Source: Xanthobacter flavus (GTDB taxonomy: Bacteria > Pseudomonadota > Alphaproteobacteria > Rhizobiales > Xanthobacteraceae). From it: DNA of 64,000 bases. The translations under genes were made by a program, and so were the position numbers. The notes below the pieces were generated by a model, which was given only the letters and a program-made list of their open reading frames with translations, made no database searches and had not been told where the DNA came from. The stretch is taken from contig NZ_JAGGML010000001.1 of the NCBI RefSeq assembly GCF_017875275.1, positions 4,795,001-4,859,000 on the forward strand, read 5' to 3'. Of this stretch, positions 1 to 64,000 are shown one piece after another; the stretch's first letter is position 1, and each line of letters starts with the position of its first letter.

Positions 1-863
1 CCCGCCTGTCGCAGATGTCGGCCGCCGAGCGCAGCGAGAGCTTCTTCTACAAGCCGGTGGCGTGGCGCGCGGCCATCGTCGCGGCGGGCCCCATCGCCAA
101 TTTTCTGCTGGCCATCGCCATCTTCGCCATCGTCTTCATGGTGTTCGGCAAGCAGGTGACGGCGCCGCGCGTGGATCAGATCAATCCCGGCAGCGCCGCG
201 GACGTGGCCGGCTTCAAGCCCGGCGACCTTGTGGTGGAGATCGACGGCGCCAAGGTGACGAGCTTCTCCGACATGCAGCGCATCGTCGGCTCCCACGCCG
301 GCCAGCCGCTGGCGTTCACCGTCGAGCGCGGCGACCGGCAGGTCACTCTCACGGCCACGCCTGAGCTGAAGGAAGTCAAGGACCCGTTCGGCAACACGCA
401 CCGCACCGGGCTTCTCGGAATCTCCCGCTCGCTCGCGGCAGGCGATGTGACGACCCAGCGCTTCGGCCCCGTCGAGGCCATCGGCATGGGTGTGCAGGAG
501 ACCTGGTTCGTGGTGGCCCGCACCTTCGATTACCTCGGAGGCCTCGTGGCCGGGCGCGAGTCGGCCGACCAGCTCGGCGGACCCATCCGCATCGCCCAGG
601 TGTCCGGGCAGGTCGCGACGTTTGGTATCGGAGCACTTCTATCCCTGGCGGCGGTGCTGTCCGTCTCTATCGGATTGCTTAACCTCTTTCCCATCCCGCT
701 GTTGGATGGCGGCCACCTTCTGTTCTACGCTTTCGAGGCGATCCGTGGCCGCCCGCTGAGTGCCCGGACGCAGGACATCGGCTTCCGCATCGGCCTCGCG
801 CTGGTGCTGATGCTGATGATCTTCGCCACCTGGAACGACGTGCTGCATATTGCTGCGATGTAA
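1..863 (+). CDS. rseP: RseP-type site-2 intramembrane metalloprotease, C-terminal part
   Basis: Partial gene: the reading frame is open from the left edge (codons in phase with base 3), so the N-terminal HExxH zinc motif lies outside the window. The visible 286 residues contain a PDZ domain (about nt 165-420, with a typical GSAADVAGFKPGD ligand groove segment) and hydrophobic segments. Near nt 681-716 is the NLFPIPLLDGG motif, whose Asp is the third zinc ligand of S2P proteases. In the family, RseP cleaves anti-sigma factors or signal peptide remnants in the inner membrane. Its position directly before bamA and the lpx genes is the common alphaproteobacterial arrangement. Identification is firm; the substrate is inferred from the family only. 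Confidence 0.95.
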   Translation, partial: RLSQMSAAERSESFFYKPVAWRAAIVAAGPIANFLLAIAIFAIVFMVFGKQVTAPRVDQINPGSAADVAGFKPGDLVVEIDGAKVTSFSDMQRIVGSHAGQPLAFTVERGDRQVTLTATPELKEVKDPFGNTHRTGLLGISRSLAAGDVTTQRFGPVEAIGMGVQETWFVVARTFDYLGGLVAGRESADQLGGPIRIAQVSGQVATFGIGALLSLAAVLSVSIGLLNLFPIPLLDGGHLLFYAFEAIRGRPLSARTQDIGFRIGLALVLMLMIFATWNDVLHIAAM

Positions 864-1068
864 GGGATTTTGATTTGCCGCACCGGGGTCGTGGCGAGCG
901 GGCAACGGTCTCCGGAAAAGGGCAGTCTTCGGCCGCCGCTCGGTTTGCACCTGCGGTAAAAGACTGTACAAGCGGCAGCGCAGGGTGAGAATCCGTCCCT
1001 GTGTCCGGGCGCTTGTCCGGTAAGGGCGGCGGGTTCGAGAACAACGATATTTCAAGGTTGCGCACCAT

Positions 1069-3570
1069 ATGACTGCTCCGCTCCGGGTTCTGAGAAATCT
1101 GGCCGCCGCCTTTGGTCTCTCCGCGATGATTGCGGCGGGGTCGGTTGCCGGTTCTCTCGTTGTGGCGTCCCCCGCCGCAGCCCAGTCCAGCTCCATCGTG
1201 GTTGAGGGCAACCGCCGTGTGGATGCGGATACCATCCGCTCCTATTTCGGCTCCGGTCCCTATACGGCTGCAAAGATCGACGAGGCCTGGAAGGCGCTTT
1301 ATGCGACCGGCCTGTTCTCCGACGTGCAGGTCAACCAGTCCGGCGGGCGCATCATCGTGCGCGTGTCCGAGAACGAGGTGATCAACCGCGTCGTCTTCGA
1401 GGGCAACAAGAAGATCAAGGACGAGGTGCTGGAGGGCGAGGTTCAGTCCAAGCCCCGCGCGCCGTTCAACAAGTCCACCGTGCAGGCGGACACCCAGCGC
1501 ATCATCGAGATCTATCGCCGCTCCGGCCGCAGCGACGTGCGCGTCAACCCGGTCACCATCGACCGCGGCAACGGTCGCGTGGACCTCGTCTTCGAGATCA
1601 AGGAAGGCGACAAGACCGGCATCAAGGACATCAAGTTCGTCGGCAACAAGGCCTTCTCGGACTGGAAGCTGAAGGACGTCATCTCCACGACCCAGACCAA
1701 CTGGCTGTCGTTCCTGAAGTCCACCGACGCCTATGATCCGGACCGCGTGAACTCGGACCAGGAACTGCTGCGCCGCTTCTACCTGAAGAACGGCTATGCC
1801 GACTTCCGCATCATCGGCGCGACCGCCGAGCTCGATCCGGCCGGCGGCGGCTACATCCTCACCTTCACCCTGGATGAAGGCGACCAGTATCGCTTCGGCA
1901 AGGTGGATGTGGTCTCGAACATCCGCGATCTGCCGGGCGACTCCCTGAAGCGCGTCGTGCGGGCCCAGGATGGCCAGATCTACAACGCCGAGCTCGTCGA
2001 GAAGTCGGTCGAGAACCTGACCATCGAGGCGTCCAAGTCCGGTTACGCCTTCGCCCAGGTGCGTCCGCGCGGCGACCGCGACTTCCAGGCGAAGATCATC
2101 AACGTGGTGTTCGTGCTTGAGGAAGGCCCGCGGGTCTACATCGAGCGCATCGAGATCCGCGGCAACACCCGCACCCGCGACTATGTGATCCGTCGCGAGT
2201 TCGATATCGGCGAGGGTGACGCCTACAACCGCGTGCTGGTCGATCGGGCCGAGCGCCGGCTGCGGAACCTCGGCTACTTCAAGAACGTGAAGATCACCAC
2301 CGAGCCGGGCTCCGCGCCCGACCGCGTGATCCTCGCGGTGGATGTGGAAGACCAGCCCACGGGTGAGTTCTCCATCTCCGGCGGCTACTCGACCTCGGAC
2401 GGCATCATCGGCGAGGTGTCGCTGGGCGAGAAGAACTTCCTCGGCCGTGGCCAGTATGTGAAGGTGTCGGGAACGCTGGGCCAGAATGCCCAGGGCGCCG
2501 AGTTCTCCTTCACCGAGCCCTACTTCCTCGGCTATCGCCTCGCGGCTGGTTTCGATCTCTACTGGAAAGAGACGCAGACCACGAGCTACACGCCCTATGG
2601 CACCACCATGATCGGCGGTGGCCTGCGCTTCGGCCTGCCCATCACCGACGAGGTGACGCTCGCGCTGCGCTACAATCTCTACCAGCGCGAGATCAATCTC
2701 TGCGACGACTACACCGCGACCTATGAGTACTACAACTATTGCGCGTCCTCGATCTCGTGGGCCATCCGAGATGCGGCTGCGCAGGGTGCCACCATCACTT
2801 CGGCTCTCGGCTACACTCTGTCGTTCAATTCCCTCGACAACAATGTGAACCCGACCCAGGGCATCTATGCCGAGCTGAAGCAGGATATGGCCGGCCTCGG
2901 CGGTGACGTGAACTTCATCCGCACCACGGGTGACGTCCGCCACTACACGCCCCTGCCTGGAGACAGCGTGCTTATCCTTCGCGCTCAGGCTGGTTACGTC
3001 TCGTCGTGGGGCGATGACAGCCTCGACGTGCTCGACAACTTCTACATGGGTCCGAACCTCGTCCGCGGTTTCGCGCCGTCGGGCATCGGTCCCCGCGACC
3101 TCGCGCCCTGCGCGGCGTCCAACAAGGGCTCGCCCCTCATTTACAACTGCGCCAATAATGAGCTGAACGCGCTCGGCGGCACGACCTACTGGGGTGTTTC
3201 GGCGGAAATTCAGTTCCCCTTTGCCTTCCTGCCCAAGGATATCGGCATGAAGGGCGCGATCTTCGCCGACGCCGGGTCGCTGTTCGACTACGGTGGACCG
3301 ACGAAGTTCCCGGGCGTGTACGGTTGGGACAAGGACAACTTCTATGGCAATCCGAACCTGGTGAACTGCTCGACCATCCCGTCGTCCAAGACCTGGGGCT
3401 ACAACAACGTCTGCGTGAATGACGACAACGCGGTTCGCTCTTCGGTGGGCGTCAGCTTGATCTGGCAGTCGCCGTTCGGTCCGCTGCGCTTCGACTATGC
3501 CTGGGTGCTTTCTCAGGCGACCTACGACCAGACCCAGGCGTTCCGCTTCTCCGGCGGTACCCGTTTCTGA
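1069..3570 (+). CDS. bamA: BamA outer membrane protein assembly factor
   Basis: 833 residues, close to the usual BamA length. A signal peptide occupies about residues 1-38, ending in an AAAQ cleavage region. Five POTRA-type repeats follow in roughly the first half, including the recognisable segments FEGNKKIKD and [16 protein letters not shown]. The C-terminal Omp85 beta-barrel contains VRGF and RFDYAW segments, and the last residue is Phe (GGTRF), as expected for a Bam substrate signature. It inserts beta-barrel proteins into the outer membrane. The ATG at 1069 was chosen because it directly precedes the basic and hydrophobic signal region. It lies 205 bp after rseP. No ompH/skp gene lies between it and lpxD. 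Confidence 0.97.
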
Positions 3571-3958
3571 TCCAGCGGTTCCAGTCAGAAACCTCACTTC
3601 GAGACTGCCTCCCCGGTGCATTGCATCGGGGAGGCAGTCTCGTTATGGGAGGGGCGCATTTCGCGTTCACGCACCGGCTTTCCACCGCGTGGTTTTCTCA
3701 ACAGGCGTCTGTACCTTCCGAGACCCCTTCTTCTCGCGGCTTTCGTTCATGCCGGGCCTTGAAGGTGCCGGGGTCGTGTGGGTGGAACGGCAGGGTCTCG
3801 GCGAGCCCGGTCCCGAAGAGAAAGTTCGCGGTGGGCCTGCTGGCGCCTGGGGGCGGCTTGCCCACGGACATCCTGCTCCCGCCGGGGCAAGGTTGAGGGC
3901 TGCGCGCCTCGTCCGTGAATCGCCTGTTTCGTCATCCGGCGCCGGGGCCGTATCCGTC
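3571..3958. other. Intergenic region between bamA and lpxD
   Basis: 388 bp without a convincing gene. The frame of lpxD is open upstream through this stretch, but the translated residues are low-complexity and unlike LpxD. Many Proteobacteria have ompH/skp here; no Skp-like frame is visible. The left part holds a perfect hairpin, listed separately. No other clear regulatory element was recognised. Confidence 0.6.
3600..3642 (+). terminator. Strong hairpin downstream of bamA
   Basis: A perfect 16-bp inverted repeat (3600-3615 with 3627-3642; core GAGACTGCCTCCCCG) around an 11-nt loop, 30 nt after the bamA stop. No T-run follows (GTTATGGG), so it is either a rho-independent terminator without a good U-tract or an RNA-stabilising or processing hairpin between bamA and lpxD. 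Confidence 0.6.
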
Positions 3959-5056
3959 ATGAGTCACGACCTGTTCTTCCCCCTTCCGGAGCCCATGACT
4001 CTTGCGGAAGTCGCCTCCGTCTCCGGCGCGCGGCTCGTCGCGTCCGGTCCGGAGGAGGCGGTCGCGTTCGGTGCGCGCCGCATTATGGGCCTCGGGACGC
4101 TTGAAACCGCCGGACCGGACGAACTCGCCTTCTGCGATTCCTTTCTGTTTGCCGAGAAACTCGGAAATGTTCGCGCCGGCGCGCTCATCACATCCGAGCG
4201 TTTCGCGCCCAAGGCTCCGCCCGGCCTGCCGCTGCTGATCGCGGCGCGCCCGGCCGCTGCCTTCCTCGCGGTATCCCGTCGCATGTTCCCCGCAGCGCTC
4301 CGGCCGCTGCCCATCTTCGGCCATGAGGGTGTCGCGCCCGGCGCGCAGGTCCATCCCAAGGCACGGCTCGAGGATGGGGTGACCGTGGATCCAGGCGCCG
4401 TCATCGGCCCCGGCGCGGAGATCGGCGCCGGCACGGTCATCTGCGCCGGCGCGATCATCGGGCCGAATGTGCGCATCGGGCGCAACTGCGCCGTCGGACC
4501 CGGTGCCAGCGTGATCCACGCCTACCTCGGCAACGGCGTCATCATCCACGCCGGTGCCCGCATCGGTTCCGACGGCTTCGGCTACCAGCCGAGCCCGGCG
4601 GGCCATGTGAAGGTGCCGCAGCTCGGCCGCGTGGTGGTTCAGGACAATGCCGAGATCGGCGCCAACACCACCATCGATCGCGGCGCCATCACCGACACTG
4701 TCATCGGCGAGGGCAGCAAGATCGACAATCTGGTGCAGATTGCCCACAACGTGGTGATCGGCCGTCATTGCATCGTCGTGTCCCAGACCGGCATTTCGGG
4801 TTCGACTACGCTGGGCGATTTCGTGATGCTCGGCGGGCAGGTGGGTGTGGTGGGCCATGTCACCATCGGCACCGGCGCGCAGATCGCCGCCTCCAGCAAT
4901 GTGAAGGGCGACGTGCCCCCCGGCGTGCGTTGGGGCGGCTCGCCGGCGAAGCCCGTGCGGGAGTGGTTCCGGGAGGTGGCGACGCTCAAGCGCATCGCCG
5001 CGGCCAGCGCCCGAAGGGGCAAGGACGACGAGGAAGGGGAAGGACCGCAGGAATGA
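3959..5056 (+). CDS. lpxD: UDP-3-O-(3-hydroxyacyl)glucosamine N-acyltransferase LpxD
   Basis: 365 residues. LpxD adds the second hydroxyacyl chain in lipid A synthesis, using acyl-ACP. The N-terminal uridine-binding domain (about 1-110) begins with the typical [14 protein letters not shown]. It is followed by a left-handed beta-helix of hexapeptide repeats and the catalytic-His segment QIAHNVVIG (His263). The start at 3959 was chosen over longer in-frame options because homologs begin at this FFP motif. The stop overlaps the fabZ start (ATGA), showing translational coupling in an lpxD-fabZ-lpxA-lpxI-lpxB operon. Confidence 0.96.
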
Positions 5057-5559
5057 ACGACACCACGCGCGCAGCCGGCGAGGCCGGTGCGTCCCCCGCC
5101 GAAGCTCCGAAGGTGCTCGGCAGCGCGGACATCCAGAAGGTGCTCGCATGCCTGCCGCACCGCTATCCCATCCTGATGGTGGATCGCGTCGAGCAGATCG
5201 ACGGTGATCTCTCCTGCATCGGCGTGAAGAACGTCACCGCCAACGAGCCGCACTTCCTTGGCCACTTCCCGGGCAATCCGGTGATGCCCGGCGTGCTCAT
5301 CATCGAGGGCATGGCGCAGACGGCGGGCGTCGTCTGCGTACTGGGCAAGGAAAACAAGGAGAAGCCCGCGCTGGTCTATTTCATGACCATCGACGAGGCG
5401 AAGTTCCGCCGCCCCGTGGTGCCGGGCGACGTGCTTGAATACCACATGACCCGCATCAGCCGGCGGCGAAACATGTGGTGGTATCGCGGCGAGGCCAAGG
5501 TGCGCGGCGAACTGGTCGCCGAGGCCAAGGTCGGCGCGATGATCGTGGAGAACAGCTAG
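5053..5559 (+). CDS. fabZ: 3-hydroxyacyl-[ACP] dehydratase FabZ
   Basis: 168 residues, hot-dog fold. It dehydrates 3-hydroxyacyl-ACP in fatty acid elongation, drawing on the same hydroxyacyl-ACP pool used by LpxA and LpxD. The active-site His (GHFPGNP, His71) and Glu (IEGMAQ, Glu85) are both visible. The N-terminus is extended by about 20 Ala/Glu-rich residues before the conserved core ([13 protein letters not shown]). The ATG overlaps the lpxD stop by four bases, and its TAG stop overlaps the GTG start of lpxA by one base, so all three genes are tightly coupled. Confidence 0.97.
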
Positions 5560-6365
5560 TGGCGAAGATCGATCCCACCGCCCGGGTGGCGAACCCGGCA
5601 GGGCTCGCGGATGATGTCGAGATCGGTCCCTATGCCATCCTCGGTCCCGATGTGGTGCTCGAAGCGGGCGTGAAGCTGCACGCCCACGTGGTCATCCAGG
5701 GCGTCACCACCATCGGCGCCCGCACCCAGGTCTTCCCCTTCGCCTCGCTCGGTTCAGCGCCCCAGTCGGTGCATTACAAGGGCGAACCGACGAAGCTCGT
5801 CATCGGCTCGGACTGCATGTTGCGCGAGCATGCCACCGCAAGCACCGGCACGGTGGGCGGCGGCGGCATCACGCGCATCGGCAACGGCGTGATGATGATG
5901 ACCGGCTCCCATGTGGGCCACGACTGCACGGTCGGCGACGGAGTCATCTTCGCCAACAATGCGGTGCTCGGCGGCCATGTGAGCGTCGGCGACTTCACCT
6001 TTCTCGGCGGGCAGTGCGCGGTGCACCAATTCACCCGCATCGGTGCCCAGTGCATGATCTCCGGCCTGACCGGCGTGCGCGAGGACGTGATCCCCTTCGC
6101 CAACGTGCTGGGCCAGGCCGGCAAGCTGGTCGGCCTCAACGTGGTGGGCATGAAGCGGCGCGGCTTCACCAAGTCCGATTTGCATGCCGCCCGGGCGGTT
6201 TATCGGGACCTCTTCTTCGGCGAGGGCACGTTTGACCAGCGCCTCGAGAAGGTGCGCCAGATGGTGGAGGAATCGGCGTTCGCGGCGGCCGTCGTGGCTT
6301 TCATCGATGCCGATCGCAAGCGCCCCATCTGCCATCCCGCGCGGGGCGTCATCAAGGAGGATTGA
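5559..6365 (+). CDS. lpxA: UDP-N-acetylglucosamine O-acyltransferase LpxA
   Basis: 268 residues from a GTG start that shares one base with the fabZ TAG stop. It catalyses the first step of lipid A synthesis, acylating UDP-GlcNAc from hydroxyacyl-ACP. It shows hexapeptide repeats from the N-terminus (IDPTARV, VEIGPYAILG), the catalytic His in the SHVGHDCTVG segment (His121) and the C-terminal helical domain. Longer starts exist in the frame, but the translated upstream sequence is a shadow of fabZ. Length matches the family (about 260-270). Confidence 0.97.
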   Translation: MAKIDPTARVANPAGLADDVEIGPYAILGPDVVLEAGVKLHAHVVIQGVTTIGARTQVFPFASLGSAPQSVHYKGEPTKLVIGSDCMLREHATASTGTVGGGGITRIGNGVMMMTGSHVGHDCTVGDGVIFANNAVLGGHVSVGDFTFLGGQCAVHQFTRIGAQCMISGLTGVREDVIPFANVLGQAGKLVGLNVVGMKRRGFTKSDLHAARAVYRDLFFGEGTFDQRLEKVRQMVEESAFAAAVVAFIDADRKRPICHPARGVIKED

Positions 6366-6368
6366 GCC

Positions 6369-7292
6369 GTGGGCCTGCCGGGGGAAGACGGGCAGGGGCG
6401 TGCCACGGGGGCCGCGCGCGGCACCGCCCCGCTCGGCCCCGCTCCACTCGGCAACGGGGCCTTGGGGATCGTCGCAGGCAGCGGAGCGTTTCCCGCGGCG
6501 GTCGCGGAGGCCGCGGCGGCGGACGGCCGCGAGGTGGTGATGCTCCTCATTCAGGGCTTCGCCGATCCGGCGCTGGAGCGCTGGCCGCACCGCTGGTTCC
6601 GCCTCGGCTCGCTAGGGTCGGTCACCGCATGGGCCAGGGCGCGCGGGGTGCGCGAGGTGGTGATGGTGGGCGCCCTCACGCGCCCCCGGCTGCGCGACCT
6701 TGGATTTGATTTCACCATGCTGCGGCTGCTGCCGCGCATCGCCCGTCTGTTCCGGGGCGGGGACAACCACCTCTTGTCCGGGGTACTGGGGCTGGTGGCC
6801 GAGCAGGGTTTCACCTTGGTCGGCGCGCACGAAGTTGCACCGCGCCTCTTGCTGCCTCAGGGCGTGCTCGGCGCGCACGCGCCCAGCGCAGCCCAGCAGG
6901 CGGACATCGCGCGCGGGCTCGACGTCATCCGCGCCCTCGGGCCGTTCGATGTGGGGCAGGGGGTGATCGTGGTGGACGGGCTCGTTGCGGCCGTGGAGGC
7001 GGCGGAGGGGACGGACCAGATGCTGGCGCGCTATGGCGAGATGCGCCGTTCCGGTCGGCTGCGTTTTGCCGCCGGCAACGGCGTGCTGGTGAAGGCGCCG
7101 AAGCCCGGCCAGGATCGGCGGGTGGACCTGCCGTCCCTTGGCCCGCAGACGGTGACGCGCGCTGCGGAGGTGGGCCTGGCCGGCATCGCCTTCGAGGCGG
7201 GGGGCGCGATCGTGCCCGATGCGCAGGCGCTGGTGGAGGCGGCCGATGCGGCCGGCCTGTTCGTTGCCGGCATCGGAGGGGGCGGCACGTGA
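6369..7292 (+). CDS. lpxI: UDP-2,3-diacylglucosamine pyrophosphatase LpxI
   Basis: 307 residues, DUF1009/LpxI family. It hydrolyses UDP-2,3-diacylglucosamine to lipid X and UMP, and replaces LpxH in many alphaproteobacteria. Recognised by LGIVAGSGAFPAAVAEAA near the start, VGALTRPRLRDL, and the central GGDNHLLSG segment. The chosen GTG at 6369 lies three bases after lpxA. It adds a Gly/Ala/Pro-rich leader of about 32 residues before the conserved core, so a later start is possible. The stop overlaps the lpxB GTG by four bases. No lpxH-like gene is seen here. Confidence 0.93.
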   Translation: MGLPGEDGQGRATGAARGTAPLGPAPLGNGALGIVAGSGAFPAAVAEAAAADGREVVMLLIQGFADPALERWPHRWFRLGSLGSVTAWARARGVREVVMVGALTRPRLRDLGFDFTMLRLLPRIARLFRGGDNHLLSGVLGLVAEQGFTLVGAHEVAPRLLLPQGVLGAHAPSAAQQADIARGLDVIRALGPFDVGQGVIVVDGLVAAVEAAEGTDQMLARYGEMRRSGRLRFAAGNGVLVKAPKPGQDRRVDLPSLGPQTVTRAAEVGLAGIAFEAGGAIVPDAQALVEAADAAGLFVAGIGGGGT

Positions 7293-8485
7293 ACGCACGG
7301 GAGGCCAGCCGCGCGCCGAACGTGTTCATCGTCGCGGGCGAGGAATCGGGCGACCAACTGGGCGGCGCGCTGATGGAGGCGCTGGCCGCGCGCGCGCCGG
7401 GGGCCTCCTTCCGGGGTGTAGGCGGGCGGCGCATGGCGGCATCGGGGCTCGAAAGCCTCTATCCCATGGACGATCTCACGGCCATCGGCATCGCGGCCGT
7501 GGTTGGCAAGCTGCCTACGATCCTCCGGCGTCTCAAGGAGACGGTGGAGGCGGTGCTCGCCGATCCGCCGGACGTGCTGGTGCTGGTGGATGCGCCGGAC
7601 TTCACCCATCGTGTGGCCGCGCGGGTGCGGGCACGCAACCCGAATATTCCCATCGTCAAATATGTCTCGCCGACGGTCTGGATCTGGCGATCCGGCCGCG
7701 CCGCAGCCATGCGGCCCTATGTGGACGCGCTGCTTGCGCTGCTGCCCTTCGAGCCGGAGGTTCACCGCAGGCTGGGCGGGCCGCCCACCGTCTATGTCGG
7801 CCATCCCCTCCTTCAGCGGCTCGGCGAACTGAGGCCGTCGCCCGCCGAGGCCGAACGGCGCCGGGCCAAGCCGCCGCTGGTGCTGGTGCTGCCCGGAAGC
7901 CGGCGGCGGGAGATTTCGCGCATCGGCGCGGATTTCGGCGCAGCGCTGGCCGAGGTCGGCCGCGTCCATGAGATGGAGTTGGTTCTGCCCACCCTGCCGC
8001 GTCTGGAGGGGCTGGTGCGAGAGACCATCGCCCACTGGTCGCTGAAGCCGCGGATCGTGACCGGCGAGGCGGAAAAGCTCGCCGCCTTCCGCTCGGCCCA
8101 CGCCGCCCTTGCGGCATCCGGTACGGTGACGCTGGAACTGGCGCTTGCCGGCATTCCCCATGTCGCCGCCTACCGCATCGGCTGGCTGGAGGCTCAGATC
8201 GGCCGGCGTGTGTTGAAGGGCACGACGGTGATTCTCGCCAATCTGGTGGCGGGGGACAACGTGGTCCCGGAGTTCCTTCAGGAATACTGCACGGTGCCGG
8301 CGCTCACCGGCGCCCTCTGCGACCTGCTGGAGGACAGCCCGGCGCGGCAGCGGCAGGAGGCGGCGTTTGCCAGTTTCGACGACATCTTCGGCATCGCCGG
8401 CCCCAGCCCCAGCGCCCGCGCCGCAGAGGTGGTGCTGCGCCTTGCCCGGGAGGGCCGCCCCGGCGCGCTGCCGCCGCCGGGCTGA
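7289..8485 (+). CDS. lpxB: Lipid-A-disaccharide synthase LpxB
   Basis: 398 residues, GT19 family. It condenses UDP-2,3-diacylglucosamine with lipid X to the tetra-acyl disaccharide. The N-terminus has VFIVAGEESGDQLGG, followed by FRGVGGRRM; further in come YVSPTVWIWR and the donor-binding VLVLPGSRRREI, then ASGTVTLELAL near the C-terminal third. The GTG start overlaps the lpxI TGA. It is the last gene of the lipid A operon and is followed by a palindrome and a bidirectional terminator shared with convergent gltA. Confidence 0.97.
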   Translation: MNAREASRAPNVFIVAGEESGDQLGGALMEALAARAPGASFRGVGGRRMAASGLESLYPMDDLTAIGIAAVVGKLPTILRRLKETVEAVLADPPDVLVLVDAPDFTHRVAARVRARNPNIPIVKYVSPTVWIWRSGRAAAMRPYVDALLALLPFEPEVHRRLGGPPTVYVGHPLLQRLGELRPSPAEAERRRAKPPLVLVLPGSRRREISRIGADFGAALAEVGRVHEMELVLPTLPRLEGLVRETIAHWSLKPRIVTGEAEKLAAFRSAHAALAASGTVTLELALAGIPHVAAYRIGWLEAQIGRRVLKGTTVILANLVAGDNVVPEFLQEYCTVPALTGALCDLLEDSPARQRQEAAFASFDDIFGIAGPSPSARAAEVVLRLAREGRPGALPPPG

Positions 8486-8519
8486 TCGCGCTCTAAACTC
8501 AAGAATGAGAACGCGTGGT

Positions 8520-8548
8520 CCGATCTGATTGCGACGTAATCAGATCGG
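8520..8548. repeat. REP-like palindrome between lpxB and gltA
   Basis: A perfect 11-bp inverted repeat (CCGATCTGATT / AATCAGATCGG) with a 7-nt spacer, 34 bp after lpxB. It precedes the true terminator and has no T-run. The motif resembles short intergenic palindromes scattered through rhizobial genomes, but I find only this copy in the window, so a repeat family is an inference. Confidence 0.5.
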
Positions 8549-8582
8549 CGCGTGCTCTAGCTTGCATCGATCCTTGAAACGA

Positions 8583-8608
8583 AAAACGCGGCCAGGAGGC
8601 CGCGTTTT
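8583..8608. terminator. Bidirectional rho-independent terminator, lpxB / gltA
   Basis: An 11-bp stem AAAACGCGGCC / GGCCGCGTTTT with a 4-nt loop. T4 follows on the + strand and T5 on the - strand, so it can serve both the lipid A operon and convergent gltA. Confidence 0.85.
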
Positions 8609-8632
8609 CCATTTCCGGAGATGCAGTTGCGC

Positions 8633-9943
8633 TCACTTGCGCTTGGACATGGCCACGTAGTCGCGCTGGGCGGCGCCGGTGTAGAGCTGACGGGGACGGC
8701 CGATGCGCTGGCTCGGGTCCTCGATCATCTCCTTCCACTGGCCGATCCAGCCCACGGTGCGGGCGAGAGCGAACAGCACGGTGAACATGGTGGTGGGGAA
8801 GCCCATCGCCTTGAGGGTGATGCCCGAATAGAAGTCGATGTTCGGGTAGAGCTTCTTTTCGATGAAGTAGTCGTCGGAGAGCGCGATGCGCTCCAGCTCC
8901 ACGGCCACGTCGAGCAGCGGATCGTCCTTGATGCCGAGCTCGGTGAGCACTTCGTGGCAGGTCTGCTGCATGATCTTGGCGCGCGGGTCGTAATTCTTGT
9001 AGACCCGGTGGCCGAAGCCCATCAGGCGGAAGGGATCGTTCTTGTCCTTCGAGCGCTTGATGTATTCGGGGATGCGATCCACCGAGCCGATCTCGGCGAG
9101 CATCTTGAGGGCCGCCTCGTTGGCGCCGCCATGGGCGGGACCCCACAGGCAGGCGATGCCGGCCGCAATGCAGGCGAACGGATTGGCGCCGGAGGAGCCG
9201 GCGAGGCGCACCGTGGAGGTGGAGGCGTTCTGCTCGTGATCGGCGTGGAGGATAAAGATCTTATCCATCGCCTTCGAGAGGATGGGGTTGACCTTGTATT
9301 CCTCGCACGGAACCGCAAAGCACATACGAAGGAAGTTCGACGTATAGTCGATATCGTTCTTCGGATAAACAAACGGCTGGCCAATGGAATACTTGTAGGC
9401 CATCGCCGCCAGCGTCGGCATCTTCGCGATCATGCGGATGGATGCGATCAGGCGCTGGGTGGGGTCGGAAATGTCGGTGGAGTCGTGATAGAAGGCCGAG
9501 AGGGCGCCGACCGAAGCCACCATGATGGCCATCGGATGGGCGTCGCGGCGGAAGCCCTGGAAGAAGCGGGTCATCTGCTCGTGGACCATCGTATGATTGG
9601 TCACGGACTTGTCGAATTCCGCCTTCTGCGCCGCAGTGGGGAGCTCGCCGTAGAGCAGCAGGTAACAGGTCTCGAGGAAGTCACCGTTCTCGGCGAGCTG
9701 CTCGATGGGGTAGCCGCGATACAGCAGCACGCCTTCGTCGCCGTCGATGTAGGTGATCTTGCTTTCGCAGGAAGCGGTCGAGGTAAAGCCGGGGTCGTAG
9801 GTGAACATCCCCGTCTGGCCGTAGAGCTTGGAGATATCGACCACTTCCGGTCCGATGGAGCCTTCGTGGATCGGAAGGTCCCAGCTCTTGTCCCCCAAGC
9901 TAAGCTTGGCCGCTTTTGCCCCGGTGTTGGTGGTGGCGTCCAT
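8633..9943 (-). CDS. gltA: Citrate synthase (type II, hexameric)
   Basis: 436 residues. It condenses oxaloacetate and acetyl-CoA in the TCA cycle. The N-terminal extension and [11 protein letters not shown] segment are typical of Gram-negative type II enzymes. Catalytic region motifs are HGGANEA and [14 protein letters not shown]. The frame is open further upstream (to 10114), but that extension is non-conserved. The ATG at 9943 has a GAGGG Shine-Dalgarno four bases upstream and starts the conserved region. It stands alone, convergent with lpxB. Confidence 0.97.
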
Positions 9944-10110
9944 GGATCCCTCATCCTTTGGGCGGACAGACCCGTTTCGGCAGAGATCCGGAGGTGGCGG
10001 TCCGGTCTCCGAGCGGCAAGTCCGTCTCCGCTCCAGCATCTTCGCGAATGCGAAGCCGCCGTCCTGCAGTCCTAAACCCTCCCCATTCCTGCCGCAAGCA
10101 TGACCATGCT

Positions 10111-10758
10111 TCATCGGCGGGCAGCGAGGCGTTTCTCTGCAATGGCAAGGTCTTCCGGCGTGTTCACGTTGAAGAACGGGTCATCCGGATGCCCTTCCCA
10201 TGCCACCGTTACGGCATTGAGGCCGTCGAGGAAAAGCCCGACTTTCAGCCGTCCCGCCTCAAGGCTTTGCCGCAGCGCGGCGCGGACCGTCACCGGCCAC
10301 AAAGCGATGACCGGATGGCGCTGTCCGCCCGACGCCGCGCATACCACCGTACCAGTCTCAAGGTGCCGTTGCGTCAGGCGCGCGATGAGGTCATCCGGCA
10401 GGAAGGGCGTGTCGGCGGGAACCGTGATCAGGCTGGACGCCGGCTCTGACCGGGCGAGATGCTCCAGCCCGGCGAGCACGCCGGCGAGCGGCCCGGGATG
10501 TCCGGCGATCGTGTCCGGCAGGACGGGCAGGACGAAGCCCTCGTAAGTCCCAGCAGGTGCGTTGGCATTGATGAGGATCTGGCCGGCCTGCGGCCGAATC
10601 CTGTCGATGACGTGGGCGATGAGGGGACGCCCGGCCAGGGGCACCAGCGGCTTTTCCGGTGCGCCCAGCGCGGGGGCGTCGATCCGCCGGCCGAGGCCGC
10701 CCGCCAGAATCAGCACGGGAGGCGGGGGGGCTGGAGTGGAGGGTCGGGTGTTGGCCAC
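10111..10758 (-). CDS. mobA: Molybdenum cofactor guanylyltransferase MobA
   Basis: 215 residues. MobA transfers GMP to molybdopterin, forming the MGD cofactor of DMSO-reductase-family enzymes. It carries the nucleotide-binding LAGGLGRRI motif near residue 18, the [15 protein letters not shown] segment, a DTPFLP metal-binding motif and the C-terminal [10 protein letters not shown] that is diagnostic for MobA. The N-terminus is Pro-rich before the Rossmann strand. No mobB or moa gene lies next to it. It is on the same strand as gltA, with 167 bp between them. Confidence 0.93.
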
Positions 10759-10809
10759 GTCGGATCGCTCTCAGGGGCCCCCGACCGCGCGGGAAGGGGC
10801 GCAAAAGCA

Positions 10810-10835
10810 AACGCCCGGCGCGAGGGCCGGGCGTT
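10810..10835 (-). terminator. Terminator downstream of the GH17-GT2 gene
   Basis: A 10-bp stem AACGCCCGGC / GCCGGGCGTT with a 6-nt loop. Read on the minus strand it is followed by TTGCTTTTGC, a moderate U-tract. It lies 20 bp after the stop of the glycosyltransferase gene and before mobA. Confidence 0.7.
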
Positions 10836-10855
10836 CGGTTCAGATGCAGGGCCGC

Positions 10856-13603
10856 TCAGTCCGCGACGGCGGGCGGCGCGTTGAGGCCGAGGCGGCGGGG
10901 CACCGCCGCGAGCTTGGCGCGCACGGCCCGCCAGGTGGCGAAATCATTGAGCCGGGAAGGCTCGAAGGCACCGATGATCGCGGCGGCCACGAACGGCAGG
11001 CTCTGCACCAAGAGGGCGATGCCGTAGAGGTTGATCTCGCGGATGTGGCGCCAGTCGTTGGAGGTCTTCACGATGGCGGAGCCCGGCAGGTTGTTCGCCA
11101 CCAGCATGTAGGTGCCGGCTGCGATCAGGAGACCGCCGATGATCGCCTCGGGCAGCGCCGGGAAGGAGCGCGCCGCGCCGGCCAGCCAGTTGTTGCCCTT
11201 GGCGGTCCGGGCGAACGCCAGGTCCTTGTAGCGGAAGCCGTCGAACACCGCCTTCGCCACCGTGAACTGTACCGCGCTCGCGGCCACCGCCGCGCCGAGC
11301 ATGCGCATCGGCGTGGTCTCCACCCTGAGGCGATACAGGCTGATGAAGTGCAGCACGTACACCAGGAAGGTGATGAGGATGGGCAGCGTCAGCACATGGG
11401 CCGGCACCGAGATGGAGAAGTAGGCGACGAAGGGCACGAACAGCAGGGACGCGATGGCCATGAAGGCGCCCACCGATTCCGAGCCAAGCCAGGAGATCCA
11501 GCCGAGCACGAAGTGCCGCTTCTGGGCCGTGGTCAGGCGAGAGTTGCCCGGGAGGAACCGGCGCCAGTGCTTCTTGATGATCTGGAAGCCGCCATAGGCC
11601 CAGCGATGGCGCTGCTTCTTGAACGCCTCGAACGAGTCGGGCAGCAGGCCATAGCCGTAGCGCTTGCGGGTATAATGGGTCTTCCAGCCGTTCTCGGCGA
11701 TGGACAGGCCGAGGTCGGTGTCCTCGCAGATGGTGTCGGATGACCAGTTGCCGGCCTCCACCATGGCGGCGCGACGGATAAGGCACATCGTGCCGTGGAC
11801 GACGATCGCGTCATCCTCGTTGCGCTGGACCATGCCGATGTCGAAGAAGCCGGCATATTCGGCGTTCATCGCCTCGTGCAGCGGGCTGCGCTCGCCGTCG
11901 CGATGATCCTGCGGCGCCTGGACGAGGCCCACGGTCGGATCGTCGAAGGCAGGCACGAGGTCCTTCAGCCAGTCGGGCGTCACCACATAGTCCGCGTCGA
12001 TCACGCCGATGATCTCGGCATCGGGGGCGGTGGCGTCGAGGGCGATGCGCAGGGCGCCGGCCTTGAAGCCCGCCACCTTCTCGGCGTTGATGAACTTGAT
12101 GTGGTCGCCGAGCTTGGCGCAGTGCTCGCGCACCGGCTCCACCATCGCCGGGTCCGGCGTGTTGTTGACGATGATGATCGCCTCGTAGTTGGGATACTCC
12201 AGCCGGGCGAGGGCATCGATGGTCTGGATCAGCATCTCCGGCGGCTCGCGATAGGCGGGCACGTGGATGGAGACCTTGGGGAAGCGCGAGGGCGCGGCGT
12301 GCGCCTGCTCCTCGACGAGGCGCTTGGGGCCGCTGCCGAAGGCAACCGCCGCCAGCTCCTCGATGCGATAGAGCAGCACGAACACCAGCGGCACCAGCAT
12401 CACCACGCTCAGCGCCAGGGTGAGGTAGTCACCGCCGCTCACATAATGGTTCAGCCAGTAGTCCACCACCAGGGCCAGCCACGCGGCGACGCCATTGGCG
12501 GAGGCGGCCAGCACGAGGCCTTGCGTCATGGTGAGGTCACGCATCCGCAGCAGCGGCAGGGTGAAGAGCACGCCCAGCAGCAGCGCCAGAATGGCGGTCT
12601 GGTTGTAGGTCTTCTCGAAGATCGGGCCGGTGAGGGGGAACTTCAGGGTGCGGTCGGCATCGAACACGCCCCAGTACTGACCCACGGAGCCTTCGTTCTG
12701 CTTCTTGGGCAGGTCGAACGCCTCGATGATGTTGTACTCGATGCCCAGCGCATCGGCGCGGGCGACGAAATTGCGGATGATCTTGGCCTGCTCCATGGGA
12801 TCAGGCACGGAGGCGCCGCGGTTGTAGCCGTGCGAGGGCCAGCCGAACTCGCCGATCACGATGCGCTTGCCGGGGTAGGCTGCGCGCAGGCGGTTGTAGG
12901 CGTTGATGGAATAGTCGACCACCTGGTCCGCCGGCACGTCCTCCCAGTAGGGCAGGATGTGGGCGAGGATGAAGTCCACGGAAGCCACCAGCTCACCGGC
13001 GTCCGGCTCCAGCCAGGTGTTCCAGATTTCGCCGGTGCTCACCGGCACGTTGACCTGACGCTTCACCTTGCGGATGACGGCGGCCAGCTCCGGCTTCGTC
13101 ATGTCGCCGCGCAGGATGGTCTCGTTACCGACGATGACCGCGTTCACGTTGCGGTTCTGGCGGGAGACCTTGACCACGTTCTCAAGCTCGCGGTCGTTCC
13201 CGTCCTTGGCGAGAACCATTTCGCCGGTCTTCTTGTCCTTCACCTTGATCTGTTCGCCGGTCTTCGGATCGACCTCGCGATTGAGCCAGGCGCCGGCGGT
13301 CACGCGCAGGCCTTGCTCGGCCGCGATGGGGGCGATCAGTTCCTTGCCGTTGGTGGAGGAATAGGTGCGCACGCCGCGGCTGTAGGGCGCGACCACCGCC
13401 ATGTCCGAACGGACCTGAGCCTCGGTGGTGGGCGCGTCGCCCTCCGGGCTCATGTCGCGCGAGAAGGGCGCGAAAGACAGGCTCTGAAAGCGGTCCGTGA
13501 TGTTCGGAGCGCTTGCCTCAGGACGCATGGAAAGCCACATCGCGGCGTGGAACGAAGTCACAACCGCAATGACCGCTGCCGCAGCAGCAAGACCGGGACG
13601 CAT
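10856..13603 (-). CDS. GH17 domain - GT2 fusion membrane protein, probable beta-glucan synthase
   Basis: 915 residues from ATG 13603 (a GTG at 13615 is an alternative start). A signal-anchor helix lies at 1-28. Residues about 40-330 are a periplasmic GH17 (beta-1,3-glucanase-like) domain with catalytic-Glu motifs VGNE (Glu161) and GEFGWPS (Glu252). Membrane helices lie at about 335-415. A processive GT2 domain follows: VSIHVPAYREPP, the DAD metal motif (536-538), CEDTD (627-630) and QRHRW (664-668). More helices lie to the C-terminus. The combination resembles Bradyrhizobium proteins for cyclic beta-(1,3)(1,6)-glucans (NdvB/NdvC type). It probably polymerises glucan through the inner membrane while the GH17 domain cleaves or transfers it. 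The exact product is inferred. Confidence 0.85.
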   Translation of the reverse strand: MRPGLAAAAAVIAVVTSFHAAMWLSMRPEASAPNITDRFQSLSFAPFSRDMSPEGDAPTTEAQVRSDMAVVAPYSRGVRTYSSTNGKELIAPIAAEQGLRVTAGAWLNREVDPKTGEQIKVKDKKTGEMVLAKDGNDRELENVVKVSRQNRNVNAVIVGNETILRGDMTKPELAAVIRKVKRQVNVPVSTGEIWNTWLEPDAGELVASVDFILAHILPYWEDVPADQVVDYSINAYNRLRAAYPGKRIVIGEFGWPSHGYNRGASVPDPMEQAKIIRNFVARADALGIEYNIIEAFDLPKKQNEGSVGQYWGVFDADRTLKFPLTGPIFEKTYNQTAILALLLGVLFTLPLLRMRDLTMTQGLVLAASANGVAAWLALVVDYWLNHYVSGGDYLTLALSVVMLVPLVFVLLYRIEELAAVAFGSGPKRLVEEQAHAAPSRFPKVSIHVPAYREPPEMLIQTIDALARLEYPNYEAIIIVNNTPDPAMVEPVREHCAKLGDHIKFINAEKVAGFKAGALRIALDATAPDAEIIGVIDADYVVTPDWLKDLVPAFDDPTVGLVQAPQDHRDGERSPLHEAMNAEYAGFFDIGMVQRNEDDAIVVHGTMCLIRRAAMVEAGNWSSDTICEDTDLGLSIAENGWKTHYTRKRYGYGLLPDSFEAFKKQRHRWAYGGFQIIKKHWRRFLPGNSRLTTAQKRHFVLGWISWLGSESVGAFMAIASLLFVPFVAYFSISVPAHVLTLPILITFLVYVLHFISLYRLRVETTPMRMLGAAVAASAVQFTVAKAVFDGFRYKDLAFARTAKGNNWLAGAARSFPALPEAIIGGLLIAAGTYMLVANNLPGSAIVKTSNDWRHIREINLYGIALLVQSLPFVAAAIIGAFEPSRLNDFATWRAVRAKLAAVPRRLGLNAPPAVAD

Positions 13604-13727
13604 GGCGAGGCCCACCCATAGGGGAAGTCGGAACCTAACGCTGGCTTAGGGCACAGGTTCCAAAGGACGTTTTCAGAGGATTTACGAGAACGAACCGAGG
13701 CACCCTTTCGACCTGCCCCTAGGTCGA

Positions 13728-13762
13728 CATTGCAGCGTTAACGGTAAATTTACGCTGCAATG
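13728..13762. promoter_or_regulatory. Inverted repeat upstream of the glucan synthase gene
   Basis: A perfect 11-bp inverted repeat (CATTGCAGCGT / ACGCTGCAATG) with a 13-nt AT-rich spacer, inside a 253-bp gap between two minus-strand genes. It could be an operator or promoter element for the GH17-GT2 gene, or a hairpin ending the upstream gene; no T-run follows on either side. Confidence 0.4.
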
Positions 13763-13856
13763 CATCGAGACACTAACACTCTCACGCAGAGAGATAAATC
13801 CCGATCATGGCGCCTCTTCGACGTCGCTGCGTCAGCCGGGTGTCTGCGCCATGATC

Positions 13857-14369
13857 TTATTGTTGCGCTGCGCCACCTGGAGCCGGGGCGGCGGCAGGTG
13901 CGGCACCGGCCGCAGAGGCCGGGGCGGCGGCAGCGGCGACGTAATCGGGGTTCACCCAGCACTGCTGGGCGCGCGCATCGACCCGCTCGCGGGCCTTGGT
14001 GTCGATCTTGCCCTGCCGCACGAGGCAGCGGACGGCCACCTTCAGATGCTCGGTGGGGCAGCCGAAGCGCTCGTAGAATTCCAGGTGGCGCCGCGCGGTG
14101 TCCACGTCGTCGTTCCAGATCAGTGCGGCGATCCGCCGCCCGGTGAAGACGCATTCGGGCAGGCCGGCAGCACCGGGAAGCTTGGCTGCCTCGTTGAACT
14201 CCTCGACCGAACGGCGCTGGTCGGCTGCAGCCTTCTGCTCGGGGGTCATTTGCTGCTCCGCCGGCGGCTTCTGGTCGGCCGGCTGGTTCTGGGCCGAGGC
14301 CGGCGAGAGGCACGCGAAAACGATTGCGGCCGCGAGCAGCGGGAGGCGGTAGGGGTGCATGAGGATCAT
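13857..14369 (-). CDS. Small secreted protein, probable beta-glucan biosynthesis accessory protein
   Basis: 170 residues from ATG 14369 (14360 also possible). A signal peptide ends at SPASAQ. A Gln/Pro/Ala-rich linker follows, then a compact domain with four Cys (CVFTGRRI, FGCPTEHL, VRCLVRQ, QQCWVNP) that may form two disulfides in the periplasm, then an Ala/Pro-rich tail. I recall similar proteins annotated as beta-1,3/beta-1,6-glucan biosynthesis proteins beside ndvB/ndvC-like genes in Bradyrhizobiaceae. That, and its place between two GH17 genes, suggests a role in glucan modification or export. A longer frame exists upstream, but the signal peptide fixes the start. Confidence 0.65.
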   Translation of the reverse strand: MILMHPYRLPLLAAAIVFACLSPASAQNQPADQKPPAEQQMTPEQKAAADQRRSVEEFNEAAKLPGAAGLPECVFTGRRIAALIWNDDVDTARRHLEFYERFGCPTEHLKVAVRCLVRQGKIDTKARERVDARAQQCWVNPDYVAAAAAPASAAGAAPAAAPAPGGAAQQ

Positions 14370-14578
14370 GATCTCGAGAAAATGGTCGGCGGGCGCCGCG
14401 CCCGACACCCTAGGAGAAGGAAGTGATTTTGTCAGCATGACGGCGCGTTCTTCGGCACATGCCGTTTGGTAAGGGTAACGGGCCCCCTGGAGTTCCCGGC
14501 GCCCGCAGGCGGAGGCTTCACACCGCCCGCCCAAGGCTCTATGTGGCGCGGGGGAACACCTTCACCCCTGGAGACGAG

Positions 14579-16204
14579 ATGCCTTCCTTTGTGCGGCTGC
14601 CTCTGGTGCTGGCGCTCCTGGTCTGCGGGCTCATCGCCGGCCTGTGGACCTATCTCGGCCGCCCCGAGGAGATGCCTCCGTCGCCGCTGGCCGCGGGCGA
14701 GAAATTGCCGTGCGTTTCCTACGCCCCGTTCCGCGACGGGCAGTCGCCGTTCCAGAAGGGGCTGGTGATTCCCGAGGCGCAGATCGAGGAGGATTTCGTC
14801 CGCCTCGCGCAGATCACGTCCTGCGTGCGCACCTATTCCATTGAAATGGGGCTCGACAAGGCGCCCGCGCTCGCCCGCAAGCATGGCCTCACCATGCTCC
14901 TCGGCATCTGGCTCGGCCCGGACGCCGAGCGCAACCGTGTCGAACTCGATACGGGCATCCGCCTCGCCAAGGAAAATCCGGATGTGGTTAAGGGCGTGGT
15001 GGTCGGCAACGAAGTGCTGCTGCGCGGCGAGATGTCGGCGACCGAGCTTGCCAGCGTGCTCGCCCGCGTGAAGCGCGAGGTGGGGACGGTGCCCGTCACC
15101 TATGCCGACGTGTGGGAGTTCTGGGAGCGCAACAAGGGCCTCACCGAGAACGTGGATTTCGTCACCATCCACATCCTGCCCTATTGGGAGGACCTGCCCG
15201 TCTCCGCCGAGGATGCCGGCCCGCATGTGGATGAAATCCGCCAGCGCATGGCCGAGGAATTTCCCGGCAAGGAGATCCTGATCGGCGAGACCGGCTGGCC
15301 CAGCGCCGGGCGCATGCGCGAGGATGCGCTGCCCTCGCCGGCCAATCAGGCCCGGGTGATGCACGACGTGGTGGCCCTGGCCAAGCGCCAGGGCTATCGG
15401 GTCAATGTCATCGAGGCCTTCGACCAGCCCTGGAAGCGGCGGAGCGAGGGTACGGTGGGCGGCCACTGGGGCGTGATCGACGCCGGCACGCGCCTGCCCA
15501 AGTTCGCCTGGGGCCAGCCGGTGGAGGATTTCCCCGGCTGGCGCACGCACATCGTCGTGGGCCTCCTGTCCGTCGCTGCGGTGTTCGGCGCGGCCTTCGC
15601 CGCCGCCCGCCGCCGCCCGGAGCCAGTGCGGCCGCTGGAATGGTACGCCGTCGCCCTCATCGCCTTGTTCGGCGGGGCGACGCTCGGTGCCGCGCTCTCC
15701 GCGCTGCCGCTGGAAAGCCTCGGCTTCGTCGGCTGGCTGCGCAACGGCCTCATCTTCGCTGCCGCCGCCGGTGCCATGGTGGTGATGCCGTCGGTGATCG
15801 TGCGCGGGCAGGGGCTCGCCCCCTTCTCGGTGGCGCTCGATTCCCGCCGCTGGTCCGTGGCGTCCGGCGCTGCCATCGCCTCCGCCGCGGTGCTGGCGTT
15901 CGCCACGGTCGCGGTGGGCTCGATCGCGTTCGAGCTGGTGTTCGATCCGCGCTACAAGGATTTCCCGGTGTTCCCGCTCACCGCGCTGGTCGCGGCGGTG
16001 GCAGCGCCGCTGCTGGTGCGGCGGGCGGATCGCGATGGCGCCGGCCTCGGCGAACTGATCGCCATGTGGGGCTTCTTGTTGGCGGGCGTCTATGTGCCGC
16101 TCAACGAGACCCTCGCCAACTGGCAGGCGGCCTGGTTCGGCGCGCTCTGCCTCGTCATGGCCTTCACGCTGTGGCGGGTCCAGGCCGTGCAAAGGAGAGG
16201 ATGA
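14579..16204 (+). CDS. Membrane-anchored GH17 (beta-1,3-glucanase/transglycosylase-like) protein
   Basis: 541 residues from ATG 14579, preceded by GGAGACGAG. An N-terminal signal-anchor helix (about 5-24) precedes a GH17 domain (about 40-340) with VGNE (Glu145) and GETGWPS (Glu237) as the catalytic pair. A C-terminal half of about six to eight hydrophobic helices follows (340-535). The GH17 domain is clearly paralogous to that of the divergent GH17-GT2 gene (same HILPYWED segment and WG region). This one lacks the GT2 domain, so it likely trims, branches or cyclises the glucan made next door. The 3' end overlaps the convergent gene at 16164 by 41 bp. Confidence 0.75.
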   Translation: MPSFVRLPLVLALLVCGLIAGLWTYLGRPEEMPPSPLAAGEKLPCVSYAPFRDGQSPFQKGLVIPEAQIEEDFVRLAQITSCVRTYSIEMGLDKAPALARKHGLTMLLGIWLGPDAERNRVELDTGIRLAKENPDVVKGVVVGNEVLLRGEMSATELASVLARVKREVGTVPVTYADVWEFWERNKGLTENVDFVTIHILPYWEDLPVSAEDAGPHVDEIRQRMAEEFPGKEILIGETGWPSAGRMREDALPSPANQARVMHDVVALAKRQGYRVNVIEAFDQPWKRRSEGTVGGHWGVIDAGTRLPKFAWGQPVEDFPGWRTHIVVGLLSVAAVFGAAFAAARRRPEPVRPLEWYAVALIALFGGATLGAALSALPLESLGFVGWLRNGLIFAAAAGAMVVMPSVIVRGQGLAPFSVALDSRRWSVASGAAIASAAVLAFATVAVGSIAFELVFDPRYKDFPVFPLTALVAAVAAPLLVRRADRDGAGLGELIAMWGFLLAGVYVPLNETLANWQAAWFGALCLVMAFTLWRVQAVQRRG

Positions 16205-16562
16205 GCATCATCGCCGCCAGCGCGCCGGCGACCTCGTTATGGAAGACGAGGGCGAAGCTCGCGAACACCATGCCCACGGAGAAGGTGGCGAGGCCCGGCG
16301 CCAGGAGCTGGATCAGCGCCACCACCAGAGCCACGCCGCCGAACACGTTCCACAGCGACAGCGCCAGCACGGCGGCGCGGCCGTAGCAGCCGGAACTCTC
16401 CAGCCCCGCCTCGCAGGCGAGGGACACGAGGGTCGGCTCCACCACCATGTAGCGCATGTAAAGCGCCCAGCCGACGGCGCCCATGCCCAGCGGAATCATC
16501 CAGTTGAGTGTGCGCGGCCCGGGGCGGAAGAGCGGGCGCTCGGAATAGGGCAGGGTGGTCAT
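16164..16562 (-). CDS. Conserved membrane protein of unknown function
   Basis: 132 residues, from an ATG at 16562 with a GGAGAT motif about ten bases upstream. Three or four hydrophobic helices are predicted (about 20-40, 60-85, 88-107, 108-126), with a Cys pair in the first loop (LACEAG, SSGCYG). No family recognised. A start at 16601 would add 13 residues but lacks a Shine-Dalgarno. It is convergent with the GH17 membrane protein gene, and their coding ends overlap by 41 bp. Its place next to the glucan locus may point to an envelope role, but nothing proves it. Confidence 0.6.
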   Translation of the reverse strand: MTTLPYSERPLFRPGPRTLNWMIPLGMGAVGWALYMRYMVVEPTLVSLACEAGLESSGCYGRAAVLALSLWNVFGGVALVVALIQLLAPGLATFSVGMVFASFALVFHNEVAGALAAMMLILSFARPGPATA

Positions 16563-16807
16563 CTGGCGATATCTCCGTCCGGCCGGCGGGTGCGCGTTCA
16601 TAATGACATGTTCGCCACGGGGTCCAGCGAAAAGGGCGGATCGCCGGCTGAAGGCTTCACAAACGTCCCTGGGATCACTAGACGCAGCGGGAGGCGCCTG
16701 CCCCTCCGCCGCCATGCGGAGCGGCCGGCGCCGCATCCCCAGAGCCCATGCCCGCATCCGCGACGGAAGCGGGCGTCCGTACCCGTCCTACCCTTCGGGA
16801 GGAGCCC

Positions 16808-18238
16808 ATGCGCGACGATGCTGATCCGGCCGCCGCACTGGCTGGTGCCCAGACCAGGGCCGAGGGCGCGGCCCTGAGCGTGCGCGACGAGGAGGGCAAT
16901 CTCTCGGACGCCTTCCGCTCCCGCGTGCAGGAGGCCATCGCCGCGCGCGACGTGGATGGGCTCAAGGCGGTCACCGGCGATCTGCACGAAGCCGACATGG
17001 GCGACCTCATCGAGGAGCTGGACGCCGACGAGCGGCGCCGGCTCATCGAGATGCTGGGGCCGGCGTTCGACTTCACCGCCTTGACCGAGCTGGACGAGAC
17101 GGTCCGCGTCTCCATCCTGCGCAGCCTCTCGCCGATCACCGTCGCCCGCGGCATGCGGGACCTCGATTCGGACGATGCGGTCTACATCCTCGAGGATCTC
17201 GACGAGGATGAAATGGCCACGGTGCTGGAGCACCTGCCGGCGCCGGAGCGGGTGGCCCTGCAGCGCTCTCTCGACTATCCGGAAGAAAGCGCCGGCCGGC
17301 GCATGCAGACCGAGTTCATCGCTGTCCCGCCCTTCTGGACCGTCGGCCGCACCATCGACTACATGCGCGAGACCGCCGACCTGCCGGACACCTTCTACGA
17401 GGTGTTCGTGGTGGACCCCGCCTATCGCCTCGTCGGCTCCGTGCCCCTCGACCGGCTGCTGCGCACCCGCCGCCCGGTGCTGATGAGCGCGGTGAAGGCC
17501 GAGCAGGCCAAGGTGGTCAAGGCCTCCGAGGACCAGGAGGACGTGGCGCGCATGTTCGAGCGCTACAACCTCGTCTCCGCCCCGGTGGTGGACGATGCCG
17601 GGCGGCTCGTCGGCGTCATGACCATCGACGACGTGGTGGACGTGATCCAGGAAGAGGCGGACGAAGACCTGCGCGCCCTCGGCGGCGTGCGCAGCGACGA
17701 GGAATTGTCCGATACTGTGGCCTTCACCGCGCGCAGCCGCCTGCCGTGGCTGGTGGTGAACCTGGGTACGGCCTTCGTCTCCGCCTCCATCATCAGCCTG
17801 TTCGAGGGCACCATCGAGAAGATGGTGGCGCTCGCCATCCTCATGCCCATCGTCGCCTCCATGGGCGGCAATGCCGGCACCCAGACCATGACGGTGGCGG
17901 TGCGCGCGCTCGCCACCAAGGAATTGTCCAGCCATAACGCCCGCCGCATCGTCTCGCGCGAGGTCCTGGTGGGGCTGGTGAATGGCACGACGCTCGCCTG
18001 CCTGCTCGGGGTCATCGCCGGGTTCTGGTTCGCCAACGTGCATCTCGGCGTGGTGATCTCCTCGGCGCTGATCCTGAACATGATCGCGGCCGGCCTGTTC
18101 GGCATCCTCATTCCCCTGGCCATCTCGAAGCTCAAGCTCGATCCGGCGGTCGCCTCGGGCGTGTTCGTGACGATGGTGACGGACACGGTGGGATTCTTCG
18201 CCTTCCTCGGCCTCGCCACATGGTGGTTCGCCACTTGA
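16808..18238 (+). CDS. mgtE: Magnesium transporter MgtE
   Basis: 476 residues. MgtE is a Mg2+-gated channel in the inner membrane. The acidic N-domain (about 30-140) is followed by a CBS pair (about 145-270, with VGVMTIDDVVDVIQEEADED at the end). Five membrane helices follow, containing the pore-forming MPIVASMGGNAGTQ signature near residue 350. The start at 16808 was preferred over 16748 because GGGAGGAG lies just upstream and the length then fits the family. No M-box leader was recognised upstream, consistent with control through the protein's own Mg2+-sensing domain. Confidence 0.95.
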   Translation: MRDDADPAAALAGAQTRAEGAALSVRDEEGNLSDAFRSRVQEAIAARDVDGLKAVTGDLHEADMGDLIEELDADERRRLIEMLGPAFDFTALTELDETVRVSILRSLSPITVARGMRDLDSDDAVYILEDLDEDEMATVLEHLPAPERVALQRSLDYPEESAGRRMQTEFIAVPPFWTVGRTIDYMRETADLPDTFYEVFVVDPAYRLVGSVPLDRLLRTRRPVLMSAVKAEQAKVVKASEDQEDVARMFERYNLVSAPVVDDAGRLVGVMTIDDVVDVIQEEADEDLRALGGVRSDEELSDTVAFTARSRLPWLVVNLGTAFVSASIISLFEGTIEKMVALAILMPIVASMGGNAGTQTMTVAVRALATKELSSHNARRIVSREVLVGLVNGTTLACLLGVIAGFWFANVHLGVVISSALILNMIAAGLFGILIPLAISKLKLDPAVASGVFVTMVTDTVGFFAFLGLATWWFAT

Positions 18239-18320
18239 CCGGCCCGGCTTGCATTCCCCTGCGTTCTCCTCAACAAGAAGGCGCGCCGGCGGGTGCCGGG
18301 ACGTGGTGAAGGGTGAGCGG

Positions 18321-18617
18321 ATGCGGACCAAGACGTGGACGACCTCGTGGAACATGGCGGCGATGACAGTGGCCGCAGGGCTCCTCTCGACGGCTCCCGC
18401 CTTCGCCGACAAGGCCGCCGCTGATCGTTGCGCGGCCAAGCTCTCCACCGATGCCCGCGCGATCTACGTGGCGAGCGCGCCCCTGCTGGTGAAGGGTGCC
18501 GACGGCCGGGCCGTGGTGACCGACCAGACCCGCTCGCTGGTGCTTTCCGGCAAGGTGAGCCACCTCACCGCCGCCGAATCGGCGCAGGCGGCGGCGGAAT
18601 GCCTGATCCTGCGCTGA
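18321..18617 (+). CDS. Small secreted hypothetical protein
   Basis: 98 residues. The ATG at 18321 follows GAAGGGTGAGCGG. A signal peptide ends near STAPAFA. The mature part is about 65 residues with two Cys (DRCAAKL, AECLILR) that could pair. No family recognised. The pattern (signal peptide, short Ala-rich domain with terminal Cys residues) occurs in many small rhizobial periplasmic proteins. It follows mgtE by 82 bp on the same strand, but a shared transcript is not established. Confidence 0.6.
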   Translation: MRTKTWTTSWNMAAMTVAAGLLSTAPAFADKAAADRCAAKLSTDARAIYVASAPLLVKGADGRAVVTDQTRSLVLSGKVSHLTAAESAQAAAECLILR

Positions 18618-18729
18618 GGCGTTGAGGTCCGGCGCGGCACCGTGTTCGGTTGCCTCGCCCGCGCGGCTTTATTATAGACGAAAGGGGCCGCCCGGCTGGG
18701 GCCGCCCGGCATTCTGACGGGTTCGAACC

Positions 18730-19035
18730 ATGGTCGCTCGCATCTACAAGCCGTCGCGCAACGCCATGCAGTCCGGCGTGGCGAAGACCAAGCACTGGGT
18801 GCTCGATTACGAGCCGGAGCACGCCCGTCGCGTGGAGCCGCTGATGGGCTACACCTCCTCGGCCGACATGCGCAGCCAGATCCACCTGTCCTTCGAGACG
18901 AAGGAAGAGGCCGTGGCCTATTGCGAGAAGCGCGGCATCCCCTACCGGGTGTCCGAGCCGCATGAGGCCGGCCGCCGCCGCATGGCCTATTCCGACAATT
19001 TCGCCTTCAACCGCAGCGGCCAGTGGACCCACTGA
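18730..19035 (+). CDS. ETC complex I subunit (NDUFS4/18-kDa-like)
   Basis: 101 residues. Matches the ETC complex I conserved-region family, the bacterial counterpart of mitochondrial NDUFS4. It begins MVARIYKPSRNAMQSG, has TKHWVLDYEPE, the motif Y-S-S-DM-SQIHLSF and ends in YSDNFAFNR. This accessory NADH:ubiquinone oxidoreductase subunit is characteristic of alphaproteobacteria and usually lies away from the nuo operon, as here. Neighbours (mgtE, tRNA-Arg) are unrelated. Confidence 0.92.
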   Translation: MVARIYKPSRNAMQSGVAKTKHWVLDYEPEHARRVEPLMGYTSSADMRSQIHLSFETKEEAVAYCEKRGIPYRVSEPHEAGRRRMAYSDNFAFNRSGQWTH

Positions 19036-19108
19036 GCCGGCTGCGTTCCGATCCCCATCGGGAAAGGCGCTTCCGCTGTGCGGCCGCCCGCCGTAAAAGG
19101 CGGATCGA

Positions 19109-19185
19109 GGCCCCGTAGCTCAGCTGGATAGAGCAAGTGCCTTCTAAGCACTAGGTCGCAGGTTCGAGCCCTGCCGGGGTCGCCA
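19109..19185 (+). tRNA. tRNA-Arg (anticodon UCU)
   Basis: A 77-nt cloverleaf with encoded CCA. The acceptor stem is GGCCCCG / CGGGGTC (one G-U pair), the D-stem GCTC/GAGC and the anticodon stem AGTGC/GCACT. The loop CTTCTAA gives anticodon TCT (19143-19145), and the T-arm is GCAGG TTCGAGC CCTGC. It decodes AGA/AGG, rare codons in a genome this GC-rich. The DNA on its 3' side is lower in GC than its surroundings. Confidence 0.97.
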
Positions 19186-19377
19186 CATCTATCCTTTCTT
19201 CCATCCTTCCAGTGCGCGGAGACCGCGGCTCAGGCGGCGACCCCGGGCGGGATGGCGACCGCGCCGACGGGTACGCGGCTTCGCTCGCTATCAGGTCGCA
19301 CCCAGAACGTGATGAAAGCGTGGAATACCTCTGGCGAATGCCGGCCGCCCGGCTGCATTTGCCGGGCGGCACACAGG

Positions 19378-20175
19378 CTATTTTTTGGCGCTGGCGCCAG
19401 CGTTGTATTGGTAGTTGCCCTCAAGCTGGTCGAGAACGACGGTATTGGGTGGGTTGGAGTCGGCGTTGGCCGTCAGAACCATCTCATTGTCCAGCTTGCG
19501 TGATCTGAACTGCCATCCGGTCGGCAAGGTCAGGCGCTTGCTCAGGGTGGGCAGGTTTTCGATGGTGTTCTCGGGATCGGTCTTCAGGGAGAGGCTGAAC
19601 ATGGTGTAGACGGCGCCTTCGGGCGTGATCAACTCGTACACCGTTTCGCCCGCATTGAAGATCATGGCACTGGTACGTTTGGAGACCATTGGCCTGTAGG
19701 TCGGCAGCGATCCCGAAACGAACTTTTCCAGGCTCGGGACTTCGAAGACGCCGTCCAGGTTCAAGGGGATCCCGGCGATCACTCTCTGCTTACAGCCATC
19801 CCAGGACATCCCGGTTACGGTGTTCGCCACGAGACGCCGCGGGCCATTGAAGAAGACCCCGTCGCCCCCGAATTCCTTCTTCAGGGTGTCCGCATTGAGA
19901 GCACGGAAGCGCGCGTCCATCGCGTCGTTGGGCTCGGGAAGTGTGTTGCCGAGCGAGTTGAAATAGTTGCCGATCCCGCCGCCGTCGGGCTGGCGGAACA
20001 TGAACAGAATTTCGTAGAAGGCCTTGCCACGCCAGTTCTCAGCCTTAATCGGGCAGGGATCGGTCAGCTTGACCATCGGATTGGATTGCGCTTGTGCGGT
20101 AGAGGAGCAGCCGACCGCAGCGACCAGAGCTGCAGCAGCGAAGACGCCAGGCAACACGCCGTGAATGCGCTTCAT
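19378..20175 (-). CDS. Secreted protein of unknown function
   Basis: 265 residues from ATG 20175, with AAGGA six bases upstream. A signal peptide of about 30 residues ends at AQAQ; a Cys in AAVGCSS makes a lipoprotein alternative possible but not classical. The mature part has FYEILFMFRQPDGGG, a WDGCKQRV segment and a C-terminal LDQLEGNYQYNAG. No family recognised. Base composition sampled across it is about 58-62% GC, below its neighbours, and it follows a tRNA gene, so acquisition by transfer is possible. The frame extends upstream to 20328, but the signal peptide argues for 20175. Confidence 0.7.
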   Translation of the reverse strand: MKRIHGVLPGVFAAAALVAAVGCSSTAQAQSNPMVKLTDPCPIKAENWRGKAFYEILFMFRQPDGGGIGNYFNSLGNTLPEPNDAMDARFRALNADTLKKEFGGDGVFFNGPRRLVANTVTGMSWDGCKQRVIAGIPLNLDGVFEVPSLEKFVSGSLPTYRPMVSKRTSAMIFNAGETVYELITPEGAVYTMFSLSLKTDPENTIENLPTLSKRLTLPTGWQFRSRKLDNEMVLTANADSNPPNTVVLDQLEGNYQYNAGASAKK

Positions 20176-20767
20176 GATTGGTCCTTGCGGCGGTGCATTG
20201 GGGGGCGGGACTTCCAAGGGATGCGTGCCGAACTCGAACACTTCTGTCAAGTTCACACGCCACCCGTCCTCGGTGGTCTCACCCCTCCAGGACAGCCATC
20301 CCGTCAGCGATCCCTCGCTGCGGATCAATGCGCTCAGTGATCAGTTTCGCTTCAAACTGGTTCAAGCCTCGCTTCTCAAGCTGAACATCGACGGCGGTGA
20401 GCCGCAGTACACCGGCTCGCTGCTCAGCCCTACATCGACCGGCCCCACACCCGGTCGCCTTTCGAGGACGCCCGTCCCGCCGGCGCGCGGCCTTTTCGGA
20501 GAGCCGTGAACGGGGCCGGGCCGCAGCGGCGGGCCGGTTCGCTACCGTTGGTACCGCTGCGTTGCGCTGGGCACATCGGTGCCTTGCGTGTTGTGCAATG
20601 CAACAATTATTCTTCCCGGGCTACGCTCTTTCTGCCGCAGTGCAGCAAAGGGTCCGGGAGATGCAGACCGTTGTCGCTATCATGCTGATCGGGTCCGTGG
20701 TCATGGTCGCCATCGCCGCGCTGGACCAGCCCCACGGCTGATCCGCGCATCGGGGCGAAACGCGCGT
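20176..20767. other. 592-bp gap with only a doubtful mini-ORF
   Basis: No convincing gene. The best candidate is an ORF of 26 codons at 20661-20741 (+), encoding one hydrophobic helix (MQTVVAIMLIGSVVMVAIAA). GGGAG lies directly at its start, too close for a good ribosome site. Longer frames across the gap have atypical composition. The part near 20600 (caacaattatt) is locally AT-rich and could hold a promoter. Confidence in the mini-ORF is about 0.2. Confidence 0.4.
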
Positions 20768-21376
20768 CTACATGCGTTCGGCGATGGTGCCGTCCGCTGC
20801 ATGGAGCGCGCGCTCTGGCACCTTGGCGGCCGCGGCGCGCAGGCGGGGCAGAATGTCCTCGGCGCGGTCGGCCGTGAGCATCTCCACCGGCGTGTCCGAG
20901 CGGATAAAGCCGGCGCCGCGCATGTGATCCACCAGCGTCACGAATGGATCCCAGAAGCCGGCCGTGTTGAGGATCAGGATCGGCTTCTTGTGCCGGCCGA
21001 GCTGGGCCCAGGTGAGCTGCTCCACCAGTTCCTCCAGCGTGCCAACGCCGCCGGGCAGGGCCACGAAGGCGTCCGCCCGCTCGAACATCAGCCTTTTGCG
21101 CTCGTGCATGTCCTCCACGACGATCATCTCCGCCTCGTGGGCGAAGGCGCGCTCGCGGGTCATCAGGAAGCGCGGGATGATGCCGGTGACGGCGCCGCCG
21201 GCCAGCGCCACCGCGCTTGCCACCTCGCCCATCAGCCCGATGCCGCCGCCGCCATAGACGAGGCGCACGCCCTCGGCCGCAAGGATACGCCCGAAATTCC
21301 GGGCCTCTTCGGCAAACACCGGGTCGCTGCCGGTGGCGGAGCCGCAATACACACAGACACTGTCGATTCTGGCCAT
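20768..21376 (-). CDS. LOG-family protein, cytokinin riboside 5'-monophosphate phosphoribohydrolase type
   Basis: 202 residues, TIGR00730/LOG family with a Rossmann fold. Motifs are VCVYCGSATG at the N-terminus, LVYGGGGIGLMG, and the signature LPGGVGTLEELVEQ with a preceding ERKRLMFERAD. Family members hydrolyse nucleoside 5'-monophosphates, releasing a base; plant and some bacterial members activate cytokinins. Which nucleotide is used in vivo is unknown. It is a single gene, divergent from the arsR-like gene. Confidence 0.93.
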   Translation of the reverse strand: MARIDSVCVYCGSATGSDPVFAEEARNFGRILAAEGVRLVYGGGGIGLMGEVASAVALAGGAVTGIIPRFLMTRERAFAHEAEMIVVEDMHERKRLMFERADAFVALPGGVGTLEELVEQLTWAQLGRHKKPILILNTAGFWDPFVTLVDHMRGAGFIRSDTPVEMLTADRAEDILPRLRAAAAKVPERALHAADGTIAERM

Positions 21377-21486
21377 GCGCGCACTTTACCAAACTTGGCG
21401 GCCGGTAGGGCAGGCCGCCCAAGCGCGAATAGTGCGCACGCGCGACGACCCCATGACGCGGGCGGGGCAACAAGCTTGTTGGATGG

Positions 21487-21514
21487 TCGTTCATCGTCTA
21501 TCGTCGATGAACGA
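21487..21514. promoter_or_regulatory. Candidate ArsR-type operator overlapping the regulator's start codon
   Basis: A perfect 10-bp inverted repeat (TCGTTCATCG / CGATGAACGA) with an 8-nt spacer. The last base of the right arm is the A of the ATG at 21514. There is no Shine-Dalgarno before that ATG, so the transcript may be leaderless. A dimeric ArsR repressor bound here would block its own gene and the downstream exporter. Confidence 0.6.
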
Positions 21515-21891
21515 TGAATGTGCCGACCTTCCCAAGCCCAGACCCGGCCGTTGCCGATGAAGCCGGCGCCGCAAGGGCCGATCTCGCGGCGAAGCTGCGC
21601 GCGCTGGCCCACCCGGCGCGGCTCGCCATGCTGGACACGCTGGCCGGGCAGGAGCGGTGCGTGTGCGGCGAGATCGTACGCGCGCTGCCCCTTGCGCAGT
21701 CCACCGTCTCGCAACATCTGAAGGTTCTCCTCGATGCCGGGCTGATCCGCAGCCGTACCGAGGGGCAGCGGTCCAGCTACTGCCTTGATCGGGCAGCGCT
21801 TGATGCGCTGGCTGAAGAGATCGACGCGCTGTTCAAGGCGCTCCGCCGTCCGTCAGGGTGCTGCACGCCCGGCGCTTCGGACCAAAGTTAG
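21514..21891 (+). CDS. ArsR/SmtB-family transcriptional regulator
   Basis: 125 residues, winged helix. LAHPARLAMLDTLAG is followed by CVCGEIV, the ArsR-type metal-binding ELCVC-like motif in alpha-3. The recognition helix AQSTVSQHLKVLLDAGLI and the beta-wing come next, and the C-terminus has a further Cys pair (SGCCTPG) that could add metal ligands. It probably represses itself and the ABC exporter six bases downstream, releasing DNA when metal or metalloid ions bind. The start at 21514 lies inside the operator palindrome. Confidence 0.9.
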   Translation: MNVPTFPSPDPAVADEAGAARADLAAKLRALAHPARLAMLDTLAGQERCVCGEIVRALPLAQSTVSQHLKVLLDAGLIRSRTEGQRSSYCLDRAALDALAEEIDALFKALRRPSGCCTPGASDQS

Positions 21892-21897
21892 GCCATC

Positions 21898-23853
21898 ATG
21901 TCAAAGACCCAGAAGCCCGCAGCCCGGCGGGCCGCCGTCTCCTCCGACGCCATGTTTTCCACCCTGCGCAGCCTCTGGCCCTATCTGTGGCCGGCCGACA
22001 GGGCGGACTTGCGCGCGCGCGTCGTCGTCACCTTTGTCCTGCTCTTCGCCTCCAAGGGCGCCACCATGGCGGTGCCCTTCCTGTTCAAATGGGCGACGGA
22101 CGCGCTGACCGCCGAAGTCGCCGCCGGCAAGGCCGCGACGCCGGATGTCGGCTTCTGGGCGCTCGTCATCGGCGCGCCGGTGGCGCTGACGCTGGCCTAT
22201 GGGCTTGGGCGCATTCTCATGGCGGGCGTGACCCAGCTGCGAGACGGCCTGTTCGCCAAGGTGGCGCTCAATGCCGTGCGGCGCCTCGCCATGCAGACAT
22301 TCGAGCACATGCACGCCTTGTCTCTGCGCTTCCATCTGGAGCGCAAGACGGGCGGGCTGACGCGTGTGCTCGAGCGGGCGCGCTCCGGCATCGAGACCAT
22401 CGTGCGCATGCTGGCGCTGCAGCTGGCGCCGACCCTCGTCGAGCTGGTGATGGTGCTGGGCGTGCTGTTCTTCGCCTTCGACTGGCGTTATGCGGCCGTC
22501 GTGGCGGCAACCGTGGTGCTCTATTCCCTCTTCACCTATGTCGCCAGTGAGTGGCGCCTCGCCATCCGCAAGGAGATGAACGAGAGCGACACCGACGCCA
22601 ACACCAAGGCCATCGACAGCCTGCTCAACTACGAGACGGTGAAGTATTTCGGCGCAGAGCGCTGGGAGACGGCCCGCTACGACCGCTCCATGGCGCGCTA
22701 CGAGAAGGCGACGGTGAACACCTACACCTCGCTGGCGTGGCTGAACGCCGGGCAGGCGCTCATCTTTTCCATCGGCCTCGCGGCGGTGATGGTGATGTGC
22801 GTGCTGGACATCCGGGCCGGGCGGCAGACGGTGGGCTCGTTCGTCATGGTCAACGCCATGATGATCCAGTTCTACATCCCCTTGAATTTCCTCGGCTTCA
22901 TCTATCGCGAGATCAAGCAGGCCATCGTCGACATCGAGGCCATGTTCGCCGTGCTGCAGGTGGCGCCGGAAGTCACCGATCGGCCGGGCGCGCCGGACCT
23001 CGTGGTCTCGGGCGGCACGGTGCGGTTCGAGGACGTGCGCTTCTCCTATGACGAGGGCCGGGAAATCCTGAAGGGCATCTCCTTTGAGGTGCCGGCGGGG
23101 CGCACCGTGGCCATCGTCGGGCCTTCGGGGGCGGGCAAGTCCACCCTGTCGCGCCTGCTGTTCCGCTTCTATGACGTCTCCGGCGGCCGCATCACCATCG
23201 ACGGGCAGGATCTTAGGGACATTTCGCAGGAGAGCCTGCGCGCCGCGATCGGCATGGTCCCGCAGGATACCGTGCTGTTCAACGACACCATCGCCTACAA
23301 CATCCGCTACGGCCGCCCGGCGGCGTCGGAGGCCGAGGTGGAGGAGGCGGCGCGCCTCGCTCGCATCGACGGCTTCATTCGCGCCACGCCCAAGGGCTTC
23401 AAGACCGAGGTGGGCGAGCGCGGGTTGAAGCTTTCCGGCGGCGAGAAGCAGCGCGTGGCCATCGCTCGCACGCTGCTCAAGGCCCCGCCGATCCTGGTGC
23501 TGGACGAGGCGACCTCGGCGCTGGACAGCCATACCGAGAAGGAAATCCAGGACGCGCTCGACCGCGTGTCCGAGGGGCGCACCACGCTGGTCATTGCCCA
23601 CCGGCTCTCCACCGTGGTGAGCGCGGACGAGATCCTTGTCCTCGCCGACGGCAAGGTCGCCGAGCGCGGCTGCCATGCGGAGCTGCTCGCGAAGGGCGGG
23701 CTTTATGCCGCCCTCTGGAACCGCCAGCGGGAGGCGGAGGATGCCGCCGCGGCCCTCGCCCGCGCGCAGGCCGAGGAGGCGCTGGAGATTGTGCCGGCGC
23801 GCCACCCGGACGAGGAAGGCATGGACGAGGAGCGGGTGAGCGCGGTGGGCTGA
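21898..23853 (+). CDS. ATM1/HMT1-type ABC transporter, fused permease and ATPase
   Basis: 651 residues, a half-transporter. Six membrane helices (about 40-330) match the ABCB7/ATM1 group (SKGATMAVPFLFKWATDALT, then DSLLNYETVKYFGAE, a group hallmark). The ATPase domain has Walker A GPSGAGKST (about 408-416), signature LSGGEKQR (about 512) and Walker B ILVLDEATSALD (about 532). Bacterial ATM1 proteins export glutathione-linked metals or persulfides and confer metal tolerance. Being translationally close to an ArsR regulator supports a metal-detoxification role rather than housekeeping Fe-S export; both are possible. Confidence 0.93.
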   Translation: MSKTQKPAARRAAVSSDAMFSTLRSLWPYLWPADRADLRARVVVTFVLLFASKGATMAVPFLFKWATDALTAEVAAGKAATPDVGFWALVIGAPVALTLAYGLGRILMAGVTQLRDGLFAKVALNAVRRLAMQTFEHMHALSLRFHLERKTGGLTRVLERARSGIETIVRMLALQLAPTLVELVMVLGVLFFAFDWRYAAVVAATVVLYSLFTYVASEWRLAIRKEMNESDTDANTKAIDSLLNYETVKYFGAERWETARYDRSMARYEKATVNTYTSLAWLNAGQALIFSIGLAAVMVMCVLDIRAGRQTVGSFVMVNAMMIQFYIPLNFLGFIYREIKQAIVDIEAMFAVLQVAPEVTDRPGAPDLVVSGGTVRFEDVRFSYDEGREILKGISFEVPAGRTVAIVGPSGAGKSTLSRLLFRFYDVSGGRITIDGQDLRDISQESLRAAIGMVPQDTVLFNDTIAYNIRYGRPAASEAEVEEAARLARIDGFIRATPKGFKTEVGERGLKLSGGEKQRVAIARTLLKAPPILVLDEATSALDSHTEKEIQDALDRVSEGRTTLVIAHRLSTVVSADEILVLADGKVAERGCHAELLAKGGLYAALWNRQREAEDAAAALARAQAEEALEIVPARHPDEEGMDEERVSAVG

Positions 23854-23871
23854 GCCGCCCCTCCCGCGCGC

Positions 23872-24309
23872 TCAGCGCTGCTGATTGAACGCCCAGAGCA
23901 CGCCGAACGGATCACGCACCTGCGCGTAGCGGGCGCCCCAGAACATGTCCTCCGGCGGCATCACCGGCGTCGCGCCGGCCTCCACCGCGCGGGAGAAGGC
24001 GGCGTCCGTGTCGGTCACATGGAGGGACAGGTTGAAGCCGCCGATCTTCTCCACCGGGCCGGAGCAATATTCCGGATAGGGATCGGCGAGCATCACCGAC
24101 GACCCGTTGATGTAGAGGTGGACGTGCATCGTCCGCCCGCTCTCGTCCGGCGGCATGGCGAAGGCAAGCTCGGCGCCGAGGGCTTTCTGGTAGAAATCGA
24201 CGGCCTTCATGGCGCCTTCCACCGTGACATAGGCCGTGACGCCGCCCTTCACCGGCGGCATGGCGGCGGGATCGATGGACGGCATGGTGGTCTCGGCGGT
24301 GTCGGACAT
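23872..24309 (-). CDS. VOC-family (glyoxalase/PhnB-like) protein
   Basis: 145 residues from ATG 24309. It has the beta-alpha-beta-beta-beta fold pattern of the vicinal-oxygen-chelate superfamily (VTAYVTVEGAMKAVDFYQKALGAE, then FNLSLHVTDTDAAF, and FWGARYAQVRDPFGVLWAFNQ). This is the PhnB-like subgroup often found with YCII proteins and ECF sigma factors. The substrate is unknown. It lies 83 bp downstream of the sigma factor gene on the same strand and is probably part of its regulon. Confidence 0.9.
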   Translation of the reverse strand: MSDTAETTMPSIDPAAMPPVKGGVTAYVTVEGAMKAVDFYQKALGAELAFAMPPDESGRTMHVHLYINGSSVMLADPYPEYCSGPVEKIGGFNLSLHVTDTDAAFSRAVEAGATPVMPPEDMFWGARYAQVRDPFGVLWAFNQQR

Positions 24310-24392
24310 GCGTTCTTCCTCCGGCGCCGGATCGCGCCTGTTGTGATGACGGGCGGGCGGTGCCGCTCCCGACAGCCAGCCCGCATTTTTTC

Positions 24393-25646
24393 TCAGGCCC
24401 GTGACTGGATGAGGTCGAGCTGCGCGCGGATATGCTCCGCCTCGGCCGGAGTATTGGCGAGCGCGATGGCCCGGTCGAACGCAATGCGCGCCTCCTGATG
24501 CCGGCCAAGCTCCAGCAGGAACGCTCCGCGCGCGCCGAAGAAGTGGAAATAGCCGGAGAGCTGAGGCGTCAGCGGCTCGATCATGGCGAGCGCCGCCTCG
24601 GCGCCCTTCACCTTGCTGACCGCGACGGCGCGATTGAGAGTAATCACCGGCGATGGCTGGAGGAATTCGAGCGCCGCATAGAGCGCGTCGATCTGCATCC
24701 AGTCGGTCTCCTCCGGCGTGCGGGCGCGGGCGTGAAGGCCGGCCACCGCCGCCTGAATCTGGTAGGCGCCGGGCCGACGGTGGCGCATGGCCTTGTCGAT
24801 GAGCGCCAGCCCCTCGGCGATGCGCTCGCGGTCCCATTTCGAGCGATCCTGCCTGTCGAGCAGGATGGCCCGGCCGTCCCCATCGAAGCGGGCGGTGGCG
24901 CGGGCGTGCTGGAGCAGCATCAGGGCCACGAGCCCCATGATCTCCGGCTCGGTGGGAAACAGGCGCAGCAGCAGCCGGCCGAGGCGGATGGCATCGTCGC
25001 ACAAGCCCGCGCGGCTCGGCTCGCCGCCGGCGGAATAGCCTTCGTTGAAGACGAGATAGACCATGGCCGCCACCGTCCCCAGCCGCTCGGCCCGCTCCAC
25101 CGGCCCGGGGGCCTCGAACGGCACGTCGGCGCGGGCGATGCGACCCTTGGCGCGGGTGATGCGTTGTTCCATGGCCGCCTCGCTGACGAGGAAGGCGCGG
25201 GCGATCTCCTTCACCGTGAGGCCGGAGACGATGCGCAGGGCAAGCGCGATCTGCTGCGTTGCCGGCAGCTCCGGGTGGCAGCAGATGAAGAGCAGGCGCA
25301 GCACGTCGTCACGATAGTGGGAATTGTCCAGCCGCTCGGCCAGCGGCGCCTCGGCGTCGTCGAGGTCGGAGAGTTGGTCGTCGGGGGGGAGGGGATCGTG
25401 CCGCGCCCGCTTGCGCACCCCGTCGAGGGCGGCGTTGCGGCCGACGAGGATGAGCCAGGCGGCAGGATCGCGCGGCGGGCCGTTCACCGGCCACGCCCTC
25501 AGGGCCCGCAGGCAGGCTTCCTGGAACGCCTCCTCGGCGGTGTCGAGATCGCGGAAATAGCGCAGCAGCGCCGCCACCGCCTGCGGCCGGGCGGCGGTGA
25601 GGGTGCCGCTGATCCAGTCCGGATCGGTCAGGGCGGGCGTGGTCAT
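24393..25646 (-). CDS. ECF RNA polymerase sigma factor with TPR-like C-terminal extension (ECF42 type)
   Basis: 417 residues. Region sigma-2 (about 20-85; FRDLDTAEEAFQEACLRAL), sigma-4 (about 115-175; GLTVKEIARAFLVSEAAMEQRITRAK), then a long helical extension (about 200-417) with a DUF6596/TPR-like pattern (VYLVFNEGYSA). This architecture together with an adjacent YCII/DGPF gene is the hallmark of the ECF42 group, which has no classical anti-sigma factor; the C-terminal extension is thought to regulate activity. The ATG overlaps the stop of the YCII gene (ATGA), so the two are co-translated. Confidence 0.93.
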   Translation of the reverse strand: MTTPALTDPDWISGTLTAARPQAVAALLRYFRDLDTAEEAFQEACLRALRAWPVNGPPRDPAAWLILVGRNAALDGVRKRARHDPLPPDDQLSDLDDAEAPLAERLDNSHYRDDVLRLLFICCHPELPATQQIALALRIVSGLTVKEIARAFLVSEAAMEQRITRAKGRIARADVPFEAPGPVERAERLGTVAAMVYLVFNEGYSAGGEPSRAGLCDDAIRLGRLLLRLFPTEPEIMGLVALMLLQHARATARFDGDGRAILLDRQDRSKWDRERIAEGLALIDKAMRHRRPGAYQIQAAVAGLHARARTPEETDWMQIDALYAALEFLQPSPVITLNRAVAVSKVKGAEAALAMIEPLTPQLSGYFHFFGARGAFLLELGRHQEARIAFDRAIALANTPAEAEHIRAQLDLIQSRA

Positions 25647-26032
25647 GTGCCGGTCTTCCGGTCCGCGGTGCGCTGGTCGGGGAAGAACATGCCCACGGGG
25701 CGGATCTCGTAGGCGCCGCCGGGATTGGCGGCGGCGAGGTCCCTGGCGATGGCCAGCGCCCCGTCAAGGTCGTCGGCGTCCACCAGGTAGAAGCCGAGCA
25801 ATTGCTCCTTCGTCTCCGCGAACGGGCCGTCGATGACGAGGGGCGGTTCCTGCGTCTTGCGCAGGGTGGTGGCGGCGGTGGTGGGCAGCAGCCGCAGCGA
25901 TGCGCCCATCTTGCCGGCCTTGACGAGCCGTTCCTGCACCACCGCGAGCTTCGCCATCACGGCGTCGTCCTGCTCCTGGCTCCAGGAGCACACGACGTCT
26001 TCTTCATGGTAACAAAGGATGGCGTACATCAT
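25643..26032 (-). CDS. YCII-related (DGPF-domain) protein
   Basis: 129 residues. The ferredoxin-like YCII fold has the signature VIDGPFAETKEQLLGFYLVDADD and the C-terminal IRPVGMF. Family members are small dimeric proteins, some with weak hydrolase or lyase activity, and are the usual partner encoded next to ECF42 sigma factors. It is the first gene of the YCII-sigma-VOC operon. The start is ATG ATG; either can serve. Confidence 0.93.
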   Translation of the reverse strand: MMYAILCYHEEDVVCSWSQEQDDAVMAKLAVVQERLVKAGKMGASLRLLPTTAATTLRKTQEPPLVIDGPFAETKEQLLGFYLVDADDLDGALAIARDLAAANPGGAYEIRPVGMFFPDQRTADRKTGT

Positions 26033-26173
26033 GGGCGGGGCTCCGTTGGGTCACGACGAGGACGCGCGAGTATGACCACGCCCGACAGGCCGGGGCAAAA
26101 TCTGCGAGGGGACAGGCGGGAGCGCTGCGCAGGCGCGCTTGACGGCGCCCATGCCCGCTTATAGGCCGGAGAC

Positions 26174-27187
26174 ATGACGTCGCGCGCCTTCATCGCCGGT
26201 TGTGCCGGCCCGAACCTCTCGGCCACCGAGCGCAGCTTCTTCCGGGATGCGGAGCCCTGGGGGTTCATCCTGTTCGCCCGGAACATCGCGGACCCCGATC
26301 AGGTCCGCGCGCTGGTCGCCGACCTGCGCGAGGCGGTGGGCTGGACCGCGCCGGTGCTCATCGATCAGGAAGGCGGCCGGGTGCAGCGCCTGCGCCCGCC
26401 GCACTGGACCGACGATCCGCCCGCCGAGGCGTTCGGCAACCTCTACCTGTCCGATCCCATCGCGGCGCTGGAAGCGGTGCGGCTGAATTCGCGGGCCATC
26501 GCGGCGGACCTCTACGCCCTCGGCATCGATGTCGATTGCCTGCCCTGCGCGGATCTGCGCCACCCCGATGGCCACGGCATCATCGGCAACCGCGCCTACG
26601 GCACCGAGCCCGTGGCGGTGGCGGCGCTGGCGCGGGCGGCGGCGGTGGGGCTGATGGAAGGCGGCGTGCTGCCCGTCCTCAAGCACATCCCCGGCCATGG
26701 CCGCGCGCCGGTGGACAGCCACGAGAAGCTGCCTGTCGTCACCGCGACGCGCGGCGAGCTGGAGGGCATGGATTTCGCGGCCTTCCGCGACCTTTCCGAT
26801 CTGCCCCTCGGCATGACCGCCCACGTGGTCTATTCCGACATCGACCCCGACCGCCCCGCCACTACCTCGCCGGTGGTGCTCGCCGAGGTGGTGCGCGGCT
26901 CCATCGGCTTCGATGGCCTGCTGATGAGCGACGACCTCTCCATGGGCGCGCTCGCCGGCACCATGGAGACCCGTGGCCGCGATGCGCTGGCGGCGGGCTG
27001 CGACATGCTCCTCCACTGCAACGGCAAGATGGAGGAGATGGAGAAGGTGGCCGCGTCCGCGCCCGTCCTCACCGGCGAGGCCTATGCGCGCGCCGCCAAG
27101 GCCCTGTCACTGCGCGTGGTGCCTGACCCGGTGGATGCGCGGGAGCTGCGGGCGGCGGTCGCGGCCCAGCTCAAGACGGTGGGCTGA
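26174..27187 (+). CDS. nagZ: Beta-N-acetylhexosaminidase NagZ
   Basis: 337 residues, GH3. It removes N-acetylglucosamine from anhydro-muropeptides during cytoplasmic peptidoglycan recycling. Motifs are WGFILFARN, VLIDQEGGRVQRL, the family signature KHIPGHG followed by DSHEKLP (from Lys170), and SDDLSM near residues 252-257 containing the catalytic Asp. Length matches NagZ. The start has a typical short N-terminus with no signal peptide. The scpA start follows three bases after its stop, so nagZ heads the nagZ-scpA-scpB unit. Confidence 0.95.
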   Translation: MTSRAFIAGCAGPNLSATERSFFRDAEPWGFILFARNIADPDQVRALVADLREAVGWTAPVLIDQEGGRVQRLRPPHWTDDPPAEAFGNLYLSDPIAALEAVRLNSRAIAADLYALGIDVDCLPCADLRHPDGHGIIGNRAYGTEPVAVAALARAAAVGLMEGGVLPVLKHIPGHGRAPVDSHEKLPVVTATRGELEGMDFAAFRDLSDLPLGMTAHVVYSDIDPDRPATTSPVVLAEVVRGSIGFDGLLMSDDLSMGALAGTMETRGRDALAAGCDMLLHCNGKMEEMEKVAASAPVLTGEAYARAAKALSLRVVPDPVDARELRAAVAAQLKTVG

Positions 27188-27190
27188 CCC

Positions 27191-28060
27191 GTGACGGGGC
27201 CGGCCTCAGGCGATTCCATACCGGACGCCTTCGAGATCGGCACGGACCGCGCCCCGGCGACGCCCGACGAGACGTTCGTGGTGGACGTGGACGGTTTCGA
27301 GGGACCCCTCGACCTCCTTCTCGCGCTGGCGCGGACGCAGAAGGTCGATCTCGCCAAAATCTCGATCCTCGCCCTCGCCGACCAATACCTCACCTTCATC
27401 GAGGAGGCGCGGCGCGGCCGGCTGGAGCTGGCCGCCGACTATCTGGTGATGGCGGCGTGGCTCGCCTACCTGAAATCGCGTCTGCTGCTGCCGGCCCCGC
27501 CGCAGGAGGAGGGACCGAGCGCCGAGGAGATGGCCGCCGCCTTCGCCCGGCGTCTGCGCCATCTGGAGCGCATCCGCCGCGCCGCCGCGCAATTGATGGC
27601 CCGCCCGCAGATGGGCCGCGACGCCTTCGCCCGGGCTCTGCCGCCGCCCTCCAAGGAGCCGCTCTATACGGTCTACACGGCCACCATCTACGACCTGCTC
27701 ACCGCCTATGCCCGCCAGCGCCAGACCAAGGCGCTGTCCCACGTCACGCTCAAGACGCGCACCGTCTGGTCGCTCGCCGAGGCCCGCGCCCGGCTGGAGC
27801 GGCTGCTGGGGGCGGATGTGGTGGGCGAGTGGATGCGGCTCGACCAATTCCTGCTAGATTACGCGGCGACGCCCGAGCAGCGGGCAACCGCGCTCGCGTC
27901 GAGCTTCTCGGCCAGCCTGGAAATGGTGCGCGAGGGTATGCTCGACATTCGCCAGGATGCCCCCTTCGCCCCCCTGTGGCTGCGTCCCCGACCCGCCGTG
28001 GAGCCGGAGCCGCTTCTGCCGTTTGACGCGTCCGACACGGCGCCCGGAGAGGAGAGATGA
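27191..28060 (+). CDS. scpA: Segregation and condensation protein A
   Basis: 289 residues from a GTG. It is the kleisin subunit of the SMC-ScpAB condensin, acting in chromosome organisation. The N-terminal FEGPLDLLLALARTQKVDL and YLVMAAWLAYLKSRLLLP segments bind SMC, and the C-terminal winged-helix region contains FLALLE-like segments. There is a short acidic leader before the conserved core. The stop overlaps the scpB start (ATGA). SMC itself is not in the window. Confidence 0.94.
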   Translation: MTGPASGDSIPDAFEIGTDRAPATPDETFVVDVDGFEGPLDLLLALARTQKVDLAKISILALADQYLTFIEEARRGRLELAADYLVMAAWLAYLKSRLLLPAPPQEEGPSAEEMAAAFARRLRHLERIRRAAAQLMARPQMGRDAFARALPPPSKEPLYTVYTATIYDLLTAYARQRQTKALSHVTLKTRTVWSLAEARARLERLLGADVVGEWMRLDQFLLDYAATPEQRATALASSFSASLEMVREGMLDIRQDAPFAPLWLRPRPAVEPEPLLPFDASDTAPGEER

Positions 28061-28800
28061 CCCGTCCCGTCCCGCGCATCGACCTGTTCGACGTGCGCCC
28101 GGAGGACGAGCGCGCCTACGCCTTCGCGCGCGACCTGAGGGCCATCGAGGCGCTTCTGTTCACTTCGCCGTTGCCGGTGGACGCCAAGGCGATGAAGCCG
28201 CATTTGTCCGCCGACGCCGACATCGCCGCGCTGATGGAGGCCCTGACCGCGGATTACGCTCGGCGCGGCGTCAACATCGTGAAGGCCGCCGGTGGCTGGA
28301 TGCTGCGCACGGCGCCGGACCTCGCCCGCGTGGTCGCCGGCCCCGTGCCGGAGGCGCGCAAGCTCTCGCGCGCGGCCATCGAGGTTCTCGCCATCGTCGC
28401 CTACCACCAGCCGGTCACCCGCGCGGAGATCGAGGAGATTCGCGGCGTCTCCACCTCCAAGGGCACGCTGGACGTGCTGCTGGAGACGGGGTGGGTGCGC
28501 CTGCGCGGCCGCCGCAAGGCGCCGGGGCGGCCGGTGACCTACGGCACGACGCCGGCCTTCCTTGTGCAGTTCGGCCTCGATGCGGTGCAGGATCTGCCGG
28601 GCCTCGACGAGCTGAAGGGCGCCGGCCTTATCGACGGGCGAATCCCTGCCGGTTTCGCCATTCCCCTGCCGTCCGACGATCCGGGCCTGCGCGAGGACGA
28701 AGAGGCTCTGGAGCCGGACATGCTGGATTTCCACCTCTCTCCGCCGCCGGAGGAGGAGTTGGAAGGCGCCTCCGAGCCGGACGATGATGGCGACGCATGA
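28057..28800 (+). CDS. scpB: Segregation and condensation protein B
   Basis: 247 residues with two winged-helix domains: ALLFTSPLPVDAKAM at the start of the first, IEVLAIVAYHQPVTRAEIE in the second, and RGRRKAPGRPVTYGTT. The C-terminal tail of about 50 residues is very acidic. It pairs with ScpA in the condensin complex. The final 17 bases overlap the start of the following ABC ATPase gene, which is unusual for this locus. Confidence 0.94.
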   Translation: MTRPVPRIDLFDVRPEDERAYAFARDLRAIEALLFTSPLPVDAKAMKPHLSADADIAALMEALTADYARRGVNIVKAAGGWMLRTAPDLARVVAGPVPEARKLSRAAIEVLAIVAYHQPVTRAEIEEIRGVSTSKGTLDVLLETGWVRLRGRRKAPGRPVTYGTTPAFLVQFGLDAVQDLPGLDELKGAGLIDGRIPAGFAIPLPSDDPGLREDEEALEPDMLDFHLSPPPEEELEGASEPDDDGDA

Positions 28801-29908
28801 GGAGGCTGTTCTGGCTGACGAGATCGAGACGCTGGGGATGAGCCGCAGCCGCACCCCCGCCGCCTTCGCCAAGGGCCTGTCCTTCGAGGACGTGCGGCTC
28901 GCCTATGGCGATGTCGCCGCCGTGCGCGGCGTGAGTCTGTCGGTGGAGCCGGGCGAGGTGCTGTGCCTGCTCGGCCAGTCGGGTTGCGGCAAGACCTCGC
29001 TCCTGCGCCTCGCGGCGGGTATCGAGCAGCCGGACGGCGGGCGCATTCTCATCGACGGTGCTGTGGTGGCGGGGCAGGGGGTCTTCGTGCCGCCGGAGCG
29101 GCGTGGCGTCGGGCTGGTGTTCCAGGACTACGCCCTGTTCCCCCACCTCACCAACCTCGAGAACGTGATGTTCGGCCTCAACGGCCTCAAGCGCGCGGAG
29201 GCGATGCGGGAGGCGCGCCTCGCGCTGGCGCGGGTGGACCTCGCCGACCTCGCCGATGTCTATCCCCACGAGCTTTCCGGGGGCCAGCAGCAGCGGGTGG
29301 CGCTGGCCCGCGCCATGGCGCCCCGACCGGGCATCCTGCTCCTCGACGAGCCCTTCTCCGGCCTCGACCGGCGTCTGCGCGACCAGGTGCGCGCGGACAC
29401 CCTCGCGGTGCTGCGCGACGCGAAGGCGACGGTCATCATCGTCACCCACGATCCCGAGGAGGCGATGCGCCTTGCCGATCGCATCGCCCTGCTGCGCCAT
29501 GGCAAGCTGGTGCAACTCGGCCCGCCGGCGGAACTCTACCGGCGCCCGGCCGACATCGGCGTGGCGCGCTTCTTCTGCGAGCTGAACGAGATCGAGGCCA
29601 ATGTGGTCGCCGGCGTGGCGGATACGCCCCTCGGCCGGTTCGCGGCTCCGCAGGTGCCCGATGGTCCAGCCATCGTCGCCATCCGCCCGCAGGGCCTGGC
29701 GCTGTCCGCGGCCGGGCAGGGCGTGCCGGGGCGGCTGCTGGAGCGTCGCTTTCTGGGCGAGCTTGATCTCGTGGAAGTGATCGTGGACGCGCTGGAGCGG
29801 CCATTGGTGCTGCGCCTGCGGGACGCGGGAAACGTGAAAAAAGGCGACGAGGTCGGGCTTCTGGTCGATCCCGGTGAAGTCCTTGTTTTCGCCGCGGGCG
29901 GAGCCTAG
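28784..29908 (+). CDS. ABC transporter ATP-binding protein (FbpC/PotA-like), orphan
   Basis: 374 residues. The ATPase core has Walker A GQSGCGKTS (64-72), Q-loop FQDYALFPHLTN (from 113), signature LSGGQQQR (164-171), Walker B ILLLDEP (184-190) and H-loop VTHDPEEAM. A C-terminal TOBE-type regulatory domain (about 275-374) contains VAIRPQGLALS. This layout is typical of FbpC-like ferric iron or sulfate/spermidine importers, but no permease or binding-protein gene is adjacent. It overlaps scpB by 17 bp and sits between scpAB and tatABC. The substrate cannot be assigned. Confidence 0.88.
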   Translation: MMATHEEAVLADEIETLGMSRSRTPAAFAKGLSFEDVRLAYGDVAAVRGVSLSVEPGEVLCLLGQSGCGKTSLLRLAAGIEQPDGGRILIDGAVVAGQGVFVPPERRGVGLVFQDYALFPHLTNLENVMFGLNGLKRAEAMREARLALARVDLADLADVYPHELSGGQQQRVALARAMAPRPGILLLDEPFSGLDRRLRDQVRADTLAVLRDAKATVIIVTHDPEEAMRLADRIALLRHGKLVQLGPPAELYRRPADIGVARFFCELNEIEANVVAGVADTPLGRFAAPQVPDGPAIVAIRPQGLALSAAGQGVPGRLLERRFLGELDLVEVIVDALERPLVLRLRDAGNVKKGDEVGLLVDPGEVLVFAAGGA

Positions 29909-29975
29909 TGTCGCCGTCCGAAATGCTTCACGGCTTGCCGTTGGGGCGCAAAATATATCCTTGGAGGGTGGTTAG

Positions 29976-30212
29976 ATGGGTTCGTTGAGCATCTGGCACT
30001 GGATCGTGGTGCTGGCCGTGGTGCTCCTCCTGTTCGGTCGCGGCAAGATCTCCGATCTGATGGGCGACGTGGCGAAGGGCATCAAGTCCTTCAAGAAGGG
30101 CATGGCGGACGACGACGAGCCGGCGAAGGCTCCCCCGGCCGCCCCCGAGGTGCCGCGCCCGCTTCCGCACCAGACGTCGAGCGCCCCCGAAGCCGAGAAG
30201 AAGCCCGTCTGA
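29976..30212 (+). CDS. tatA: Twin-arginine translocase subunit TatA
   Basis: 78 residues with TTGGAGGGTGG upstream of the ATG. A single N-terminal membrane helix ([20 protein letters not shown]) is followed by the amphipathic helix ([16 protein letters not shown]) and an acidic, Pro-rich tail. Oligomers form the translocation pore for folded Tat substrates. First gene of tatABC. Confidence 0.96.
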
Positions 30213-30273
30213 CGGACCTCTGCCCCTGAACACTTGAAGAGGGCGGCGGCACCCCCGCCGGACAGACGGCCTC

Positions 30274-30825
30274 ATGTTCGATATCGGCTGGTCCGAGCTG
30301 ATGCTGATCGGCATTGTCGCGCTGATCGTCATCGGTCCCAAGGAGCTGCCCACGGTGCTGCGCACCGTGGGACGCACCGTCACGAAGCTGCGCCGCATGG
30401 CCGGCGAGTTTCAGGGACAGTTCCAGGAAGCCCTGCGCGAGGCGGACATCGCCGACATGCGCAAGGAAATCAGCGACATCACGGAAACAACGCGCTCCAC
30501 TCTCGCGACCTCCGACATGTTCGACCCGCTGCGCTCCATCCGCGAGGAGATTCGCTCCACCGTGGAAGGCGCGAACCCGACGCCGCCGGCCCCTGCCACC
30601 CCGGCGGCGCTGCCCGATCTGCCCCCGCCCGTGGAATTGCCCGACCCCATGGCCGCCATCCGCGCCGAAATCCGCAATTCGGTGGAGGCTGCTGTGCCCC
30701 CCGCGCCGGTTGCGCCGACTGCCGTTGCCGTTGAGCCGGCTCCCGAGAGCCTTCCCGCCGCAGGCGAGGCCAAGCCCGCCGCAGGCGAAGCCAAGCCCGC
30801 TGCGGGCGAAGCGAAGAGCGCGTGA
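30274..30825 (+). CDS. tatB: Twin-arginine translocase subunit TatB
   Basis: 183 residues. The N-terminal helix [21 protein letters not shown] has the TatB-specific Glu and is followed by [14 protein letters not shown] and an amphipathic helix. The long Pro/Ala-rich tail ends in three tandem copies of AAGEAKP/S. TatB forms the Tat receptor complex with TatC. Its stop overlaps the tatC start. Confidence 0.95.
30757..30819 (+). repeat. Three tandem 21-bp repeats at the 3' end of tatB
   Basis: Units 30757-30777, 30778-30798 and 30799-30819 each encode seven residues ([21 protein letters not shown]). In-frame repeats of this kind can expand or contract without breaking the gene. Confidence 0.8.
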
Positions 30826-31634
30826 TGAGCGACCAGGACGAGATCGACGCCTCCAAGGCCCCGCTCATCGAGCACCTGGTCGAGCTGCGCTCGCGGCTCA
30901 TCAAGTCGCTGGTGGCGTTCCTCGTGGCCTTCATCGCCTGCTTCATGCTGGCGAAGCAGATCTATAACATCCTGCTGTGGCCCTACGAGTTCGCCTCCGG
31001 CTTCGGCAACGGGGTGAAGCTCATCTACACGGCGCCGCAGGAATTCCTGTTCACCCAGATCAAGCTCGGCATGTTCGGCGCCGCCTTCATCTCCTTCCCG
31101 GTGGTGGCGACGCAGGTCTACATGTTCGTGGCGCCGGGGCTCTACAAGCACGAGAAGAACGCGTTCCGGCCCTATCTCATCGCCACACCCATCTGCTTCC
31201 TCATCGGCGCGGCCTTCGTCTATTTCGTCGCCATGCCGCTCGCCATGACCTACTTCCTCGGCATGCAGCAGGCGGGCGGCGACGGGCAGGCGGAAATCTC
31301 CCTGCTGCCGCGGGTCTCGGAATACCTTTCGCTGATTACTACGCTGATTCTGGCCTTCGGCATCTGCTTCCAGCTTCCGGTCATCCTCACGCTGCTCGGG
31401 CAGATAGGTGTGGTGACGAAGGCGATGCTGGTGAAGTCCCGGCGCTACGCCATCGTCGGCGTGTTCGTGCTGGCGGCGGTGCTGACCCCGCCGGATGTCA
31501 TCAGCCAGCTCTCCCTTGCTCTGCCGACGCTGCTTCTCTACGAGGTGTCCGTCTATCTGGTGGGCATCGTCGAGAAGCGGCGGCTCGTGGCGGAAGCGGC
31601 GCGCAACGCAGCCGACGCCGCAACGGCCGACTGA
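30825..31634 (+). CDS. tatC: Twin-arginine translocase subunit TatC
   Basis: 269 residues from ATG 30825, which shares one base with the tatB stop; a GTG directly before it (30822) is an alternative. Six membrane helices. Family motifs are LIEHLVELRSRLIKS near the N-terminus, FPVVATQVYMFVAPGLYKHEK, and the C-terminal region with DVISQLSLALPTLLLYE. TatC recognises the RR signal peptide. It is followed by a palindromic repeat element and serS. Confidence 0.96.
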   Translation: MSDQDEIDASKAPLIEHLVELRSRLIKSLVAFLVAFIACFMLAKQIYNILLWPYEFASGFGNGVKLIYTAPQEFLFTQIKLGMFGAAFISFPVVATQVYMFVAPGLYKHEKNAFRPYLIATPICFLIGAAFVYFVAMPLAMTYFLGMQQAGGDGQAEISLLPRVSEYLSLITTLILAFGICFQLPVILTLLGQIGVVTKAMLVKSRRYAIVGVFVLAAVLTPPDVISQLSLALPTLLLYEVSVYLVGIVEKRRLVAEAARNAADAATAD

Positions 31635-31697
31635 CGCGGACGGCGGGGCCTTCCCGGATTATTGGATTCTTGGGCGCGCGGGTTCTCCTGTGAACCG

Positions 31698-31792
31698 CCG
31701 TCATGCCCCGGCTTGTCCGGGGCATCCACCGCGCCGCCGGGCGCCGGTCTACGCGGAAGCGTGGATCCCCCGGACAAGCCGGGGGATGACGG
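31698..31792. repeat. Palindromic intergenic element, copy 1 (upstream of serS)
   Basis: Two 32-bp arms (31698-31729 and 31761-31792) are inverted complements with two mismatches. Each arm also contains its own hairpin (ATGCCCCGG-CTTGT-CCGGGGCAT and ATCCCCCGG-ACAAG-CCGGGGGAT). A closely related copy in the same orientation lies just after serS (33417-33524), and a half-element lies at 39143-39171. This has the look of a dispersed non-coding element found in rhizobial intergenic regions; it may also act as the tatC terminator. Confidence 0.85.
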
Positions 31793-31847
31793 TGGTGAGG
31801 GCGCGAAGTGCTGCCTTAATGGCCCGAGGGCCACGGCGGAGCTTGCC

Positions 31848-33377
31848 ATGCACGACATCAAATGGATCCGCGAGGAACCGGCCGGCCTCATCGACGCGCT
31901 AGCCCGCCGCGGCAATCACTCTGACGAGGCCAAGGCGGCGGCGGAAGCCCTCGTCGCCAAGCTCCTCGACCTCGACACCCGTCGCCGCGAGACTCTGACC
32001 AAGCTCGAAACCCTGCTCGCCCGCCGCAACGCCGCCTCCAAGGAGATCGGCGCCGCCAAGGCGAAGAAGGACGAGGCCACAGCTTCGGCCCTCATGGCCG
32101 AGGTGGCCAAGCTGAAGGAAGACGTGCCGGCGCTGGAGCAAGAGGCCAAGCGCATCGAGGCCGAGCTGAACGGCGAACTCGCCGCCATCCCCAACGCCCC
32201 CCTCGCCGAGGTGCCGGAGGGCGCCGACGAGCACGACAACATTGAAAAGAGCCGCTTCGGCGCGCCCCGCACCTACAGCTTCACCCCGAAGCAGCATTTC
32301 GAGGTGGGCGAAGCCCTCGGCCAGATGGATTTCGAAACCGCCGCCAAGCTCTCCGGCGCGCGCTTCGTGGTGAACAAGGGCCCGCTGGCGCGGCTGGAGC
32401 GGGCGCTGGGGCAGTTCTTCCTCGATGTGCATACGGGGGAGCACGGGTACATGGAGGTCAATCCGCCGCTGCTGGTGCGGGATGACGCCATGTTTGGGAC
32501 GGCGCAGCTGCCGAAGTTTCGGGAAGATCAGTTCCAGACAAAAAAAGGGGCCACGATCAATGACGTGAGCCTCGTTATGCAGAACGCAATAAAGCAGTTC
32601 GCCGCGAACGCGACGTTTGAACGCTCAAGAGATGGCCGACTGGTCGATACACCGGACGTGCGCGCGGCAGCGCTTCAATTCATGCGGAACGCGGTTGACG
32701 AATGGATGGGCGGGGCGTCAGTGCTAGCAGATCGCGATCCAAACGAGCCGATCGAGCACGATATTCCTTTTTGGCTCATCCCCACCGCCGAAGTCCCCCT
32801 GACCAACCTCGTGCGCGAGTCCATCCTCTCCGAGGAAGAGCTTCCCCTGCGCCTCACCGCCTGCACCCCCTGCTTCCGGGCGGAGGCCGGTGCGGCGGGG
32901 CGAGATACGCGGGGGATGATCCGCCAGCATCAGTTCACCAAGGTGGAGCTGGTTTCCATCACCACGCCGGAGAAGTCGGTCGAGGAGCATGAGCGCATGC
33001 TCGCCTGCGCCGAGGCGGTGCTGAAGAAGCTGGACCTCGCCTATCGGGTGGTCACGCTCTGCACCGGCGACATGGGCTTCGCCTCGCAGAAGACCTACGA
33101 CATCGAGGTCTGGCTGCCGGGGCAGAACGCCTATCGCGAAATCTCCTCCTGCTCGGTGTGCGGCGATTTCCAGGCGCGGCGCATGAATGCCCGCTACCGT
33201 CCGGCGGAAGGGAAAGGCCCGCGCTACGTCCACACGCTCAACGGCTCGGGTGTGGCGGTCGGCCGCGCCCTCGTCGCGGTGCTGGAGACGTACCAGCAGG
33301 AGAACGGCTCCGTGGCCGTGCCGGACGCGCTGCTGCCCTATATGGGCGGGCTGAAGTTGATCGAGAAGCTGAAGTAG
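31848..33377 (+). CDS. serS: Seryl-tRNA synthetase with an internal insertion
   Basis: 509 residues against about 425-430 for typical bacterial SerRS. The N-terminal coiled-coil arm spans about 1-110. Class II motifs are [20 protein letters not shown] (motif 2 region) and [20 protein letters not shown] (motif 3, about 467-486), with the serine-site [10 protein letters not shown]. Between [15 protein letters not shown] and WLIPTAEV, where homologs have only a few residues, are about 75 extra residues (about 232-307; nt 32541-32768). By my count the insert is about 57% GC, against about 66% in flanking coding sequence, and it uses ATA, AGA, CTA and CGA codons. It starts at a run of seven A. The frame stays open, so the enzyme is probably functional. 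The start was chosen at the conserved [11 protein letters not shown]. Confidence 0.95.
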
Positions 33378-33416
33378 GGACGCAAGGGCCGTCCCGGTCG
33401 CCTCCGTCCTGTGATG

Positions 33417-33524
33417 TTGTCATGCCCCGGCTCGTCCGGGGCATCCACCCCGCCGCCGGAGCGATCTCGGCGGACCGGCGCCCAGCCCAACCGTGGATCC
33501 CCCGGACGAGCCGGGGGATGACGG
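33417..33524. repeat. Palindromic intergenic element, copy 2 (downstream of serS)
   Basis: Same structure and orientation as copy 1: arms 33417-33448 and 33493-33524, each with an internal hairpin around CTCGT or ACGAG. The spacer between the arms differs in length and sequence. The two copies therefore bracket serS as direct repeats. Confidence 0.85.
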
Positions 33525-33580
33525 CCGGGAGGCGACGGAAGCAGTTACTGCCGGCCGTGGGCCGGACAAAGGGACATCCG

Positions 33581-34348
33581 ATGCGCATTCTGGTCACCAA
33601 TGACGACGGCATCCACGCGCCGGGCCTCGACAGCTGCGCGGCCATCGCGCGCACCTTCACCGACGACGTGTGGGTGGTGGCGCCGGAGTTCGACCAGTCG
33701 GGCGTCGCCCATTCGCTGTCCCTCTCCGACCCGCTGCGGCTGCGGCAGGTGGAGGAGAAGCGCTATGCGGTGAAGGGCACGCCCACGGACTGCGTCATCA
33801 TGGCCGTGCGCCATCTGCTCATCGACAATCCGCCCGACCTCGTGCTCTCCGGCGTCAACCGCGGGCAGAACATCGCCGAGGACGTGAGCTATTCCGGCAC
33901 CGTCGCCGGCGCCATCGAGGGGACGATCCTCGGCATTCCCTCCATCGCGCTGTCGCAGGCGTTTGGCATGCGCACGCGGGAAAATCCGAACTTCGTGACC
34001 GCCGAGACCCACGCGCCGAAGATCATCCGGATGCTGCTGGACGAGGGCATTCCCCCCGGCATCGTGATGAACGTGAACTTCCCGGACCGCCTCCCGGAAG
34101 AAATTACCGGCATCGCCGCCACCGCCCAGGGCGAGCGCGACCAGCGCCTCATGCGCATCGACGAGCGCCGCGACGGCCGCAACAACCCCTATTACTGGAT
34201 CGCCTTCGAGCGCCGAATCTACGAAACCTCCCCCGGCACGGACCTGCGCGCGCTGGACGAGGGCCGCATCTCCGTCACGCCCCTGCGCCTCGACCAGACC
34301 GACGAGCCCTGGATGACTCGCCTCGCCCTGCTGTTCGACGGGAAGTAA
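33581..34348 (+). CDS. surE: 5'/3'-nucleotidase SurE
   Basis: 255 residues. It is a metal-dependent phosphatase acting on nucleoside monophosphates, linked to stationary-phase survival. The N-terminal MRILVTNDDGIHAPG carries the DD metal ligands, followed by WVVAPEFDQSGVAHSLS and LVLSGVNRGQNIAEDVSYSGTV with the conserved Asn. The start at 33581 is the conserved MRIL. A longer open frame upstream covers the repeat element and is not coding. Elsewhere in the order, pcm and a LytM-type peptidase gene often follow surE; here they are absent. Confidence 0.96.
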   Translation: MRILVTNDDGIHAPGLDSCAAIARTFTDDVWVVAPEFDQSGVAHSLSLSDPLRLRQVEEKRYAVKGTPTDCVIMAVRHLLIDNPPDLVLSGVNRGQNIAEDVSYSGTVAGAIEGTILGIPSIALSQAFGMRTRENPNFVTAETHAPKIIRMLLDEGIPPGIVMNVNFPDRLPEEITGIAATAQGERDQRLMRIDERRDGRNNPYYWIAFERRIYETSPGTDLRALDEGRISVTPLRLDQTDEPWMTRLALLFDGK

Positions 34349-34746
34349 CTTGCGCGTCTTGGTCGGTATCGCGCCGATCGGCTCCCTCTCCCCTTGCGGG
34401 AGGGGGTTGGGGTGAGGGGTGTATTTCCCTTTGACCCGCCGCCGGGCGAGCGGCACCAACCCCGTCACCCCCGGCCCCTCTCCCGCGGGGGGGGGGGGAG
34501 AGGGGAGGGCGCTTCCCGCCAATAGCGGCGCAGTCCCGAGTCTTGCGCTGGCCCCCGGCTCGGCGCTCCACCTTCGGTGTCGCCTGTCCGGGGGACGATA
34601 TCGGCGTCCTGCGGGTCCCTCTTTTCAACAGCTGCGTGAACGAACCGGCCCCGCGTTTGCATTCGTCGGGCCGGCCGCTATAGTCCCGCCGCTTCGCCGG
34701 ACCCCGGCGGTATGCGGATTCCCTTCACAGACGAACGAGGATCGAG
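34349..34746. other. 398-bp gap with REP-like inverted repeats and a G12 tract
   Basis: No gene recognised. The left part holds C/G-rich repeats of a common REP type: CCCTCTCCCCTTGCGGGAGG near 34386-34405 and a partly inverted counterpart (ACCCCGTCACCCCCGGCCCC) near 34459-34478. A run of twelve G lies at 34487-34498. The right part may carry the yajC promoter. Frames in it do not resemble the Pcm or LytM proteins expected between surE and yajC in many relatives. Confidence 0.6.
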
Positions 34747-35094
34747 ATGTTCATCACGCCCGCTTTCGCCCAAGGCGCCACGGGAGCCGGCGGCGGGGCC
34801 GACATGCTCATTCAGCTCGCCCCGTTCCTGCTGATCTTCGTGGTCATGTATTTCCTCATCCTGCGCCCGCAGCAGAAGCGGGCCAAGGTGCATCAGGAAA
34901 TGGTGAACTCCCTGCGCCGCGGCGACGTGGTGGTCACCGGCGGCGGCCTCGTCGGCAAGGTCACCAAGGTGGTGGACGAGAACGAGGTCGAGCTGCAGAT
35001 CGCCGACAACGTCCGCATCCGCCAGATGCGCTCGCAGATCGCCACCGTCCGCGCCAAGGGCGAACCGGCCAAGGACGAGGCCTCGGCCGGTTGA
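34747..35094 (+). CDS. yajC: Preprotein translocase accessory subunit YajC
   Basis: 115 residues. One membrane helix (MLIQLAPFLLIFVVMYFLIL) is followed by RPQQKRAKVHQEM and a small beta-rich domain (GDVVVTGGGLVGKV). A short N-terminal segment ITPAFAQ precedes the helix. Subunit of the SecDF-YajC complex; secD follows 38 bp downstream. Confidence 0.96.
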   Translation: MFITPAFAQGATGAGGGADMLIQLAPFLLIFVVMYFLILRPQQKRAKVHQEMVNSLRRGDVVVTGGGLVGKVTKVVDENEVELQIADNVRIRQMRSQIATVRAKGEPAKDEASAG

Positions 35095-35132
35095 TCCGGC
35101 CGCCTCACGCTTTCTGAAAGACCGCGCGCGAC

Positions 35133-36740
35133 ATGCTGCACTTCTCCCGTTTCAAGACTGCGGCGATCCTCATCACCATCGCCATCGGCATGCTGTTCGC
35201 GCTGCCCAACGTGCTGCCGCCCAGCGCGCTCGCCCATCTGCCCTCGTGGCTGGCGTCGAGCCGGGTGACGCTGGGCCTCGACCTGCAGGGCGGCTCCCAC
35301 ATCCTTCTGGAGGTGGACGGGCCGGCGCTCCGCAAGGAACGCACCGAGCAGCTCCGCGACGAGGTTCGGCGCGTCCTGCGCGACCAGAAGATCGGCTATT
35401 CCAACCTCGCGCTGCGCGATACCAGCGTGACGCTCCGCCTGCGTGATCCCAACGACACGCAGAAGGCCGTCACCGAGCTGCGCAAGCTCGCCGCGCCGGT
35501 CACCAACGCCTTGTTCGGCAATTCCTCGGGCGAGATGGACATGACCGTCTCGTCCGCCGCCGACGGCGTCGTCACCGTGCAGCTCACCGATGCCGGCCTC
35601 AACGCCAAGATGCGCTCGGCGGTGGACCAGTCCATCGAGATCATCCGCCGCCGTATCGACCAGCTCGGCACGGTGGAGCCCAACATCCAGCGTCAGGGCC
35701 TCGATCGCATTCTGGTGCAGGTGCCGGGCCTTCAGGATCCGCAGCGGCTGAAGAACCTGCTCGGCCAGACCGCCAAGCTCTCCTTCCGCATGGTGGACCA
35801 GTCCATGTCGCCGCAGCAGGCGCTGGATGGGCGCGCGCCGCCGGAATCCGAAGTGCTCAAGGGCCAGGACGGCCAGCCCTATCTGGTGGAGAAGCAGGTG
35901 CGCGTCTCCGGCGAGGATCTGGTGGACGCCCAGCCGGGCTTCGACCAGAACTCGCGTGAGCCCATTGTCTCCTTCCGCTTCAACAACAACGGCGCCAAGC
36001 GCTTCGCCACGGTTTCGCAGGAGGCGGTGGGCCGGCCCTTCGCCATCGTGCTCGACAACCAGGTGATCTCCGCTCCGGTGATCCGCGAGCCGATCCTCGG
36101 CGGCTCGGGCCAGATCTCCGGCGCGTTCACCGTCCAGCAGGCCAACGACCTCGCCATCCTGCTGCGCGCCGGCGCCCTGCCGGCCCCGCTGAAGGTGGTG
36201 GAGGAGCGCACGGTCGGTCCGAGCCTCGGCGCGGATTCGATCCAGGCGGGCAAGACCGCGGCCTATGTGGCTGGTGGCCTCGTCACCGTGTTCATGGTCG
36301 CCGTGTACGGCCTGTTCGGCCTGTTCGCGCTCATCGCGCTGGCCGTGCACATCATCCTGATGTTCTCGCTCCAGTCCGTGCTCGGCGCGACGCTGACGCT
36401 GCCCGGCATCGCCGGCGTGGTGCTTACCATCGGCATGGCGGTGGATTCCAACGTCGTCATCTTCGAGCGCATGCGCGACGAGGCGCGGGAGGGCCGGTCC
36501 GCCATCTCGGCCATCGACAAGGGCTTCGTGAACGCGCTGGGCACGATCCTCGACGCCAACATCACCTCGCTCGCCACGGCGGTCATCCTGTTCCTCATGG
36601 GCGGGTCGGGTCCGGTGCGCGGCTTCGCCGTCACCTACATCCTCGGCCTTCTGACCACCATGTTCACCGCCTATACCCTGACGCGGCTCATGATCGCCTA
36701 TTGGGTGAAGTGGCGGCGGCCGGCGAAGCTGCCCATCTGA
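35133..36740 (+). CDS. secD: Protein translocase subunit SecD
   Basis: 535 residues, RND-type. The first membrane helix near residues 8-28 is followed by LGLDLQGGSHILLEVD and a large periplasmic P1 domain (about 50-370). Five further helices follow, with GMAVDSNVVIFERMRDE in the fourth, carrying the proton-path Asp. It uses the proton gradient to help pull exported proteins out of the Sec channel. Heads secD-secF, 13 bp apart. Confidence 0.97.
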   Translation: MLHFSRFKTAAILITIAIGMLFALPNVLPPSALAHLPSWLASSRVTLGLDLQGGSHILLEVDGPALRKERTEQLRDEVRRVLRDQKIGYSNLALRDTSVTLRLRDPNDTQKAVTELRKLAAPVTNALFGNSSGEMDMTVSSAADGVVTVQLTDAGLNAKMRSAVDQSIEIIRRRIDQLGTVEPNIQRQGLDRILVQVPGLQDPQRLKNLLGQTAKLSFRMVDQSMSPQQALDGRAPPESEVLKGQDGQPYLVEKQVRVSGEDLVDAQPGFDQNSREPIVSFRFNNNGAKRFATVSQEAVGRPFAIVLDNQVISAPVIREPILGGSGQISGAFTVQQANDLAILLRAGALPAPLKVVEERTVGPSLGADSIQAGKTAAYVAGGLVTVFMVAVYGLFGLFALIALAVHIILMFSLQSVLGATLTLPGIAGVVLTIGMAVDSNVVIFERMRDEAREGRSAISAIDKGFVNALGTILDANITSLATAVILFLMGGSGPVRGFAVTYILGLLTTMFTAYTLTRLMIAYWVKWRRPAKLPI

Positions 36741-36753
36741 AGGTGCGCCGCAC

Positions 36754-37839
36754 ATGCCTTTGATCGACTACATCCCGGCGCAGACCAACATCCACTTCAT
36801 GCGCCTGCGGCACTGGACGTTCCCGCTCTCCGCGGCGCTGTCCATCGTGGCCTGCCTGCTGTTCGCTATCCACGGCTTCAACCTCGGCATCGACTTCCGG
36901 GGCGGCACGCTCATCGAGGCCCAGACCAGCCAGCAGCAGGCCGACATCGGCGCGCTGCGCGAGCACCTGACCGATCTCGACGTGGGAGACGTGCAGATCC
37001 AGGAGTTCGGCTCGCCGCGCGACGTGCTGATCCGCATCGGCGCCTTCGGCACCACCGATGAGGCCCAGCAGGCCATTCTCGCCAAGGTGAACGGCGTGCT
37101 CGGCTCCGATTACACGGTCCGCCGCGTGGAGACGGTCGGCCCGAGCGTGTCCGGCGAACTGGTGCGCCAGTCGATTCTCGCGCTGGTGCTCGGTGCTGTG
37201 GCGGTGCTCGCCTATCTGTGGTTCCGCTTCGAGTGGCAGTTCGCCGTCGGCGCCATCGTGACGACGCTGCACGACATCTTCGTCACGCTGATGATCTATT
37301 CGGCGTTCGGCATCGACTTCGACCTGACGTCCATTGCCGCCATCCTCACCATCATGGGCTATTCGCTCAACGACACGGTGGTGGTGTACGACCGTATCCG
37401 CGAGATGCTGCGCCGCTACAAGAAGCTGCCACTGCCGGAGCTGCTCGACATCGCGGTCAACGCCACCTTCTCGCGCACGATCATCGTCTCCACCACCACG
37501 TTCTTCGCCACTCTCGCCCTCTATTTCTTCGGCGGCGAGGTGCTGCGCGGCTTCTCGCTGGCGATGACGGTGGGCGTGGTGATCGGCACCTATTCCACCA
37601 TCTTCGTCGCGGCCCCCATCCTCATCCATCTCGGCCTGCGCGCCTCCACGGTGAGCCTTCCCGCCAAGGAAGCCGATCCCGAGGTGAAGGAGCTGGACGA
37701 CCTGGTGAAGATGGAGGCGAAGGACGCCGCGGCCAGCGTTCCGCCTGAGGCAACGCCCGCAACCGGCGTTTCTTCCGCCAAGGGCAAGAATGGCAAGCCG
37801 GGCGGCAAGGCCGGCCCCGCCCGTCCGGCCAAGGCCTGA
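36754..37839 (+). CDS. secF: Protein translocase subunit SecF
   Basis: 361 residues, six membrane helices. The first periplasmic loop begins with LGIDFRGGTLIEAQ. The conserved GYSLNDTVVVYDRIRE carries the key Asp, and ARSIIVS-like TRTIIVSTTTFFATL follows. The C-terminal tail of about 60 residues is Lys/Gly/Pro-rich and longer than in E. coli. It partners SecD. The following small gene begins eight bases after its stop. Confidence 0.97.
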   Translation: MPLIDYIPAQTNIHFMRLRHWTFPLSAALSIVACLLFAIHGFNLGIDFRGGTLIEAQTSQQQADIGALREHLTDLDVGDVQIQEFGSPRDVLIRIGAFGTTDEAQQAILAKVNGVLGSDYTVRRVETVGPSVSGELVRQSILALVLGAVAVLAYLWFRFEWQFAVGAIVTTLHDIFVTLMIYSAFGIDFDLTSIAAILTIMGYSLNDTVVVYDRIREMLRRYKKLPLPELLDIAVNATFSRTIIVSTTTFFATLALYFFGGEVLRGFSLAMTVGVVIGTYSTIFVAAPILIHLGLRASTVSLPAKEADPEVKELDDLVKMEAKDAAASVPPEATPATGVSSAKGKNGKPGGKAGPARPAKA

Positions 37840-37846
37840 GGCGCGG

Positions 37847-38230
37847 GTGGTGGCCGCCCCGGACGGCGCGCCCTTCCTGCCGCGACAGGTCGCCATAGAC
37901 GGCTATGGCGACACTTTCTTCCACTTCGCCAGCATGTCCCACGCCGGCTCCATCCTGGCGCTGCCTTCGGGAATCCGGGGCTGGGCACCGATGCGCATGG
38001 CGGAGATCGATGCCGCCGCGCTCGCCCCCGTGGTCGCGGATGCGGGGGCCGTCGAACTGCTGCTCATCGGCACGGGCAAGGACCCCGCGCACCTGAAGGA
38101 GCCGCTGAAGCAGGTTCTGCGCGAGGCCGGCATCCGCTTCGAGCTGATGCCCACGCCCTCGGCCGCCGCCACCTACAACGTGCTCCTTGCCGAAGGCCGG
38201 CGGGTGGGCGCGGCGCTGATCGCGGTCTGA
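37847..38230 (+). CDS. Mth938-like domain protein (DUF498/NDUFAF3-like)
   Basis: 127 residues from GTG 37847 (GTG 37850 equally possible). Single Mth938 domain: IDGYGDTFFHFAS, LALPSGIRGW, ELLLIGTGKDPAHLKE and the C-terminal PTPSAAATYNVLLAEGRRVGAAL. The mitochondrial homolog NDUFAF3 is a complex I assembly factor. The next gene resembles NDUFAF6, another complex I assembly factor, so the pair may act together in complex I biogenesis. That is inference from homology and adjacency. Confidence 0.9.
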   Translation: MVAAPDGAPFLPRQVAIDGYGDTFFHFASMSHAGSILALPSGIRGWAPMRMAEIDAAALAPVVADAGAVELLLIGTGKDPAHLKEPLKQVLREAGIRFELMPTPSAAATYNVLLAEGRRVGAALIAV

Positions 38231-38233
38231 GCC

Positions 38234-39118
38234 ATGAGCGAGACGGACGGGAAAGCGCTGGACGAAGCCTATGCCTATTGCGCCGCGCAGGTGCAGGCCC
38301 AGGACCGCGACCGTTTCCTCGCCGCCCTGTTCGCTCCGCAGGACAAGCGCAAGCACCTTCTCGCCCTTTTTGCCTACAATCTCGATGTCGCCCGCGTGCG
38401 CGAGGTGGTGCGCGAGCCCCTGCCGGGTGAAGTGCGGCTTGCCTGGTGGCGGGAGGTGATCGAGGGGGAGGGCAGGGGCGATGTCTCCGGCCACCCCATC
38501 GCCGCAGCCTTGCTCGACACCATCACGCGCTTTCGCCTGCCGCGCCCGAGCCTGATCGCGATGGCGGATGCGCGAATCTTCGACCTTTACGACGATCCCA
38601 TGCCTACGGTCGGCGACCTTGAGGGCTATGCGGGCGAGACCGCCTCGGCGCTGCTCCAGCTCTCCGCGCTGATCCTGCTGCCGGACGTGGGCCGGTCCGG
38701 CGATCTGGCGGGGCATGGCGGCGTCGCGATTGCAATGACGGGGCTGATGCGCGCCTTCCCCATCCATGCCGCGCGCGGGCAGTGCTACATCCCGCTCGAT
38801 CTCCTGGCCCGCCATAGCGTCGGACGGGAAGAGGCGGTGTCGGGCACGGTCACGCCCGGCCTTTTGGCGGCGCTGGCGGAATTGCGGGAGACGGCGGCCC
38901 GCCATCTCTGGGAAGCCCGCGAGGCGGCCGGGCAGACCTATGCCGCCACCTCCATCGCCGCGCCCTTCCTGCCGCTGGCGCTGGTTGCGGGTGATCTCAA
39001 GGCCCTCGCCAAGGTCCGCGACCCGTTCCGCCAGCCCGCCGGCCTCTCGCCGTTCCGCCGGCAGTTTGCTCTGTGGTGGGCGGCCCAGCAGGCGGTGCGC
39101 GGACGGATCTGGTTCTGA
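38234..39118 (+). CDS. Squalene/phytoene synthase-family protein (NDUFAF6-like)
   Basis: 294 residues, all-helical isoprenoid-synthase fold (FAYNLDVARVREVV, LAWWREVIEG, YAGETASALLQL, ARGQCYIPLDLL). The Asp-rich motifs of true squalene or phytoene synthases are degenerate: the first is NLDVARV where DXXXD is expected. That points to the non-catalytic or uncharacterised NDUFAF6-like branch rather than a terpene enzyme. It starts three bases after the Mth938-like gene; no hopanoid or carotenoid genes are nearby. Confidence 0.85.
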   Translation: MSETDGKALDEAYAYCAAQVQAQDRDRFLAALFAPQDKRKHLLALFAYNLDVARVREVVREPLPGEVRLAWWREVIEGEGRGDVSGHPIAAALLDTITRFRLPRPSLIAMADARIFDLYDDPMPTVGDLEGYAGETASALLQLSALILLPDVGRSGDLAGHGGVAIAMTGLMRAFPIHAARGQCYIPLDLLARHSVGREEAVSGTVTPGLLAALAELRETAARHLWEAREAAGQTYAATSIAAPFLPLALVAGDLKALAKVRDPFRQPAGLSPFRRQFALWWAAQQAVRGRIWF

Positions 39119-39142
39119 GAGGCCGTCTCATCCCCTAACGGT

Positions 39143-39171
39143 GTCATGCCCCGGCCGCGCCGGGCGATGAC
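39143..39171. repeat. Half-element of the palindromic repeat (copy 3)
   Basis: GTCATGCCCCGGC / GCCGGGCGATGAC forms one hairpin related to the arms of the serS-flanking elements, here between two convergent genes. It could also act as a terminator. Confidence 0.65.
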
Positions 39172-39204
39172 GGCTCATGAGGAAAGGTCGGGCAGCGCCC
39201 GCCC

Positions 39205-40359
39205 TCAGCCTTCCCACACCGGCAGATCGCCGCGCGCCCAGCCTTCCTTGGTCTGCGCCACATAGTCCGCATACCGCCCGGCGGCGATGGCGGCGCGGGC
39301 GCCGGCCATGAGCTGCTGGTAATAATGGATGTTGGCCCACGAGATCAGCATGGCCCCCAGCATCTCCTCGCACCGTACGAGGTGGTGGAGATAGGCGCGG
39401 GAATAGTCGCGCAGGGCCGGGCAGTCGCTCTCCTCGTCGAGCGGGCGGGGGTCTTCCGCGTGGCGGGCGTTCTTGAGGTTGATCCGGCCGAAGCGGGTGA
39501 AGGCCAAAGCGTGCCGGCCGGAGCGGGTGGGCATCACGCAATCGAACATGTCGATGCCGCGCGCGACGCTCTCCAGCAGGTCGTCCGGCGTGCCGACGCC
39601 CATGAGATAGCGAGGCTTGTTCGTGGGGAGGTGCGGCGCCACCGTCTCGATCATGGCGAGCATCACCTCCTGCGGCTCGCCCACCGCGAGGCCGCCGATG
39701 GAATAGCCGGGGAAATCCATGTCAGCCAGCGCACGCGCCGATTCGACCCGCAGCGCCGGCACCGCGCCGCCCTGCACGATACCGAAGATGGCCCGCCCCT
39801 TGGGCTGCGTCTCGAACGCGCGCTTGGAGCGCTCTGCCCAGCGCAGCGAAAGCCGCATGGCGCGCTCCGCTTCCTCGTCGGTGCAGGGCAGGCGGACGCA
39901 CTCGTCGAGCTGCATCTGGATGTCGGCACCGAGCAGGCCCTGGATCTCCACCGAGCGCTCCGGGCTCATCTCGTGATAGGCCCCGTCCACATGGGAGCGG
40001 AAGGTGACGCCCTGCTCGCTCATCTTGCGCAGGCTCGACAGGCTCATCACCTGGAAGCCGCCGGAATCGGTGAGGATCGGCCCGTCCCAGCGCATGAATG
40101 TGTGCAGGCCGCCGAGCTTCGCCACCCGTTCGGCACCGGGGCGCAGCATGAGGTGGTAGGTGTTGCCGAGCACGATGTCCGCGCCCGCCGCCCGCACCTG
40201 GTCGAAATAGAGCCCCTTCACCGTCGCGACGGTGCCCACCGGCATGAAGGCCGGCGTACGGATGCGCCCGCGCGGCGTCGAGACATAGCCGGTGCGGGCG
40301 GCGCCGTCGGTGGCGGAGAGGGTGAAGGAGAAGGTGTCGGCAGGCGTGTCGGGCGTCAT
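39205..40359 (-). CDS. tgt: tRNA-guanine(34) transglycosylase Tgt with a degenerate zinc site
   Basis: 384 residues. Tgt exchanges G34 for preQ1 in tRNAs with GUN anticodons during queuosine synthesis. Catalytic motifs are intact: [12 protein letters not shown] (Asp), IGGLAVGEP and [13 protein letters not shown] (nucleophile Asp). The C-terminal zinc motif is not: the usual C-x-C-x2-C before YSRAYLHHL reads [17 protein letters not shown], so only one Cys remains, and the distal His position (usually IHN) reads WAN. Start 40359 overlaps the queA stop (ATGA); a longer frame to 40386 exists. It is the last gene of exoD-queA-tgt. Confidence 0.96.
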
Positions 40360-41444
40360 GCGCCGCCTTGTGGCAGAAGCAGGCACGCATCGCCATAGGA
40401 ATAGAAGCGGTAGTTTTCCGCGATCGCATGGGCATAGGCGCGCTTCTGCGCCTCATGGCCGATGAAGGCCGCCACCAGCATCACCAGCGTCGAGCGCGGG
40501 AGGTGGAAGTTGGTGAGCATTGCATCCACCGCGCGGAAGCGGTAGCCCGGGGTGATGAAGATGTCCGTCTCCCCCACGAAGGGGCGGATGGTGCCGTCTT
40601 CCCCCGCCGCGCTCTCGATGAGGCGGGTGGAGGTGGAGCCGATGGTGAGGATGCGCCCGCCCTTGGCCTTCACGGCATTAAGAGCATCCGCCGTCTCGCG
40701 CGACACCTCGCCCCATTCGGCGTGCATCGTGTGGCCCGACGTGTCCTCCGCCTTCACCGGCAGGAAGGTGCCGGGGCCCACATGCAGCGTCACCTTGTGC
40801 AAGGTCGCCCCGGCGGCGGCCATGCGGGCGAGGAGGTCGGGCGTGAAATGGAGGCTCGCGGTCGGCGCCGCCACGGAGCCGGCGACGCGGGCGAACAGGG
40901 TCTGGTAGTCGTCCTTGTCCCGCGCGTCCTCGTGACGGCGGGCGGCGATGTAGGGCGGGATGGGCATGTGCCCCACCGCCGCCACCGCCTCGTCCAGCAC
41001 ATCGCCGGCGAGATCGAAGGCGAGGACGATGGAGCCGTCCTCTTCCTTGCCCGCCACGGTCGCGTCGAGCGTGCCGAGCAGGCAGGCGCCGCCCTCGCCG
41101 CCGAAGCGGATTCGGTCGCCGACGCGCAGGCGCTTGCCTGGCTTGGCGAAGGCGCGCCAGCGGTCGGGCGCGAGGCGCTTGATGAGGGTTGCCTCCACCG
41201 CCACGTCCGAGCCGCCTTCGCGCGAGCGCACGCCTTCCAGTGCGGCGGGGATGACGCGGGTGTCGTTCACCACCACCGCATCGCCGGGGCGCAGGAAATC
41301 CGGCAGGTCGCGGACGCTGCGGTCCTCCAGCTCTCGCGCGGCGCCGGGGCGGACGACGAGCATCCGCGCCGTGTCGCGCGGCTCGGCGGGGCGCAGGGCG
41401 ATCCGGGCCTCGGGGAGGTGGAAATCGAAGGCGTCAACACGCAT
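40356..41444 (-). CDS. queA: S-adenosylmethionine:tRNA ribosyltransferase-isomerase QueA
   Basis: 362 residues. QueA converts preQ1 to epoxyqueuosine on tRNA, using the ribosyl group of SAM. It begins [19 protein letters not shown] and has [13 protein letters not shown], a central [24 protein letters not shown] and the C-terminal [16 protein letters not shown], all diagnostic. It is co-translated with tgt and lies 16 bp after the exoD-like gene. Confidence 0.97.
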
Positions 41445-41460
41445 GGGATGGGCAGGGGTT

Positions 41461-42063
41461 TCAGAAGATGGCGATGGCGCCCTGGTAGATGGCCCAACTC
41501 ATCAGCGCTGTCACCATCAGGCCGAGGATCGTCGCGCCGAAGCCGGCGACAATGACGAGGCCGTCCCGCTCCACGAGGCCGAGGCCGAAGATGCAGATGG
41601 CAAATCCCGGCGGCAGATTGCCGAGGAAAGGGATGGGCAGGATCAGGATGAAGCCGAGCACCACCACCGTCGCCCCCACCAGCCGCCGCGCGGTCGGGCC
41701 GGCGAATTGCTCGAAGCGGGGACGCGAGATGCGCTCGAACCGTTCGATCCACGGTCGCGAGCGGGTGACGATTGATTCCAGCATGGCGCGGGAAAAGGTA
41801 CGGCGGGCAATCCCCTCCGGCAGCCACAATTCCTGCCGGCCCAGCATCATCTGCAGGCCGATCAGTCCAAGGATGATGCCGCACACCACCGGGATGCCCG
41901 GCGGCATGGGGATGCAGTTGGGGATGCCGAAAATCAGGAAAAGGATGCCGAAGGCCCTGTTTCGCAGCGCGTTGACCAGATCGCCGATGGCGACGTGATC
42001 CTGTTCCTGCGCGGCAAGCACAGCTGCCAGGAGCTCGGAGGTGCGGGGAGTGCGATGGTCCAA
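41461..42063 (-). CDS. ExoD-family membrane protein
   Basis: 200 residues. ExoD family: [32 protein letters not shown], then [13 protein letters not shown], and a C-terminal half with further helices ([26 protein letters not shown]). First described in rhizobia as affecting exopolysaccharide and alkaline tolerance; the molecular activity is unknown. It is the first gene of a unit with queA and tgt, functionally unrelated to queuosine as far as known. Confidence 0.92.
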
Positions 42064-42321
42064 GGCGCCCTCATGGATTGGACGCTTCAGCTATAACCGG
42101 AAAACGGCGGTGGCAGGGCACGGCCCTCGAAAACTGCCGTAGCGTTAGCGTGGCCGGCCCGGATGGAGCCGACATGCACGCCCCACCCCCGCGGGGACGT
42201 GCATGTGCTGTCCGCCCATGGGGACCATAAAAGACGACAGACCGATAGGCAAAGCCCCTGCCGGGCCTCCGACCTCTCAGTTCAGCAGGAACATGCCGTC
42301 AACGGACCTCAGCTCCGCCGG

Positions 42322-42555
42322 CTAGATGAGGCCGGAATGGGCGACCCGGACCGAATGCAGCCGCCCCTCGATTTCGCGCTGCCAGAACTCCAGAAACTTG
42401 TTCAGCTCCGGAAAGCGCGGGCAGAGATCGTACTCCTGCCAGAGGAAGGTCTGGAGCAAGTTGGGATGGTCGGGCAGGCGGTAGAGGATCTCGGCCGTGG
42501 CGAGGCCGTAGCCTTCCATCTGCAGGACGAAGTCACGCGACACCTTGGAAACCAT
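42322..42555 (-). CDS. usg: Usg family protein
   Basis: 77 residues, with a strong GGAGGTG Shine-Dalgarno before the ATG. The sequence matches the alphaproteobacterial Usg family along its length (RDFVLQMEGYGLATAEILYR, LPDHPNLLQTFLWQEYD, FLEFWQREIEGRLHSVRVAH). Function unknown; old annotations link it to tryptophan genes without biochemical support. It stands alone between exoD and groES. Confidence 0.93.
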   Translation of the reverse strand: MVSKVSRDFVLQMEGYGLATAEILYRLPDHPNLLQTFLWQEYDLCPRFPELNKFLEFWQREIEGRLHSVRVAHSGLI

Positions 42556-42796
42556 GGGTCACACCTCCAATCCGCGGCCCCGCTGCCATCGAAAAGGGAA
42601 GGGGCGGGACCGGAAACCTCATTGTCGGCTACAGACTTTGCCAACGCCAAGGCTAAAGAATGGTTTCCGTCTGCAAAAACAATGATCTAGCAGCCTTCGG
42701 CCGGGACTGCTGACAACCGTCGCGCGGATGGCGGGCGTGACGGAGCGGCGGACCTGGAGGCGGCGCACTCCCTGAAAGCCCGCAGAATATCGACTG

Positions 42797-42823
42797 CTGG
42801 CACTCAGTTCCCGAGAGTGCCAA
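42797..42823. promoter_or_regulatory. CIRCE element (HrcA operator)
   Basis: Arms CTGGCACTC and GAGTGCCAA separated by nine bases, a near-perfect match to the CIRCE consensus (TTAGCACTC-N9-GAGTGCTAA). HrcA bound here represses groESL until heat shock. Confidence 0.92.
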
Positions 42824-42840
42824 ATTTTTTGCGCGGACCC

Positions 42841-42869
42841 CTTGCGGCTCGGATTTGCCGCCCTTAGAT
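42841..42869 (+). promoter_or_regulatory. Candidate RpoH (sigma-32) promoter of groESL
   Basis: CTTGCGG (42841-42847), 13-bp spacer, CCCTTAGAT (42861-42869). Spacing and both boxes resemble the sigma-32 pattern CTTGAA-N13-CCCATNT. It lies just after the CIRCE element and 82 bp before groES. Confidence 0.5.
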
Positions 42870-42951
42870 CGCGGTCGGGCCGGGTGGAGGGGTTCCCGGC
42901 GCCTTCAAAACAGGCAACCCCGATGGACAACATCGAACCGGAGGTTTCCCA

Positions 42952-43266
42952 ATGGGTTTCCGTCCCCTGCACGACCGCGTGGTCGTCAAGCGCATCGAGG
43001 CCGAGCAGAAGTCGGCCGGCGGCATCATCATTCCCGACACCGCCAAGGAGAAGCCGCAGCAGGGCGAAGTCGTCGCGGTCGGTCCCGGCGCCCGGAACGA
43101 GAAGGGCGAGCTGGTGGCGCTCGACGTGAAGGCTGGCGACATCGTGCTGTTCGGCAAGTGGTCCGGCACCGAAGTGAAGATCGACGGCCAGGATCTCCTC
43201 ATCATGAAGGAGAGCGACATCCTCGGCGTCATCGAGAACGCGGCCGGCGCCCAAAAGGCGGCCTGA
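42952..43266 (+). CDS. groES: Co-chaperonin GroES
   Basis: 104 residues. [27 protein letters not shown] contains the mobile loop that docks onto Gro[17 protein letters not shown] ends the beta-barrel. A short Ala-rich tail follows. It is under CIRCE control and lies 108 bp upstream of groEL. Confidence 0.97.
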
Positions 43267-43281
43267 TCTCAGGCAGCCTGA

Positions 43282-45005
<1,724 letters not shown>

Positions 45006-45103
45006 GGTAGAGCGTACCCCTGACGCCGCCCGGCCTCTTCGCGAGGGTCGCAAACCGGCAGGCCGGTTTGCTCGGGAGGCGGCAAGGATTTCTGAGAAAT
45101 ATG

Positions 45104-45134
45104 AAAACGGCCGGGCCATCGCCCGGCCGTTTTT
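45104..45134. terminator. Bidirectional terminator, groEL / TonB-dependent receptor
   Basis: A 13-bp stem AAAACGGCCGGGC / GCCCGGCCGTTTT with a 4-nt loop and T5 on the + strand (A4 on the other side), between the convergent groEL and receptor genes. Confidence 0.9.
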
Positions 45135-45182
45135 GTTTCTACCCGCTCAGGTTTCTTGGCCCGCTCGGGTTTCCTGGCCTTC

Positions 45183-47279
45183 TCAGAAGGTGTAGCGCAC
45201 GCCCGCGTAGACGGCGCGGCCGGAGCCGGGCTCGAACAAGGCGGAGTTCTGCGCGGCGACCGCAGTGACGCTCACGGTGGCGATATAGGCCGTGTCGAAC
45301 AGGTTGCGCGCATCGATGTAGGCGGAGAACGGTCCGCCATTGTCATAGCCGAGCCGGAAGTTGAGCAGGGCATAGGCCGCCGTGTTCAGCGTGTTCGCAT
45401 TGTCCACGTAATAAGGAACGGGCACCCACTCCACGTTCGGCCCCGCGTAGAAGCCGCTCGGATGCTTGTAGAGCAGCTCCACGCGGAAATAGTGCGGGGG
45501 GATGCCCGGCAGCTGGTTGTTGCCCCACACCGGGTCATTGTCGAAGAAGAAGTCCGAATAGGTGTAGGCGAAATTGAACCAGAGCTTGTCCGGCGCCGGG
45601 CCCTTCTCCCACAGTCCCTTCCAGAGCGTGCCGCCGAAGCCGGCTTCCACGCCCTGGTGCACCGTGTAGCCGAGGTTGACCACCGTGCAGACGCCGGACA
45701 CCGTGGTGGCGTTGCATTGCAGCTCGTTCTGCACGTTCGACCGGTACAGCGAGACGTCCCAGCTGAAATCCTCCGTGCGGCCGCGGCTGCCCAGTTCGTA
45801 GGTCGTGGCCGTCTGCGCCTTGAGGTTCGAGAGGATGATGCTGGCGAAGTTGGTCAGTTCCGAGAAGGTCGGCACCTCGCCGGAATTGGAGATGTTGCCG
45901 TAGAGCTGTGCACCGCCGCCAAGATCCCAGACGAATCCGCCCTTCGGCAGGAACAGATTGTAGTCCTGGGAGCCGGTGGCGGCCTTGTAGAACCCCTCGC
46001 GGTCGCGTGTCGCCGTCAGATACTGGAAGGCGCCGACCAAAGAGAAGTCCTTGGTGAGGTAGAAATTGTCCTCGGCGTAGAAGGTGGTGGTGGTGGCGTC
46101 CTCGTCGGCGAAGAAGGTGAGGGCACCCTCGTTGCCGCCGATACTGGCGTAGCGCTGCGCATCGGTGGAGCCGATGGCGGTGGTGACGCCGGCCGTGAGG
46201 CGGTTGGCGTAGCCGCCGATGAGGCGTTCATCCACCACGCGGGCGAAGCCGCCGAAGGTCAGGTAATCATAGTTGAGGATCTGGAAGATGGGGTGGTTCA
46301 GGTCCTTGTCGGAGCCGAACAGGCCCAGTTCCAGCTTTGTGTTGTCGCTCATCACCCAGGTTGTCTTGTTGGCGAGGCGGACCGACTGGATGTTGCGCTG
46401 GTAATCGAGCTTGAGGTTGGTCGGGTTGGCCGCCTGCGGATCGGTGAGGGCCGCCGTCTTGGTGACGGCGCCGGGGATCTGCTGCTCGATGTCGTTGGCG
46501 TTGAAGAAGAAGCGGGTTTCGAACGCCTCCGTCGGGCGCCAGCCGATATTGCCCGAGGCGCGGATGGAATCGCCTGCGGAATGCTGGCGAAAGCCCTGCG
46601 CGGTCAGGGCCGAGGCGGTAACGAAGGCGTCGAAGGCGCCCTGGTAGCCGCCGGCGCTGCTCTGCAGGCGGAAGAAGTCCCAGCTTCCGGCATCCATGCG
46701 CACGGTGACGCCTGGAGCATCCCGGCCGGTGGGTGTCACGAAATTGATGGCGCCGCCCAGCGCATTGGCGCCGAGCTGGTAGCCGTTGGCGCCCTTGAAG
46801 ACCTCCACATATTTGTAGGCGGTGGGGTCGATCTCCTGGAAGTCGCCGCTGCCGTCCGCCGTATTGAGCGGAATGACGCCGTCCTGGAACAGCTGGATGC
46901 CGCGCAGGTGGGCGTTGCGGGCAATGCCCGAGCCGCGGATGGAGAGGCGGGTGTCCTCTCCCCACTTGGTCTGCGCGAACACGCCGGGCACGAAATCCAG
47001 CATGTCCTTGACGGTGGTGGCGCGGGTGTCCTGCCACGCCTGTTCGGAGACGACCTCCGCGCCGCCGGGCGTGCGCTCGATGGCGGCGCGCGCCTGCGCC
47101 TCGCTGGCGACGGTGAGGGAAGAGCCGGCGCCGCCGTCCACCTGCACCTCCGGCAAAGTGGCATCCTGGGCGGCGACCGGGCTTGAGAACACGACGAAGA
47201 GTGCGGTCGAGGACAGCAGAAGCGTCGACGACAGGCGTCGACGCGGCGCGCCGCTGCGCGCACGGGAAGAATGGGGCAT
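45183..47279 (-). CDS. TonB-dependent outer membrane receptor
   Basis: 698 residues. A signal peptide ends at SPVAAQ. A plug domain follows (about 50-190: VKDMLDFVPGVFAQTKWGEDTRLSIRG and ANALGGAINFVTPTG), then a 22-strand-type barrel ending YAGVRYTF with a terminal Phe. The sequence resembles FecA/PcoC-like siderophore or metal receptors rather than vitamin B12 receptors; the ligand cannot be named. It is the second gene after a DUF2946-like gene, and exbB-exbD-tonB are divergent, so the whole forms one uptake locus. Confidence 0.93.
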   Translation of the reverse strand: MPHSSRARSGAPRRRLSSTLLLSSTALFVVFSSPVAAQDATLPEVQVDGGAGSSLTVASEAQARAAIERTPGGAEVVSEQAWQDTRATTVKDMLDFVPGVFAQTKWGEDTRLSIRGSGIARNAHLRGIQLFQDGVIPLNTADGSGDFQEIDPTAYKYVEVFKGANGYQLGANALGGAINFVTPTGRDAPGVTVRMDAGSWDFFRLQSSAGGYQGAFDAFVTASALTAQGFRQHSAGDSIRASGNIGWRPTEAFETRFFFNANDIEQQIPGAVTKTAALTDPQAANPTNLKLDYQRNIQSVRLANKTTWVMSDNTKLELGLFGSDKDLNHPIFQILNYDYLTFGGFARVVDERLIGGYANRLTAGVTTAIGSTDAQRYASIGGNEGALTFFADEDATTTTFYAEDNFYLTKDFSLVGAFQYLTATRDREGFYKAATGSQDYNLFLPKGGFVWDLGGGAQLYGNISNSGEVPTFSELTNFASIILSNLKAQTATTYELGSRGRTEDFSWDVSLYRSNVQNELQCNATTVSGVCTVVNLGYTVHQGVEAGFGGTLWKGLWEKGPAPDKLWFNFAYTYSDFFFDNDPVWGNNQLPGIPPHYFRVELLYKHPSGFYAGPNVEWVPVPYYVDNANTLNTAAYALLNFRLGYDNGGPFSAYIDARNLFDTAYIATVSVTAVAAQNSALFEPGSGRAVYAGVRYTF

Positions 47280-47347
47280 GACAGGTATTCCTGGCGCCGG
47301 TCAGCGGCGGCCACGGGATGAACGGGAAAGGGCGGTGCTGTGCGGGG

Positions 47348-47815
47348 TCAGGCGGCCGGGGGCGCGCGGGGCCGGGCCTGCTCGCCCGCGGGCAGCACGG
47401 CGCGGGGAAGCACGATGACCGCTCCGGCCTCTTGTGCCGTCAGGACCGCAAATGGCTGCGGTAATGCGGGACCAGCCGGAAGCGCCGGCGCCCCGCCGAT
47501 GGCCGGACAGAGCGCGCAGTGGACCCCCGGCGCGCGATCGTGCGGCCCGGGGTCGTCCGGGTGCGCCACGCCGTCGGCCGCCCCGTCCAAGACGGAGGAA
47601 AGGCAAAGACCCTCGACCGTGCCGGTAGCCGTGCGGGTCGCCATGGCGGCCGCGCCGAGCACCGACTGCAGCAGCAGCACATAGGCGAGAAGCCAGACCG
47701 CCAGCAGCCGCGCCAGGGGTCGCAGCCGGGCGACGGAACCTGGCGCACGCACCGGTGCCCGCACGGGATCGCTCCCGGTTCGCGCGGCCGTGCGCTGTGC
47801 CCTTTGCGTCGCCAT
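47348..47815 (-). CDS. DUF2946-like small Cys/His protein
   Basis: 155 residues from ATG 47815. One membrane or signal helix (about 32-55, LLAVWLLAYVLLLQSVLGAAA). The following part contains CLSSVLDG, then HPDDPGPHD and HCALCP. This C...H...HCxLC spacing is typical of DUF2946 proteins, which often sit beside TonB receptors and copper genes. The tail is Pro/Ala-rich. It lies 68 bp upstream of the receptor on the same strand. A metal-binding role is an inference from the Cys/His pattern. Longer starts exist upstream but lack support. Confidence 0.7.
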   Translation of the reverse strand: MATQRAQRTAARTGSDPVRAPVRAPGSVARLRPLARLLAVWLLAYVLLLQSVLGAAAMATRTATGTVEGLCLSSVLDGAADGVAHPDDPGPHDRAPGVHCALCPAIGGAPALPAGPALPQPFAVLTAQEAGAVIVLPRAVLPAGEQARPRAPPAA

Positions 47816-48038
47816 GAAGCCCCAGATGCGGTCCGGACTTGCAAGCCGGATATCCCCAAGCGGAAGGTAGCTTTTTAGCCGGGGCGTTGAGAAGACATGC
47901 GCCTGCGTCATGCCGCCGCTCACGGTCGATGACCAGGCGGGGTTAGCGTTCGGAGCCATTTGGGGCTATAAGCAGGGTAGCCAGCTAATCCCGGTTGGAG
48001 GGATCGCCAGCCTGTCCGTTTCGACTATTGGTGATGCG

Positions 48039-49106
48039 ATGCCCTTTGGCTTGATCTCGCGCACGTCTGCCGGGCGTGCTGATTTCCATGTATCTTCGCT
48101 CGCGCCGAAGGGCGTGGTGGCGTTTTCCCTGGGCCTGTTTCTGGCCGTGAATCTGGGGTCGGGCGCCGTTTGGGCTCAGCAGGCCGCCCCGGCCGAGACG
48201 CACCAGCACGCGACGCCGGCTGCTCCGTCCACTGCTACATCTGCCCCTGCTACATCTGCACCTGCCGCAGTTGCACCGGCCGTAGATGCCGCAACCGCGC
48301 CTGCGTCCGCCAACCCGGCGTCTCCCAACCCGGCGCCTGCACCCCCCGTCGAGGCCGCGCCCGCCGCGCCTGCGCCGGAAGTCGGGGTGGACGGGCGCCT
48401 CCCGCATGACTTGACCCCGTGGGGCATGTTCATGGCCGCCGACATGGTGGTGAAGGTGGTGATGCTGGGCCTTGCCTTTGCTTCGGTTCTCACCTGGAGC
48501 GTGTGGTTCGCCAAATCCCTTGAGCTGCTGTTCGCCCGGCGCGCCGTCGCCCGCACGCTGAAGGCGCTGCGCGGTGCCGTCACCCTGTCGGATGCGGCCG
48601 CCGAGATGCCGAAGCGCAACAGCCCGGCCACCGCCACGGTCCGCGCCGCGCTGGCGGAATGGCATGCCTCTGCCGGCCTTCCGGTGGACGGCATCAAGGA
48701 GCGTGTCGCCGTCGCGCTCTCCCGTATCGAGGCCAAGGCCGGCCGGCGCATGACGGCCGGCACCGGCGTGCTCGCCACCATCGGCGCCACGGCGCCCTTC
48801 GTCGGCCTGTTCGGCACGGTGTGGGGCATCATGAACTCATTCATCGGCATCTCGAAGGCGCAGACCACGAATCTCGCGGTGGTGGCCCCCGGCATCGCCG
48901 AGGCGCTGCTCGCCACCGCGATCGGCCTCGTCGCCGCCATTCCGGCGGTGGTGATCTACAACGTGTTCGCGCGCGCCATCGCCGCCTACAAGGCCAACCT
49001 CGCGGACACCTCCGCCGAGGTGATGCGGCATCTGTCCCGCGACCTCGACCGCGCCGCGATCGAGGGCGAGGCCGAACTCCCGCGCCTGCGCGCCGCCGCG
49101 GAGTGA
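48039..49106 (+). CDS. exbB: TonB-system proton channel subunit ExbB
   Basis: 355 residues from ATG 48039. A signal-like helix is followed by a long Ala/Pro-rich periplasmic segment (about 55-125). The MotA/TolQ/ExbB domain then has its first helix near [20 protein letters not shown] and a helix pair with [27 protein letters not shown]. This long N-terminal form is the ExbB type found with dedicated TonB/ExbD operons. It energises TonB with ExbD. The divergent region 47816-48038 probably controls both transcription units. Confidence 0.95.
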
Positions 49107-49112
49107 GCCCCG

Positions 49113-49643
49113 ATGGCCGCCAAGCTCGACCACGGCGGGGACGACCTCGCCGAGAACCACGAGATCAATGTCACGCCGTTCATCGACGTGATGCTGGTGC
49201 TGCTCATCATCTTCATGGTGGCGGCGCCCCTCGCCACGGTGGACGTGAAGGTGGACCTGCCCGCCTCCAACGCCCAGCCGCAGCCGCGGCCGGACAAGCC
49301 GCTCTTCCTCTCGGTGAAGAAGGACCTGACGCTGGCGCTGGGGGATGACGCCGTCACCCGCACCGGCCTCGGCGCCATGCTGGACGGGCGCACCAATGCC
49401 GACCGCCAGCAGCGCGTGTTCGTCCGCGCCGACAAGACCGTGCCCTATGGCGACGTGATGGAGGTGATGAACCTTCTGCGCACCGCCGGCTATCTCAAGG
49501 TGGCCCTGGTGGGTCTGGAAGGCGGCGAAGCGGTACCCGCGGCACCCGCCGCCAGCCCTGCGGCGCCGGCTGCGGCCGCGCCAGTCCCCCCGGGAGCGCC
49601 CCAGGAAACGGGCCAGGACACGCGCCAGGAAACGCCCCGGTGA
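49113..49643 (+). CDS. exbD: TonB-system subunit ExbD
   Basis: 176 residues. An N-terminal cytoplasmic segment is followed by one helix with the proton-carrying Asp ([19 protein letters not shown]). The periplasmic domain ends [11 protein letters not shown], and an Ala/Pro-rich tail of about 35 residues follows. It lies six bases after exbB, and its stop overlaps the tonB GTG by four bases. Confidence 0.96.
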
Positions 49644-50479
49644 GCGCGGTTCACCATCACCACCACTGGCACGACTTCGACCGTTACCACCTGCGCAACA
49701 TGATCCTGCGGCTCGCCGTCGGCGTGCTGGTGGTGGTCGGACTACATGCCGCCGCGGTCTATGTGGCGCTGAACTGGAACAAGGAGCCGACGGGCGAGCA
49801 GTCTCCGCCCGCCGCCATCATGATCGAGCTGGCGCCCATGGCGGTCAGCCAACAGTCCCAAGAAGAGGTCGCACCCGGCCCGCAGATGGTGCAGGCGCCC
49901 GAGCCGGTGCCCGACGCCCCAGACGAGCCCGAGGACGCCGAGCCACCGCCGCCGGAGCCCGAGGTTCAGCAGACGGTCGAAAAGATGCCGGAGACACCGC
50001 CCGCGCCGGCCGAGGCCGAGGTGGTGCTGCCTAAGCCCGAGCCTAAGAAGGTGGAGGAGGCGAAGCCAAAACCGAAGGAGCCGGAGAAGCCGAAAAAGGA
50101 GGCGAAGCCCACGCGCCGTCGCTCGGCGCCCGTCACCTCCGCCGCGCCGCGTTCCGACGCTCCGACAGCCCAGACGACGGCCGCGCCATCGCCGGGAGCC
50201 GCCGCCGCCCGTTCCGCCGCGCTCGCGGACTGGAAATCGCGCGCCTTCGCCCATCTCAACCGCTTCAAGCGGCCCCAGGGCTCGAACGTGGGGCGGCCGG
50301 GCATCAGCATCACGATCGCCGGGTCGGGCGCGGTGACCGGCGTGTCGCTGGCGGGTTCATCGGGCAATTCCGTGCTGGATCAGGAGGCGATGGCCATGGC
50401 CCGGCGCGCCTCGCCCTTCCCGGCGCCGCCTGACGGCAAGGGCATGACCTTCGGCGTGGCGATCAATTTCCGCAATTGA
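49640..50479 (+). CDS. tonB: TonB with a natural His cluster at its N-terminus
   Basis: 279 residues from a GTG overlapping the exbD stop. The cytoplasmic N-terminus reads VHHHHHWHDFDRYH, seven His in fourteen residues, directly before the anchor helix (about 22-44). A Pro/Glu/Lys-rich periplasmic linker follows (about 60-190), then the C-terminal TonB domain (about 200-279: SAALADWKSRAFAHLNRFKR... and ISITIAGSGAVTGVSL) that contacts receptors. It transmits proton-motive force to the divergent receptor. The His cluster may bind metal ions; its function is unknown. Confidence 0.94.
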   Translation: MSAVHHHHHWHDFDRYHLRNMILRLAVGVLVVVGLHAAAVYVALNWNKEPTGEQSPPAAIMIELAPMAVSQQSQEEVAPGPQMVQAPEPVPDAPDEPEDAEPPPPEPEVQQTVEKMPETPPAPAEAEVVLPKPEPKKVEEAKPKPKEPEKPKKEAKPTRRRSAPVTSAAPRSDAPTAQTTAAPSPGAAAARSAALADWKSRAFAHLNRFKRPQGSNVGRPGISITIAGSGAVTGVSLAGSSGNSVLDQEAMAMARRASPFPAPPDGKGMTFGVAINFRN

Positions 50480-50497
50480 TGGCGCGCTCCGGCGGTG

Positions 50498-51319
50498 TCA
50501 ATTGCTTGCGACGTCCCAAAGCTGGAAGAAGTGGTGCACCGGCCCGTGGCCCGTGCCCACGTCGAGCCGGTCGGCGGCTGCAATGGCGCCGGTGATGTAG
50601 CTCTTTGCGCGCGCGACCGCGTCCGCCAGCGCGAGGCCGGAGGCGAGACCGGCGGTGATGGCGGAAGACAGGGTGCAGCCGGTGCCGTGGGTGTTTCTCG
50701 TGGCGTGGCGCGGCGCGGCGAAGCGCTGCGTTCCGTCCGGCGTGACGAGGAGGTCGATGCTCTCCGGCCCCTCGCCGTGCCCGCCCTTCATCAGCACTGC
50801 GCGGGCGCCGAGCGCCAGCAGGGCGGCGCCCTGGCGCTGCATCTCCTCTTCCGTCCGCGCGGCTTCGATGCCCAGCAATGCGCCGGCTTCGGGCAGGTTG
50901 GGCGTGATGAGATCAGCCGCGGGAATGAGGATGGTGCGCAGGTCATTGAGCGAATCATCGCTCAGCAGCCGTGCCCCCGAGGCCGCGACCATCACGGGAT
51001 CGAGAACCACCGGCCGCGCCTTGTGCCGCTTCAAGCCCTCCGCCACCGTGCGGATGGCGCCGGGGCGGGACAGCATGCCGATCTTCACCGCCTTCACCGC
51101 GAGATCGGAGAACACGGCGTCCATCTGGGCGGCGATGAAATCGTCCGGCACGTCGTGGATGGCGCTGACGCCCCGCGTGTTCTGTGCCGTGAGCGCGGTG
51201 ATGACGCTGGCGCCGTAGACGCCGAGCGCCGAGAAGGTCTTGAGGTCCGCCTGGATGCCGGCGCCGCCGCTCGAATCCGAGCCGGCGATGGTGAGGGCGA
51301 TGGGAATGGGCCGGCTCAT
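50498..51319 (-). CDS. thiD: Hydroxymethylpyrimidine/phosphomethylpyrimidine kinase ThiD
   Basis: 273 residues from ATG 51319. ThiD phosphorylates HMP and HMP-P for thiamine synthesis. Ribokinase fold: [22 protein letters not shown] at the N-terminus, [21 protein letters not shown] and the anion-hole motif [13 protein letters not shown]. It is a single gene without thiamine neighbours, and I found no TPP riboswitch upstream. It is convergent with tonB, 18 bp apart. Confidence 0.96.
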
Positions 51320-51440
51320 GGACGGACAAAAGCTCCGTAGAAAGAGGGGGCGAGGCGCCACCCTTGCCAGTCCCGGCGGATTTGTCCACCTTGGCGCGGC
51401 CCGCGAGGGCCTTCCGATCCCGCCGCCAGCGGAGCACGCC

Positions 51441-51677
51441 GTGGTTCCCTTCTTCGTTCAGATCAAGTGCCAGCTCGGGAAGTCCTACGAGGTGGCCGAC
51501 GCCCTCGCCAATGCGGAGATCGCGTCCGAAATCTATTCCACGGCCGGCGAGTTCGACCTTCTGGTGAAGTTCTACGTGGAGCCGGACACCGACATCGGCC
51601 ACTACGTGAACCAGAAGGTGCAGACCATTCCCGGCATCCAGGACACCCGCACCATCATCACCTTCAAGGCCTTCTGA
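51441..51677 (+). CDS. Stand-alone RAM domain protein (Lrp/AsnC ligand-binding domain)
   Basis: 78 residues from GTG 51441 with GGAG upstream. The entire protein is an Lrp/AsnC effector-binding domain ([49 protein letters not shown]) with no DNA-binding helix-turn-helix. Such short proteins form decameric rings and are thought to bind small molecules such as amino acids or to modulate full-length Lrp proteins. A frame open from 51240 gives non-conserved sequence. Confidence 0.92.
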
Positions 51678-51838
51678 GGCTCTCCTGCGCCGCTGGAGGG
51701 GCATGCCGCGCGCGCCGCAAGGCGCGGGCGCGAAGCGTCGTGGGAGATCGCGTTCGCACGGAAGTAGACGGTAAGCCGCGGCGGGGATTGATCGCCGGGG
51801 CGGACTGTATTACTCAAGGACAGGATGATGGTATTCAA

Positions 51839-51855
51839 GTATTGAATGCTTCTAA
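51839..51855. promoter_or_regulatory. Candidate Irr box (ICE motif) upstream of hemP
   Basis: TATTGAA-TGC-TTCTAAA compares with the rhizobial ICE consensus TTTAGAA-N3-TTCTAAA: right half 7/7, left half 5/7. It lies 60 bp before the hemP ATG. Overlapping it is a perfect palindrome ATTCAA-GTA-TTGAAT (51832-51846). Irr controls hemP/hmuP in rhizobia, which supports the call. Confidence 0.55.
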
Positions 51856-51914
51856 AGAGAGCCTCGGCTGGCTGCACTGGTCGGGGTGCATGCCCTGATC
51901 TGGAGCGATTCAAA

Positions 51915-52139
51915 ATGAGCAGGTATGAACACAGGATCTCTCATCTGAATGGCGTCGAGGCGGGTGAAGGGTGGACATTCCGGCCCGCCGACGACACCTG
52001 CCGGGCGATACCGATGGTTCGCGCGCAACTCGACAGCCGCGATCTCTTCGCCGCCGGTCGTCTGGTGACCATCACCCACGGCGAGCAGACCTACCAACTG
52101 CGCCTGACCGCGCAGAACAAGCTCATTCTGACCAAGTAA
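51915..52139 (+). CDS. hemP: Hemin uptake protein HemP/HmuP
   Basis: 74 residues from ATG 51915; a longer frame from 51846 would run through the Irr-box region. The C-terminal half matches the HemP family (LVTITHGEQTYQLRLTAQNKLILTK). In Bradyrhizobium the homolog HmuP is a co-activator, with Irr, of the heme receptor gene. No heme receptor or hmu transport genes lie next to it, although a TonB system lies 1.4 kb upstream. Confidence 0.9.
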   Translation: MSRYEHRISHLNGVEAGEGWTFRPADDTCRAIPMVRAQLDSRDLFAAGRLVTITHGEQTYQLRLTAQNKLILTK

Positions 52140-52373
52140 GCCGGAAGGGGACGGTCGTGGCTGGGGCAGCACCGGAGGCGCGAAGGCGGCGCGTGCCGCG
52201 CGTCTTGCCGCGCGTCTTGGCTTCTCCGCCTTGGTCGCCTTGCCTTCGCCGCCTTTCGTCTCCATCAGGGGCTGGTCCGGCGTAAGGTCGCTCCCGCGTC
52301 CTCCACCGGGCCTTTTCGGCACGGGCGGTTCTGCTATTGTCCGCGCCCAATTCGAGCGGACCCAGACCGAAGC

Positions 52374-54107
52374 ATGGCCATTTTACAGCCCGCGTCCGAC
52401 AAGAGGCGGGCGTTTGATCTCGACCTGCCGCAGCGCCTCGTTGGGCTCCTCGACGCGGCATCGGAGCGCCATGGGCGCGCCGTGCTGCTGCTCGTAGCGG
52501 TCGCGCTGATCGCCTTCCTGCCGGGCTTCTTCAACCTCTCGCCCATCGACCGCGACGAGGCGCGCTTCGCCCAGGCGACGAAGCAGATGCTGGAGAGCGG
52601 CAACTACGTCGATATCCGTTTCCACATCCAGGCGCGGCACAAAAAGCCCGTCGGCATCTACTGGTTGCAGGCCGCGAGCGTGAAGGCCGGCGAGGCGGTG
52701 ATCGGCCCCTCCGCCCGCGCCTCCATCTGGCTTTATCGCCTGCCGTCCCTGTTCGCCGCCATCGGCGCGGTGCTGCTCACCTATTGGACGGCGCTCGTCT
52801 TCCTGTCCCGCCGGGGCGCGCTGTTCGCGGCGCTGATGATGGCGGGATGCGTGCTGCTGGGGGTGGAGGCGCGTCTCGCGAAGACGGATGCGGTGCTGCT
52901 CTTCACCGTGATCGCGACTTTCGGTGCGCTCGCGCGGGCCTATGTGCGCCCGCCCGAGGCACGGCAGGGGGATTTGACCCTCGCGCTCATCTTCTGGACG
53001 GCCCTCGCGGCCGGTATTCTGGTGAAGGGTCCCGTCGCGCCGCTATTCGTCGGCCCCGCCATCGCAGCCCTCGCCATCGCCGATCGCTCGGGCGGATTCC
53101 TGCGCCCGCTGAAGCCTCTGCTGGGGCTGGCGTGGTGCCTGCTGCTGGTGCTGCCCTGGTTCGTCGCGATCTACATCGTCACCGACGGCGCCTTTTACCA
53201 GCACGCTGTCGGCGTGGACATGATGGGCAAGGTCGCCGAGGGGGCGGAAGGCCACTGGGGGCCGCCCGGCACCTACTTCCTCGCGGCCTGGGGCACGTTC
53301 TGGCCCTCCATCGTGGTTGCCGCGATGGCCGTGCCCTATGTCTGGCGCAATCGGCGCGAAACCGCGGTGCGCTTCCTCCTGTGCTGGCTGGTGCCGAGCT
53401 GGGTGATTTTCGAGATCGCCGTCACAAAGCTCCCGCACTATGTGCTGCCGGTCTATCCGGCGCTCGCCATCCTCTCCGCGCTCGCCATCGAGCGGGGCGG
53501 GCTGGCCCGGGCGGGGTCGCGACTCGCCGGGTTCGTGTGGTTCTGGCCGGGCTTCGCCGTAGCCGTGTCTCTGGCTTTGGGCGGCGCCTATCTTTATTTC
53601 GGCAGCGGATTTGGCCTTGCCGCGTGGCCGCTGCTGCTGCTCGGCGTCGTCCTGCTGTGGTGGGCGGCGCGATCGTTCCCGCGCGTCGGGATCGAGGGGG
53701 CGTTCCTGACCGCGCTCGCAGGAGCGCTGCTGCTGTATCTCGCGGCGTGGCAGGTGATGCTGCCGCAGATGCGGGCGCTGTGGATTTCCGAGCGCCTCGC
53801 GGCTGTGGTGCGCCAGCAGGGCTGCCCGGCCGCGCAGGTCGCCTCCTTCCCCTATCAGGAACCCAGCCTCGTGTTTCTCGTGGGGACACAGATCAATTAC
53901 GGGCTGCCGAACGAAGCCGCGGCCTTGCTCAAGAAGGGCGGGTGCGCGCTGGCCTTTATCGACGAGCGTTTCACCCCGGCCTTCGAGAAGCACGCGAATG
54001 CGCTGGCCCTGAAATACCACGCCGTCGCGACCATCTCGGGCTTCACCTACAACGGCGGCCGCCCCACCTCCATTACCGTGTTCCGCTCCGACGAGGCGGG
54101 GTCTTGA
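52374..54107 (+). CDS. ArnT-like (PMT/GT83 family) membrane glycosyltransferase
   Basis: 577 residues, about ten to twelve membrane helices. It transfers a sugar from an undecaprenyl-type lipid carrier to lipid A or core sugars on the periplasmic side. Family motifs are SPIDRDEARFAQATKQMLESG in the first periplasmic loop with the catalytic Asp/Glu, HIQARHKKPVGIYWLQA, RLPSLFAAIGA and FEIAVTKLPHYVLPVYPALAI. In E. coli the sugar is L-Ara4N, in rhizobia galacturonic acid (Rgt proteins). The next gene starts within its stop codon (TTGA). Confidence 0.9.
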   Translation: MAILQPASDKRRAFDLDLPQRLVGLLDAASERHGRAVLLLVAVALIAFLPGFFNLSPIDRDEARFAQATKQMLESGNYVDIRFHIQARHKKPVGIYWLQAASVKAGEAVIGPSARASIWLYRLPSLFAAIGAVLLTYWTALVFLSRRGALFAALMMAGCVLLGVEARLAKTDAVLLFTVIATFGALARAYVRPPEARQGDLTLALIFWTALAAGILVKGPVAPLFVGPAIAALAIADRSGGFLRPLKPLLGLAWCLLLVLPWFVAIYIVTDGAFYQHAVGVDMMGKVAEGAEGHWGPPGTYFLAAWGTFWPSIVVAAMAVPYVWRNRRETAVRFLLCWLVPSWVIFEIAVTKLPHYVLPVYPALAILSALAIERGGLARAGSRLAGFVWFWPGFAVAVSLALGGAYLYFGSGFGLAAWPLLLLGVVLLWWAARSFPRVGIEGAFLTALAGALLLYLAAWQVMLPQMRALWISERLAAVVRQQGCPAAQVASFPYQEPSLVFLVGTQINYGLPNEAAALLKKGGCALAFIDERFTPAFEKHANALALKYHAVATISGFTYNGGRPTSITVFRSDEAGS

Positions 54108-55069
54108 CCGGGGACCGGGAGGCCTTCGGTGCGGACCGCTCCGCTGAGCTGACAGCGGCGCTTCGCCGCGTCGGGGAGGCGGCGGCACTGCTGCTCCTGT
54201 CCATCGCACCGGGCCTCACCTACCTGCGCGACCGGCGCGTCGGCGTGCCGCGCCCGCGCCTCGGCCTGCTCGGGCGCTGGGAAGCGCTGGCGCTCGGCTT
54301 CCTGGCGGCGGGCGTGGTGGCGGCGCTGATGCTGCTCGTGGATCCGGCGACCATCGGCCTCAGGCTCCGGCTGCCCACCTGGCTGGTCATCTTCGCCGAT
54401 CGCATCACGGACCTTGGTTTCAGCGGGGTGGTGCTGTGGCCGCTCGGTATCGGGCTCGCCTATGCGCTGATGCTCACCAACACCGGCGATGCCGTCAGCC
54501 GGCAGATCGCCGCCAGCGTGGCCGCGCGGCTCGGCTTTCTCTTTCTCGCCATCGCGCCGGTCGGGCTGCTGGTGGCCATCGTCAAGCACACGCTTGGCCG
54601 GGCGCGGCCCCATGCCGCCATGCATATCAAGGGGCCGAACCCGGAAATGACCTTCGATTTCCTCATCTGGAAATCGAGCTTCGCGTCCTTCCCCTCCGGC
54701 CATTCCACCACCACCTTTGCCGCCGCCGTGGCCTTTGCCGCGCTGTTTCCGCGTGCGCGGACGATCCTGTTGCTGGCGGCCTTTCCCGTCGCCGCGACCC
54801 GGATCGTGCTGAGCTCCCATTATCCCAGCGACGTGGTGGCCGGCGCGGTGCTTGGCACGGCGGCCGCCCTGTGGACCGTGAAGCTGTTCGCGGCCCGCCG
54901 CGTCGTCTTCGCAGTTGACGCGGCGGGCACGATCGTGCCCATGGCGGGGCCGTCAGCCAGGCGGCTCGCCCGTCTCCTCGCTCCCGTCATTCCCGCGCGC
55001 GCCGGCCTGCCTTTGCCGCCGCCGAGGGACGGGGGCACCGCCGTTCCAGCCGAAGAGGCGAGACCGTGA
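54104..55069 (+). CDS. PAP2-family lipid phosphatase
   Basis: 321 residues from a probable TTG at 54104 that overlaps the previous stop; no other good in-frame start exists before the first helix. Six helices. The three PAP2 active-site motifs are intact: KHTLGRARP, PSGHS and TRIVLSSHYPSD. A basic, Pro-rich C-terminal tail follows the last helix. In this setting the likely substrate is a lipid A phosphate (LpxE/LpxF-type) or undecaprenyl pyrophosphate. Its GTG-linked neighbour downstream overlaps by four bases. Confidence 0.88.
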   Translation: MTGDREAFGADRSAELTAALRRVGEAAALLLLSIAPGLTYLRDRRVGVPRPRLGLLGRWEALALGFLAAGVVAALMLLVDPATIGLRLRLPTWLVIFADRITDLGFSGVVLWPLGIGLAYALMLTNTGDAVSRQIAASVAARLGFLFLAIAPVGLLVAIVKHTLGRARPHAAMHIKGPNPEMTFDFLIWKSSFASFPSGHSTTTFAAAVAFAALFPRARTILLLAAFPVAATRIVLSSHYPSDVVAGAVLGTAAALWTVKLFAARRVVFAVDAAGTIVPMAGPSARRLARLLAPVIPARAGLPLPPPRDGGTAVPAEEARP

Positions 55070-55812
55070 CTTCCCTTTCCTCCGAAACCTCCGCGGCACC
55101 CCGCCTGTCGGTGGTCATCGCCGTCAAGGACGAGGCGGACAACGTGCTGCCGCTCATCGACGAGATCGATGCGGCGCTGTCGTTCGAACCGTTCGAGCTG
55201 ATTTTCGTGGATGATGGCTCCACCGACGCCACCCTCGCCAACCTGCGGCTGGCCCAGCAGACACGCCCCTATATGCGCGTCCTGGTCCACGAGAGGGCCT
55301 GCGGGAAGACCGCCGGCGTGGACACCGGCGCCCGGGCGGCACGCGGCGAGCTCCTGCTGCTTCTGGACGGCGACGGGCAGAACAATCCCGCCTATTTGCC
55401 CGAGATGATCCGCGTCATCGACGAGGGCGGTCCCCGCGTCGGCATGGTGCAGGGCGAGCGTCAGGGCCGCAAGGATACCGCCTTCAAGCGTTACCAGTCG
55501 CGCCTCGCCAACAAGATTCGCCGTGGCCTGCTGAATGACGGCTCGCGCGATACCGGCTGCGGCCTCAAGGCGGTGCGTCGCGAGGTGCATTTGCGCCTGC
55601 CCGTGTTCGACGGCCTGCACCGCTTCATGGCGGCGCTGGTGCGGCGCGAGGGCTACGAGATCCGCACCGTCAAGGTGGTGGATCGCGAGCGCTGGCACGG
55701 CGTGTCGAAGTACGGCTTCTGGAACCGCCTCTGGGTCGGCATCGCCGACATGTTCGGGGTGTTCTGGCTTATCCGTCGGCGGCGGGTGCCGCGCGTGGTG
55801 GAGCGCGGCTGA
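55066..55812 (+). CDS. GT2 polyprenyl-phosphate sugar transferase (DPM1/ArnC-like)
   Basis: 248 residues from a GTG overlapping the PAP2 stop. Compact GT-A domain: LSVVIAVKDEADNVLPLIDEI, FVDDGSTDATLANL, LLLLDGDGQNNP with the metal-binding DGD, and RDTGCGLKAVRREV; the C-terminal RWHGVSKYG is typical of dolichol- or undecaprenyl-phosphate sugar synthases. Unlike ArnC it lacks C-terminal membrane helices. It would load the lipid carrier used by the ArnT-like protein (RgtE-like role in rhizobia). Confidence 0.9.
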   Translation: MTSLSSETSAAPRLSVVIAVKDEADNVLPLIDEIDAALSFEPFELIFVDDGSTDATLANLRLAQQTRPYMRVLVHERACGKTAGVDTGARAARGELLLLLDGDGQNNPAYLPEMIRVIDEGGPRVGMVQGERQGRKDTAFKRYQSRLANKIRRGLLNDGSRDTGCGLKAVRREVHLRLPVFDGLHRFMAALVRREGYEIRTVKVVDRERWHGVSKYGFWNRLWVGIADMFGVFWLIRRRRVPRVVERG

Positions 55813-56141
55813 TGGTCTATTACCTGTCGGAGATCGGCAACTACCTCCACGAGGTGTTCATCGACCAATTCGATTGGTGGGTGGCGCTCGGCCTCGTCGC
55901 GCAGTTCATGTTCACGATGCGCTTCGTGGTGCAGTGGATCGCCAGCGAGCGCGCCCAGCGCTCGGTCATTCCCTTCGCCTTCTGGACCTTCTCGCTCGGC
56001 GGTGGCTCGCTGCTGCTGGTCTATGCCATCTACCGCAAGGATCCGGTGTTCATCGCCGGACAGGCGCTCTCCACCTTCATCTACATCCGCAACCTTCAGT
56101 TCGCTTTGCGTGAACGGCGCGCCAACCGCGCCGTGACCTGA
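55812..56141 (+). CDS. LAB_N (lipid A biosynthesis N-terminal domain) membrane protein
   Basis: 109 residues with three helices. It matches the short LAB_N family (WWVALGLVAQFMFTMRFVVQWIASER, RSVIPFAFWTFSLGGGSLLLVYAIYRKDPVFIAGQ). The ATG shares a base with the stop of the GT2 gene. Short LAB_N proteins are regularly encoded beside ArnC/RgtE-like transferases, possibly as a flippase or partner for the carrier-linked sugar. Precise role unknown. Confidence 0.9.
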   Translation: MVYYLSEIGNYLHEVFIDQFDWWVALGLVAQFMFTMRFVVQWIASERAQRSVIPFAFWTFSLGGGSLLLVYAIYRKDPVFIAGQALSTFIYIRNLQFALRERRANRAVT

Positions 56142-56163
56142 GCGGGGGCGTTGGTTGCTGGGA

Positions 56164-56192
56164 GTCGTCCTCCGGCGGAACCGGAGGACGAC
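56164..56192. terminator. Hairpin between the lipid A cassette and aapP
   Basis: A perfect 12-bp stem (GTCGTCCTCCGG / CCGGAGGACGAC) with a 5-nt loop in the 64-bp convergent gap. T-runs are weak (GTTCTT), but position and symmetry fit a shared terminator. Confidence 0.7.
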
Positions 56193-56205
56193 GTTCTTCG
56201 GCGCC

Positions 56206-56982
56206 TCAATGCAGGATCTGGCTGAGGAACAGCTTGGTCCGCTCGTGCTGCGGGTTGGAGAAGAAGGCGTTGGGCTCGTTCATCTCCACGATCTGCCCCG
56301 CATCCATGAAGATCACCCGGTTCGCCACCTGACGCGCGAAGCCCATTTCATGGGTCACGCACAGCATGGTCATGCCGTCCTGGGCGAGCGAGACCATGGT
56401 GTCGAGCACCTCCTTCACCATCTCGGGATCGAGGGCCGAGGTGGGCTCGTCGAACAGCATGATGCGCGGCCGCATGCAGAGCGCGCGGGCGATGGCGACG
56501 CGCTGCTGCTGGCCGCCGGAGAGCTGGCCGGGATATTTGTGGGCCTGGTGCGGGATTTTCACCTTCTCGAGGAAGTGCATGGCCAGTTCCTCGGCCTCCT
56601 TCTTCGGCATCTTGCGCACCCACATGGGGGCAAGCGTGCAGTTCTCGAGGATGGTGAGGTGCGGGAACAGGTTGAAGTGCTGGAAGCACATGCCCACCTC
56701 GCGGCGCACCTCGTCGATGCGCTTGAGGTCGTCGGTCAGCTCGATGCCATCCACCACGATGCGGCCCTTCTGGTGCTCCTCCAGACGGTTGATGCAGCGG
56801 ATGAGGGTGGACTTGCCGGAGCCGGACGGCCCGCAGATGACGAGGCGCTCGCCCCGCTCCACGGTCAGGTTCACGTCACGCAGGACGTGGAAGTCGCCGT
56901 ACCATTTGTTCACGCCGGTCATCTCGACGGCGATCTTGGGGGCGGTCGCCTCGTCGGCGGCGATGATGGGATCTGCGCTCAC
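56206..56982 (-). CDS. aapP: General L-amino acid ABC transporter, ATP-binding protein AapP
   Basis: 258 residues. Walker [10 protein letters not shown] (about 51-59), Q-loop [13 protein letters not shown], signature [15 protein letters not shown], Walker [16 protein letters not shown] and H-loop CVTHEMGFA. It belongs to the polar amino acid (GlnQ/AapP) subfamily. Last gene of aapJQMP, 14 bp after aapM. Confidence 0.94.
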
Positions 56983-56996
56983 GTGTGTTGCCCCTC

Positions 56997-58406
56997 TCAG
57001 TGCCGGTGAGCCCGGTCGAGGCGCTTCTCCAGCGCCATCGAATACCGGGACATGCCGAAGCAGAAGACGAAGTAGATGATGCCGGCGAAGCCGAAGCCGG
57101 TGAACAGGGTGGTGGGCGAGGCCCAGTTGGGATCGGTGAAGGCCGCGCGCATGGAACCGAGCAGGTCGAAGATCGAGACGATCAGCACCAGCGTCGTATC
57201 CTTGAACAGGCCGATGAAGTTGTTGACGATGCCCGGGATCACCAGCTTGAGCGCCTGCGGCAGCACGACGAGGCGCATCATGAGCCCCGAGCGCAGTCCC
57301 ACAGCCATGGCGCCCTCATACTGGCCCTTGGGGATCGCCTGCAGGCCGCCGCGCACCACCTCTGCCATATAGGCCGAGGCGAACAAGGCGACGCCCACCA
57401 GCGCCCGCAGCAGCCCGTCGATGGTGAAGCGGCCGGGCAGGAACAGGGGCAGCATGTAGGTGGCGAAGAACAGCACCGTGATGAGCGGCACGCCGCGCCA
57501 GAACTCGATGAAGATGATGCACAGCCACTTCACCAGTGGCAGGCGCGAGCGCCGGCCCAGCGCCAGCAGGATGCCGAACGGGAGGGAAACGGTGATGCCG
57601 GTGACGGCGATCACCAGCGTCACCAGAAGTCCGCCCCACAGGCGCGTCTCGACCTGGGGCAGCCCCACGTCGATGTCCACCGCCAGCAGCACCACCGCCA
57701 GCACGCCGAGGATGCTCAGCGTGGTCTTCGCCGACGAGCGCCCACCCTCCGGCCCCGCGAGGACGCGGGAGATTCCGTAGGCGATGGCGGTCAGGAGCAC
57801 GGTGGAAAGGGCATAGTCGATCCAGAAGCCGGTCCTCAGCCCCTGCGGGCCACCGAGGGCGGAAAAGTTGACGCCGAGCCAGCCGAGCACGAAGCGCTGG
57901 AGATCGAGGTTGCCGCCGGTGAGCAGCACGAAGGCGACCACCGGATAGGCGCCGAAGAAGAGGATCGCGTTGAGCCGCTTGTACGGCACGCTCTGGATCA
58001 GCAGCGGCAGCAGCAGAAGGGCGCCGAGCCAGTAGACCACATTCACCCGCCAGCGCTCGCTGGCCGGATAGAAGCCGTAGATGAGCTGGTCGAGCTTGGC
58101 CCAGATGAAGGGCCAGCAGGCGCCCACCGGACGGCCGAGCTTCTCGGCGAGGCAGGCGTCGCGGTTGGTGCCGGTCCACACCGCATCGATCAGGAAGAAT
58201 TTGATCAGCGGCGGCACGGTGACATAGAGCAGCCACAGGCCGAACAGCGTCAGCAGCACCTGGGGCACGGAGCCGAACAGGTGCTGGCGCGCCCACAGGA
58301 TGGGCCCACGGGTCGCGACCGGAGCCGGCTGGGGCTCGTGGAACGCCGTCGAGACGAAGGGTGTCGCGGGCGTGATGGAGGGGCGGGGGGCGGAGATGTC
58401 CGTCAT
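56997..58406 (-). CDS. aapM: General L-amino acid ABC transporter permease AapM
   Basis: 469 residues, longer than HisM-type permeases because of the large N-terminal region typical of AapM. About eight hydrophobic helices. The C-terminal half has the EAA loop [23 protein letters not shown] that contacts AapP. It starts two bases upstream of the end of aapQ on the same strand, so the two are co-translated. With AapQ it forms the transmembrane channel for a broad range of L-amino acids. Confidence 0.93.
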
Positions 58407-58407
58407 G

Positions 58408-59703
58408 TCACCGCTCCACCAGCGCGACGCGCTTGTTGTACCAGCCCATGATCGCCGAGGTGACGATGGAGATGGTGAGATAGACCGCCATGATGATGGC
58501 GATGATCTCGATGGCCTGTCCGGTCTGGTTCAGCGTTGTGCCCGCGAACACCGCGAACAGGTCGGGATAGCCCACCGCGACGCCAAGCGAGGAGTTCTTG
58601 GTGAGGTTGAGATACTGGCTGGTGAGCGGCGGCACGATCACCCGCATGGCCTGAGGGATGATGACGAGGCGCAGCGTCGGCCCATTGCGCAGGCCCAGCG
58701 AATGGGCCGCCTCGCTCTGGCCCTTCGACACCGCCAGGATGCCCGAGCGCACGATCTCGGCGATGAAGCCGCCGGTGTAGATGGAGAGCGCCAGCAGCAG
58801 CGACACGAATTCGGGGATGACGCGCAGGCCGCCAGCGAAGTTGAAGCCACGCAGTTCCGGCTTCTCCACACTCACCGGAAAGCCCATCGCGGCGGAGGCG
58901 AGGAGGGGCAGCACGATGATAAGGCCGAGGGAGGTCCAGAAGACGGGGAAGAAACGACCCGTCGCCTCCCGCCGCTTCTTTGCCCAACGTGCGAGCAGGA
59001 AGCTCAAGACGAAGGCGGCGATGAGGGCGTAGAGGATGGCCATGGAGCCGTCCTCGAAGATCGGGCGCGGCACCACGAGGCCGCGATTGTTGATGAACAC
59101 CCCCGGGGCGGCGAGGGTGGCCGCATAGGCCGAGAGCGGGGCGCCGAGGAAGCCGAGGCCGATGGAGGACAGGCCCGAGCCGATGGCGCCGAGCAGCGGC
59201 TGGAGGCCGAAGCCCCAGCTCTGGCGTGGACCCGGCAGGGTGGCCAGCACGGCGAGGTACCAGAACATGATCTGGAACAGCGGCGGCAGGTTGCGCGTGA
59301 TCTCCACATAAGCGGAGGCCAGCGCCTTGATGACCACATTCTTCGACAGCCGGGCCACGCCCATCAGGAAGCCGATGAGGGTCGCGAGGATGACACCGAG
59401 GAAGGCCACCAGCAGGGTGTTGAGCAGGCCCACCAGGAAGGCGCGGCCGTAGGACATGGATTCGTTGTAGGGGACCAGCGACTGGCTGATGGCGAAGCCG
59501 GCGCGGTTGTCGAGGAAGCCGAAGCCTGAGGCGATGCCGAGCCGGGTCAGGTTGGACTGGGCATTGGAATAGAACGACCACAGCAGCCAGACGAGGATGA
59601 TCGCGACGGTGATCTGGATCACCTGCGACCGCAGCTTTGGATCCGTCCAGGACCAGCGACGGCCCGTCGGCCGCGGCGGCGCGGCAGGGCTGACTTCAGA
59701 CAT
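58408..59703 (-). CDS. aapQ: General L-amino acid ABC transporter permease AapQ
   Basis: 431 residues. Helix-rich, with the N-terminal AapQ segment FGFLDNRAGFAISQSLVPY and a central insertion between helices typical of Aap/Bra-type permeases. The EAA motif is TGGFIAEIVRSGILAVSKGQSEAA. It pairs with AapM. It lies 125 bp downstream of aapJ, the widest gap in the operon, which contains a hairpin. Confidence 0.93.
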   Translation of the reverse strand: MSEVSPAAPPRPTGRRWSWTDPKLRSQVIQITVAIILVWLLWSFYSNAQSNLTRLGIASGFGFLDNRAGFAISQSLVPYNESMSYGRAFLVGLLNTLLVAFLGVILATLIGFLMGVARLSKNVVIKALASAYVEITRNLPPLFQIMFWYLAVLATLPGPRQSWGFGLQPLLGAIGSGLSSIGLGFLGAPLSAYAATLAAPGVFINNRGLVVPRPIFEDGSMAILYALIAAFVLSFLLARWAKKRREATGRFFPVFWTSLGLIIVLPLLASAAMGFPVSVEKPELRGFNFAGGLRVIPEFVSLLLALSIYTGGFIAEIVRSGILAVSKGQSEAAHSLGLRNGPTLRLVIIPQAMRVIVPPLTSQYLNLTKNSSLGVAVGYPDLFAVFAGTTLNQTGQAIEIIAIIMAVYLTISIVTSAIMGWYNKRVALVER

Positions 59704-59744
59704 GAAACCCCCGAAAGCTCAGGCCTTTGGCCTGTGTTATTGGT

Positions 59745-59775
59745 GACGGAGGGCACGATGGCCGCGTCCTCCGTC
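59745..59775 (-). promoter_or_regulatory. Hairpin between aapJ and aapQ
   Basis: GACGGAGG / CCTCCGTC, an 8-bp perfect stem with a 15-nt loop in the aapJ-aapQ gap. Hairpins at this place in binding-protein operons often stabilise the upstream mRNA or attenuate the permease genes, giving more binding protein than transporter. Confidence 0.5.
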
Positions 59776-59828
59776 CCGTTTCAAGCCCAGCTCTCAGGCA
59801 AGGCGCGGGCCAACGGCCCGGGTCAGCC

Positions 59829-60839
59829 TCAGCGCACCGGCGGACCGTACTGGATGCCGCCCTTGGTCCAGAGGTTGTTCAGGCCGCGTTCGATGCCGAG
59901 CGGCGTGGCGGGGCCGACGTTGCGGTCGTAGATCTCGCCGTAATTGCCGGTGGCCTTGAGGATGCGCACCACCCAGTCGGGGGTGAGGCCGATGCCCTCG
60001 CCATATTTGCCGTCGGTGCCGAGCAGGCGCTTGATGTCCGGGTTCTCGGACTTCACCTGCTCGTCCACGTTCTTCTGGGTGATGCCCAGCTCTTCGGAGT
60101 TGAGCAGCGCAAAGTAGGTCCACTTCACGAGGTCGAACCACTGGTCGTCGCCATGGCGGACCAGCGGGCCGAGGGGCTCCTTGGAGATGGTCTCGGGCAG
60201 GAGGACATGGTCGGCCGGGTTGGTGAGCTTCAGGCGCACCGCGGCGAGCTGGGACTTGTCCGAGGTGAACACGTCGCAGCGGCCGGATTCATAGGCCTTC
60301 ACCGTCTCGTCGAGGGTCGCGAAGGCGATGACCTCGCGATACTTCATGTTGTTGGCGCGGAAATAGTCGCCGACATTCAGCTCGTTGGAGGTGCCCGTCT
60401 GCACGCAGATGGAGGCTTCCTGCAGCTCCTTTGCGGACTTCAGGCCGACCGACTTGCGGATGAGGAAGCCCTGGCCGTCGTAATACATGACGCCGGCGAA
60501 GTTGAAGCCCAGCGTGGTGTCGCGCGACATGGTCCAGGTGGTGTTGCGCGACAGCACGTCGATGGCGCCGGAGGTCAGCGCGGTGAAGCGGTCCTTGGCG
60601 GAGAGGGGGGTGAACTTCACCTTCGACGGGTCGTTGAAGATGGCGGCGGCGATGGCCCGGCAGAAGTCGACGTCGAGCCCGCTCCATTCATTCTTGTCAT
60701 TGGGGCTGGAGAAGCCGGGCAGGCCCTGGGTCACGCCGCAGTTGAGGGCGCCTCTCGCCTTCACGTCGTCGAGGGTCGCGGCCTGCACGGCGCCAGCCAG
60801 CGACAGAAGTCCTGCTGCTGCGAAGAGGAGTCGTTTCAC
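59829..60839 (-). CDS. aapJ: General L-amino acid-binding periplasmic protein AapJ
   Basis: 336 residues. A signal peptide ends near AGAVQA. The mature part follows the family-3 solute-binding pattern: TLDDVKARGALNCGV, GLDVDFCRAIAAAIFND, LSAKDRFTALTSGAIDVLSRNTTWTMSRD, then SICVQTGTSNEL, FTSDKSQLAA. First gene of the operon; it delivers L-amino acids to AapQM. The 176-bp gap to divergent metC holds both promoters. Confidence 0.95.
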   Translation of the reverse strand: MKRLLFAAAGLLSLAGAVQAATLDDVKARGALNCGVTQGLPGFSSPNDKNEWSGLDVDFCRAIAAAIFNDPSKVKFTPLSAKDRFTALTSGAIDVLSRNTTWTMSRDTTLGFNFAGVMYYDGQGFLIRKSVGLKSAKELQEASICVQTGTSNELNVGDYFRANNMKYREVIAFATLDETVKAYESGRCDVFTSDKSQLAAVRLKLTNPADHVLLPETISKEPLGPLVRHGDDQWFDLVKWTYFALLNSEELGITQKNVDEQVKSENPDIKRLLGTDGKYGEGIGLTPDWVVRILKATGNYGEIYDRNVGPATPLGIERGLNNLWTKGGIQYGPPVR

Positions 60840-61015
60840 GGAAGGTTCCTTTTTTCGCGATGTCGGCCCTTCCGCCGCCGCTCCTGCCGCTGTCCGGCAC
60901 GAGATGGCTCGACGGACGGATCAAGGCCGTCTATCCCGCCCATCACAACCCCTCACAGCGGAGCGGTCAATAGCGGCCGGCCGGTCGCAAGCTACCGTGA
61001 CCACAGGAGACATGC

Positions 61016-62230
61016 ATGTCGGACGCAAGCAGGGATGACCAAGGGGCACACGGAGCGTCAGGCGCGACCCTGGGCGCGGCTACGACGATCGTCCATGCCG
61101 GCCGCGATCCCCGCCGCTTCGACGGATTCGTGAACACCCCGGTGGTGCGCGGCTCGACCGTGCTTTATCCGAACTATGATGACCTGATCCACCATCGCGC
61201 CCGCTACACCTATGGTCGTCACGGCAATCCCACCAGCGAAAGCCTGCAGGTGGCGCTCACCGCGCTGGAGGGGGGCGACGGCGTGGTGCTCACCCCCTCC
61301 GGCCTGTCGGCGGTGACGACGGCGCTGCTCGCGGTGGCCGGCAGCGGCGATCACGTCCTCGTGGTGGACAGCGTATACCGGCCGACCCGCAACTTCTGCG
61401 ACGGACTCTTCGCCCGCCTCGGCGTCGAGACCACCTATTACGATCCCCTGATCGGCGCCGGGATCGAGGCGCTGATCCGCCCGAATACCACGGCCATCTT
61501 CCTGGAGGCGCCCGGCTCCCAGAGCTTCGAGATGCAGGACGTGCCGGCCATTGTCGCGGTGGCGAAGGCGCGCGGCATCACCACCCTGATCGACAACACC
61601 TGGGCGACGCCGGTCTTCTTCAAGCCCCATGCCTTCGGCGTGGACATCTCGATCCAGTCGGGCACCAAATACATCTGCGGCCATGCGGACGTGAGCATCG
61701 GCACCATCTCCGCCGTGGGAGACGCGCTCCGCAAGGTGCGCGCCACCTATAGCGCGCTGGGCATCACGGTCGGTCCCGACGACATCGCGCTCGCCGCCCG
61801 CGGGCTCAGGACGCTGGCCGTGCGCCTCGCCCAGCACCAGAAGGCGGGGCTGGAGATGGCGGAGTGGCTTGCTGCGCGGCCGGAAGTGTCGCGCGTGCTG
61901 CATCCGGCGCTGCCGTCCGATCCCGGCCACGCCATCTGGAAGCGCGACTTCTGCGGCGCCAGCGGCCTGTTCAGCCTCATCCTGAAGCCGGTGCCCGAGG
62001 CGGCGGTCGCGGCCTTCTTCGATGCGCTCACATTGTTCGGAATGGGCTATTCGTGGGGCGGCTACGAGAGCCTCGCCATCCCGTTCGACTGCAAGGACTA
62101 CCGCACCGCGACGCCGTGGCAGGTGGAAGGGCCGGCCGTGCGCATCCACATCGGGCTGGAAGACACGGCCGATCTCAAGGCCGACCTCGACCGCGCCTTC
62201 GCCCGCATGCGCGAAGTGGCCGGCGGCTAG
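61016..62230 (+). CDS. metC: Cystathionine beta-lyase MetC
   Basis: 404 residues. A PLP enzyme of the Cys/Met metabolism family: VVRGSTVLYPNYDDL, RYTYGRHGNPT, EAPGSQSFEMQDVPAI, then TLIDNTWATPVFFKPHAFG. SGTKYICGHAD carries the PLP Lys (Lys218), and the C-terminus has GYSWGGYESLA, which favours beta-lyase over gamma-synthase. It cleaves cystathionine to homocysteine in methionine synthesis. The N-terminal 20 residues are Gly/Ala-rich and not conserved. Confidence 0.93.
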   Translation: MSDASRDDQGAHGASGATLGAATTIVHAGRDPRRFDGFVNTPVVRGSTVLYPNYDDLIHHRARYTYGRHGNPTSESLQVALTALEGGDGVVLTPSGLSAVTTALLAVAGSGDHVLVVDSVYRPTRNFCDGLFARLGVETTYYDPLIGAGIEALIRPNTTAIFLEAPGSQSFEMQDVPAIVAVAKARGITTLIDNTWATPVFFKPHAFGVDISIQSGTKYICGHADVSIGTISAVGDALRKVRATYSALGITVGPDDIALAARGLRTLAVRLAQHQKAGLEMAEWLAARPEVSRVLHPALPSDPGHAIWKRDFCGASGLFSLILKPVPEAAVAAFFDALTLFGMGYSWGGYESLAIPFDCKDYRTATPWQVEGPAVRIHIGLEDTADLKADLDRAFARMREVAGG

Positions 62231-62307
62231 CCGCCTTCGGAATCGAGGAAACCTGAGGCGCGGGCGAGCGTTGTCCTGACGAGACACAACATCGTCAGGA
62301 GGCCGTA

Positions 62308-62502
62308 ATGCAGGACCCGAACGAAGTCCGCGAGGACGTGGAATTCCATCGCACCGATGGCCGCACGAGGGATGGCGCGCCGGTAAAGCCCGCGGTCCAG
62401 GCGCGGCAGGGGGTCACCTCGGGCCGCGTGCTGATGATCCTGTCCGTGGGCCTCGCGCTGGTCGTGATCGGCTTTGCCGCGAGCTACATGGGCGCGGTTT
62501 AG
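62308..62502 (+). CDS. Small single-helix membrane protein, unknown function
   Basis: 64 residues. AGGAGG precedes the ATG with good spacing, a strong translation signal. A charged N-terminal half (EVREDVEFHRTDGRTRDG) is followed by one hydrophobic helix (VLMILSVGLALVVIGFAASYMG). No family recognised. It lies between metC and convergent panC. Confidence 0.7.
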   Translation: MQDPNEVREDVEFHRTDGRTRDGAPVKPAVQARQGVTSGRVLMILSVGLALVVIGFAASYMGAV

Positions 62503-62515
62503 GCGCGCCCGTAAC

Positions 62516-63364
62516 TCACACCGGAATGTTGTCGATCAGCCGCGTTTCGCCCAGCCATGCCGCGGCGAGCAAGCGGATCGGCTCCTTGGCGTCCTTCAGC
62601 GGCGCCAGGGTCTCCGCGTGGCGGGCCGCGACGTAATCCACCCTGAGGCCGAGCGCTGAGATCATTCCGGAAGCCGTGTCTACGGCCGCCTGAGGATCGG
62701 TTCCCCCGCGAATCTGTTCAGCGGCGCGGGTGAGGGCGGCATAGATCACCGGGGCAACCTTGCGCTGCTCCTCGTCCAGATAGGCGTTGCGGGAGGAGAG
62801 GGCGAGCCCGTCCGCCTCGCGGATCGTCGGGACGGGCACGACCTCCACCCCGAGATCGAGATCCTTCGACAGCCGGGTCACCACCTTGAGCTGCTGGTAG
62901 TCCTTCTCGCCGAACATGGCGTAGTCCGGCGCGCACTGGATGAAAAGCTTGCCTACCACCGTGGCGACGCCGCCGAAGAAATGCGGCCGGAAATCGGTCT
63001 CAAGCCCTTCGGACGGCCCGCCGACGGCGATGCGGGTGGCGAATCCCGCCGGATACATCTCCGTCGCGGTGGGCGCATAGACGAGATCGACGCCGACGTC
63101 CGCCAGCCTGTTGAGGTCCGCCTCAAGCGCGCGGGGGTATTTGTCGAAATCCTCGTGCGGGGCGAACTGGGCCGGGTTGACGAAGATCGACACCACGGTT
63201 CGTCCGGCGAGTTCCCGTGCCTTTTCCGCCAGCGCCATGTGGCCCACGTGCAGAGCGCCCATGGTGGGAACCAGCGCCACCTTGGAGCCCTCGGCGCGGA
63301 AGCCCGCCACCGCCGCCCGCAGGTCGCGCACGCGGCCCACAACCTTCGGCAAAGTCGCCATCAT
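62516..63364 (-). CDS. panC: Pantothenate synthetase PanC
   Basis: 282 residues from ATG 63364 (63361 also possible; GAGGGGATGGG upstream). It ligates pantoate and beta-alanine in coenzyme A synthesis. HIGH-type motif VPTMGALHVGHMAL, VSIFVNPAQFAP, FGEKDYQQL and the KMSKS-like ALSSRNAYL are present. The frame is open to 63565, but the extra residues are not conserved. No panB next to it. Confidence 0.96.
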   Translation of the reverse strand: MMATLPKVVGRVRDLRAAVAGFRAEGSKVALVPTMGALHVGHMALAEKARELAGRTVVSIFVNPAQFAPHEDFDKYPRALEADLNRLADVGVDLVYAPTATEMYPAGFATRIAVGGPSEGLETDFRPHFFGGVATVVGKLFIQCAPDYAMFGEKDYQQLKVVTRLSKDLDLGVEVVPVPTIREADGLALSSRNAYLDEEQRKVAPVIYAALTRAAEQIRGGTDPQAAVDTASGMISALGLRVDYVAARHAETLAPLKDAKEPIRLLAAAWLGETRLIDNIPV

Positions 63365-63510
63365 CCCATCCCCTCGCCACGGCGCACGGCCGCTTGGGGG
63401 GTGCAGATAGGCCCTGCGCCGCCCGGCATCAAGCCATAGTCCGTCGCGGGGCGGGCAGGGGCCTTGGTGGGGCGGCCGTTGGAGCTTATGTGTGAGACGG
63501 AGAGGATCGG

Positions 63511-64000
63511 ATGGCCACGCGCGACGACAGCAAGGGAAAACTGGCGGAAACCCGGGCGGCAGCATCCGTGCCCGTTTCCGGCGCCGGCGAGGTTGAGGCG
63601 TTTCTCGCGGCGGCCCGCAACATGCCCCCGGCCCGACCGGTGGACGGACGGGGCCGGCTGTCCTTCGCCCTCGATGCCACCGGCTCTCGACAGCCCATCT
63701 GGGCGCTTGCCTGCGATATCCAGGCCGACATGTTCGCCTCTGCAGCCGCCCACGGCGGCCTTGATATGCAGATCGTCTATTACCGGGGCCAGGACGAGTG
63801 CCGCGCCTCCCCCTTCGTGCGCGATGCCGCGACGCTGGGCGGCATGATGCGCCGCATCTCCTGCATGGGCGGCCTCACCCAGATCAACCGCGTCCTTGGC
63901 CATCTCGGCAAGGAGGCGGAACGCTCTGGGCTGAGGGCCGCCGTGTTCGTCGGCGACGCGGTGGAGGAGGATCCGGCGGCGCTGAAGGAGGCGGCCGGGC
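63511..64000 (+). CDS. VWA-like domain protein, 5' part (runs off the window)
   Basis: 163 residues visible, no stop before the right edge. After a short leader the sequence shows FALDATGSRQPIWALACDIQADMF, a von Willebrand A-type start with DATGS at the metal-ion adhesion position (usual DxSxS). QIVYYRGQDECRASPF and TQINRVLGHL follow, then AAVFVGDAVEED, the second acidic MIDAS-like segment. I recall similar genes next to DnaJ-type membrane proteins in rhizobia; what lies to the right is not visible. Function unknown. The ATG at 63511 follows GGAGAGGATCGG. Confidence 0.75.
   Translation, partial: MATRDDSKGKLAETRAAASVPVSGAGEVEAFLAAARNMPPARPVDGRGRLSFALDATGSRQPIWALACDIQADMFASAAAHGGLDMQIVYYRGQDECRASPFVRDAATLGGMMRRISCMGGLTQINRVLGHLGKEAERSGLRAAVFVGDAVEEDPAALKEAAG

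What the first reader, a model, noticed from the sequence alone, without database searches (positions are those of the whole stretch)
32541..32768. Seryl-tRNA synthetase carries an extra ~75-residue segment of foreign-looking composition in its catalytic core
Seen: SerRS is 509 residues instead of about 430. The surplus lies between FREDQFQ and WLIPTAEV, in the hairpin just before the serine-binding TAE loop. The insert is about 57% GC by my count against about 66% in flanking coding sequence, uses codons rare here (ATA, AGA, CTA, CGA, ACA) and begins at an A7 run. It is exactly in frame. Inference: a captured mini-domain that could alter serine selection, tRNA binding or regulation. I cannot name a homolog of the insert.
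Basis: partly seen in the sequence, partly recalled or inferred. Interest (0 to 1): 0.75.

Follow-up and report, generated by a model that had tools for sequence, protein, structure and literature searches.

The report
Hypervariable swappable domain in seryl-tRNA synthetase
An essential enzyme that charges tRNA with serine carries, at one fixed spot, an extra small domain that is often completely different even between closely related species of this bacterial family, as if the domains were being swapped in and out under pressure to be different.

Summary
SerRS (window 31848-33377, 509 aa) has a 79-codon stretch (32535-32771) where insert-free relatives have about 6 codons. It is one instance of a larger pattern. 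In 197 distinct alphaproteobacterial serS genes (not a random sample), the same slot, between the DQF and WLIPTAEV strands, holds 5 to 97 residues. 118 genes have at least 30. Those 118 inserts fall into 78 sequence-unrelated families, 59 seen once. Close relatives with 92-96% identical flanking DNA carry unrelated inserts, while ThrRS-like, ProRS-like and ten neighbouring reading frames compared show no such break between them. Some families recur in distant genera. For the three families searched for in whole genomes, all 13 strong hits lie in serS. Inserts are GC-poor (mean 53% against 64% in flanks), almost cysteine-free (4 of 4787 residues) and under purifying selection in close pairs. 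The slot lies near the catalytically negligible insertion II of human SerRS. I read it as an exchangeable accessory-domain slot kept diverse by selection, most likely because something polymorphic binds or attacks SerRS. The hypervariability is shown; the antagonist is inferred. Seven searches of the held paper library listed no report of it.

The parts
31848..33377 (+). serS, bacterial-type seryl-tRNA synthetase, 509 aa
   Evidence: NCBIfam TIGR00414 484.9 bits against cut-off 301.65; Pfam PF02403 and PF00587
32535..32771 (+). hypervariable slot: the 79-codon insert of this species, no known relative
   Evidence: comparison with relatives; no match at E 0.05 in Pfam, PHROGs, PADLOC or NCBIfam (two weak Pfam matches at E 0.099 and 0.12); none in plasmids, phages or viral contigs; in 391 family and 397 order genomes only itself plus five hits at E 0.001-0.007 outside serS
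32526..32534 (+). left border of the slot, codons for Asp-Gln-Phe
   Evidence: Gln at the middle position in 116 of 118 serS with slots of 30 aa or more and in 15 of 45 with slots up to 8 aa (not significant on independent pairs)
32772..32795 (+). right border of the slot, start of WLIPTAEV with the TAE motif (serine-binding by recall)
   Evidence: the same 17 bases TGGCTCATCCCCACCGC in 11 of 13 genus members

Best explanation
SerRS of these alphaproteobacteria has one fixed slot, probably the tip of the beta-hairpin between DQF and WLIPTAEV, that holds an interchangeable accessory domain of about 30-100 residues. Shown: the segment reads as coding in frame, is wholly different between close relatives while the gene around it stays 92-96% identical, belongs to a very large pool of unrelated families, is shared sporadically between distant hosts, gave strong hits only in serS for the three families searched for, and is conserved in close pairs that share it. 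Inferred: cassettes move between serS genes by recombination through the conserved borders; they leave aminoacylation intact, as insertion II of human SerRS at about the same place does; and diversity is kept by diversifying or frequency-dependent selection because a polymorphic antagonist (a phage takeover protein, or a toxin or bacteriocin acting on SerRS) recognises this surface, so that a rare domain shields the enzyme or hides it.
For: Pairs of serS with core identity of at least 92% and both slots of 30 aa or more: 5 share an insert family, 58 do not (pairs overlap). Window, L010 and L011: flanks 92-96% DNA identity; the three 60-base bins wholly inside the slot 27-49%. Control: against G001 and G009 the lowest internal 25-residue window of SerRS is 4% identical, with 68 and 69 windows under 40%; ThrRS-like, ProRS-like and ten neighbouring reading frames have lowest windows of 52-96% and no window under 40%. 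78 families, 59 singletons; profile-profile comparison of all 3003 pairs of families puts two above 50% probability. Chao1 about 220 families. At least 111 changes of insert state on a FastTree core tree; the families of 8 and 7 members need 8 and 7 changes. All 13 strong hits (E below 1e-10) of three families lie in serS: 1 of 240 class genomes, 7 of 149 and 5 of 198 family genomes. dN/dS 0.03-0.42 in the 11 pairs with insert identity of at least 65% among the 20 pairs printed. GC lower than flanks in 107 of 118; GC1/2/3 0.62/0.41/0.56. Cys 4 of 4787 residues in 78 representatives, 0.1% against 1.7% in their cores. [quoted passage not shown]
Against: No antagonist or partner was identified, and within-species polymorphism could not be examined (one genome per species). 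No structure was obtained. Purifying selection and Cys depletion would also follow from a do-no-harm constraint on folding. The other nine printed same-family pairs have dN/dS 0.41-1.08. Helical periodicity is no stronger than in flanks. Evidence that flanks travel with inserts is weak: left-flank synonymous divergence is raised near the slot (17 of 27 pairs, p 0.02), not on the right (13 of 27, p 0.95); shared-family pairs are slightly more alike only within 15-30 bases. Many lineages do without a long insert. Ten weak hits of the three families (E 0.0007-0.05) are not in serS. In more distant relatives three of the ten neighbouring frames also have windows under 40%, mostly toward their ends.
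Confidence: 0.42

Rival explanations
1. Permissive slot, nearly neutral turnover: a hairpin tip that tolerates any soluble in-frame segment, where foreign DNA is caught now and then and swapped by recombination, with selection only against harmful sequences.
For: Inserts are foreign in GC3 and mostly orphan; 116 of 118 inserted genes have Gln at the left border, which might be a permissive residue; helical periodicity no stronger than in flanks (12 of 78 representatives at p 0.05 against 21 of 78 flank controls); most same-family pairs beyond 65% identity have dN/dS above 0.5.
Against: Inserts are long and conserved in close pairs, turnover outpaces divergence of the gene, and strong hits of three families were only in serS. 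Neutral capture predicts random sources, erosion and similar slots in other genes; none was seen between the closest genomes in ThrRS-like, ProRS-like or ten neighbouring frames.
Confidence: 0.27
2. DNA-level selection: a homing endonuclease or other selfish nuclease cuts the empty serS site, and any in-frame insertion that breaks the site is saved; the protein domain itself does little.
For: Sharp, fixed borders in conserved DNA; one site; foreign DNA.
Against: Does not explain replacement of one insert by another, conservation of the protein in close pairs, lack of Cys, or lineages with stable short slots. No such nuclease was sought.
Confidence: 0.12
3. Each insert is a species-specific functional or docking domain that tunes SerRS (tRNA binding, regulation, partner proteins).
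For: Position close to the TAE motif; low dN/dS in close pairs of one family; insertion II of human SerRS contributes to DNA binding (PMC10817482, passages).
Against: Close relatives with near-identical genes around the slot carry unrelated inserts; conserved tuning would not be replaced so often.
Confidence: 0.14
4. Assembly or annotation artefact.
For: A7 run at the left edge.
Against: 118 distinct serS genes from many assemblies show in-frame inserts at the same place.
Confidence: 0.01

Closest known systems
Insertion II of human and other higher eukaryote cytosolic SerRS (G254-N261)
   Same: Extra segment in the catalytic domain near the active site, close to the corresponding place: human chains align to query residue 309 at residue 267.
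   Different: Eight residues, a lineage feature; here up to 97 residues, 78 unrelated families, exchanged between species.
Rickettsia palindromic elements (in-frame insertions in coding genes; recalled)
   Same: In-frame acquired segments tolerated inside housekeeping proteins.
   Different: Those are repeated palindromic families in many genes; the window insert is single copy with no inverted repeat, and three other families gave strong hits in one gene only.
Swappable specificity or immunity domains (type I restriction HsdS target domains, polymorphic toxin immunity; recalled)
   Same: Conserved scaffold with exchangeable, highly diverse domains.
   Different: The scaffold here is an essential tRNA synthetase and no partner is known.
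Inteins in essential genes (recalled)
   Same: Foreign in-frame segment in a conserved site of an essential enzyme.
   Different: 79 residues, no intein-type match in Pfam or NCBIfam, first residue Gln; no sign of splicing.

Membership tests
Bacterial-type SerRS (TIGR00414) | Score above the curated cut-off, N-terminal tRNA-binding arm and class II core | tested here: met
   484.9 bits against 301.65; PF02403 and PF00587
SerRS insertion II | Location just before the TAE strand | tested here: inconclusive
   Human chains align to query residue 309 at residue 267; insertion II is 254-261, so it lies within about 13 residues upstream. Sequence only, the stretch itself was not aligned, no structure
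SerRS insertion II | Sequence homology | tested here: not met
   PDB search with the insert gives no SerRS; only hit E 0.078, a uteroglobin-peptide fusion
Rickettsia palindromic element type | Dispersed copies in the genome | tested here: not met
   Single match in own genome
Rickettsia palindromic element type | Palindromic structure | tested here: not met
   No inverted repeat of 10 bases or more; RNA folding z-score 0.83
Intein | Hint domain and junction residues | tested here: not met
   No Hint family among matches; starts with Gln
Diversity-generating retroelement variable region | Template repeat nearly identical to the variable region | tested here: not met
   No second copy in the genome; reverse transcriptase not sought
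VbhA-type antitoxin (insert family of L037) | Match above Pfam gathering score | tested here: inconclusive
   5 of 7 members match, best E 0.00031, its bit score not shown; the two members shown score 17.5 and 14.4 bits against cut-off 25.9 and match only the last 23-24 model positions
Tsi2-type antitoxin (one unidentified insert) | Match above NCBIfam cut-off | tested here: inconclusive
   1 of 78 representatives, E 0.00029; not among the ten scanned singly

The most novel reading that the evidence does not exclude
A hypervariable compatibility or immunity slot inside an essential translation enzyme: alphaproteobacteria exchange hundreds of unrelated small domains in SerRS to escape, or to recognise, polymorphic proteins that act on SerRS, a previously unrecognised arena of bacterial conflict centred on serine charging.
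Probability: 0.35. Interest if true: 0.95.

Novelty: categorically new. Interest (0 to 1): 0.85.

Why it matters
Aminoacyl-tRNA synthetases are textbook conserved housekeeping enzymes. A slot in one of them whose content is often unrelated between close species, with at least 78 observed families, implies an unknown selective force (or an unknown insertion process) acting on translation in a large group of soil and symbiotic bacteria, and gives a natural library of domains tolerated next to a class II active site. It would also make serS a treacherous phylogenetic marker in this clade if the slot is included.

Tried and rejected
Mobile-element scar or palindromic element: one match in the genome, no direct or inverted repeat of 10 bases or more around the slot, no Rfam match at gathering score; shorter target duplications were not excluded. 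RNA structure: z-score 0.83. Source in phage or plasmid DNA: no match for the window insert in phages, plasmids or viral contigs; no viral relative of the L037 family. Partner gene beside serS: the neighbours, tatC-like and surE-like by eye, are conserved in the relatives compared; no systematic search for a partner. Antitoxin origin: VbhA and Tsi2 resemblances are weak. With 78 members, about 4 chance families at E up to 0.05 are expected per library; 9, 14, 5 and 14 were listed for Pfam, PHROGs, PADLOC and NCBIfam, so much is noise. The weak hits of the L037 family in L220 and L221 look by eye like short coiled-coil proteins of another family. Gln at the left border as a driver: not significant on independent pairs. 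GC-skew flip as a sign of break repair: strong only in the window's genus, not pursued. Phage-encoded SerRS: kept as a lead only. An ungapped core-identity count was replaced by an aligned one. Two first controls proved useless: the Pfam core searched starts downstream of the slot, and SerRS itself aligned in one piece; a first repair required conserved flanks too close to a 79-residue slot and took a wrong ThrRS frame. One search is the control I rely on; ThrRS-like and ProRS-like are my names, from the family and sizes.

Full report
What is there. The window lies in a 5.35 Mb single-contig genome. serS is 31848-33377 on the plus strand, 509 codons, and is an ordinary bacterial SerRS by family models. 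Between the strands ending DQF and starting WLIPTAEV it has 79 codons (32535-32771). Insert-free alphaproteobacteria such as Rhizobium leguminosarum have 6. The stretch has GC 0.56 against 0.64 and 0.68 in the neighbouring 300 bases and one match, itself, in the genome.

The slot is hypervariable. A search of 61 relatives with the whole protein found SerRS in 59; in the window's family the match usually broke in two at or near this place. Reading the genes showed different in-frame segments from species to species. I enlarged the set with 198 family genomes (185 with a match), 80 named loci from GTDB genomes and 80 stretches picked from the listed matches. The sample is not random. Of the fetched loci, 207 could be parsed with a fixed border pattern. 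Not parsed and dropped were L030, L074, L078, L083, L095, L109, L133 and L134; six of these have slots of 6-22 residues by looser patterns. L136-L138 are not serS. Removing duplicates left 197. Slot lengths: up to 9 residues in 46, 10-29 in 33, 30 or more in 118 (median 57.5, maximum 97).

Unrelated inserts in near-identical genes. Clustering of the 118 inserts of 30 residues or more gave 78 families, 59 with one member. Profile-profile comparison of all 3003 pairs of families raised two pairs above 50% probability, so the families are not obvious branches of a few old ones. Pairs of genes with at least 92% core identity and both slots long share a family in 5 cases and differ in 58 (pairs overlap). 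The window's nearest relatives in the set, L010 (G001) and L011 (G009), have 92-96% identical flanking DNA, while the three bins wholly inside the slot are 27-49% identical, in my judgement about what aligning unrelated DNA gives. On a FastTree core tree at least 111 changes of insert are needed for 79 states (single gene, branch support not weighed).

Control. Against G001 and G009, SerRS falls to 4% identity in its lowest internal 25-residue window, with 68 and 69 such windows under 40%. A ThrRS-like and a ProRS-like protein (92-96% lowest window) and ten neighbouring reading frames (52-96%) have no window under 40%. Against six more distant relatives, three of the ten neighbouring frames do have such windows, up to 24 of them against 68-74 for SerRS. 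So, within what was compared, serS stands alone; the rest of the genome was not scanned. Two earlier controls could not have shown the effect and are set aside.

Horizontal recurrence. Families with several members are scattered: the two largest, of 8 and 7 members, need 8 and 7 changes on the tree. Members can have 56-65% identical inserts on cores only 74-76% identical, with up to 106-119 of 197 genes closer by core to one member but carrying another insert (L053-L087, L036-L068, L037-L197). A family seen mainly in Hyphomicrobiales was found in the SerRS of a 1.5 Mb genome of another family of the class (G633). All 13 strong hits of three families in whole genomes are in serS. Ten weak hits (E 0.0007-0.05) are not in serS and I take them for chance. 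So the pool appears to circulate among serS genes.

Protein nature. The GC of the inserts by codon position (0.62, 0.41, 0.56) shows the dip at position 2 seen in the flanks (0.67, 0.42, 0.83), a coding pattern in this frame with a foreign third position; GC is lower than in flanks in 107 of 118, and 21 have host-like GC, as expected of older acquisitions. Among the 20 same-family pairs with unsaturated insert divergence that one search printed, the 11 with at least 65% insert identity have dN/dS of 0.03-0.42; the other nine have 0.41-1.08. Three further pairs of at least 65% identity were beyond the divergence limit and not printed. Cysteine is nearly absent, 4 of 4787 residues against 1.7% in the cores, a compositional constraint whose cause is unknown. 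Helical periodicity is not stronger than in flank controls.

Breadth. In 140 genomes of the phylum searched with an insert-free SerRS, matches clearly split at this place were seen in the window's genome and in G603, G675, G732 and G477, all of the same order or class; the listing was cut. Listed SerRS matches outside the class were unbroken and at most about 17 codons longer than the query span, apart from fragments at contig ends (G761, G772); G723, G730, G737 and G745 showed only weak matches.

What the insert itself is. The window's insert has no match at E 0.05 in Pfam, PHROGs, PADLOC or NCBIfam (two Pfam matches at 0.099 and 0.12), none in plasmids, phages or viral contigs, one meaningless PDB hit, and in 391 family and 397 order genomes only itself plus five hits at E 0.001-0.007 outside serS. 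Profiles of three other families find no convincing solved structure; their best hits are E 0.041, 0.12 and 0.0083. One family resembles the C-terminal end of VbhA antitoxins in 5 of 7 members, below the cut-off where scores were shown, and one unidentified insert resembles Tsi2 antitoxins. These are leads.

How it may work. The human enzyme has its small insertion II close to the corresponding place, near the active site but of negligible importance for aminoacylation (PMC10817482, passages read). The site is therefore plausibly a surface hairpin where a domain can sit without stopping catalysis. Replacement rather than drift, recurrence across hosts and conservation in close pairs are the marks of loci under diversifying selection. 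I therefore favour a shield or identity domain against a polymorphic SerRS-directed antagonist, with recombination through the conserved borders as the means of exchange. Flank signatures of such recombination are weak, so the mechanism of exchange is open. A permissive, nearly neutral slot is the main rival.

Novelty. Seven searches of the held open-access library touched this question. I saw listings, the starts of abstracts, and passages of one review. None of the listed titles and abstract starts reports such a slot in SerRS. Subscription papers and preprints are not held, so this is not proof of novelty. Structure prediction was tried and was not available.

Noticed in passing
window 31700-31800 and 33418-33525: serS is flanked on both sides by a copy of a palindromic interspersed element with core CCCCGGACNAGCCGGGG; these are the only cores found in the window with up to 2 mismatches, and the genome has 88 exact core sites. 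G009 shows three cores near serS, one relative a single distant one, six others none in 20 kb.
   Followed up: partly
window 32390-32880: In the window's genus, fourfold sites just left of the slot end in G (0.96 of G+C in the nearest ten codons) and just right in C (0.26 G), a flip that is weaker in the whole set.
   Followed up: partly
L263, phage record ON529855.1: Seven Brevundimonas phage records match SerRS; the one opened, a 353 kb Dolichocephalovirinae phage, encodes its own seryl-tRNA synthetase next to a GcrA-like regulator, with a match span of insert-free length.
   Followed up: partly
G180 (L038, L139) and G016 (two contigs): Two serS genes with different slots in one assembly; in G180 the cores are only 83% identical, so contamination or a second gene rather than alleles.
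   Followed up: partly
L060, L065, L077, L115 (Bradyrhizobium): These four Bradyrhizobium genes share one conserved 21-residue slot, so the slot seems frozen there; L074, also titled Bradyrhizobium, has a related 20-residue one.
   Followed up: no
L262, NZ_CP148399.1: An E. coli 'plasmid' record holds the genes ftsK-lolA-rarA-serS-dmsABC, which look like a chromosomal segment.
   Followed up: no
L053/L008/L087 insert family: The C-terminal half has a pattern like the wing and last helix of winged-helix regulators; the best PDB hits, at E 0.12-0.92, are PadR-like, F93 and MarR proteins. Not significant.
   Followed up: partly
window 28652-29905 and 36754-37836: Two other frames near serS also have short stretches of very low identity toward one end in more distant relatives.
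   Followed up: no
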